In this document: in pieces, positions 1-34,208 of the stretch | Layout of the letters: each line of letters opens with the position of its first letter | Numbering within the stretch: the stretch's first letter is position 1 | NCBI GenBank assembly: GCA_021372575.1 | Contig: JAJFUE010000014.1 | Span: 1 to 34,208 of the forward strand | Origin: a bacterium | GTDB lineage: Bacteria > Sumerlaeota > Sumerlaeia > MVZB01 | Reading direction: 5' to 3' | Length of the DNA stretch: 34,208 bases | The notes under the pieces: generated by a model | Seen by the model: only the letters and a program-made list of their open reading frames with translations | Told to the model about the DNA's origin: nothing | Databases searched by the model: none | Made by a program: the position numbers and the translations under genes

Positions 1-1
1 C

Positions 2-15
2 GCCCCTGCCGGGGC
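2..15. repeat. REP-like palindrome, family A
   Basis: One copy of the 14-nt palindrome GCCCCTGCCGGGGC (5-bp GC stem, TGCC loop). It lies just beyond the 3' end of the BNR gene. The same unit recurs at 1470-1483 and four times within 19130-19337, with a variant at 1399-1412. This copy is cut off by the window edge, so its partner arm cannot be seen. Confidence 0.75.
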
Positions 16-41
16 TGGGTAATTGCTCTAACTAAACCCAT

Positions 42-74
42 CTCTGCGCTCTCTGCCCGACTCTGCATCTCTGC
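42..74. repeat. Iterated CTCTGC word
   Basis: Four copies of CTCTGC start at 42, 51, 61 and 69, at 8-10 nt spacing, between the REP palindrome and the end of the BNR gene. It belongs to the class of iterated-word sequences seen elsewhere in this window. No mirror arm is visible here. Confidence 0.5.
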
Positions 75-81
75 GACAAAA

Positions 82-1509
82 TTATTCGTAACACGCCCAC
101 TCTTTCGCCGCATTTTTCGGGGCGGGCGAATAGCTGAACCACAACTGCCCCTCGGTCGCGGAAACTTCTTCCTCCCAGACGGAATAGATCCCGCCTACGC
201 CGTCGAGGGCGATCGCGGGGCGCTGCCATGATTGATCGCCCGGAGTCAGCGTGCGTGCCTCGACCGCTGTTTTTGTGGACACGTTATATTTTAAATATAC
301 GATTTTTCGCGGCGACGCCGCATCGACATACACAACATGCAAATAGCCGTTGGCGTCGAAAACCGCCGCGGGCTGGTTTTGCGCGCCGGTTGCGGACACG
401 ATCTTGAACGCCGCCTCGAACGCGGTTGCGCCCGCAGGACGGCGCCGCGCCATGATCTCGTCGTTGCCGAACTCGTCGTGCTGCGTGTAGATGATCCAGA
501 TTGCGCCGTCGGGCGCGACGAGGATCTTGGCCGGATCGTAATAGCCGCCGGCGTTCAGTTCGAGCCGGGTCGATTCGAGCAGCGATCCGGAATTGACATT
601 GTATCGGCCGTAATAAAGCTGCGGGTCGCTGCCTGTGCCGGTTGCCCAGCACAGGTGCAGCGTTCCGCTTGTTGCGGCGACCGCCGGCATGGTGAACGGC
701 GTGCCGGCGTTGCCGTCGAAGCGATCGGCGGCAACGGTCAGGCGCAATGAATCCATCGACGGAGGCGCGACGAAATTGCCTGCGGCATCGCTCAGCCGCA
801 GGCAGATTTCGGAGACGCCCGGATTCCAGTGATAGTCATACCACACGAGCGCGATGCGGCCGTCGGGGAGCAGCGCGGCTTTGGGAACATAACCGTTGTC
901 GCCGCCGTGAACCGCGCCGCTGGACGTAATGCGCGTGTCGGTGGTGGAGAAATCGCCACCAGAGGGCCGCCGGTCGCCGTAAATCTCGATGTCGAACGGG
1001 CCGGCGGTGCTGCGGTTGCGGTAGTCGTGCCAGAACGCCCAGATCGTGCCGTCGGTGCGCTCGACCATGACCGGATGCCGCCCGCCCATCTCCTCGCTGT
1101 TGTAGAACGATTGCGAAAGAAGCCGGCGGGCGTCCCACGATCCGTTCGACCACTGGCGCAGCCACACGTGCGACGGCCGGTCGCCGAAATAGGTTTCCTG
1201 GCCGCCGTCGTAATAGACCAGCGTGAGTTTGCCGTCGCGGGTCCACGCAAGCGAGCCGGCGGTGCTGCGGCTCATTCCGGCCGGCGCGGTCGTGTCGTTG
1301 TCGGTAATGCGAACGGGCGAGTTGAATGAAACGGCATAAGCATCGAACGAAGCAAAAAAAATAAGGAGAACGATATGAGAAATTGCCAAGAATCTGCCGC
1401 CCCGGCCGGGGCTTGTTTCAAGATATGATCCCGCGTTCCCAGGGCTTGCGCCCTGGGCTAACTTATGTCGCCCCTGCCGGGGCTGGGTTGTCGCCGAATG
1501 AGGTTTCAT
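82..1509 (-). CDS. Secreted BNR/sialidase-like beta-propeller protein with a REP-encoded N-terminal extension
   Basis: A 475-residue exported protein. From about residue 65 it shows repeated blades of the BNR/sialidase-fold type, with recurring patterns such as DGKLTLVYYD, DGTIWAFWHD, DGRIALVWYD and DGAIWIIYTQ. No sialidase catalytic set could be identified, so an enzyme activity is not claimed. The ATG directly follows the stop of the upstream PQQ-propeller gene, and GAGGTG lies 6 nt upstream, so translation is probably coupled. A hydrophobic signal segment (AISHIVLLIFFASFDAYA) begins only near residue 42. Residues about 9-37 are encoded by palindromic REP-like DNA. A TTG at 1389 would skip this extension but has no good ribosome-binding site. 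The gene is second in the B12-riboswitch unit, so corrinoid-related binding or surface work is possible, but this is inference. Confidence 0.85.
   Translation of the reverse strand: MKPHSATTQPRQGRHKLAQGASPGNAGSYLETSPGRGGRFLAISHIVLLIFFASFDAYAVSFNSPVRITDNDTTAPAGMSRSTAGSLAWTRDGKLTLVYYDGGQETYFGDRPSHVWLRQWSNGSWDARRLLSQSFYNSEEMGGRHPVMVERTDGTIWAFWHDYRNRSTAGPFDIEIYGDRRPSGGDFSTTDTRITSSGAVHGGDNGYVPKAALLPDGRIALVWYDYHWNPGVSEICLRLSDAAGNFVAPPSMDSLRLTVAADRFDGNAGTPFTMPAVAATSGTLHLCWATGTGSDPQLYYGRYNVNSGSLLESTRLELNAGGYYDPAKILVAPDGAIWIIYTQHDEFGNDEIMARRRPAGATAFEAAFKIVSATGAQNQPAAVFDANGYLHVVYVDAASPRKIVYLKYNVSTKTAVEARTLTPGDQSWQRPAIALDGVGGIYSVWEEEVSATEGQLWFSYSPAPKNAAKEWACYE
1399..1483. repeat. REP-like A-B-A element inside the BNR gene 5' end
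   Basis: Two family-A palindromes (1399-1412 as the perfect palindrome GCCCCGGCCGGGGC, and 1470-1483 as GCCCCTGCCGGGGC) flank a B hairpin, CCCAGGG (1438-1444) with CCCTGGG (1451-1457). The whole element lies within the open frame of the BNR protein and is read as residues about 9-37. The same A-B-A order and reading frame occur in the left arm of the element in batE at 19128-19340. Confidence 0.8.
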
Positions 1510-2862
1510 TTAATGCACCTCAAAAAAGCTCAGTTCGACGGGGACGGTTTTTCCGAATGCGCGCAGGCCGCCCACGCCGCCGGTGGTGTAGTGCGCGAAA
1601 ATTCCGCCGAGCGAATCGATCATGACCGGGCCGCCGTAAGTCGCGGTCACGCGATCCGCGATCGTGCCGTCGGACACGTTCACGATGACGAGATCGGTCG
1701 TCGGATCGGAGCCGAAGAAATCGCTTTGCGTCAGGTAAATATGGTTATCCGTGGCGGCCATGCCGTTGCGGAAACAGTAGCCGCCGATCGTCGTCGAGCG
1801 AATGAGCGAGCCGTCGAGCGCGCTGTAGGCCGCGAGCTGCGCGTTGCCGAACGGCCCGCCGTAGAGATAAATCGTGCCGTTCACGAGCAGCGGCGCCGTG
1901 TCGGATTCGATCGAACTCACTTTCCACACCAGCGATCCGTTCGAGGCATCGACGCAAAACAGTTGGCCGGTTCCGGATCCGCTGTAAGAAACGCCATAAA
2001 TTTTTCCGCTGGAATAAATGAACGGCGCTTCGATGGGGTTGGACAATGACCACGGCGCGGGCGCGGTGAGATGGCTCCACACGAGCGAGCCATCGGTCGC
2101 CGCATAGGCCGCGATGCCGTGGCTCGTCGAGCCGTCAAAGACCTCGGTCAACACAACGCCACTCGCAATGTTTGACAGGTAAATCGGCCGGATGCGACCG
2201 GTTCCGCCGTCCTTGTGCGACCATGCGATCAAACCGTCGGCCGCGTTGAACGCGACGATCTGCTTGTCGCGGTAGCCGCCCATGTAATCGTCGTATGTCT
2301 CGATGAAGACTTTCCCCGCGCCGATCGCGGGACTGCAGTTGATCAGCTCGAGCGAGGCGGTCGTGGACGTCGTGGCCGAGGTCAATGTCGTGGACCAGGC
2401 GACCGTGCCGCTTGTTGGACTGAGCCGGTTCATCGTGCGCCCGGCGGCGTAATAAATCGCGCCGTCGGCGGGGTCGATCGTCGGCCCGGCGATCGAGGCG
2501 TAGCTGACCGAATTGCCGGCGTCGAGGAACGGCGATTGCCAGATGAGCGTGCCGTCGGCGGCGTTGAGCGCCTTGATCCAGACCTTGTCGTCGCTCGGGT
2601 CCCAGTTGCCGCCGTCGCGCATCGCGACCGCATAGACCGTCGTGCCGCGCAGGGCCATGCCGGCGCCCGGGGCAAGCTCGCCGGCGCCGGTGTCCCACGA
2701 CGGCCCGGACGCGAGCGATGTTACCTGCGATGACAGGCCGCTGCGCCAGGCGTTGTTGTCGTAAGAGCCGTGGATCGAAAGCCAGTCGGTGGCGAACCCG
2801 GGCGAGGCGAGAAGGAAAAAGAGGCAAATCCGAAATCCGAGATACGAAATCCGATGCAACAT
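1510..2862 (-). CDS. Secreted PQQ-type beta-propeller protein under B12 riboswitch control
   Basis: A 450-residue exported protein of the PQQ/pyrrolo-quinoline-quinone-repeat beta-propeller fold (BamB-like superfamily). Blades recur with the typical DGTLIWQS, SGTVAWST, DGLIAWSH, DGSLVWSH and NGSLVWKV strands. The ATG at 2862 was chosen because GGGAG lies 8 nt upstream and because a signal peptide (MLHRISYLGFRICLFFLLASPGFA) follows directly; the open frame runs further upstream through the riboswitch, which is not coding. No lipobox cysteine is seen, so it is probably periplasmic or secreted. The gene is the first behind a cobalamin riboswitch, which is unusual for a PQQ-like protein. BtuG, the Bacteroides surface corrinoid-binding protein, is also a beta-propeller, so a corrinoid-binding function is a reasonable hypothesis. 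A generic PQQ-like scaffold is the alternative. Confidence 0.87.
   Translation of the reverse strand: MLHRISYLGFRICLFFLLASPGFATDWLSIHGSYDNNAWRSGLSSQVTSLASGPSWDTGAGELAPGAGMALRGTTVYAVAMRDGGNWDPSDDKVWIKALNAADGTLIWQSPFLDAGNSVSYASIAGPTIDPADGAIYYAAGRTMNRLSPTSGTVAWSTTLTSATTSTTASLELINCSPAIGAGKVFIETYDDYMGGYRDKQIVAFNAADGLIAWSHKDGGTGRIRPIYLSNIASGVVLTEVFDGSTSHGIAAYAATDGSLVWSHLTAPAPWSLSNPIEAPFIYSSGKIYGVSYSGSGTGQLFCVDASNGSLVWKVSSIESDTAPLLVNGTIYLYGGPFGNAQLAAYSALDGSLIRSTTIGGYCFRNGMAATDNHIYLTQSDFFGSDPTTDLVIVNVSDGTIADRVTATYGGPVMIDSLGGIFAHYTTGGVGGLRAFGKTVPVELSFFEVH
2822..2858. repeat. Iterated word in the signal-peptide codons
   Basis: On the minus strand the words CGGATTTCG, CTCGGATTT and CGGATTTG follow each other and encode the n- and early h-region of the PQQ propeller's signal peptide. 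The pattern resembles the intergenic iterated-word sequences but is translated. It may be chance codon repetition over a short stretch. Confidence 0.4.
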
Positions 2863-2877
2863 GGCGAACGCTCCCAT

Positions 2878-2896
2878 GGGGTTGACAGGGAACCCC
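2878..2896 (-). promoter_or_regulatory. Leader hairpin next to the ribosome-binding site
   Basis: On the minus strand GGGGTT and AACCCC form a 6-bp stem around a 7-nt loop. It ends 2 nt before the GGGAG ribosome-binding site of the PQQ-propeller gene (2875-2871). It lies downstream of the cobalamin riboswitch and could be part of the expression platform acting on translation start. It has no U-tract, so it is not an intrinsic terminator. The switching role is inference. Confidence 0.4.
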
Positions 2897-3071
2897 TGGC
2901 GATTGAGCCCGGCGCCGGTATGGACGCCGTGGCGGACCAATCCGCCGTGAAGGGAAGCCGGGTCGCCCCACGCACGAACGCGCGCGATGGATCGCATGAG
3001 GGTCGAGATGAAATCGGCAGGTCGGCTCAGCACGACACGCCACCTTCCCAGCTCACGAAGAAGGATTGGGG

Positions 3072-3240
3072 CTGGCTCCTGGCGGCGGGTCTTCTGGCTT
3101 CCGGATCGTCCTACTTGCCGCGCCTTCCCAGTTCCCGACGGAACCAGTGGCATACATCGCGGCTTTCGTCCCCGGTTACAGCGGCGTGTCCGCGGTGGAA
3201 TCGCACCACCTTCCGTGTTCGAAGGCCTTGCCACAGGCGA
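3072..3240 (-). ncRNA. Cobalamin (B12) riboswitch
   Basis: The minus strand carries the conserved parts of the cobalamin riboswitch aptamer in the right order: a GGTGcgATTCCacC stem, CGCTGTAACCGG (about 3184-3173), GCCACTGG (3151-3144), GGGAAGGC (3129-3122) and the B12 box AAGCCAGAAGACCCGCC (about 3100-3084). The family binds adenosyl- or methyl-cobalamin and usually represses the genes behind it when B12 is plentiful. A good promoter lies 36 nt upstream at 3303-3276, and the first gene downstream is the secreted PQQ propeller at 2862. About 200 nt separate aptamer and start codon, room for an expression platform. The exact ends are approximate because P1 pairing was judged by eye. Confidence 0.9.
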
Positions 3241-3275
3241 TCGAACGTTCGCCGACAGGATACAAAAGCAAGACG

Positions 3276-3303
3276 ATCATAGACGACGGGGCGGGATGGT
3301 CAA
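3276..3303 (-). promoter_or_regulatory. Sigma-70-type promoter for the riboswitch unit
   Basis: The minus strand has a -35 box TTGACC (3303-3298), a 16-nt spacer and a -10 box TATGAT (3281-3276), each 5 of 6 to consensus. Predicted transcription would start near 3269, just ahead of the cobalamin aptamer. Its position relative to the riboswitch supports it strongly. Confidence 0.65.
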
Positions 3304-3368
3304 GGAATTAATTATCGATCTACACGAATGCACATCATTGGCGTGACGATCATGCCCGTGTTTGTTTG

Positions 3369-3394
3369 GGGATATCGGGGACGGGATATCGGGG
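3369..3394. repeat. Tandem GGGATATCGGGG repeat
   Basis: Two direct 12-nt copies of GGGATATCGGGG at 3369-3380 and 3383-3394, separated by 2 nt. They lie in the roughly 200-nt gap between the riboswitch promoter and the transposase element, in which no gene is seen. Confidence 0.5.
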
Positions 3395-3466
3395 ATGTGC
3401 GACCAATTGTTTTTTCTTGAGAGTATTGGAATCATGATGAAGGCTGATGCATGGCTCGCATGGCGC

Positions 3467-3498
3467 GTATCAGATATCAGATACGAGATATCAGATAC
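3467..3498. repeat. Iterated CAGATATCAGATAC word next to the transposon end
   Basis: The words CAGATATCAGATAC and GAGATATCAGATAC follow each other directly and end exactly where the left inverted repeat of the transposase element begins (3499). GATATC is itself self-complementary. The element may have inserted into, or beside, an existing iterated-word repeat. Confidence 0.5.
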
Positions 3499-4310
3499 GG
3501 GGACAGCCTACTAAATAGGCTTGCGTTTCGGCAAACGTTGATGGCAGCATCTGGCACATGGCAAGACTGGCACGCGTCGTCGTCGAGGGAGTTCCCTACC
3601 ACGTCACGCACCGGGGCAATCGGCGCGGCGACGTGTTCTTTTCCGACGACGACCGCCGCTCGTATCTGTGGGAACTGTCGCAGGCGGCCGAACGGTTCCG
3701 GCTGAAAATCTGGGGCTGGTGACTGATGGGCAACCACGTCCATCTGATCGCCGTGCCGCTCGAGAAGCGCGCCCTGGCGCGCACGATCGGCCTGGCCCAT
3801 GGCCGCCACGCCCGCCTGGTCAACGCCCCGCGCGGCTGGACCGGCCACCTGTGGGCCAACCGTTTTTATTCGACCGCCCTTGACGAGGCGCACCTGTGGA
3901 CGGCGATCCGATACGTCGAACTGAACCCGGTGCGGGCCGGGTTGGTGCGGGGCACCGAGCGCTGGCCGTGGTCGAGCGCGCGGGCGCATGCCCTGGGCGA
4001 GTCCGATCCGATGCTCGATCCGGCGCGGCCGTTCGCCGCCGGCGCGCGCGACGCGCTCACCGGGCGGTTCGTGTCGTGGTCCGAATGGCTGGCGCGAGGG
4101 CTGGCCGACGACAAGGCGGACGCCTTGCGCGAGGCCACGCGCACCGGCCGTCCGTTGGGCGACGAACTGTTTGTCAAACGACTGGAGGCCGAGCTTGACC
4201 GAACGCTTGCCCCGCAAAAACGCGGCCCAAAACCCCGCGCCAACGACGACCCACCAGAAATTCCAGGATTATTCTAATGGAAACCCGGGCCTATTTTGTA
4301 GACTGTCCCC
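3499..4310 (+). mobile_element. RAYT-type transposable element with 22-bp terminal inverted repeats
   Basis: An 812-bp unit bounded by imperfect 22-bp inverted repeats. The left end 3499-3520 begins GGGGACAGCCTAC and the right end 4289-4310 finishes GTAGACTGTCCCC, with 20 of 22 positions matching. It contains a single gene for a Y1/HUH transposase of the REP-associated family, interrupted by a UGA. No clear target-site duplication is visible, which fits the family's transposition through single-stranded DNA. At the right end it joins the interior of an AT-rich open frame that has lost its 5' end. Confidence 0.75.
3558..4277 (+). pseudogene. REP-associated tyrosine transposase (IS200-like Y1 family) with an in-frame UGA
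   Basis: A 240-codon frame with the features of RAYT transposases: the N-terminal ARVVVEGVPYHVTHRGNR segment, the HUH motif within MGNHVHL (codons 57-63) and the catalytic-tyrosine region YVELNPVRAGLV. Codon 55 is UGA (3720-3722), located where RAYT proteins often carry a cysteine just before the L-M-x-N-H-V-H block. Everything after it stays in frame to the TAA at 4275, and no other lesion is seen. A single TGC-to-TGA change is the simplest explanation, giving a recent pseudogene. Selenocysteine readthrough cannot be excluded from one sequence, but no convincing SECIS hairpin is seen at the expected distance. An ATG at 3726 starts a C-terminal piece that keeps the HUH and tyrosine residues. 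Confidence 0.85.
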
Positions 4311-4311
4311 G

Positions 4312-4788
4312 AAACTCAAAGATAAAGATATTAAAAAGAGGGTAGAAGAACTATACGACACAGAAGAGTTAAAGAAAGTACTGGATTATTATAAGGCGAA
4401 TTATGCCAATTATACTCGACCTGCATGTTGGTATGCTGCCAACAGGACTTATTCGGGATTAAAGAATGTCATTTCAGATAACAGTGGCATTGAACTTGTA
4501 AAAGTCACCGGCGTCACATCACCATCCGGTGATCCTGATGCGAAGCAAGATCCCTGGAATTGTATATGGTTAAAGCCGAAAAAAAACCTGCCCGGTGAAG
4601 CGGTGGAGGGGGATGATGCTTTTGATTACAGCATTGTCCTTTATGCCGGGTCTAGCCCACGAGGTCTCTGCATATTTTTCATGAAAGATTTGGAAACTGG
4701 ATATGAGCCAGATACCGGAATCAAGGTCAGCCCAACAGTTACTCGTTGGCAATTATGGAATTGGGTATCTGCATATGATGGGAGTTAG
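4312..4788 (+). pseudogene. 5'-truncated gene of unknown function in an AT-rich island
   Basis: An open frame of about 159 codons that begins inside the right end of the transposase element and stops at 4788. Its base composition is clearly AT-richer than the flanking genes, which suggests transfer from another source. It encodes a hydrophilic protein (KDKDIKKRVEELYDTEELKK near the start, KQDPWNCIWLKPKKN in the middle) that matches no family I recognise. No in-frame ATG, GTG or TTG with a ribosome-binding site lies in its first two thirds, so the original start was probably lost when the transposon inserted or by deletion. No matching 5' part is seen on the far side of the element. Confidence 0.55.
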
Positions 4789-4794
4789 CCAATT

Positions 4795-5253
4795 ATGAAC
4801 GAGACAATGCGAAAAAAATATCTTATTGGTACTGTAATGGATATTGTTGTTACGTATGCCATTGCTGTTGGGATTAATATCATACTAATGGAGCGAGTAT
4901 TTGCTTATGCCGTCAGTGAAATATATATATATGTGCCATATGCCTTAGTGATGTTAATACGCGAATCTATTGGAGCGTCGATTAGCCAAAAAATTGGATT
5001 AATTAAATATAAGTCCCCTTTTAGTCTCTTTCAGGTTGCAATAAAAAACATAATTGTCGTTATGGCTATTTTTATTTATTTATTTATTGATATTATATTT
5101 TTTTCAATCATGGGGATAACCTATACTGAAAAATACCCATCCGAATATATATATATCGCATATATTAAGCAAATATTACCGGTAGTCATGATAATTTTAG
5201 ACTCATATTACGGGTGGTGTCTGCGTTTATCAAAAATGCAAATTCAAAACTAG
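4795..5253 (+). CDS. Small integral membrane protein, possibly RDD-like
   Basis: A 152-residue protein with about four hydrophobic segments: residues about 8-30, 38-54, 80-105 and 122-140. It starts 6 nt after the preceding truncated frame, with GGGAG about 10 nt before the ATG. The stretch LVMLIRESIGASISQKIGLI loosely resembles the second part of RDD-family membrane domains, but the usual Arg-Asp-Asp signature residues are not obvious. It shares the AT-rich composition of the frame before it, so the two probably arrived together. Function unknown. Confidence 0.6.
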   Translation: MNETMRKKYLIGTVMDIVVTYAIAVGINIILMERVFAYAVSEIYIYVPYALVMLIRESIGASISQKIGLIKYKSPFSLFQVAIKNIIVVMAIFIYLFIDIIFFSIMGITYTEKYPSEYIYIAYIKQILPVVMIILDSYYGWCLRLSKMQIQN

Positions 5254-5328
5254 TTATGGGAAATCGAGAGGATCGATTGATTCGGGACCTTCGCCTCATT
5301 CTTTTGAACGGTGCTCTTCGAAATTTAG

Positions 5329-5475
5329 TTATGCCGAAATGTCGCATAGCGTCAGGAGGTGCATCCGTTTAACCAAACAGACCGCGTCGCCACGCTCAAG
5401 CACCCATTCATTTGGGTGACGGTGCAATTTGACGTCAGCTTCGAGAAATTCTTCTATCGCATCGGACCGTAGAAC
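5329..5475 (-). pseudogene. Possible gene remnant
   Basis: A 48-codon open stretch between two stops on the minus strand. It reads like real protein (SDAIEEFLEADVKLHRHPNE, then a GDAVCLVKR segment) and ends in TAA at 5329. It lacks an in-frame start codon with a ribosome-binding site, and its family was not recognised. It is probably the tail of a decayed gene. The rest of 5254-5525 shows nothing else. Confidence 0.3.
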
Positions 5476-5525
5476 CTACGTCTGAATGCACCAACGACGA
5501 TACGTTTATGACGATCGAGTTCAAG

Positions 5526-6443
5526 TCATCGGCCAATCGTCACTGGTCCGCCGATGGCTTCGATTCGCACCGGCTTCGTCAGCCGGACCGGCTGATTGCT
5601 CATGCCGGTTTTGATGCGAACCGTTCCTCCAGATGTGATGGCGGAAACACCCGCCTCGAGCAGCGAATACGGAAACAACTCCGTGCCGAATTGCACGCCA
5701 CCAAAAGCAAAATCGACCCACACCATCGACATTTGCGTGTACGTGCCGGTCACGTTCGCCGTCGCGCCGGAGTTGATCGTCACTGATTGCGACGCCGGCG
5801 CCTCCCACCCCGGCACGGACGAAAATTCTACGATGTGATTGCCCGCCGGAATCTCAGTCTGCGTAGATCCGCTCGAATGCCAGGTCGACTCGCCTGAACG
5901 CCGCCATTGTGCGCCGCTGGTAACCGCCGCCGCAGGCGCGATCGTCACCGTCAGCGAGCCGTTCGGGCTGCCGGCCTGAACATTGAATGTATTGGAACGG
6001 CCGGTATGGCCCGCGCCGTCGTTGGCTTTCAGATACACGCCCGTCGCCGCGCTTGAGAACGTGAGGGCGCCACTCCAGATGCCGGCTGTGAAATTGCCGG
6101 TCGCCGCCGGCGTGACCGGAACCGTGTGGCCGCTCACCAACTTGATATTGGGAACGAAAGTATCATCGATCGGCGTCGGCGTGGTTCCGGTCCAGGTCAG
6201 CGGATCGGCTAATGTATTCCCACCCGTGTAGAGCACTCGAGAAGCAGAGTTGGTGCAGCGCACATAACCAAAATTCGCCCCCCAAGTGGTGTTGTAGAAA
6301 GAGAAATCGACCATGAGGTGATCGGTGCCGTTATATTCGAACGGGGTATCGAACTCGAACAGCACCCAGCCGGTCGACGAGATCGTCACGTCGTGTCGAT
6401 AAACGGTTGTAAAACCCGTCTGCCACGTCGTGTTTATTTCTTT
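5526..6443 (-). pseudogene. 5'-truncated secreted surface protein
   Basis: The open frame runs from a TAA at 6446-6444 to the stop at 5526. The protein starts abruptly in the middle of a domain (TTWQTGFTTVYRHDVTISST then FDTPFEYNGTDHLMVDFSFY), without a signal peptide. A GTG at 6389 is the only early start and would cut that domain. The middle carries an Ig-like or carboxypeptidase-regulatory-like segment (IPAGNHIVEFSSVPGWEAPA, SVTINSGATANVTGTY). The C-terminus (GGTVRIKTG, RLTKPVRIEAIGGPVTIG) resembles the opening of a parallel beta-helix, as in NosD-type surface proteins. The 3' end looks natural, so the loss is at the 5' end, next to the SGNH hydrolase gene. It may be a remnant of a larger adhesin-like gene. 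Confidence 0.6.
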
Positions 6444-6478
6444 TTACACGCCCCCCGTCGTTGCTTTAGCCTGTTGGC

Positions 6479-7597
6479 ATGACGCGCGTTCGTCCACCAC
6501 GCACATTTCGCAGGCGCCGCTGGTTCTGGGGCGTTTATATTTTGTTTATCCTGCTGTTGTTCGAGACCGGGGCGCGTTTTTACTGGTGCTCGTACGGGTG
6601 GCTCAACTTTTACAACGTGCCGTCGCGGCTGATGTGGGTGTTTTATCCCGAATTCAGGAACGTCATTCGCAACGACGTTCTGAACTATGATGCCGACTAC
6701 AAGATCCTGCTGCTGGGCGGGTCGTCGGTCCTGCCGCCGTGGGGCGCGATCGAGCAGGTTTTGCGCGAGCGGCTGACGAACGCCACCGGCCGGCCGGTGC
6801 GCATCGACAACCTCGGCGGCGAAGGCCACACGACGCGCGACAGCCTCATCAAATACCGCCACCTGAACCGCCACCGCTACGATCTTGTCATCGTTTATGA
6901 CGGCATCAACGACTGCCGCACGAACAACGTCCCGGCCGGGATTTTCAAGAGCGACTACTCGCATTACGCATGGTATTACCTCGTCAATCGCGAGGACCGG
7001 GTCGGCGGGCGGCAGTGGTCTGCCATTCCATTCACGATTTCCTACATGTGGGCGCGGATGTTCAGCGGGCATTTCCTGCCGGTCGAGATGCCGAGCGCCG
7101 AGATGCTCCGCTACGGCGAGGAGATCAAGTCGCGCGGGCCGTTCAAGGAGAACCTGCGCGAAATCCTGGACATTGCCGGCCGGCGCGGCGAACCGGTCAT
7201 GCTCATGACGTTCGCGACGTGGATGCCGGAGAATTACAGCCACGAGCTGTTCACGCGCAAGATGCTCGATTACACGCTGCACTCGGTCGCGACGCAGCTG
7301 TGGGGCTCGCCGCCGTTCGTGGCCAAGGGCGTGGCCGAGCACAACGGCGCCATCCGCGAGCTTGCCGGCGAAATGAAGGGCAGGCCCGAAGTTTTATTTG
7401 TCGATCAGGCCAACCTGATTCCGGGCGAGGGGAAATACTACAACGACATCTGCCACTTCACCGTGGCAGGCAGCGAGAAGTGGGTCGAGAACGCGATGCC
7501 GCCGATCCTGAAGCTGCTGGAGAAGAAAAAGCTTCCGCCGCTGGCGACAAAGAACGCGCAGACCATCGCGCCGGATCAGATCAACATGGAATTGTAG
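6479..7597 (+). CDS. Membrane-anchored SGNH/GDSL hydrolase
   Basis: A 372-residue protein with a single N-terminal membrane segment (residues about 15-35, after an Arg-rich cytoplasmic start) followed by an SGNH-hydrolase domain. The blocks are visible: GGSS at 80-83 with the candidate nucleophile Ser82, the block II glycine in NLGGEG (111-116), GIND at 142-145 with the oxyanion Asn144, and D323-x-x-H326 in NDICHFTVAG as the Asp/His pair. The family cleaves or transfers acyl esters, often on cell-wall or exported polysaccharides; the substrate here is unknown. It is the first intact + strand gene after the decayed region. No strong ribosome-binding site precedes the ATG. Confidence 0.85.
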   Translation: MTRVRPPRTFRRRRWFWGVYILFILLLFETGARFYWCSYGWLNFYNVPSRLMWVFYPEFRNVIRNDVLNYDADYKILLLGGSSVLPPWGAIEQVLRERLTNATGRPVRIDNLGGEGHTTRDSLIKYRHLNRHRYDLVIVYDGINDCRTNNVPAGIFKSDYSHYAWYYLVNREDRVGGRQWSAIPFTISYMWARMFSGHFLPVEMPSAEMLRYGEEIKSRGPFKENLREILDIAGRRGEPVMLMTFATWMPENYSHELFTRKMLDYTLHSVATQLWGSPPFVAKGVAEHNGAIRELAGEMKGRPEVLFVDQANLIPGEGKYYNDICHFTVAGSEKWVENAMPPILKLLEKKKLPPLATKNAQTIAPDQINMEL

Positions 7598-7627
7598 GGC
7601 TTCGGTTCCGGCAGTCGGCGAGAGTTT

Positions 7628-7660
7628 CGATTACGATTACGAGCACGAAGCACGATTGAT
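7628..7660. repeat. Iterated CGATTA / CACGA word
   Basis: CGATTA is repeated at 7628-7633 and 7634-7639, followed by CACGA at 7644-7648 and 7651-7655, in the short gap between the convergent SGNH hydrolase and radical SAM genes. It is of the same iterated-word type as other gaps in this window, but with no clear mirror arm. Confidence 0.4.
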
Positions 7661-7674
7661 AGCGGTCGCGCGCC

Positions 7675-8847
7675 CTACTTTTCGTCGTGCAGGATGCGGA
7701 CCTGGCGGCGCTTCATTGGGTCGGCGCTCGGGGCGCGCGAACAGCAGCGCCGGCACGTCTCGTCGAAATTGCCGCTCAAAATGCCGCGCCGCAGTTTCAT
7801 GAACCGCAGGCTGTTGATCGCCTCGTCGCGATCCTGGCGCAGGATGTTGGCCAGCGGGGGCAGGTCGATCCGGTGCGCACACGGGAAGATGTCGCCGCGG
7901 CAGTCGATCTGCAGCACCATCCACGGATTGATGCAGAACACGTCCTTCGGATACGGGTGCGAGTAGCGCGGGTCGAGCGTGTTGCTTTCGGAGGTGTCGA
8001 ACGCGCTCGCCTCGGCGTCCTGCGTGTGGCGGCGGACGTAGTTGCCGTCGGCGTCGAAATCGCCCGGCTCGAACGGCGGCGGCAGGAACACGCGCGGCCC
8101 GCCGGCTAAAATCGCGCCGAGCTCATCGTGCAGTTTCTTATAGGTATCGGGCTCGTTGAGCAGCGATTCCTCGTTTGAACGGTCGAACGGCTCGACGTGG
8201 AAGAACTCCATCTCGTCGATCTGGTGGTCACGCGCCCAGCGCGCGAGGTTCGGCAGGTCGCGCGCGTTCGACCGCGCCAGAATGGAATTGAACTTGAGGT
8301 GCAGGTTGGCGCGGGCGCCCTGACGCTTGCGATCGAGGAACGCCTCGACGTTGGCGAGCACGGTCTGCGGCTCGTGCCGGCCGCGCATATAGCGGTAAAT
8401 CTCAGGGTCGAGCGCGTCGATCGAGACGTTCACGCCGGTGACGTGCCTGGAGGCGATGAGCGCCTCGGCCTTGTCGCCCTTGAGCAGCACGCCGTTGGTG
8501 ACGACGCCGATGTTGGGGATCCCGTAGTCGTCGGCGATGCGGATGAGCTCGGCAAAATGCGGATGCATCAGACCTTCGAACGCGCACGGCACCTGCAGGA
8601 GGTACGTGAAGCCGAACAACCGTTCGGCGAGGATCTTGTAGTCGTCGAGCGGCATGAAGTAGGGCTTCTGGCGACGCATCGCATCGGGGACCCAGCACTT
8701 CACGCACGCCTGGTTGCAGAAATTCGTCACGTCGAGCCGGATGTAAAACGGGCGGTCTTCCGGGCGCGGGTGATAGGCGGCGTTGCACCACAGGGTGTGG
8801 CCCAGAGCCCATTTTGCCGAGTTTTTTGCGATTTTGGAAAAGTCCAT
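7675..8847 (-). CDS. Radical SAM protein with a SPASM-like C-terminus
   Basis: A 390-residue radical S-adenosylmethionine enzyme. The cluster motif C-x3-C-x2-C lies at Cys44, Cys48 and Cys51 (NFCNQACVKCW). It is followed by the expected partial TIM-barrel landmarks: the glycine-rich stretch after the first strand, IPNIGVVTNGVLL, and GVNVSIDALDPEIY. The C-terminal third holds further cysteines (CINPW, DCRGDIFPCAH, CRRCC) resembling the auxiliary iron-sulfur SPASM or twitch region. Such proteins modify peptides or sugars or insert cofactors; the substrate cannot be read here. It is a single gene, convergent with the SGNH hydrolase and divergent from the delta-60 gene. Confidence 0.88.
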   Translation of the reverse strand: MDFSKIAKNSAKWALGHTLWCNAAYHPRPEDRPFYIRLDVTNFCNQACVKCWVPDAMRRQKPYFMPLDDYKILAERLFGFTYLLQVPCAFEGLMHPHFAELIRIADDYGIPNIGVVTNGVLLKGDKAEALIASRHVTGVNVSIDALDPEIYRYMRGRHEPQTVLANVEAFLDRKRQGARANLHLKFNSILARSNARDLPNLARWARDHQIDEMEFFHVEPFDRSNEESLLNEPDTYKKLHDELGAILAGGPRVFLPPPFEPGDFDADGNYVRRHTQDAEASAFDTSESNTLDPRYSHPYPKDVFCINPWMVLQIDCRGDIFPCAHRIDLPPLANILRQDRDEAINSLRFMKLRRGILSGNFDETCRRCCSRAPSADPMKRRQVRILHDEK

Positions 8848-9012
8848 GTGATTCCAGGCAGGAGTGGGCGACCGCGCCCGTTTGCCCGCGATCAGTTTAT
8901 CGGCCCGCGCGCAAGGCGGTCAAGGGCCTTTACAGTCGATGAATTCGGATATATAGCTTTTTCTGGTTGTTGCCCAAATTGATCGGGGTGGGGGAGAAGC
9001 AGGGGTTTCTTC

Positions 9013-11553
9013 ATGGGCTGGATTTTCGCGCGCTGCCTGGCGGTCTTTGCGCTTGTTCTCGGCGTTGCGAATCCGGCGTCGGCTGCCGTGGCTTCGGCGA
9101 ACGACGGATTCGATCCCAACGCCAACGGCACCGTGCACGCCATCGCCATCCAGTCCGACCATAAAATCGTCATCGGCGGCGAATTCACCAAGGTCGGCGG
9201 CGTGAGTTTCAGTCACGTCGCGCGCATCAACATCGACGGGAGCGTCGATGCCGTCTTTTCCGGGCTGGGCGCGAACGGAAACGTGCTGGCCGTGTGCCTG
9301 CAAAAAGACGGCAAGATCCTGGTCGGCGGCTTGTTCACAAGCGTTTGCGGCACCGGGCGGAACCGGATCGCGCGCATTTACCAGAACGGCACGCTCGATG
9401 CTTCGTTCAATCCCGGCAGCGGCGCCAATGGCAGCGTCAACGCGATTGCGGTGCAGCCGGACGGCAAAATTCTGATCGGGGGCAATTTCACCGCGATCAA
9501 CGGCAGCACCCGGCAGCGCATCGCGCGGCTCAACGCCGACGGCTCGCTCGATGCGACGTTCAATTCCAGCGCGGACAAGACGATCAATATCCTGGCCGTT
9601 CAGGCGAGCGGAAGAATCCTGGCCGGCGGCGCGTTCACCACGTTCAACGGCAGCCCGCGCGCCTTGATCACGCGGCTTGAATCCGACGGCGCGCTCGATG
9701 CCGGCTTCGCGCCACTGACCACCGACGCCGGCGGCGCGTCCGTGAACACGATCGCGGAGCAGACCGACGGGCGAATCCTGATCGCCGGCACGTTTTATTC
9801 GATCGACGGCGCACCGCGGCACCGGATCGCGCGCCTGCACCGTGACGGCGCCATCGATGCGGATTACAATCCGGCCGGCGGCGCCAACAGTTACGTCAAT
9901 GCGATGGCCGTGCAGCCCGACGGCCAGGTTCTGATCGGCGGCTCTTTTGTCGATGTGAACGGAATGCCCAGCGTGCGCATCGCGCGACTCAATCCCGACG
10001 GCACGGCGGATGCCACATTCAAATCGGGGGCCGGCGCGACCAATATCGTCCGTTGCATCGCCCTTCAGGCCGACGGCAAGGTGCTCATCGGCGGCGATTT
10101 CATCGGATACGACGGTCTCACGCGCAACCACATCGCGCGCCTGAACCTCGACGGTTCGCTCGACCGGACGTATATTCCCGGGCCCACCACCACAAAATCG
10201 AGCATCGTCCGGTGCATCGCCGCCCAGCCGGACGGCAGGGTGCTGCTGGGCGGATACCTTGGTTACAACGATTACACCACGTTCCGCTATTTCAGGCGGT
10301 TTCACGCGGACGGCGCGCTCGATGCCACATTCAATCCCGCCGTGGAGCCCCGCAACCCGACGGCCATCGCGGTTCAGCCCGACGGCAGGATTTTGATCGC
10401 GGGCACGTACCAACTGGGGAGCAGCAACCAGCATGACCATCTCGATCGGCTGAACGCCGACGGATCGCTGGACGCAACTTTCAAGTCCTGTTCCATGGAT
10501 GACTTGATCGGGCACGTTTGGGCCATCGCGATCCAGCCCGACGGCAAGATCATCGTGGCCGGCACGTTTACCCAGTTCAACGGGCTTGCCCGTGCCAACA
10601 TCGCCCGCCTGTATGCCGACGGCTCGCTCGATTGGACCTTTTACCCGGGATACGGCCCGAAGAATAATTCGTACGTCTATGCGGTCGCGTTGCAGCCGGA
10701 CGGCAAGATCGTAATCGGCGGCGATTTCACGGTCTATAACGGAACACCTCGAAACCGGATCGCGCGGATCAATCCCGACGGTATGCTGGATACGACGTTC
10801 AATCCCGGTTCGGGCGCGAACGAGCCTGTCCAGAGCCTGGCGATCCAACCGGACGGCAAAATCGTCGCCGCCGGCGAATTCACGAGCTTCAACGGCGTGA
10901 GCCGCTTGAACATCGCCCGCCTCAACGCCAATGGTTCGCTGGATACCGCATTCAAATTCACCGAGAGCACGACCCGGGATTTCAATCTGGTGGTTCTGCA
11001 ATCCGACGGCAAGGTGATCGCCAGCGGCAACAACACCGTCGCCCGGTTGAATGCGGATGGATCATTCGATCATGCCTACGTGGCGCGGCCCGACGTGAAC
11101 GCGACCGACGGCGACGCCGGCGGCGGACTGGCCTTGCAGCCCGACGGCAGGGCGCTGGTCGGCGGCGAGGGCATCAAAACCATCCTCGGCCAGTATCGCG
11201 ACAACGTCGCGCGCATCTCCAATCCGGACGCGGCGGTTCAGCAGCTTCAGGTCGAGCCCTCAGCCGGCACCGTGACATGGCTTCTCGGCGGCAGTTTCCC
11301 GTGGCCGTGCATGGCGCTATTCGAGGAGTCCGCCGACGGCCGCGCCTGGAACAAGCTCGGGTGGGGCGCGCCGATCGACAAGGTTGGATACCGCCTGACC
11401 GGGCTCAAGCTTCCGATTGGAAAGAACCATTACGTGCGCGCGACGGGATGTTTCACGGAGGGCCAGAACATCAGCGCGTTCCAATCCACGGCGCGCTTTT
11501 ACGAGCGTTCGTCGCTTTACAACGCTGCGGCGTCGTGGCTGTTTTATAAATGA
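9013..11553 (+). CDS. Secreted delta-60 repeat protein
   Basis: An 846-residue exported protein with a clear signal peptide (MGWIFARCLAVFALVLGVANPASA). It then has fourteen copies of the delta-60 repeat, about 50-60 residues each, whose hallmark reads like VQPDGKILIGGNFT followed by RIARLNADGSLDATF. The repeats run to about residue 735 and form a beta-propeller-like array in this family. The last 110 residues are a non-repeat tail of unknown role. The family occurs in large secreted or surface proteins of many Gram-negative bacteria; its ligand is generally unknown. GGGG lies 8 nt before the ATG. The internal repetition also creates a long antisense open frame, which is a shadow. Confidence 0.92.
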   Translation: MGWIFARCLAVFALVLGVANPASAAVASANDGFDPNANGTVHAIAIQSDHKIVIGGEFTKVGGVSFSHVARINIDGSVDAVFSGLGANGNVLAVCLQKDGKILVGGLFTSVCGTGRNRIARIYQNGTLDASFNPGSGANGSVNAIAVQPDGKILIGGNFTAINGSTRQRIARLNADGSLDATFNSSADKTINILAVQASGRILAGGAFTTFNGSPRALITRLESDGALDAGFAPLTTDAGGASVNTIAEQTDGRILIAGTFYSIDGAPRHRIARLHRDGAIDADYNPAGGANSYVNAMAVQPDGQVLIGGSFVDVNGMPSVRIARLNPDGTADATFKSGAGATNIVRCIALQADGKVLIGGDFIGYDGLTRNHIARLNLDGSLDRTYIPGPTTTKSSIVRCIAAQPDGRVLLGGYLGYNDYTTFRYFRRFHADGALDATFNPAVEPRNPTAIAVQPDGRILIAGTYQLGSSNQHDHLDRLNADGSLDATFKSCSMDDLIGHVWAIAIQPDGKIIVAGTFTQFNGLARANIARLYADGSLDWTFYPGYGPKNNSYVYAVALQPDGKIVIGGDFTVYNGTPRNRIARINPDGMLDTTFNPGSGANEPVQSLAIQPDGKIVAAGEFTSFNGVSRLNIARLNANGSLDTAFKFTESTTRDFNLVVLQSDGKVIASGNNTVARLNADGSFDHAYVARPDVNATDGDAGGGLALQPDGRALVGGEGIKTILGQYRDNVARISNPDAAVQQLQVEPSAGTVTWLLGGSFPWPCMALFEESADGRAWNKLGWGAPIDKVGYRLTGLKLPIGKNHYVRATGCFTEGQNISAFQSTARFYERSSLYNAAASWLFYK

Positions 11554-11559
11554 TTCGCG

Positions 11560-12261
11560 CTACTTCAATATCGATTCGGCGTAAGCCAAATCTTCGGCGC
11601 GGGTGATCTTGAAGTTGTGGATCGAGCTTTCGACGAGCGCCACCGGAACGCCCCAGCGCTCGAGGAGCGCGGCTTCGTCGGTGACGTCGATCTCCGGTCT
11701 GTTCAATTCGAGGATCGCGCGCGGGACGAGGTCGGCGCGGATCGCCTGGGGCGTCTGCGCGAGCCAGATCGTGTCGCGGTCGAGCGTCTCGGCGACGCGG
11801 CCGTCGGCGTTGGAGCGCTTGACCGTGTCGGGCGAGCGCGCGGCGAGAAGGCCGCCGCCGCAGTCGGCCGCCGCGCGCGCCAGTTGCGCGATCGCTTCCG
11901 GGTCGGGGAACGGCCGCGCCGCGTCGTGGACCAGCGCGACTTCGTAGCCGGCGCGCATCGCGGCCAGGCCGTTGGCGACGCTTTCCTGGCGGCGCGTTCC
12001 GCCGGCGACGCATTGGGCCGGGCGCGCCAGTTCATCGATCCATTTGCGGCAGTTGGCGGGCAAGCCCCCGTCGCACGGAACGACGAGCACGATTTCGTTA
12101 ACAAACGGCAATTGATCGAACAGCCTGAGGCTGTGCGCGAATACCGGCCGGTCGCCGAGCGTCAGGAATTGCTTCGGCACGGCTTCGCCGAAACGCACGC
12201 CCTTGCCGGCGGCGACGATGGCCACGGAGCATCGCGGAGAGGCTTGGGGGTTGGTCGGCAT
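11560..12261 (-). CDS. ispD: 2-C-methyl-D-erythritol 4-phosphate cytidylyltransferase (IspD)
   Basis: A 233-residue enzyme of the non-mevalonate isoprenoid pathway. It joins CTP and 2-C-methyl-D-erythritol 4-phosphate to give CDP-methylerythritol, in the cytoplasm. Family motifs are present: AAGKGVRF (17-24) with PKQF (29-32) for CTP binding, the GGTRRQESV block, VHDAARPF, the TVK segment, TPQ and the TDEA segment near the C-terminus. Length fits the family. It starts 4 nt after the stop of the TIM-barrel-like gene, so the two are probably co-transcribed. It converges on the delta-60 gene with a gap of about 6 nt and no visible terminator. Confidence 0.95.
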   Translation of the reverse strand: MPTNPQASPRCSVAIVAAGKGVRFGEAVPKQFLTLGDRPVFAHSLRLFDQLPFVNEIVLVVPCDGGLPANCRKWIDELARPAQCVAGGTRRQESVANGLAAMRAGYEVALVHDAARPFPDPEAIAQLARAAADCGGGLLAARSPDTVKRSNADGRVAETLDRDTIWLAQTPQAIRADLVPRAILELNRPEIDVTDEAALLERWGVPVALVESSIHNFKITRAEDLAYAESILK

Positions 12262-12265
12262 GGGC

Positions 12266-13459
12266 TTAGTGGTGGGCGAGGCTCCCGATCAGGTCCAGCG
12301 TGTCGAGTCGTGCCAGACCATAATGGGAAAAGACGAAACGGTCAATACCGAATCCTTCGCAGGCGTCGATCAGGCCGGCGAGCGAGCGGTTGGCCTCGCC
12401 TTCCGCATCGCGCAGCCTGATGTCGGCGACGAGGCCGCGCTCGAGCTCGAGGATCTCGGCGTAGCGGTCCAGGCAGGCGTGCGTGGCGTTGATCGAGCAC
12501 GTTGTCGGAATCGTCACGCTTTGGAAGCGCTCGCGCAGGGCGCGCAGTTCGACGCCCCAGCGCCAGATCTCGTCGGGATGCTCGCTGAGGATCGGCTGGA
12601 TGAGCGCCTTTGTTCCGGCGATCGATTCGTTCAGCTCGTCGAGAAGGGTCGTGATCGTCTCGGAGCGCGTCTCGGCGTAGCGCGAGATGGGATTGTACGG
12701 GTCGGCGATTTCGTCGCCGATGCGGCGGTCGCTGAGCGAACCGGAGAGTCCCTGCCGCACCATGCGCTCGACATGGTATTTGAGCGCGCCGATTTCGATG
12801 TTGGCTTCCTCCGCGCGGTGGCGGCAATGCTGGCAGAAGCAGAGCGTCAGCAGGTAGCCCAGGTTCGGGCCGATCGGGATGCCGATCCAGCGCGGTCCCG
12901 TGTAGGACAGGTGCGAAGCAAAACTGAAATCCTCGATCTCGATCACATCGACGCCGACGCGGCTCGCGAGGTCCTCGACGAGCGCCTGCGCGTACGTGCG
13001 CACGTCGGGATTGGCCGGGCAGAGCGCGCCTTCAATGCGGTCGCCGAGCGCATTGACGCCGGTCACGTTCGGGTACGACATCGAGAGCGTGAGGTTGTTG
13101 AACAGCACGACCCACGCGGTCATGCTCATGTTGCGCTCGTGCAGGGCCTCGCGGGCGCGGGCGACGAAGACGCCGCTGCCATACTCGGGATGCACGCGCG
13201 GCCGCAACGCCTCGTAGCAGCTCAACAGGGGCTGGAAATAAAGGGCGCCGTCGGGGGCGTGGACCATGCCGTGGCGGCGGTTGTGCGGGCAATAAAAGCG
13301 GCCGCCGTGGTATGCCAGCGCGAGGTTGATGCCGTCGATTCCGAGTTGTGCCAGCCGGTCGAGGACTTCGTGGATGCCTTCATCGGCAAGGTCCCACACG
13401 AAGGCGCGAATGGCGCGCGCCGGCGAACGATGCAGGTGATTTGGGCCGCCCAGCGCCAT
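12266..13459 (-). CDS. TIM-barrel-like protein of unknown function (glycoside-hydrolase-like)
   Basis: A 397-residue protein without a signal peptide. The ATG at 13459 was chosen over an upstream GTG because GAGGA lies 6 nt before it. Features suggest a (beta/alpha)8 barrel like that of uncharacterised glycoside-hydrolase-type proteins: RAFVWDLADEGIHEVLDRLA, GIDGINLALAYHGG, a strand ending VDVIEIEDFSF (candidate acidic residues E174, E176, D177) and a cysteine cluster, C207-x-C209-x2-C212, common in such barrels near a substrate loop. No catalytic pair can be assigned, so a hydrolase activity is only a guess. It is the first gene of a likely two-gene unit with ispD. Confidence 0.72.
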   Translation of the reverse strand: MALGGPNHLHRSPARAIRAFVWDLADEGIHEVLDRLAQLGIDGINLALAYHGGRFYCPHNRRHGMVHAPDGALYFQPLLSCYEALRPRVHPEYGSGVFVARAREALHERNMSMTAWVVLFNNLTLSMSYPNVTGVNALGDRIEGALCPANPDVRTYAQALVEDLASRVGVDVIEIEDFSFASHLSYTGPRWIGIPIGPNLGYLLTLCFCQHCRHRAEEANIEIGALKYHVERMVRQGLSGSLSDRRIGDEIADPYNPISRYAETRSETITTLLDELNESIAGTKALIQPILSEHPDEIWRWGVELRALRERFQSVTIPTTCSINATHACLDRYAEILELERGLVADIRLRDAEGEANRSLAGLIDACEGFGIDRFVFSHYGLARLDTLDLIGSLAHH

Positions 13460-13596
13460 GTTATTTCCTCGATTCACTTACATTTTCAGCCCGCCACCCC
13501 CAAAATGTTAAGCAAAATCTGGTTGGAAACCGGCCGTCCGGATGGCGCGATTCCGACAATGAATCCAGCCTCGATCTTTTTTATTGCAATTAAGAA

Positions 13597-14907
13597 TTAA
13601 AATTCCGGGCGCGCTAACGTGAACGCGTAGAGTGGATGCTCGAGAAGGCGGTCGAGGAACAGCCGCATGAGCGGCATGCGCTGGAACAGTTGCTCGAACG
13701 TCGAGTGCAGCACGAAATACTTTTCCACGATGCGCACGGCGTCGATCAGGTGCTCCCACTCGACCTCGCGCGCGCCGCGGTCGGCCGCGATCGCCGCCGC
13801 ATACCAGTGGATCAGGCCCCACTGCATCATCTGAAGCTGCATGCCGAACTGGATCGAGTCGGCCGTTAGCAGGTCCTTGCGCTCGAGGCGGTGGCGGAAA
13901 TAGCGCGTCAACAGCGCGTCGAATTCCGGCCGCGCCGGATCGAACGCGATCGACCTGAGGTTTTGATACCGCACCGGCCTTGAAAGCGCGGGCATGTCGA
14001 TCGATCCGCGGCCGATGCCGTAGGCGAAATAGGTGAGGAAGATTTTGGCGTAGCCGCGCAGCCGGCCGGTGCGCCGGCCGTAGGTGTTGCGCAACTCGTG
14101 CGCGACGCCGAGGAATACACGCCGCAAAAGGCCCGACTTGGGGCGGCGACTCTTCATCTGACGCAGCAGTTGAAAGTCGTCCTGGCGGATGCGGTTGCGG
14201 AAGACCGCGAAGGCATCGTCGTTGGCCTCGGGTCCGGCGGTCTGGAGGCTCTTGCTTTCGCGCGCCTCGCGCACGAGCTTGATCAGCAGGTGCAGGTAAA
14301 GATACTGCATCAGCAGCCGCTCGCTGATCGGCTCGTTCTGGATTCCGATCAGCTCCGTGAGATCCTGCTCGATCGCGTCGTATTGCTGCCACGAGATCGG
14401 GATCGAGCCGGTCAGCCCGGGCGGGGCCTCGATTGCGCGGCGGCTGTGCGTCCAGCTGAAAAGGTCCTCGACCGATTCGCGCTGCGCCGACAGCGCCGGG
14501 CCGAGATTGTTGAGCACCGCCGTGCAGGCGAACGTCAGGCCGCAATACACGCCGTGCGGCGTTTCGATGAATTTATACGGGAAGCTCCGGCAGATGTTGG
14601 GCTTGCTGAAAAAGCCGAATTTTTTGTGGAGGGTGCACAGGCCGTCGGGCCCTTGCAGGCAGCACGTTTTGCGAGCGTCGGCGCGCATGATCAGGCGGCC
14701 GGGCGTCCACGGGCTGTCGATGACCGGGCAGCTCGGGTCGGCCGCGCCGGCGGCCTTGAGGTCCTCGGGCGCGCGCTCGCGGATCGAGCGGGCCTCATCG
14801 GGCGTGACCTTGATCTCCCAGAACTCGCCGCACGACCGCCCGCACTGGATGCACTCGTAGTTCATCCCGTCCGGCAAATGCAGGTCATGTCGCGTCGCGC
14901 CGCTCAT
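13597..14907 (-). CDS. YkgJ/FliB-type cysteine-cluster protein
   Basis: A 436-residue protein. The N-terminal 115 residues carry the zinc- or iron-chelating cysteine pattern of the YkgJ/FliB family (PF03692): C19-x2-C22-x3-C26, C82-C83, C91 and C106 in NICRSFPY. FliB members methylate flagellin lysines, but most members are uncharacterised. No flagellin gene is nearby, so FliB function is not claimed. The C-terminal 300 residues are helical and rich in Arg and Leu, with no recognised domain. The ATG at 14907 was chosen because upstream in-frame codons pass through an inverted-repeat region. It is divergent from the TPR gene at 15067. Confidence 0.78.
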   Translation of the reverse strand: MSGATRHDLHLPDGMNYECIQCGRSCGEFWEIKVTPDEARSIRERAPEDLKAAGAADPSCPVIDSPWTPGRLIMRADARKTCCLQGPDGLCTLHKKFGFFSKPNICRSFPYKFIETPHGVYCGLTFACTAVLNNLGPALSAQRESVEDLFSWTHSRRAIEAPPGLTGSIPISWQQYDAIEQDLTELIGIQNEPISERLLMQYLYLHLLIKLVREARESKSLQTAGPEANDDAFAVFRNRIRQDDFQLLRQMKSRRPKSGLLRRVFLGVAHELRNTYGRRTGRLRGYAKIFLTYFAYGIGRGSIDMPALSRPVRYQNLRSIAFDPARPEFDALLTRYFRHRLERKDLLTADSIQFGMQLQMMQWGLIHWYAAAIAADRGAREVEWEHLIDAVRIVEKYFVLHSTFEQLFQRMPLMRLFLDRLLEHPLYAFTLARPEF

Positions 14908-14947
14908 CGATTGAATGTTAGCATGCGGCGAAGGCGCGGAAAAGTGT

Positions 14948-15026
14948 GGAATGCGGAGTGCGGAATGCCGAGTGGAAGACAGGACCCATATAAGACCCAT
15001 ACGCCGCATTTCGCACTCCGCACTTC
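14948..15026. repeat. Iterated-word inverted repeat (GTGCGGA word)
   Basis: The left arm has tandem words GGAATGCGGAGTGCGGAATGC. The right arm (about 15003-15026) is its near mirror, with a perfect 11-bp core TGCGGAGTGCG (14952-14962) against CGCACTCCGCA (15012-15022). It lies in the divergent gap between the FliB-like and TPR genes, where promoters for both must also sit, so it is not simply a terminator. Confidence 0.7.
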
Positions 15027-15066
15027 CCTTTCTTCGGCAATTCTGCGACAGTGCGAAGTGGCCGTT

Positions 15067-16101
15067 ATGGAGGCGGCCGGGGTGATGCAGATTCAGGCCG
15101 ATTGGCATGTGGCGCTTACCGCGGCGCGCCGGGGCGATCTCGAACCGGCACGCAATGCGCGCTCGATGGATTCAAAGGGCGCCCTGCCCGATTTTCTTTA
15201 CGCGCGCTGCCTCACCGAGGCCGGCGCCGATCTGGACGAGGCGATCGAACTGCTTCGGCTCCTGGTCGAGTCCCGATCGAAGAACCCGCTCATCCCGCAG
15301 GTCCTGGCGCTTGCGCTGGCGCGGACCGAGCGCCCCGAAGAAGCGGTCAAGGCCGCCGAACTTTGGGAACAATCGGGCCTGCCGCACCCGATCGACCTGC
15401 TCGGGCAGGTGGCGCTTACGCTCGAGGCGCAGACGCGGCCGTGGCCCGACCAGAATCCAGGTTTGGACCTGGCGTGGCCCGGCGTCCTGCCGCCGCGCGA
15501 TAAGTTTGCGAGTGAACCCAACCCCGCCGTGGAGCCCCTTCAGCCCTGCGACAATTTGACGCCCGAGCCTGCGACAAAAAAACTCGGCTGGTTTGAGCTG
15601 AAGCGGATTGACAGCCTAGTCAACAAAATTGAAGAGCTCATCTCCAAGGGTCACGCGCGAGGGGCGAACGAGCTGGCGATCAACGCCTTGGCCAAGGGCA
15701 AGGAGACGCCCGAGTTGAATGCCGTGGCCGGGATCGCGGCCGACGAACTAGGCGATCCGGCGCGGGCCCGTGCTCATCTGGCGCGCTCGCTCGAGCTCGA
15801 GCCGAAGTTGCTCATCGCGCGCGCGCATCTGGCGCGGGTGTATTGGCGAAGCGGGTGGTTCGAGCTGGCGATGGCCCTCTGGCGGAGCCTGCCGGTTGAG
15901 GGGCCCTACGATTACGGCCGGCATTACCACCTGGCGCTTGGCTACGACGCGCTCGGCCGGCGCGCCGAGGCCGAACGGGCGATGGCGGTTGCTTTGAGCG
16001 ATTTCTTCTACGACATGCGGCATTATTACATTGCGCAGGCGTTTCGCCGCTGGAAGGCGCTTCGCGGCGCCAAATCCGAGTTCATGCCGAACGCAAAATG
16101 A
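15067..16101 (+). CDS. Tetratricopeptide repeat protein
   Basis: A 344-residue soluble protein without a signal peptide. Helical TPR-like repeats occupy residues about 10-125 (ADLDEAIELLRLL, ERPEEAVKAAELW) and, after a Pro-rich linker near 140-175, residues about 200-330 (GDPARARAHLARSLELEPKL, GRRAEAERAMAVAL). TPRs mediate protein contacts; no catalytic part is seen. The start is uncertain: an ATG at 15085 has GGAGG 11 nt upstream and may be preferred over 15067. The stop overlaps the start of batC by 4 nt, which links it to the bat cluster, possibly as an accessory factor. Confidence 0.78.
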   Translation: MEAAGVMQIQADWHVALTAARRGDLEPARNARSMDSKGALPDFLYARCLTEAGADLDEAIELLRLLVESRSKNPLIPQVLALALARTERPEEAVKAAELWEQSGLPHPIDLLGQVALTLEAQTRPWPDQNPGLDLAWPGVLPPRDKFASEPNPAVEPLQPCDNLTPEPATKKLGWFELKRIDSLVNKIEELISKGHARGANELAINALAKGKETPELNAVAGIAADELGDPARARAHLARSLELEPKLLIARAHLARVYWRSGWFELAMALWRSLPVEGPYDYGRHYHLALGYDALGRRAEAERAMAVALSDFFYDMRHYYIAQAFRRWKALRGAKSEFMPNAK

Positions 16102-17228
16102 GTCCCCGCCCGTTTTTTTCGCTGGTCCGGAAAATGCTTCTTCGGTCATATAGGGTATTAGGGACCCGGATGGGCGACTATTTTGTGCGGGGCATTTGCC
16201 GGATGCGTTTTTCGCGAGCCAGTGCGGTGGGTTGGATGGCGATCGGGGCGATTTTCGCCCAATCGGTTGCGCTTGCCGATCCGGCCGATGTATTCATGCG
16301 CAAAGGAAATCAGCTTTACGAGCAGGCCACCCACGGCAAGGAGCTCGACGAGCAAAAGCTCAAGGAATCGATCGAGGCCTACCAGGAGGCGCTGCGGCGC
16401 AATCCGACGCCGCTCATCAAATACAACCTGGGCACCGCGCAGGCCCGGCTGCGGCAATACCAGGAAGCCCAGCAGACCCTGACCGAGGCGACCGAATCGC
16501 CGGACGTCGGCGTCAAGCAAAACAGCAATTTCAACCTCGGCATAGCCAAGGCCAAGCCGTTACTTGATGAAATACGATCAGGTCAACTCAAACCCGATGG
16601 AAAAAATCTAAAAAAACTGGAAGAAACGCTCCAATCGTTCCGTAATGTGATCCTTGGGGCGCCAAACGATATCGATGCTATTTACAATTATGAAGTAACC
16701 AAGAAAGCTTACGATGCGATAAAAAAGGAATTGCAGAACCAGCCTCAGAACTCCGGCGATAAAGGCGAGGAAGGGAATAGCGGCAAGGGAAACGCTAAAG
16801 GCAGTTCAGACCAGAGCGACCCAAGCGGTAAGCAAAGCAAGCAGGATCAGAAACAGGGCCAACAGGGCCAGAACCAGCAGGGAAATCAGGACCAGCAAAA
16901 GCAGGATCAGCAGGGCAAGCAGGATCAAAAGCAGGACCAGAAACAAGGCCAGGATCCCAAGCAGGGCCAGGATAACAAGGAACAGAAGGGCCAGAACCAG
17001 GGCGGGCTCGAGGATCAGAAGCGCGGGGACCAAAAGCAGGACAAGCCCGAGTCCTCGCAGCAGCAGCCCGCCGGCGGCGAAGAGGGGAAAGCGACCAAGC
17101 CGCTCAACCCCGACCAGATGGACGCGATGCGCCTGCTCAACCTGCTCGAGAAGGAAAAGCCCCAGCAATACAAACGCCTGTTCCAGTTCCGCGGCGAAAC
17201 GGAACGCAAGCTCCAGAAGGATTGGTAA
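16098..17228 (+). CDS. batC: BatC-like TPR protein with Gln/Lys-rich low-complexity tail
   Basis: A 376-residue exported protein. A signal segment (SAVGWMAIGAIFAQSVALA) ends near residue 60 and is followed by TPR units (LKESIEAYQEALRRNPTPLI, YNLGTAQARLRQYQEAQQTL). A long Gln/Lys/Asp repeat follows (residues about 215-330, DNA about 16740-17090). The C-terminus (AMRLLNLLEKEKPQQYKRLF then FRGETERKLQKDW) is the diagnostic BatC tail. Bat proteins are linked to aerotolerance and periplasmic stress in Bacteroides and Leptospira. Starts at 16170 and 16203 would give a more ordinary signal peptide; the 16098 start overlaps the preceding stop by 4 nt. Together with batD and batE it forms a cluster, but batA and batB do not precede it here. 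Confidence 0.82.
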   Translation: MSPRPFFSLVRKMLLRSYRVLGTRMGDYFVRGICRMRFSRASAVGWMAIGAIFAQSVALADPADVFMRKGNQLYEQATHGKELDEQKLKESIEAYQEALRRNPTPLIKYNLGTAQARLRQYQEAQQTLTEATESPDVGVKQNSNFNLGIAKAKPLLDEIRSGQLKPDGKNLKKLEETLQSFRNVILGAPNDIDAIYNYEVTKKAYDAIKKELQNQPQNSGDKGEEGNSGKGNAKGSSDQSDPSGKQSKQDQKQGQQGQNQQGNQDQQKQDQQGKQDQKQDQKQGQDPKQGQDNKEQKGQNQGGLEDQKRGDQKQDKPESSQQQPAGGEEGKATKPLNPDQMDAMRLLNLLEKEKPQQYKRLFQFRGETERKLQKDW

Positions 17229-17232
17229 ACGC

Positions 17233-19086
17233 TTGAGGATTTGCGGCCGACATCACCTGTTCCTGTGCGCCGTCGCGTTCGCGCTGTGCTGCGCGGCGGA
17301 GGCCGCGGCCGCGGACGTCGAGTTCACGGCGTCGGTCGATCGCACTGACATCCAGGTCGGCTCGACCGTTCAGCTCACGATCAGCGTCAATTCCAAGTCC
17401 GGACAGGACGATGTCAGTCCGACGATGCCCGATTTCGGCGGCCTGCAGGTCGTCGGCGGGCCCTCGAACCAGAGCCAGATGACGATCGTCAACAACGTGA
17501 TGTCGGCGACGACGAGCGTGGTCTATCAGCTCCGCGCGCCGCGCGTCGGCACGTTCACGATCGGGCCGTCGCGGCTCGATTACGGCGGCAAGAGCTACGA
17601 GACGAAACCGATCCAGGTCAAGGTCTCGATGCAGCAGCCGCCGAGCCTGCCGGACGACCTGAAAAACGAATCGATCCTGCCCGCGCGCAGCGACAACGAC
17701 GACGTAAACCGCCAGCTCGACGGCCGGCTGTTCCTGCGCGCGCAGGTCAGCGACCGCAACCCGTTCGTCAGCGAGCCGGTGCTGATCACGTATTCGATTT
17801 ACTGGGAGCGCGTTCCGATCAACGGACTGCAATTGCCCCAGCAGCCGATTCACGTCAGCGGTGGGCTGGTCGAGGACAAGTTCCGCGCCAAAAATATCCA
17901 GCCCAAGACCGAGGTCCACGGCGGGCGCACGTACCAGGTCGCGCCGATCTACCAGTTCATGCTGACGCCGACGACGGCCGGCGAGGCGGTCATCGACAGT
18001 TATGCGGCGGTCGCGCAGTTGCCGGTGCAGCGGCGGTCCAATCCGCGCGATCCGTTCTCGGCGTTCGACAGCCCGTTCTTCGGATCGCCGGGCCTGCAGG
18101 TCGAGGTTCCGGCCGCGCCGATCAAGCTCGACGTGCGGCCGTTGCCGACCCAGGGCCAGCCGGCCGGGTTCAACGGGACCGTCGGGAATTTCACGCTCAA
18201 GGCATCGGTCGATCGCGCAAGCATCAAGCAGGACGAGTTGCTCACGCTCGAGCTCACGCTTTCGGGCCGCGGCGCCGTCGATCTGGCCGGGCCGCCGCAG
18301 TTCCCCGACAATCCGAATTTCGAGCTGGTCGATAAGACGCAGGAACTCGTGAAGCCGCAGCCGAAAGATTACATCGGCGGCACGAAGCGTTTCCAGTTCA
18401 GCCTGCGGCCGAAGAAATTCGGCCGGCTTGAGGTTCCGGCGATCGAATACCCGATTTTCAACGCCGACCAGGAATCCTACAAGGTCCTCAAGACCGATCC
18501 GATTCGCGTGCAGGTCGCCGAGGTTGCCGGCGCGTCGGTTCAGGTCGCGGCGGGCGACAAGATCACGCCGCGTTCGACGGGCGCCGTGCCGCTGAATTTC
18601 ATCGAGCCGGTCGATGCGATCAGGTCCGGCCGCGCGCAGCCGCTCTTCGAATCGCCGCTGCTGTGGGTCCTGCAGATCGCCGGGCTGGGGGTGTTTTTGT
18701 TTTCGTGGCGGCGCGACTGGCGCAAGGCGAGGCTCGATCCGGCGGCGGTTCGGCGCGGCGGCGCGTGGCGCGCGTTCGAAAAACGCCTGCGCGCGATTCA
18801 GGCGCAAATCAGCAGCGGCAAGCAGGCCGAGGCCGCCGGCGCGTTCGAGCACGCCGTGCGCAGCCTCATCGCCGACCATTTCAACACCTCGGCCGAGGGG
18901 CTCACCCGCGACGAGATCGCGCAGCTTCTGGCCGGCAGCAACCTCTCGCGCGAGCAGATCGGCAAGTTGCTCCAGCGGCTCGACGCGTGCTCGTGCGCAA
19001 GTTATGCGCCCACCGCCGAGCCGGTCGATATCGCGGCATGGAGCAACGAAACGCGCGCCATGCTGAAGGAGGGCCTTCACGCATGA
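17233..19086 (+). CDS. batD: BatD family protein
   Basis: A 617-residue exported protein of the BatD family (PF13584). A signal peptide (FLCAVAFALCCAAEAAAA) is followed by tandem Ig-like beta domains, for example ADVEFTASVDRTDIQVGSTV, TIGPSRLDYGGKSYETKPI and NFTLKASVDRASIKQDELL. One membrane segment at about 475-491 (LLWVLQIAGLGVFLFSW) precedes a cytoplasmic C-terminal helical region. The start codon is probably TTG at 17233, with AAGGA about 11 nt upstream. The stop overlaps the ATG of batE by 4 nt, so translational coupling is likely. Length and architecture match the family. It presumably works in the cell envelope with BatC and BatE; its precise role is unknown in general. Confidence 0.88.
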   Translation: MRICGRHHLFLCAVAFALCCAAEAAAADVEFTASVDRTDIQVGSTVQLTISVNSKSGQDDVSPTMPDFGGLQVVGGPSNQSQMTIVNNVMSATTSVVYQLRAPRVGTFTIGPSRLDYGGKSYETKPIQVKVSMQQPPSLPDDLKNESILPARSDNDDVNRQLDGRLFLRAQVSDRNPFVSEPVLITYSIYWERVPINGLQLPQQPIHVSGGLVEDKFRAKNIQPKTEVHGGRTYQVAPIYQFMLTPTTAGEAVIDSYAAVAQLPVQRRSNPRDPFSAFDSPFFGSPGLQVEVPAAPIKLDVRPLPTQGQPAGFNGTVGNFTLKASVDRASIKQDELLTLELTLSGRGAVDLAGPPQFPDNPNFELVDKTQELVKPQPKDYIGGTKRFQFSLRPKKFGRLEVPAIEYPIFNADQESYKVLKTDPIRVQVAEVAGASVQVAAGDKITPRSTGAVPLNFIEPVDAIRSGRAQPLFESPLLWVLQIAGLGVFLFSWRRDWRKARLDPAAVRRGGAWRAFEKRLRAIQAQISSGKQAEAAGAFEHAVRSLIADHFNTSAEGLTRDEIAQLLAGSNLSREQIGKLLQRLDACSCASYAPTAEPVDIAAWSNETRAMLKEGLHA

Positions 19087-20093
19087 CCACCATCCTTCAA
19101 TCAATTCCCGATTTTCATGAGTTTGTGCAGCCCCGGCAGGGGCGAAAGAAGGTTGCCCAGGGTGCAGCGGAGCGGAACCCTGGGTGCCGATCGCGGCAAT
19201 CATACCGAGCCCCGGCAGGGGCGGCAGAAACAGAGTGCTTCCGAATTTCTGCCGCCCCTGCCGGGGCTTGGTATGAAGAAAACAATTCTTCCCCAGGGCT
19301 GGCTCCCTGGGCTACCTTCTATCGCCCCTGCCGGGGCTTGGTCTTTAACTTGCTCGCAATGGCATTTTTCATCGGATTGGCCGTCTGCTCCCGCGCCGCC
19401 TCCGACTCCGAGCAGCTCGAGCGCGCGAAAACTGCCTTCACGAATCAGAATTACAAGCTGGCCGCGCAGGTTTACGAGAAGCTGATCGAGCAGGCGCCGC
19501 ACGATCCGCGCCTGCTTTACAACCAGGGCACCGCTTACGCATACATGGGCGAACGCGGCCTGGCCCAGTGGCGTTACCTGCAGGCCCTGCGTTACGCGCC
19601 GCGCGACTCCAATATCCGCCAGAACCTTGCGGCGCTCGACCCGGATTACCGGAGCCAGATCGCGCTGACGCCGCTCCTGCCGGTCGAGCTGGTTTATGGG
19701 TATTTCACCGGCAACGAATGGGCGGGACTGGCCGGGTCGGCGACGTTCATCGCGCTTGCCCTGGGGACGCTGGCGCTGTGGCGGCCGCGCGGAACGCGCC
19801 TGCGTCTTGCCGCGCGCAAGCTGGCCGTCACGGCCGTTGTCCTTGCCGCCATCGCCTGGCCGTTCGCGATGGGTCATTACTACCAGGAAAACATTTCGAC
19901 GCGCGGCGTGACGGTCGTCGATGACGCCAGCATCCGCTCCGGCCCGAGCGAGACCTCGCGCGAAACGTGGAAGCTCAAGGCGGGCGTCGTGGTCGATATC
20001 ACCGACGACAAGACCCACCCCGACTGGCCGTTCGTCTCGATGGCCAACCGCGGCTCCGGCTTCATCAACCGCAACCAGATCCGCAAGTTATAA
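19083..20093 (+). CDS. batE: BatE-like TPR/SH3 membrane protein with a REPIN-encoded N-terminal insert
   Basis: A 336-residue protein. The ATG overlaps the batD stop (ATGA) and has AAGGAGG 9 nt upstream, so this start is firm. Residues about 16-86 are encoded by palindromic repeat DNA. Only after that comes the signal segment (LLAMAFFIGLAVCSRAAS), then TPRs (DSEQLERAKTAFTNQNYKLA, DPRLLYNQGTAYAYMGERGL), two membrane segments (about 218-236 and 245-262) and a bacterial SH3 domain (GVTVVDDASIRSGPSETSRE to the end). TPR plus SH3 is the expected BatE architecture. An internal ATG at 19359 would yield a normal signal peptide but lacks a ribosome-binding site. The insert gives an n-region of about 88 residues, very long for a signal peptide; whether the protein is still exported is unknown. 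Confidence 0.85.
   Translation: MTTILQSIPDFHEFVQPRQGRKKVAQGAAERNPGCRSRQSYRAPAGAAETECFRISAAPAGAWYEENNSSPGLAPWATFYRPCRGLVFNLLAMAFFIGLAVCSRAASDSEQLERAKTAFTNQNYKLAAQVYEKLIEQAPHDPRLLYNQGTAYAYMGERGLAQWRYLQALRYAPRDSNIRQNLAALDPDYRSQIALTPLLPVELVYGYFTGNEWAGLAGSATFIALALGTLALWRPRGTRLRLAARKLAVTAVVLAAIAWPFAMGHYYQENISTRGVTVVDDASIRSGPSETSRETWKLKAGVVVDITDDKTHPDWPFVSMANRGSGFINRNQIRKL
19128..19340. repeat. Composite REPIN-like element inside batE
   Basis: Four family-A palindromes (19130-19143, 19209-19222, 19254-19267, 19324-19337) and two B hairpins (CCCAGGG/CCCTGGG at 19156-19184 and 19292-19311) are ordered A-B-A then A'-B'-A', a dyad about a 15-nt centre. The inner arms 19201-19230 and 19246-19275 match over 29 of 30 positions. 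The element is about 213 nt, a multiple of three, and holds no stop in the batE frame. Paired inverted REPs of this kind (REPINs) are mobilised by RAYT transposases in other bacteria. Confidence 0.85.
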
Positions 20094-20098
20094 AGCAG

Positions 20099-20207
20099 GT
20101 CACGAAATTCACGAAAACAAGACACGAAATTGCACGAAAATGTGCATAACGCTCGATGTGATCATTTTCGTGTCTTTTGTGAAAATATCTTTCGTGAATT
20201 TCGTGAT
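20099..20207. repeat. Iterated-word inverted repeat (CACGAAA word)
   Basis: The word CACGAAA/CACGAAAT is iterated in the left arm and mirrored in the right. TCACGAAATTCACGAAA (20100-20116) pairs perfectly over 17 bp with 20190-20206, and an inner CACGAAAATG pairs with CATTTTCGTG. It begins just after the batE stop and could end transcription, although no run of T follows. It separates batE from the antitoxin gene. Confidence 0.75.
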
Positions 20208-20289
20208 ATGATTTGATTGTTTCTGGTCTTCATCCTTGCACGCCGGGTGGGGGTAATTGATAATGAAAACAAAAGAGGGGAGGGCGGGA

Positions 20290-20523
20290 ATGAATCAAAG
20301 ACTTCAAGAACTTAGCCTCGAACTGCTTGGATTGCCCATTAAATCGAGGGCGTATCTGGCGGCACGGCTGCTTGAAAGCCTTGACGAGGACGAGGATGAA
20401 ATCAACGATCAGATGTGGATGGACGAAATCAACCGCCGGCTCGCAGATGTTCGCGAAGGCAAGGCTGAATTGATCCCTGTCGAAGACGTCATCAAAGAAC
20501 TAAAGGCCAGCCTGGGTCATTGA
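20290..20523 (+). CDS. Type II antitoxin, putative addiction module component (TIGR02574-like)
   Basis: A 77-residue acidic helical protein. The pattern LSLELLGLPIKSRAYLAARL followed by LESLD and then WMDEINRRLADVREGKAELI matches the unstable-antitoxin family that pairs with RelE/ParE toxins. The ATG at 20290 was chosen because GGGGAGGGCGGG precedes it and because family members are about 70-80 residues; upstream in-frame starts would add an unusual tail. The stop overlaps the toxin start by 4 nt. The protein should bind and neutralise the toxin and, with it, repress the operon. Confidence 0.85.
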   Translation: MNQRLQELSLELLGLPIKSRAYLAARLLESLDEDEDEINDQMWMDEINRRLADVREGKAELIPVEDVIKELKASLGH

Positions 20524-20807
20524 GAATCCTTAAAAGCGCCGCCAACGAAGCTCGAACGGCTTTGAATTATTACCGTACAAAGTCACCCGATCTGGCTTTG
20601 GCTTTCGCTTCTGAGCTCGACAATAGTTTTTCATTGATTACCCGGAATCCGATGGCATTCCCTGCCTATGCGAGCGACGTTCGCAAATTCACAATGCATG
20701 GCTTTCCATTCAATATCATTTATACCTTGCGAGATTCGGAAATCTTGATTCTCGCAATCGCACACCAGCGCCGAAAACCTGATTATTGGAAGAATCGACC
20801 TTCATGA
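20520..20807 (+). CDS. RelE/ParE-family toxin
   Basis: A 95-residue basic protein of the RelE/ParE superfamily, using a TTG start within the antitoxin stop. Typical features are the helical N-terminus (EARTALNYYRTKSPDLALAF), the central strand and the closing pattern HGFPFNIIYTLRDSEILILA followed by IAHQRRKPDYWKNR. Members inhibit gyrase (ParE) or cut mRNA on the ribosome (RelE). The sequence alone does not decide which, though the AIAHxxRxPxYW ending is common among ParE-like proteins. Its stop overlaps the mazG start by 4 nt, an unusual arrangement. Confidence 0.87.
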   Translation: MRILKSAANEARTALNYYRTKSPDLALAFASELDNSFSLITRNPMAFPAYASDVRKFTMHGFPFNIIYTLRDSEILILAIAHQRRKPDYWKNRPS

Positions 20808-21667
20808 CGAACGAGAAACCAACTCACGAATTCGACCGAACCTCCATTGAGGCCATTGCGCATCCGTTTGACCGCCTGTGCGTCATCATGAAGCGGCTGC
20901 TCGATCCGGGCGGCTGCCCGTGGGATCGCGAGCAGACGCACCAGTCGCTGCGCCAGTATTTCATCGAGGAGACCTACGAGGCGTGCGAGGCGATCGACAC
21001 CGGCGACGACAAATCGCTGCGCGAGGAACTCGGCGACGTCGCGCTCCAAATCGTCTTTCACGCCGAGCTCGCCGAGCGTCGCGGCGCGTTTCGCGTCGAG
21101 GACGCCTATGACGCGATCTGCAAGAAGCTGCTCGACCGGCATCCGCACGTGTTCGGGACGGTTCACGCGCCCGACGCCGAGACCGTGCTGAAAAACTGGG
21201 AAGAGATCAAGAAGGAAGAGAAGCGCCGGAAGAACGGCGACGACGAAACGCAGCACGTCTCGGCGGTGTCGGGCGTGCCGAAGGCCTTGCCGGGCCTGCA
21301 GCGCGCGGGACGCATCCAGGAGCGCGCGGCGCGCGTCGGGTTCGATTGGGACCGCACCGAGGACGTCGCGGCCAAGGTGAGGGAAGAGGTCGAGGAGTTC
21401 CTCGCGCACGTCGGCAAAGGCCCCGAGGGTAAGCTCGACGAGGCCGCGATGGAAGAGGAATTCGGCGACCTGCTGTTCGCGCTCGTGAACATGTCGCGCT
21501 TCCTCAATATCCGCGCCGAGGAGGCCATGCAGAAGGCCAGCGACAAGTTCATCCGCCGGTTCGTCGCGATCGAAAAATCCGCCGAGTCCCAGGGCAAACG
21601 CCTCAAGGACATGACGCTCGCCGAAATGGACGACCTGTGGAACGCGGTGAAGAAGGCTGAAAAGTAG
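20804..21667 (+). CDS. mazG: Nucleoside triphosphate pyrophosphohydrolase MazG
   Basis: A 287-residue tandem-domain MazG that hydrolyses (d)NTPs to monophosphate and pyrophosphate. Domain 1 shows GGCPWDREQTH (36-46), the acidic EETYEACEAI helix and EELGD (74-78); domain 2 shows KVREEVEEFLAH and EEEFGDLLFALVN, the metal-binding acid pairs of the family. The ATG at 20804 overlaps the toxin stop (ATGA). In Escherichia coli mazG lies downstream of the mazEF toxin-antitoxin pair and tempers its action. Here the same enzyme is coupled to a different, RelE/ParE-type pair, which suggests a functional link. Confidence 0.95.
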   Translation: MTNEKPTHEFDRTSIEAIAHPFDRLCVIMKRLLDPGGCPWDREQTHQSLRQYFIEETYEACEAIDTGDDKSLREELGDVALQIVFHAELAERRGAFRVEDAYDAICKKLLDRHPHVFGTVHAPDAETVLKNWEEIKKEEKRRKNGDDETQHVSAVSGVPKALPGLQRAGRIQERAARVGFDWDRTEDVAAKVREEVEEFLAHVGKGPEGKLDEAAMEEEFGDLLFALVNMSRFLNIRAEEAMQKASDKFIRRFVAIEKSAESQGKRLKDMTLAEMDDLWNAVKKAEK

Positions 21668-21688
21668 GCCGCGTTTGCCAAACGCGGC
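21668..21688. repeat. Perfect hairpin after mazG
   Basis: A 10-bp perfect stem, GCCGCGTTTG against CAAACGCGGC, around a single central base, starting directly after the mazG stop codon. It may stop transcription or protect the 3' end of the mRNA, but it lacks a U-tract. Its geometry matches the hairpins at 23935-23955 and 27360-27380. Confidence 0.6.
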
Positions 21689-21728
21689 ATCACATCAAAA
21701 CCCGCAGCGCGCGGCCGGCGAAACATCC

Positions 21729-23591
21729 ATGTCGATTTCATCAACTCAATTTCAATTGTCAACCCAAGGCCCCTTGCGCTGGCTTGCCGCGATGCGCTGG
21801 CTCGCACTTGCGTGCTTCGTCGCGCTGGCCGCCACGCCGCTCGTTGTCGATTTCCTCGCGCGCGACGACGCCTACATGGCCCCCAAGTGGGCGTGGATCG
21901 AAATCTTCACGGCGCTCGGCGTCGCGGCGGTTCTGGCGCGCGCGATCGCCGGCCGGCCGGCGATGGTCCCGCTCAATTTCAGCTTCCTGATCGCGGTCCT
22001 TTTTTGCGCGTGGCACTGGGTCACGGTGCTATGGGCGCCGAGCCGCTCGATGGCGGTCGATGCGGCCGCGCGGATGACGTGGCTCACGCTTGCGCTGTGG
22101 CTCGGGCTGCAGATCGTCAAGGGGCGTCGCTGGCTGATCCGGATGGCATGGTGCCTCATCGCGCTCGGCATGATCACCGCGGTCTGGACGCTCGTCGAAG
22201 ATGTCGTTCACGCCTGGTTTCCAAGGTATCAATGGCTTACGCCGAACCTTGCCGACTGGCGCGGATTCCTTTCCGCGGGCCTCGGCAACACGAACCACAT
22301 CGGCGACCTGCTGGCGCTGGCGATGATCCCCGCGCTGATTTTTTACGGCGAGGCGCGCAAGAAAAGCGCGCTGTGGTTGTGCGGCATTTCGCTGATCATG
22401 CTGCCGGCCGCGTTAATCGCCGTGTTCTCGGCGGGCTCGTCGCTTGGCCTTGTCGTCGCCTCGATCGTGATGCTGGTTTTGATCCTGCAGAACGCCGGGC
22501 CGCGCTGGTTCGCGCGGCGCTGGTTGCGTTGGGCGGTGCTGGTCGGCTGCTGGATTCTACTCGTTGGTTTCTTCACGACGAATCATCCGCTGAACCCGCA
22601 CCGGCCGGGCATCCTGGTCGAGGGTTTCGGTTCGAATCGCTGGCAGGCGGGCGGACCGACGCGGCTCGCGATCTGGGCCGAGACGCTCGAGATGATCCGC
22701 AAGCATCCGGCGCTTGGCGTCGGTGCCGGCAACTTTACGTACGTTTTCCCCGAAATGGATTCGGCGCTGATCTGGGGCCGGCCGGACCTGATGGTGTATC
22801 AGGGCCGCTGGACCAACGCCGCGCATAACATTTTCATGCAGGCGTGGGCGGAGCTGGGGATTGTCGGTTGCGCGCTGCTCATCGCGCTCATCGCGGTGAT
22901 GTATTTCGTGCTGCTTCACGACCTCGACCGCGCGCGAAGGCCGGGGCTGCTGATCCGCACCACGCTTGCGGGACTGCTGACGGCGTGGGTCGTTCAGGGC
23001 CAGGTCAATTTCGTGTTGCAGACGCCCGTCGGCGCGCTGTGCTTCTTCGGCATGCTGCTGGCGATTCTCGTCGAGCGCGCCGGTCGCGGCGACCCGCGCC
23101 TGCCGCCGCTGCGGTTCGAGACCGACTGGCTGGCGATCCGCATCGACTGGCGCACGATGCGCCGCCCGACGGCGGTCGGTGTCGCGGCGCTTCTGCCCAA
23201 TCGCGTCGCGGTCTCGATCGGGGTCCTGTTGATCATTTGCGCATTGGCGTTTGCGCCGTCGGCATTGGCCCCCGTGCGCGCGCAGCGCGAATACCGGCTC
23301 GGAACGATCGCGTCCACGCCGCAAGAAGCCGAGGAGCATTTCAAAAGAGGCCTGGAAATCGATCCGAACGCGCAGGACCTGCGCAGCCATTACAGCAGCT
23401 GGCTTTTGGATCAAGGCCGACCGGCGGAAAGCCTCGACGAAATCAAAATCGTGCGGCAGAGGCTCAACAGTTTCGAGCTCTTCAGCCGCGAAGCGCGCGC
23501 CTACGGCATGCTCGGCCGGAACGACAAGGCCAACGCCGCAATGGAGAAGCTCAAAGAACGCTTCTGGAGTGCGCGCGTCGGCGAGAATTAA
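21729..23591 (+). CDS. O-antigen ligase/polymerase-like membrane protein with C-terminal TPR
   Basis: A 620-residue protein with about twelve hydrophobic segments spread over residues 15-535. The Wzy/WaaL-like signature is a large loop with RLAIWAETLEMIRKHPALGV then GAGNF, followed by NAAHNIFMQAWAELGIVGCAL, where the conserved His of ligases sits. The last 90 residues (TPQEAEEHFKRGLEIDPNAQ onward) are TPR-like, a common addition to bacterial O-antigen-ligase-like proteins. It probably polymerises or transfers lipid-linked glycans at the periplasmic face. The ATG at 21729 was chosen because the upstream TTG lies in the hairpin after mazG. No strong ribosome-binding site is seen. No glycan gene cluster surrounds it. 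Confidence 0.85.
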   Translation: MSISSTQFQLSTQGPLRWLAAMRWLALACFVALAATPLVVDFLARDDAYMAPKWAWIEIFTALGVAAVLARAIAGRPAMVPLNFSFLIAVLFCAWHWVTVLWAPSRSMAVDAAARMTWLTLALWLGLQIVKGRRWLIRMAWCLIALGMITAVWTLVEDVVHAWFPRYQWLTPNLADWRGFLSAGLGNTNHIGDLLALAMIPALIFYGEARKKSALWLCGISLIMLPAALIAVFSAGSSLGLVVASIVMLVLILQNAGPRWFARRWLRWAVLVGCWILLVGFFTTNHPLNPHRPGILVEGFGSNRWQAGGPTRLAIWAETLEMIRKHPALGVGAGNFTYVFPEMDSALIWGRPDLMVYQGRWTNAAHNIFMQAWAELGIVGCALLIALIAVMYFVLLHDLDRARRPGLLIRTTLAGLLTAWVVQGQVNFVLQTPVGALCFFGMLLAILVERAGRGDPRLPPLRFETDWLAIRIDWRTMRRPTAVGVAALLPNRVAVSIGVLLIICALAFAPSALAPVRAQREYRLGTIASTPQEAEEHFKRGLEIDPNAQDLRSHYSSWLLDQGRPAESLDEIKIVRQRLNSFELFSREARAYGMLGRNDKANAAMEKLKERFWSARVGEN

Positions 23592-23651
23592 TTCGGTTCC
23601 GAATTGCGATTTGTTATGCGCTTTGCGCATCGGATATACCGAACGTGAGTT

Positions 23652-23790
23652 AAAACGCGCGCGCTGAAAGCGCAACAAGAATCAAGCCTGGGGCAGAGCG
23701 AAGCGGCGCCCCAGGTCAGATTGTGAGTATTCGCAGAGCTCTGAAAGAGCGAAAGAAACCCGTGCGATTTCATTTCTCTCGCTCCTTCGG
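23652..23790. repeat. REP-like palindrome cluster, second family
   Basis: Three hairpins lie close together: GCGCT-gaa-AGCGC (23661-23673), CCTGGGGC (23687-23694) with GCCCCAGG (23708-23715), and GAGCGAAAGAAA (23747-23758) with TTTCTCTCGCTC (23773-23784, 11 of 12 pairs). The CCTGGGGC hairpin resembles the B hairpin of the REPINs. They occupy most of the 388-nt gap between the O-antigen-ligase-like gene and pgk. The rest of this gap has no gene; TTGACG at 23826 and TAGAAT at 23855 are too far apart to make a convincing promoter. Confidence 0.6.
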
Positions 23791-23931
23791 CGCTCTAATC
23801 AACGCGCTCGAAATTGCATTAATTCTTGACGATACAGTCGAGCTATGGCCATTGTAGAATGTTTAACTTGGGTTCGGGGTTGAGGCGGTCCAGCCCGGGG
23901 TGTCATGGCCGTCATGCGAGAGCAGAAATGT

Positions 23932-23957
23932 GATGTCGCTTCGGGCCGAAGCGACCT
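23932..23957. repeat. GTCGCTTCGG hairpin repeat, copy 1
   Basis: GATG followed by a 10-bp perfect stem (GTCGCTTCGG against CCGAAGCGAC around one base) and then CCT. These 26 nt recur identically at 27357-27382. This copy lies just upstream of the ribosome-binding site of pgk and could fold in its 5' leader. Confidence 0.75.
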
Positions 23958-23979
23958 ACTGACGCAAAGGAGCCGAGCC

Positions 23980-25173
23980 ATGGATTACCAGAAGAAAACC
24001 ATCGAGCAGATTGAGGTTGCGGGAAAGCGCGTGTTCGTGCGCGCCGATTTTAACGTCCCCCTCGAAAACGGCAAGATCACCAACGACCGCCGCATCCGCG
24101 CCTCGCTGCCGACGATCAAATATCTGTTGGACAAGGGCGCGAGCGTCGTCGTGTCGTCGCATTTGGGCCGCCCCAAGGGCAAGGTCAAGCCCGAGCTGAG
24201 CCTCAAGCCGGTCGCCGAGCGCCTCGCTGAGCTGCTGGGCAAGCCCGTCAAGTTTGCGCCGGACTGCATCGGCCCCGAAGTTGAGAAGATGGCGAAGGAA
24301 CTCAAGGCCGGCGAGATCATGTGCCTCGAGAACCTGCGCTTCCACGAAGAAGAAGAGAAGAACGACCCCGAATTCACGAAGAAGCTTGCGTCACTCGCCG
24401 ACCTCTACGTCAGCGACGCGTTCGGCACCGTGCACCGCGCGCATGCGTCCACGGAAGGTGTCGCGCACTATCTTCGGCCGGCGGTGGCCGGTTTCCTGAT
24501 CGCCAAGGAACTGAAATACCTCGGCGGCGCAATGGCCAACCCCAAGCGGCCGCTGGTGGCGATCCTCGGCGGCGCCAAGGTCGGCAGCAAGATCGGCGTC
24601 ATCAACAAGCTCATGGAAATCTGCGACACGCTCGTGATCGGCGGCGGCATGGCCTACACGTTCTTCAAGGCCAAGGGCTACTCGATCGGCGACAGCCTGT
24701 TCGACGCCGAAAGCTTCGAGACGGCCAAACAGATCCTCAAGACCGCCGAAGAAAAAAAGATCCAGCTCGTCCTTCCGCTTGACGTCGTCGTGACGCAGAA
24801 GCTCGAGGCCGGCGCGCCGACGCAGGTCGTGCCGGTCACGGCGATCCCGGACGGCTGGGCGGGCGCGGACAGCGGCCCCAAGACGGTCGCCGAGATCACG
24901 CGCGTGACGAAGGACGCCGGCACGATCGTGTGGAACGGCCCCGTGGGCGTGTTCGAGATCGAGCAGTTCGGCAAGGGCACGTTGGCGATCGCCGAGGCGC
25001 TCGCGCACAGCGGCGCCGTGACGATCCTGGGCGGCGGCGAAACGGCCGCGGCCGCCGAGGAATACGGGCTCGACGACAAGATGAGCCACGTCTCCACCGG
25101 CGGCGGCGCCTCCCTCGAATTTTTAGAGGGCCGGGTGCTTCCGGGTATTGCAACGCTTGACGATGCGCGCTAG
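23980..25173 (+). CDS. pgk: Phosphoglycerate kinase
   Basis: A 397-residue glycolytic enzyme that transfers phosphate between 1,3-bisphosphoglycerate and ADP in the cytoplasm. Family motifs are complete: the KRVFVRADFNVPLENGKITN signature near the N-terminus, SSHLGRPKG, the FGTVHRAHAS segment, the hinge and nucleotide-binding GGAKVGSKIGVI and GGGMAYTF, and VWNGPVGVFE with the C-terminal GGGETAAA and STGGGASLEFLEG loops. AAAGGAG lies 7 nt before the ATG, so the upstream in-frame codons, which run through a hairpin repeat, are leader. secG follows 73 nt downstream. Confidence 0.97.
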   Translation: MDYQKKTIEQIEVAGKRVFVRADFNVPLENGKITNDRRIRASLPTIKYLLDKGASVVVSSHLGRPKGKVKPELSLKPVAERLAELLGKPVKFAPDCIGPEVEKMAKELKAGEIMCLENLRFHEEEEKNDPEFTKKLASLADLYVSDAFGTVHRAHASTEGVAHYLRPAVAGFLIAKELKYLGGAMANPKRPLVAILGGAKVGSKIGVINKLMEICDTLVIGGGMAYTFFKAKGYSIGDSLFDAESFETAKQILKTAEEKKIQLVLPLDVVVTQKLEAGAPTQVVPVTAIPDGWAGADSGPKTVAEITRVTKDAGTIVWNGPVGVFEIEQFGKGTLAIAEALAHSGAVTILGGGETAAAAEEYGLDDKMSHVSTGGGASLEFLEGRVLPGIATLDDAR

Positions 25174-25189
25174 AATCATTCGTTTCGCT

Positions 25190-25221
25190 GGCGCTTCGGC
25201 GCCAACGCCGGCCTGGCCGGC
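25190..25221. repeat. Twin hairpins between pgk and secG
   Basis: GGCGC-TTCG-GCGCC (25190-25203), a 5-bp stem with a UUCG tetraloop, is followed by GCCGGCC-t-GGCCGGC (25207-25221), a 7-bp perfect stem. No T-run follows, so partial termination or mRNA protection is more likely than full termination. They separate a highly expressed gene from secG. Confidence 0.6.
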
Positions 25222-25246
25222 TTGACACAATCAAAGGGTTAGCCTC

Positions 25247-25624
25247 ATGGGTTTCGGTACATTCTTTCTCGTCATCCTGTATGCCATCGCCTGCCTGATC
25301 CTGATCTTCTTCATCCTGATCCAGTCGGGCAAGGGCGGCGGGCTCTCCAGCCTCGGCGCCGCCAGCCAGGGCATCTCCGACGCGTTCGGCACGACCGGCG
25401 CCGAACGGGCGCTCAATAAACTGACGACCATCGCGGCCGTCAGCTACATCGTTCTGGCGATCCTGATCACGTTGACGATCAGCCTGCAGACCAACGCCAG
25501 CAAGACCATCCTTCCCAACACGGGGACGACGACCACGCAGCCGATCAGCGGCGCCGGCGCGCCGACGACGCCGGAACTGCCGGGCGCTCCGGGACAAGGC
25601 CAACCGGCCGCCCCCGCCCAGTAA
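25247..25624 (+). CDS. secG: Protein-export membrane protein SecG
   Basis: A 125-residue SecYEG subunit. Two membrane segments (residues about 5-24 and 60-82) flank the conserved cytoplasmic loop LIQSGKGGGLSSLGAASQGI, where the QsGKGgGl signature of SecG is clear. The Thr/Pro/Ala-rich tail after residue 85 is longer than in Escherichia coli SecG, but tails of this kind are common. AAAGGG lies 8 nt before the ATG. Its place after pgk is seen in many bacteria. It assists SecA-driven export at the inner membrane. Confidence 0.93.
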   Translation: MGFGTFFLVILYAIACLILIFFILIQSGKGGGLSSLGAASQGISDAFGTTGAERALNKLTTIAAVSYIVLAILITLTISLQTNASKTILPNTGTTTTQPISGAGAPTTPELPGAPGQGQPAAPAQ

Positions 25625-25642
25625 GCTCGATTGAATTGACGA

Positions 25643-25720
25643 TTTACGATTGACGATTGACGATTAAAAACGTCAGTCGTCAATTTATTTTGGGGGGAAT
25701 CGTCAATCGTCAATCGTCAA
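25643..25720. repeat. Iterated-word inverted repeat (GATTGAC word)
   Basis: GATTGAC is iterated in the left arm, and its complement in the right. GATTGACGATTGACGATT (25648-25665) mirrors 25698-25715 perfectly over 18 bp, and 22 of 23 positions match when extended. The loop is 32 nt. It lies between the convergent secG and nth genes, and its right arm overlaps the nth stop codon, so it may act as a two-way transcription stop. Confidence 0.8.
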
Positions 25721-26406
25721 TCCGTCATCCCCAGCCTTTGTCTCCCTGTCGGGCAATCCTTGTTCAAAACGCACTCGGCGCATTTCGGTTTGCGCGCGAT
25801 GCAGATCGTGCGGCCGTGCCACATCAGGTGGTTGCAGAAAGCCGTCCAGCCGGATTCGGGGATCAGGCGGGCCAGGTCGAACTCGATTTTGGTCGGGTCG
25901 GTGTTGGCGGTCAGGCCCAGCAGGCCGCTGAGGCGCATGACGTGCGTATCGACGAAGATTGCCGGCAGGCCCAGCGCATTGCCGCGCACGACGTGCGCCG
26001 TCTTGCGGCCGACGCCGGGCAGCTTGACCAGTTCTTCCAATGATTCTGGCATCTTGTTGTTGTATTGCTCGGCGATGGCGCGGCTCGCGGCCTGGATGCT
26101 TTTGGCCTTGTTGCGGTAAAACCCGGTCGGGCGGATGATGCGTTCGATGTCGGCCGGATCGGCGGCGGCGAGCGCCTTGGGGTCGGGGTAAAGCTTGAAC
26201 AGCTCGGGCGTGACGGTGTTGACGCGAGCGTCGGTGCATTGCGCGGCGAGGATCGTCGCGATCAGAAGCTCGAACGGATTCTTGAAATCAAGCGGCACGC
26301 GGGCGTCGGGATACGTCTTGGCGAGAATCTTCTGAATGCGCCCGGCGCGCGCGCGAAGCTCTTTCTCGGGTTCAGGCGCGGGCGGCGGAGTTGGTTTCTT
26401 GGTCAT
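25717..26406 (-). CDS. nth: Endonuclease III (DNA glycosylase/AP lyase)
   Basis: A 229-residue base-excision repair enzyme removing oxidised pyrimidines. It shows the helix-hairpin-helix LPGVGRKTA, the catalytic lysine of the family just ahead at LVKLPG... with the glycosylase helix (AAQCTDARVN), and the catalytic aspartate in VDTHVMRLS. The C-terminal 4Fe-4S motif is C-x6-C-x2-C-x5-C, intact near residues 200-217. Its N-terminus has a short Pro-rich extension. The stop codon lies inside the inverted repeat shared with the secG side. It is divergent from the two-domain unknown gene. Confidence 0.94.
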   Translation of the reverse strand: MTKKPTPPPAPEPEKELRARAGRIQKILAKTYPDARVPLDFKNPFELLIATILAAQCTDARVNTVTPELFKLYPDPKALAAADPADIERIIRPTGFYRNKAKSIQAASRAIAEQYNNKMPESLEELVKLPGVGRKTAHVVRGNALGLPAIFVDTHVMRLSGLLGLTANTDPTKIEFDLARLIPESGWTAFCNHLMWHGRTICIARKPKCAECVLNKDCPTGRQRLGMTD

Positions 26407-26505
26407 CGTACGGATTGCTCCTGAATACTGTTTAAGGTCTAATGGTAATCGAATCGGGAGAATTGAGCATTCATTTTACGTAGAATTCCGGAAGGGTAAG
26501 CGGCT

Positions 26506-27351
26506 CTGTCGGGTGAAAGCCACAAAATCTATTCTGAGCGCGATGCACCGCGCCAGTTTTTGTCCGTTGCTGAAGAACTCATCCCGCAGGTGCTGGCCGG
26601 AGATCATCCGATTATTGAAGGTCTTCGCAAACAATACAATACGGCATCTGTGGAAAGACTCGAGTTGAGCAGCAAAGGATTTGACATCTTCTATCAGATT
26701 CCGGAAGGCACACCACGTGTTTCGCTGCCGAATTTTGACCATCTCGGTGGTCAGGTAGAATTGGAAGGCTTTGAAAATGGTGCTCCGTGCGTTTTGCATG
26801 TGTGCGATGGCATAATCAGAATGTTTGAGGTCTTCAAAATTGGAGAAGGCAATTGGTCGGAAGATCTAAAAGTAATCTCGATCTTCAATGTGAGTTCATT
26901 AAGGGAAGATCTCGATGACATAATCTTGCAACAAACGTTTCCGAAAGTATTCTCGTCACAAAATGCACCCCGCGAGATTATAGCTCTCGCCGAAAATCTC
27001 ATGCCCTTATTGTTATCAGGCGAGCATCCCGCATTAAAGGCTCTACGGCAGCAACTCCAGATGGCCAAAATTAAAGACGTGGAAATGACTGGCCACGGCT
27101 TTTTTTTGAATTATGATGTTCCGGACGATGCTCCTCGAACGAATCCGGCAAATATCGCGGGCGGATCTGCATACATCGAGGTGACGGGTCTTCCCGCCGG
27201 TGCTGGGTGCGTTGTTTTTGTTGAAAACGGCAAGCTCTCTTGTTTGGAAGGATATGCATATGACAGAACATGGTCGGAACATGCCAAAATTCTTTCAATA
27301 AAGGAGGTTACTCCGGTAAAACCGGAGGAACGCAGCGGCTCACAAAAATAA
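26506..27351 (+). CDS. Two-domain protein of unknown function (tandem duplication)
   Basis: About 281 residues made of two homologous halves of about 105 residues each. Compare SERDAPRQFLSVAEELIPQV then LAGDHPIIEGL with SSQNAPREIIALAENLMPLL then LSGEHPALKAL; both end in a strand pair such as GAPCVLHVCDGIIRMFE or GAGCVVFVENGKLSCLE, followed by W-S-E...KVISI or W-S-E...KILSI. I recall this as an uncharacterised bacterial domain. The homology shows that the first domain begins upstream of the earliest TTG (26560), yet no ATG, GTG or TTG lies in frame before it. A CTG at 26506 has GGAAGGG 9 nt upstream and would start the protein MSGESHKIYSERDAP. Either CTG is used or the gene has lost its start. 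Composition is AT-richer than its neighbours. Confidence 0.6.
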   Translation: MSGESHKIYSERDAPRQFLSVAEELIPQVLAGDHPIIEGLRKQYNTASVERLELSSKGFDIFYQIPEGTPRVSLPNFDHLGGQVELEGFENGAPCVLHVCDGIIRMFEVFKIGEGNWSEDLKVISIFNVSSLREDLDDIILQQTFPKVFSSQNAPREIIALAENLMPLLLSGEHPALKALRQQLQMAKIKDVEMTGHGFFLNYDVPDDAPRTNPANIAGGSAYIEVTGLPAGAGCVVFVENGKLSCLEGYAYDRTWSEHAKILSIKEVTPVKPEERSGSQK

Positions 27352-27356
27352 ACTGC

Positions 27357-27382
27357 GATGTCGCTTCGGGCCGAAGCGACCT
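27357..27382. repeat. GTCGCTTCGG hairpin repeat, copy 2
   Basis: The same 26 nt as 23932-23957, starting 5 nt after the stop of the two-domain unknown gene. Beyond them, flanking TGAC is shared after two changed bases. Here it sits at a 3' end, whereas copy 1 sits in a 5' leader, so position does not define its role. Confidence 0.75.
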
Positions 27383-27388
27383 GGTGAC

Positions 27389-27412
27389 AAAAAAAACCGC
27401 CCGAACGGGCGG
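27389..27412 (-). terminator. Intrinsic terminator of the RRM gene
   Basis: On the minus strand CCGCCCG-TT-CGGGCGG is followed by eight T, an ideal Rho-independent terminator about 36 nt after the stop of the RNA-binding protein gene. It is the only textbook intrinsic terminator I see in the window. Confidence 0.9.
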
Positions 27413-27447
27413 AAAGATAGTGCGGTTCTTACGGATGGAACCGGAAC

Positions 27448-27717
27448 TTAGCGCGGACGGCGGGAGGCTTCCTCGCGCGGGCGGGCTTCGCTGACCTTGA
27501 TCGGGCGGCCATCGATCTCACGCTCGTTCAACGCGACGATGGCGTCCTGCGCCGCCTCGTCCTCCGCAAATTCCACGAAGCCAAAACCTTTCGACCGGCC
27601 GGTCTCACGATCCTTGATCACCGTCGCCGAAACGACTTCGCCGTAAACCTCGAACTGCCTACGGAGCTCGTCCTCATTGGTCGAGTAACTCAAGTTGCCG
27701 ACGTAAAGCCTCCTCAT
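27448..27717 (-). CDS. RNA-binding protein with one RRM domain
   Basis: An 89-residue single-RRM protein of the bacterial cold-inducible/Rbp type. RNP2 is LYVGNL (4-9) and RNP1 is KGFGFVEF (43-50), both complete with the RNA-stacking aromatics. The short Arg/Glu-rich tail (RPREEASRRPR) lacks the glycine-rich stretch of cyanobacterial relatives. GAGGA lies 8 nt upstream of the ATG at 27717; another in-frame start at 27750 is less likely. It is monocistronic, with its own terminator. A 5' leader with a GTGCC/GGCAC hairpin (about 27769-27790) may take part in cold regulation, as in related genes, but this is inference. Confidence 0.92.
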   Translation of the reverse strand: MRRLYVGNLSYSTNEDELRRQFEVYGEVVSATVIKDRETGRSKGFGFVEFAEDEAAQDAIVALNEREIDGRPIKVSEARPREEASRRPR

Positions 27718-27965
27718 CGCATCTTTCCTCGCTCTCGACAGACTGGTCACCGCCGGTCCATGCCAGGCGGCTTGTGCCCCAAAGGCACCTAGACTTAAAC
27801 CTTAACGTTCAAACCGACAAAACTTGACGGAAAAATTTAGGTTAATGCTGGAAAAATCAACGCGCCAACACGAAACGCACATTTCAATACGGAAATAGTG
27901 ACGGTGCTGTCATTTTAAACGCATGGGAAATGCACCAGTCCCACAAACCGAAGCATATATTATAG
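27718..27965. other. Gene-free divergent region, RRM leader side
   Basis: No gene is seen between the RRM gene and the TMTC-like gene (402 nt in all). The part next to the RRM gene holds its leader, with a small hairpin GTGCC-ccaaa-GGCAC near 27770. The middle is AT-rich. CCTGTT-tacg-AACAGG (28041-28056) forms another short hairpin in the leader of the TMTC-like gene. No convincing promoter for the RRM gene was found. Confidence 0.4.
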
Positions 27966-27994
27966 TTAATATTCAATATATCAACTGGTATATT
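27966..27994 (+). promoter_or_regulatory. Candidate promoter of the TMTC-like gene
   Basis: TTAATA (27966-27971), a 17-nt spacer and TATATT (27989-27994) match sigma-70 boxes at 4 and 5 of 6 positions. They lie in a strongly AT-rich patch, unusual for this GC-rich region, and give a leader of about 120 nt before the ATG at 28120. The AT-rich patch could also be a binding site for a regulator. Confidence 0.45.
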
Positions 27995-28119
27995 AGCATG
28001 CCGTCGCCGTTCGAACCCCAGACGCCCCCGCGGACTCATTCCTGTTTACGAACAGGCCGGCTCGGCGCGACAATAACGCGCGGTCTTCTCGCGGCGCAAC
28101 GATAACGACAAGGCAGTTC

Positions 28120-29856
28120 ATGAAGCGCAAAACAAAGCAGCAGCCGAAACAAATTCGCCGTGTCGAGCCCGGCATGGATTGGCTCGTACCGGTGGTGCTG
28201 TTCGCGATCGCGGTCGTGGCCTATTTGCCGGCGCTCGACGCGCGGTTTGTATGGGACGACGACCTGTCGATCGGCGGCAACACGCTGCTGCGCGGGATCG
28301 GCGGACTGTGGCGCATCTGGACGTCGATCGGGTCGATCTCCGGCGAGATGCATTACTGGCCGCTGACATACACGGTTCTGTGGGCCGAGTGGCAGATGTG
28401 GGGCCCGTCGCCGGCGGGCTATCATTTCGTGAACATGCTACTGCACGGCGCGATCGTGGTTCAGGTCTGGCGCCTGATGCGGCGCATGGGCCTGCCCGGC
28501 GCGATTTTTGGCGCGGCGCTGTTTGCGCTGCATCCGGTTCACGTCGAGGCGGTCGCGTGGGTCATCAGCATTAAGGACCTGCTCGCGACGCTCCTTTTTC
28601 TGGTCGCGTTCGAATGTTATTTGAATTTCGAGGACCGCGTCACTCCGAAATGGCTTGCCATTGCCGTGGGCGTGACGATCGCCGCGATGCTCGGCAAGTC
28701 TTCGCCGGTCGTGCTGCCGGCCGCACTGGCGATCTGGGTCTGGTATCGGCGCGGGCGGTTCAACAGGCGCGATGCCTTGGGAATCGCGGTGATCGCCGCC
28801 GTTGCGCTAGCGATGGCCGCAGTCGATATCTACGTCGGATCGCAGCTCAATCACCAGCATGACGTCGTCCCGCCGCTGGCTGCGCGGATCAATCAGGCCG
28901 GGCTCAATTTCTGGCGTTACGCGTGGAAGCTGATATTCCCGGCCGGGTTGAGCCTCATTTATCCGCAGCGGTCCGTGACGCCCGCGTGGTTGCCGTGGAT
29001 CGGCATCGGCGCGGTGACGCTGATTCTTTGGGCGCTGCGCCGCCGGATCGGGCGCGGGCCGCTGGCGTGCTGGCTGTTTTACGGCGTGGCGCTCGCGCCG
29101 ATTGTCGGCATCGTGTATTTCCATTACCTGGTCCTCTCGCCGATCGCCGATCGTTACCAATACCTTGCGAGCGTTGTGCCGCTGGCGGCGGCTGGCGCGA
29201 TCGCCGCGCGATTCACTTCGCGATGGGAAGTCCGGCGATACGCCGCGGCCGCGGCGCTGCTGCTCGTGATGGCAGGCATGTGCTGGCGGCAGGCCGGTTA
29301 TTTCCACGACAATCAGGCGCTTTTCGAGCGCGCGCTGAAGATCGCGCCCGATTCGGCCGGCGCGAACATGTGCATGGGCACCGAGGCGCTTCAGAAAAAG
29401 AATTACGGCCCGGCCGAGGCGTATCTGTCGCGGGCGCTTCAGGCCGACCCGAACCTGTGGGGCGCGGTTTCGAACCTGGCCGCGGGCATGATGCAGCAGA
29501 ACCGGCCGTATGAAGCGGCCGTGTTGATGCAGTCGGCCCTGAAGCGCGGCTGCGAGGATCCGGGCGTCCTGAGCAATCTCGCATGGCTCTCGGCGACGCA
29601 GTCCGACCCGCGCATTTACAATCCCAAGCTGGCGCTGGAGCTTGCGGAAAAATGCGTGCGCGAGTCGCCTAGATCGCCGGTTTATCACAACTCCAAAGCC
29701 GCGGCGCTGGCCGCCAACGGACGAACCGCCGAAGCCCTTGCGACGGCCAAACACGCGCTCGAACTGGCCCGCGCCAGGGGCAACCGGGACTTGGCCCGCG
29801 TGCTGGAGTCGCAATTCATCCCGACCTACGAGCAAGGCAAAGCGGTGAAGTTCTAG
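28120..29856 (+). CDS. TMTC-like membrane glycosyltransferase-C family protein with TPR tail
   Basis: A 578-residue protein with about ten membrane segments followed by TPRs. The first external loop has the acidic WDDD motif (residues 45-48), where GT-C glycosyltransferases hold their catalytic aspartate. ALHPVHVEAVAWV (about 135-147) is the segment shared with eukaryotic TMTC mannosyltransferases and their bacterial relatives, and SPIADRYQYLASVVPLAAAG lies later in the membrane part. From about residue 395 the protein carries TPRs (NQALFERALKIAPDSAGANM, AEAYLSRALQADPNLWGAVS). It may glycosylate exported proteins; substrates of bacterial members are unknown. AAGG lies 9 nt upstream of the ATG. 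ruvX follows 5 nt after the stop. Confidence 0.85.
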   Translation: MKRKTKQQPKQIRRVEPGMDWLVPVVLFAIAVVAYLPALDARFVWDDDLSIGGNTLLRGIGGLWRIWTSIGSISGEMHYWPLTYTVLWAEWQMWGPSPAGYHFVNMLLHGAIVVQVWRLMRRMGLPGAIFGAALFALHPVHVEAVAWVISIKDLLATLLFLVAFECYLNFEDRVTPKWLAIAVGVTIAAMLGKSSPVVLPAALAIWVWYRRGRFNRRDALGIAVIAAVALAMAAVDIYVGSQLNHQHDVVPPLAARINQAGLNFWRYAWKLIFPAGLSLIYPQRSVTPAWLPWIGIGAVTLILWALRRRIGRGPLACWLFYGVALAPIVGIVYFHYLVLSPIADRYQYLASVVPLAAAGAIAARFTSRWEVRRYAAAAALLLVMAGMCWRQAGYFHDNQALFERALKIAPDSAGANMCMGTEALQKKNYGPAEAYLSRALQADPNLWGAVSNLAAGMMQQNRPYEAAVLMQSALKRGCEDPGVLSNLAWLSATQSDPRIYNPKLALELAEKCVRESPRSPVYHNSKAAALAANGRTAEALATAKHALELARARGNRDLARVLESQFIPTYEQGKAVKF

Positions 29857-29861
29857 GACCC

Positions 29862-30320
29862 ATGGGATCATCGATCATGACCGAAGGCAAAGCACCACTT
29901 CCGGGGATCGGCCGCGACGAGGCCGTTGCGATGGTCCTGCTCGGCATTGACTGGGGCGCTCGCCGCATTGGGCTGGCGTTCAAGCCCGCCGGGCAGGACT
30001 GGGCGCTTCCGCGCGGCGTTCTTGAATGCGCCGGTGACGAGGACGCCATCGCCGGACTTCGCAAAACCATCGCCGACAGCGGCGCCCAGGGCGTCGTGGT
30101 CGGCCTGCCGCTCAATCAGGATCCGGCGATGGCCCAGCGGGTCAAGCGGTTTTGCCGGCGCGCGCGCGAGGGAACAGCCGGGGTGCGGTGGTTTTTTGTC
30201 GATGAGAGCTTGACCTCGCAGGAGGCCGATTCGATAAGTCTGGATAGGGGGCATCGCCGCCCGACGGATGACCTTGCCGCCAAGCTGATCGTGGAGACGT
30301 TTATCCAGCAATGCCGTTGA
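29862..30320 (+). CDS. ruvX: RuvX/YqgF family Holliday-junction resolvase-like nuclease
   Basis: A 152-residue YqgF-fold protein. Conserved segments are LLGIDWGARRIGLAF with the catalytic aspartate, VVVGLPLNQDP, VDESLTSQEAD and the C-terminal DDLAAKLIVETF, giving the acidic set of the RNase-H-like fold. In bacteria it matures 16S rRNA at the 5' end and may also act on Holliday junctions. The N-terminus is about 20 residues longer than usual; a start at 29877 or near residue 20 (MVLLGID) is possible. It overlaps the glycosyltransferase gene by 10 nt. Confidence 0.9.
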   Translation: MGSSIMTEGKAPLPGIGRDEAVAMVLLGIDWGARRIGLAFKPAGQDWALPRGVLECAGDEDAIAGLRKTIADSGAQGVVVGLPLNQDPAMAQRVKRFCRRAREGTAGVRWFFVDESLTSQEADSISLDRGHRRPTDDLAAKLIVETFIQQCR

Positions 30321-31558
30321 CCCCGCTGCTTTTCCTGAGCCCGCGCGTTCCGTGGCCGGCCGACACCGGGGCCAAGATCCGCACGAACGCCCTGTTGACC
30401 GCGCTCGCCGGCCATTTTGCGATCCATTACGTGGGGTTCCTGCAGCCCGGCCTGAGCCGCGCCAAAGCCCGCCAGTACCTTCATGAGGAAACGCCGCTGC
30501 TGCTCAAGCGCGAGCCCTCGACGACGCTTGTCGGCAAGGCGTGGCTGGGCCTGCGGACGCTTCCCGGGCCGGGGCCCGTGACGCTGATGAAATACTGGAA
30601 CAGCTCCATTTCGACGTTCGTCGCCCAGTGGGACCGCGAAAATCCGCGCGGCGTCATCCACGCCGACCACCTGCACATGGGCCAGTATCTGCCGTTCGCG
30701 TGCCGCGCCCTGCGCGTCATGGACGAACACAACGTGGAAAGCAGGATTCTGGAGCGGCTCGCCGACCACAACCAGGGCCGGCCGTGGGGGCCGTATTTGA
30801 ACCTGCAGGCCCGGCGCATGGCGCGCCGGGAGGCTCAGCTCGCCGGCGAAGTCGATATGGTCTTGGCCGTGTCGGACGGCGACGCCGGGGACCTCTCCGC
30901 GATGGCGCCGAAGACGCGGGTCGAGGTGATCCCCAACGGCGTCGATCTGGAATACTTCGCGCCGCCGCGGGTCAGTCGCCCGAACCTCAACAAACTGGTT
31001 TTTACCGGATCCATGGACTGGCTCCCCAACAGCGACGCGATGATCTGGTTCGTGGCTGAAATCCTGCCGCGGCTTGACTTGCGGCCTCCGCGCGACGGCC
31101 CGTGGAAGCTCGACATCGTCGGCCAGAACCCCCCGACGGCCGTTCGGGCGCTGGAATCGGCCCGGGTCCGCGTGACCGGCCCGGTCGAGGACGTCCGCCC
31201 GTTCGTCAACGAAGCCGGAATCTTCGTCGCCCCGATTCGGATCGGCGGCGGCAGCCGGTTGAAATTATTGGAGGCGTTTTCCGCCGGAATTGCCGTCGTT
31301 TCCACCAAAATCGGTTGCGAGGGCCTGGAGGTCGAGAACGAAAAACACCTGCTGATCGCGGACGAGCCCGAGGCCTTTGCCGACGCCGTCGATCGGCTCG
31401 CCCGCCAGCCCCGCCTCAGGCAGGAATTGACCGCCAATGCAAGGCGTTTGGTCGAAGATCGCTACGGCTGGGGGGCCATTGGCGAGCGCCTCGCCGGCCT
31501 CTATGAAGCCGAGTTGGAGAGGCGCTTGTCGGCACAGGCCGATCCTGTTAGTGGTTGA
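30311..31558 (+). CDS. Group 1 glycosyltransferase (GT4, PEP-CTERM/exopolysaccharide-type)
   Basis: A 415-residue GT-B fold glycosyltransferase. The N-terminal domain opens with LLFLSPRVPWPADTGAKIRT, typical of sugar transferases of the exosortase/PEP-CTERM exopolysaccharide group. The C-terminal domain shows VEVIPNGVDLEYFAP, LVFTGSMDWLPNSDA and the donor-binding IGGGSRLKLLEAFSAGIAVV, with the conserved acid E in LLEAF. It probably adds a sugar to a lipid-linked or surface glycan. No polysaccharide cluster adjoins it, so the target is unknown. The pilB promoter lies across its stop codon. Confidence 0.88.
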   Translation: MPLTPLLFLSPRVPWPADTGAKIRTNALLTALAGHFAIHYVGFLQPGLSRAKARQYLHEETPLLLKREPSTTLVGKAWLGLRTLPGPGPVTLMKYWNSSISTFVAQWDRENPRGVIHADHLHMGQYLPFACRALRVMDEHNVESRILERLADHNQGRPWGPYLNLQARRMARREAQLAGEVDMVLAVSDGDAGDLSAMAPKTRVEVIPNGVDLEYFAPPRVSRPNLNKLVFTGSMDWLPNSDAMIWFVAEILPRLDLRPPRDGPWKLDIVGQNPPTAVRALESARVRVTGPVEDVRPFVNEAGIFVAPIRIGGGSRLKLLEAFSAGIAVVSTKIGCEGLEVENEKHLLIADEPEAFADAVDRLARQPRLRQELTANARRLVEDRYGWGAIGERLAGLYEAELERRLSAQADPVSG

Positions 31559-31584
31559 CACTTTTTTCGCACATGCCATACTAT
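31555..31584 (+). promoter_or_regulatory. Strong candidate promoter of pilB
   Basis: TTGACA (31555-31560), an 18-nt spacer and TACTAT (31579-31584) give a near-consensus sigma-70 promoter that overlaps the glycosyltransferase stop codon. The predicted start near 31591 leaves a leader of about 210 nt before pilB. The leader has no gene and no riboswitch family I can recognise. Confidence 0.6.
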
Positions 31585-31799
31585 CTTGTAAGGGCTGGTG
31601 GGGGTCGGCAAAAGGGGAAAACACATCAGTCTCAAGCATTCGTGGGGAATTCTTCTGGTTGGTTGAGTCCCGTCGCCGCGCCCGTGAGGCATATCCGTTT
31701 CGACATTGGACCAGGATCCCGGAATAGGCTTCGGACTGACTCGGGTGGCCGGCTCGACTAGGTTGACGAAGGCCTGCAAAGCCAAGGAGCACCGCACAC

Positions 31800-33566
31800 A
31801 TGGCGGATCCGATCAAAAAGACCCTGAACAACAAATACAAATCCGAGGAAGCGGCCAAGGCCAAGAACAAAGACCTGGTCACGCGCGGCGGCCTGCCCAA
31901 GGCGCAGGACCGGGCCGATCTTCAGAAATACATGGACGCGCTCGGCACCGAGAGCGCGGCGCGCATGCAGGAAGAGGCCATCGACACCGGTCTGGTGACA
32001 ACCAAGGACGAAATCCTGGACCAGATCGCCGCCGACCTGGGGATGGAAAAGGTCCTGCTCAACAAGATCGAATTCACCCCCGACCTGATCCAGCAGGTGC
32101 CGGCCAACGTCGCCAAGAAATTCGGCGTCCTGCCGGTCGGCTACAACGACTACGAGGTCGAGTTGGCGCTGTCGGACCCGCACAACGTGCAGGCGCTCGA
32201 CGACCTGGCCCGCGTCCTTGGCAAGAACATCCGCGGCCGCGTCGCCATGCAGGAAGACATCGAGCGGCTCATCAAAAAGTTTTACGACAGTGACGACGTC
32301 TCCAATATTTACGCCGGCATGACCGAAACCGAGGAACCCGCGGCGGCCAACCGCTGGGAGGAACTGACGGTCGGCGGCGACAAGGAACAGGCCGAGCAGC
32401 CTGCCGTCATCAAGTTCGTCGATCTGATCTTCAAGCAGGCCGTTCACGAGCGCGCCTCCGATATCCACATCGAGCCGCACCGCTTCGGCGTCACGATCCG
32501 GTTCCGCATCGATGGTGTGCTGCATGAGGTGCCGAGTCCCCCGCGCAAATGGCAGAACAACATCCTGTCGCGCCTTAAAGTCATGAGCGGCATGGACTTG
32601 GCCGAGAAGCGCGTCCCGCAGGACGGCCGCATCCGCCTGAGCCTCCCAGATAAGAAACTCGACTTGCGCGTCAGTTCGCTGCCGACGATTTTCGGCGAGT
32701 CGGTCGTCATGCGTATCCTCGACCAGTCGCAGGTCATGATGGGCCTGCAAGACGTTGGTTTCACTGAACGTTCAGTCTCGATCTTCAAGCGCCTCATCAA
32801 GCAGCCCAACGGCGTCATCCTGATGACCGGGCCCACCGGCTCGGGCAAAACGACCACGCTTTACGCCGCCCTCGGATCGCTCAACACCCCCGAGGAAAAA
32901 CTGGTGACACTCGAGGATCCCGTCGAGTACATGATCCCGGGCATCAACCAGATCCAGATCAACCATGACATCGGCCTGACCTTCGCCGCCGGCCTGCGCG
33001 CCGTGCTGCGCCAGTCGCCCGACGTGATCCTCGTCGGCGAGATCCGCGACTTGGAAACGGCCGAGAACGCCATTCGCGCGGCGCTCACCGGCCACCTCGT
33101 CTTCTCCACGCTGCACACCAACGACGCCCCGAGTTCGACGATTCGTCTGATCGACATGGGCATCAAGCCATACCTCGTGGCCCGCTCGCTGCAGGCAGCC
33201 ATCGCCCAGCGACTCGTGCGCCGCATCTGCACCGGCTGCAAGACGGCCTACCACCCGCCGGCCGAGGCGATCGCCGAAATGGGGTTCGATCCCGAGGAAT
33301 TCAAGAACACCGATTTCTTCCACGGCAAGGGCTGCGAACGCTGCAACCAGGGCGGCTACCGCGGCCGTACCGCCATCCACGAGATCATGGTCATGGACCC
33401 CGACCTGCGCCGGCGCGTGATCCGAAGCGAGTCGGCGTCGCGCCTGAAGAAGGCGGCCGTCGCCAAGGGCATGTTCACGCTGCGCCGCGACGGTTGGGAA
33501 AAGATTCTGAGAGGCCAGACCACCATCGAGGAAGTGATGCGCATCACCGCGGCCGACGAAGAATAA
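31800..33566 (+). CDS. pilB: Type IV pilus assembly ATPase PilB
   Basis: A 588-residue GspE/PilB secretion ATPase that powers pilus extension. An N-terminal MshEN-type domain (residues about 55-165) is followed by the ATPase. Motifs are the arginine-rich RASDIHIEPH segment, Walker A GPTGSGKT (344-351), the Asp box with VTLEDPVEYMIPG, Walker B SPDVILVGEIRD, the His box GHLVFSTLHTNDAPSS and the zinc tetracysteine (CTGC near 477-480 and CERC near 511-514) that sets PilB apart from PilT. AAGGAG lies 10 nt before the ATG. pilT follows in the same direction after a repeat-bearing gap, so the pair forms a pilus extension/retraction unit. Confidence 0.96.
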   Translation: MADPIKKTLNNKYKSEEAAKAKNKDLVTRGGLPKAQDRADLQKYMDALGTESAARMQEEAIDTGLVTTKDEILDQIAADLGMEKVLLNKIEFTPDLIQQVPANVAKKFGVLPVGYNDYEVELALSDPHNVQALDDLARVLGKNIRGRVAMQEDIERLIKKFYDSDDVSNIYAGMTETEEPAAANRWEELTVGGDKEQAEQPAVIKFVDLIFKQAVHERASDIHIEPHRFGVTIRFRIDGVLHEVPSPPRKWQNNILSRLKVMSGMDLAEKRVPQDGRIRLSLPDKKLDLRVSSLPTIFGESVVMRILDQSQVMMGLQDVGFTERSVSIFKRLIKQPNGVILMTGPTGSGKTTTLYAALGSLNTPEEKLVTLEDPVEYMIPGINQIQINHDIGLTFAAGLRAVLRQSPDVILVGEIRDLETAENAIRAALTGHLVFSTLHTNDAPSSTIRLIDMGIKPYLVARSLQAAIAQRLVRRICTGCKTAYHPPAEAIAEMGFDPEEFKNTDFFHGKGCERCNQGGYRGRTAIHEIMVMDPDLRRRVIRSESASRLKKAAVAKGMFTLRRDGWEKILRGQTTIEEVMRITAADEE

Positions 33567-33572
33567 ATATCA

Positions 33573-33657
33573 GTCCTGAGTGCGGAAGGTCGAGTCCTGA
33601 GTAAGCGGCTCGGCATTCAGAAAGAAAACTCAGGGCTCAGCACTCAGCACTCAGGAC
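33573..33657. repeat. Iterated-word inverted repeat between pilB and pilT
   Basis: The words CCTGAGT and GAGTCCTGAGT are iterated in the left arm and mirrored as ACTCAGG and CTCAGCACTCAG in the right. GTCCTGAGTGC (33573-33583) pairs perfectly with GCACTCAGGAC (33647-33657). It lies inside an apparent operon, so it may adjust the relative expression of pilB and pilT. Confidence 0.7.
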
Positions 33658-33670
33658 TTAGGACTTAGCG

Positions 33671-34208
33671 ATGGACATTAACGAAATGCTGAAGATCGTG
33701 ACGGACCGCGACGCGGCGGACCTTCACCTGCGCGTGGGCAAGCCGCCCGTCATCCGTTTGCACGGCGAGTTCGAGCCGCTCGATCCCCAGCCGCTCACGC
33801 CCGAAGACACCGAGCGCCTGATGAAGGAAATCACCCCGCCGCGCTACCAGCAGATGCTTCAGGAGCAGGGCAGCGCGGACTTCGCCTACGCCTTCAGCGA
33901 GCAGGCCCGTTTCCGTACCAACATCTTCCGCTCCATGAGCAACGTCGGCATCGTCATGCGCCTGATCCCGACCCGTATTTTCACGTTCGAGCAGCTCGGC
34001 CTGCCGAAGGAAACCATTTATCCCGTGCTGCAGGCGCACCGCGGCATGGTCATCGTCACCGGCCCGACCGGTTCCGGCAAAACCACCTCCCTGGCCACGA
34101 TGATCGACTGGATCAACTCCAACCGCGCCGTCCACATCATCACGATCGAGGACCCGATCGAATACACTCACAAGCACAAAAAATCGATCATTTCGCACCG
34201 CGAGCTGC
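33671..34208 (+). CDS. pilT: Twitching motility protein PilT (partial, cut by the window end)
   Basis: The first 179 residues of a PilT retraction ATPase. The N-terminal PAS-like domain reads MDINEMLKIVTDRDAADLHL then RVGKPPVIRLHGE, the signature start of PilT. Walker A GPTGSGKTT begins at residue 131, followed by ITIEDPIEYTHKHKKSII. There is no zinc tetracysteine in the part seen. PilT disassembles the pilus to pull the cell forward. The ribosome-binding site is weak (AGGA about 13 nt upstream), and the start lies just after the iterated-word repeat. The 3' end is outside the window. Confidence 0.95.
   Translation, partial: MDINEMLKIVTDRDAADLHLRVGKPPVIRLHGEFEPLDPQPLTPEDTERLMKEITPPRYQQMLQEQGSADFAYAFSEQARFRTNIFRSMSNVGIVMRLIPTRIFTFEQLGLPKETIYPVLQAHRGMVIVTGPTGSGKTTSLATMIDWINSNRAVHIITIEDPIEYTHKHKKSIISHREL

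Follow-up and report, generated by a model that had tools for sequence, protein, structure and literature searches.

REPINs and RAYTs have been described previously (Bertels and Rainey 2011, PMC3116915; PMC2817692). REPs situated within genes are known to decorate proteins, including their N-termini, and clusters of them code for 43–82 residues; in some species most N-terminal REPs were judged to be extragenic, on account of doubt concerning the start codons (Di Nocera et al. 2013, PMC3733652). The RPEs of Rickettsia, as summarized in PMC10969869 from Ogata et al. (2000, 2002), are palindromes of approximately 150 nt that occur in frame in unrelated genes. Weinberg et al. (2010, PMC2864571) reported Acido-Lenti-1 (Rfam RF01687) from Acidobacteria and Lentisphaerae as a candidate RNA gene.

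The locus considered here, the start of batE, lies in a stretch of 34,208 nt that is referred to as the window (contig JAJFUE010000014.1, designated C82, of the Sumerlaeota assembly GCA_021372575.1). The genome surveyed comprises 4.63 Mb in 214 contigs. The reading preferred, with a probability of roughly 0.8, is that the batE leader carries a REP/REPIN-type element that was inserted with the reading frame kept, and that its site and frame reflect which insertions can be survived and not targeting.

The palindromic element in batE

batE (19083–20093, + strand) encodes a protein of 336 aa with TPR and SH3-like domains and follows the operon gene batD (17233–19086, +), which was recognized from its ORF, its coding score and its ATGA overlap with batE. 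In that overlap, the batD TGA (19084–19086) is shared with the batE ATG at 19083, and a Shine–Dalgarno-like AAGGAGG (19066–19072, +) is located 10 nt 5′ of the ATG. A preliminary description of this DNA had taken the batE start to be set by these two features, and the comparison with relatives bears this out. A search of 40 relatives with the insert-free protein gave orthologues in 32 (best identity 42%), and the ATGA overlap with batD is the start in seven of the nine that were suitable. The hydrophobic segment begins at residues 4–8 in all nine, as against approximately residue 87 here, where the signal/anchor segment occupies 19341–19397 (+) and the hydropathy maximum falls at residue 87. 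These orthologue starts and the early onset of the hydrophobic segment identify the batE start as conserved and place the insert between the start codon and the signal/anchor. In the relatives, batE starts without the repeat, and the position of the element in the operon is not conserved; the empty site is a deduction from distant orthologues, the closest being that at the identity just given.

The insert is a complete A-B-A/A′-B′-A′ element of 210 nt (19129–19338). It consists of a REP core A (AGCCCCGGCAGGGGCG; 19129–19144, +), a B hairpin, CCCAGGG...CCCTGGG (19156–19184, +), a second copy of core A (19208–19223, +), an inverted core A′ (19253–19268, −), a B′ hairpin, CCCAGGGCTGGCTCCCTGGG (19292–19311), and the outer inverted core A′ (19323–19338, −). 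Complementarity is 92% between the outer arms (37 nt) and 97% between the inner arms (31 nt). One boundary of the element is uncertain, since its left end, GTGC, lacks the CC that precedes the core at 58–62 of 72 ends. The batE frame is open through the whole element, reading MTTILQSIPDFHEFVQPRQGRKKVAQGA...YRPCRGLVFNLLAMAFFIGLAVCSRAA, and the stretch encoded by the insert would be QPRQGRKKVAQGA...YRPCRGL. Both the large in-frame dyad at the batE N-terminus and the lack of any stop or change of frame across it, as first described, were recovered, translation being open for approximately 71 residues' worth. It should be noted that internal misassembly of a 210-nt palindrome in a metagenome-type draft assembly could alter the frame.

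Repeat families, transposases and Rfam matches

The 16-mer core occurs 100 times as an exact match in the genome, 42 times on one strand and 58 on the other; the reversed pattern, used as a control, gave 0 occurrences, so the core is not a product of chance. The survey of this family (family I) took in only exact or near-exact cores. Its clusters are dispersed loci comprising single cores, A-B-A halves and complete A-B-A/A′-B′-A′ elements, and the 11 complete copies are arranged as inverted doublets (++−−). A Y1 transposase gene (PF01797, E=3e–23) was identified on contig C11, bracketed by inverted cores, one of them 12 nt past the stop codon and the others from 45 nt before the start codon. 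The inner flanks at this gene, AGCCCCGGCAGGGGCGACACAA, are those present in the middle of the complete elements, which would be expected if the latter are deletion derivatives of a transposase-bearing unit. On C11 (L114 and L064), the open frame of the Y1 transposase extends a long way 5′ of the ATG, across several repeat units, in the frame that reads PRQGR.

B is preceded by GTTAG or CTTAG in most copies and by GTAG in a few, and neither GTAG nor CGTC occurs as a constant tag next to the palindrome in family I. Since such a tag is not constant, the family is regarded as REP-type and is filed in neither of the tagged superfamilies. The features of REPs and REPINs that were found are the high-copy palindromic core, the extragenic bias, the inverted hairpin doublets and the Y1 gene flanked by the repeat. 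Several family I copies (L065, L069, L095, L098, L101 and others) have the common outer flanks tcgcatgtcatggaacgccc...ggctgaattcgc, which suggests a larger amplified unit or a subfamily. A scan of a genome collection for A-B gave only three matches, in bins of Terriglobia, Planctomycetales and Akkermansia; all three have one core A, and the complete inverted element was present in 0 of the 3.

Two further repeat families (II and III) were observed, one with GTCCC...GGGAC and CCCGCCA...TGGCGGG and one with AGCGCTGAAAGCGCG and CCTGGGGC...GCCCCAGG; both adjoin other Y1 genes. Many family II units (L131, L134–L139, L150) are situated within larger elements that have the terminal inverted repeats CAGGGTGTTGAAAAA...TTTCAACACCCTG and are apparently a separate MITE. 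The window itself contains a Y1 (RAYT-like) transposase remnant with one in-frame TGA (3585–4277, +), a probable pseudogene, approximately 2 kb from two element copies. It also contains a 43-nt repeat, 86% identical between 23926–23968 and 27351–27393, that includes the palindrome GTCGCTTCGGGCCGAAGCGAC and is possibly another repeat family. A cobalamin riboswitch (RF00174, 91.9 bits; 3067–3271, −) lies directly 5′ of a PQQ-repeat-like gene (1510–3033), and 9013–11553 (+) encodes a large protein of approximately 51-residue repeats, in at least nine copies spaced by approximately 153 nt.

Relative to the RF01687 gathering score of 37 bits, the two halves of the batE element score 34.8 (the B′-A′ half, 19292–19338, +) and 25.7 bits, both below, and a copy near the left end of the window, in a BNR-type gene, scores 50.5 bits (1438–1484, +), above it. 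There are 94 matches at E≤0.001 in this genome, and the RF01687 model has matches in 23 of 40 genomes of the phylum. Because all three repeat families match, the model does not single out any one of them. On the batE dyad, matches to Rfam miRNA families were rejected as generic long hairpins with scores far below gathering. The matches to an Rfam sRNA family, the very stable RNA structure of the 213-nt batE segment (minimum free energy −166 kcal/mol) and the post-transcriptional roles credited to REPs of other genomes (PMC3733652) are all in keeping with an element that acts mainly as an RNA- or terminator-like regulator of the bat operon, through batD–batE stability or attenuation, with its coding tolerated. 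That the element has such a role is nevertheless considered unlikely. The repeat is dispersed over unrelated loci, and its position in the operon is not conserved, the batE genes of relatives starting without it; no batE-specific role is therefore indicated. A side effect of the element on expression of the bat operon is possible.

In-frame copies, their placement and their frame

The BNR-type gene (82–1509, −) carries an A-B-A half of 87 nt (1398–1484, −) in its leader and reads QPRQGRHKLAQGASPG. In orientation and frame it equals the batE copy, as had been claimed; in extent it does not, being a single half and not the full dyad. Its start is less secure than that of batE, the ATG abutting an upstream TAA and a TTG (approximately 1388–1389) being present downstream of the insert. 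Another core A (1–16, −) lies at the contig end, 65 nt past the stop codon of the BNR gene. The BNR genes at L089 (1–579) and in the window (82–1509) are 77% identical, with a repeat core behind each. These loci constitute a partial duplication, and some element copies may therefore be inherited and not independent. The paralogue was discarded as a control for the start site, as it is truncated at a contig end. In-frame insertion behind a start codon recurs in a third family I case, a prepilin-like gene (L089, contig C142) that Pfam N_methyl matches. The gene reads MSNPISPITQPRQRRQKVAQGASPGYKHLFSLFSEPRQGRKITANNSFALPGAPYPGFTLLELL, in the QPRQGR/PRQGR frame used in batE, and contains no ATG, GTG or TTG between the element and the N-methylation motif.

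It is probable that BatE is translated from the ATG at 19083, with approximately 71 extra residues. A second, less likely possibility is that the insert is 5′ untranslated in practice and BatE starts at the internal ATG (19359–19361, +) or at TTG 19350 or 19338, the open frame being incidental. These repeats commonly show open read-through 5′ of genuine starts, as in the cases at G009 and in the C11 transposase, whose ORF is open in the PRQGR frame upstream of its ATG, so that an open frame is in itself no evidence of translation. The judgement of Di Nocera et al. (2013, PMC3733652) on N-terminal REPs in other species points the same way, and the shortened BatE would still open with the hydrophobic segment. 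The ATG at 19359, however, is without a Shine–Dalgarno sequence and lies directly behind a very stable hairpin, and the shortened signal has no basic residue ahead of its hydrophobic core. The batD-overlapping ATG, moreover, is intact with its AAGGAGG and matches the conserved start of the orthologues, and the prepilin-like gene, with the same type of insertion, has no downstream start. Long open frames at G009, G001 and G007, from a scan that left out contig-edge loci, were rejected as in-frame insertions; since their coding score arises only well downstream, they were mostly taken as read-through 5′ of ordinary starts.

The preliminary description had also proposed a targeting preference near translation starts, or selection for tolerated frames, and a survey of the copies against genes. 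Genes were called with a home-made coding-score caller on the genome stretches surveyed (coding density 0.84), and 16 clusters at contig edges were set aside. The 37 family I clusters with both neighbours known comprised 19 tandem, 10 convergent, 5 divergent and 3 in an ORF. It is apparent that the clusters are mainly extragenic (34 of 37, despite 84% coding; P=4e–24 for three or fewer in ORFs). The extragenic copies lie a median of 103 nt from facing stop codons vs 183 nt from facing starts (Mann–Whitney P=0.002), and the paired test of stop and start distances in tandem clusters gave P=0.019. In-ORF copies thus proved rare, and the supposed preference for starts was not supported, the extragenic copies being nearer to stops.

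Among the three in-ORF clusters, those in batE and in the prepilin-like gene are clear; the third (L078) is a borderline case, its called TTG start lying within the element. The choice of TTG 1389 by the caller led to the BNR copy being counted as tandem. The copies in batE, the BNR gene and the prepilin-like gene are located 42, 25 and 20 nt, respectively, behind an upstream stop, and at each of these sites the following start coincides with that stop. They look like ordinary copies behind an upstream gene whose stop happens to coincide with the start of its neighbour.

Family II copies were found in frame within gene interiors, in an MrfA/YprA-like helicase (L127, C83), an RND transporter (L146, C155) and a YfhO-like gene (L133, C65), the last named from its sequence. 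Residues 15–590 and 637–800 of the helicase align with PDB 6znp, which is nearly contiguous (582 to 585) over the insert, and YprA aligns without the family II segment. The insertions in the RND transporter and YfhO-like genes are deduced from the repeat boundaries. As family II is in frame in gene interiors, N-terminal placement is not a general rule.

The shared frame was considered in terms of stop codons. Of 40 distinct half-elements, 24 are free of stops in the forward PRQGR frame, and 17 and 2 in the two remaining forward frames; for the three reverse frames the numbers are 14, 22 and 24, so that PRQGR accounts for 24 of 103 open combinations of frame and orientation. The probability that two copies share it is approximately 0.23 when every open combination is counted and 0.56 when only one orientation is considered. 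PRQGR is already the commonest stop-free forward frame, and it is open upstream of the C11 transposase ATG as well; frame selection as the cause of the shared frame is unneeded once stop codons are counted. Of the 11 complete copies, that in batE is the only one whose length is a multiple of three; this is in keeping with a filter on survivors, although it is a single case.

Site-specific targeting to translation starts or exported-protein leaders, or selection keeping one frame, is accordingly regarded as very improbable. It would account for three family I copies in ORFs that lie approximately 8–15 codons past the start, ahead of a signal-like segment and in one frame, and for the common frame (SRRDxRxQPATxVAG) of the family II copies in the helicase and RND transporter. 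The frame probabilities given above are nevertheless high enough for a shared frame, and start-codon targeting was rejected on the stop and start distances together with the interior insertions of the second family. Destructive interior insertions would be purged, so that those in leaders remain. The common type of site and the common frame reflect survivorship of tolerable insertions, with no targeting needed.

The events at batE may be pictured as follows. A non-autonomous REP/REPIN-type element, presumably mobilized by a Y1/HUH transposase such as that on C11, landed approximately 42 nt past the stop codon of batD. Owing to the overlap of the two genes, this site is also just inside batE, in the gap between its start and its hydrophobic segment. 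The gene stayed open because the copy has no stop in the PRQGR frame and its length is a multiple of three. In BatE made from the ATG at 19083, the membrane segment would be preceded by approximately 71 additional residues, most of them polar, and expression of batE is probably reduced, compared with that of batD, by the long hairpin at the beginning of the gene.

Comparison with known systems

The batE insert is a REP-type element, without the GTAG/CGTC tag, inserted in frame, a well-preserved instance of a phenomenon already known. Beyond Rickettsia and the classic REP genomes, it is a clear case in which a structured mobile repeat has (probably) become coding sequence, and it indicates that a shared frame and a leader position can come from stop-codon content and survivorship. 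A much broader generalization is doubtful: that three REP families of this lineage, each with its own Y1 transposase, decorate proteins on a scale comparable to that of RPEs in Rickettsia, in translatable frames and with exported-protein leaders as recurrent sites, and that the Acido-Lenti-1 'sRNA' is a mobile DNA repeat everywhere.

At many copies the B′-A′ half scores above the RF01687 gathering level, although both batE halves fall below it. In contrast to an RNA gene candidate, the matches here are halves of dispersed DNA repeats, from three families with different palindromes, which suggests that, in this genome at any rate, the Rfam RNA family represents a transposase-associated DNA repeat. 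The resemblance to RPEs, as these are described in PMC10969869, lies in the in-frame insertion into coding genes (batE and the prepilin-like, helicase, RND transporter and YfhO-like genes); the present copies differ from the RPEs of that account in being mostly extragenic and in their link to a Y1 transposase. The two are treated as analogous by description, with no membership claimed.

Like REPINs and RAYTs, the family consists of G+C-rich, high-copy palindromes, mostly extragenic, in inverted hairpin doublets, with a Y1 gene between inverted copies; it differs from REPINs in its composite three-palindrome arms (A-B-A/A′-B′-A′) and in having no constant GTAG or CGTC tag. As with the intragenic REPs of Di Nocera et al. 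(PMC3733652), a protein is decorated at its N-terminus and the same caution over start codons applies. The difference is that another repeat family is involved and that one complete element supplies approximately 71 residues.
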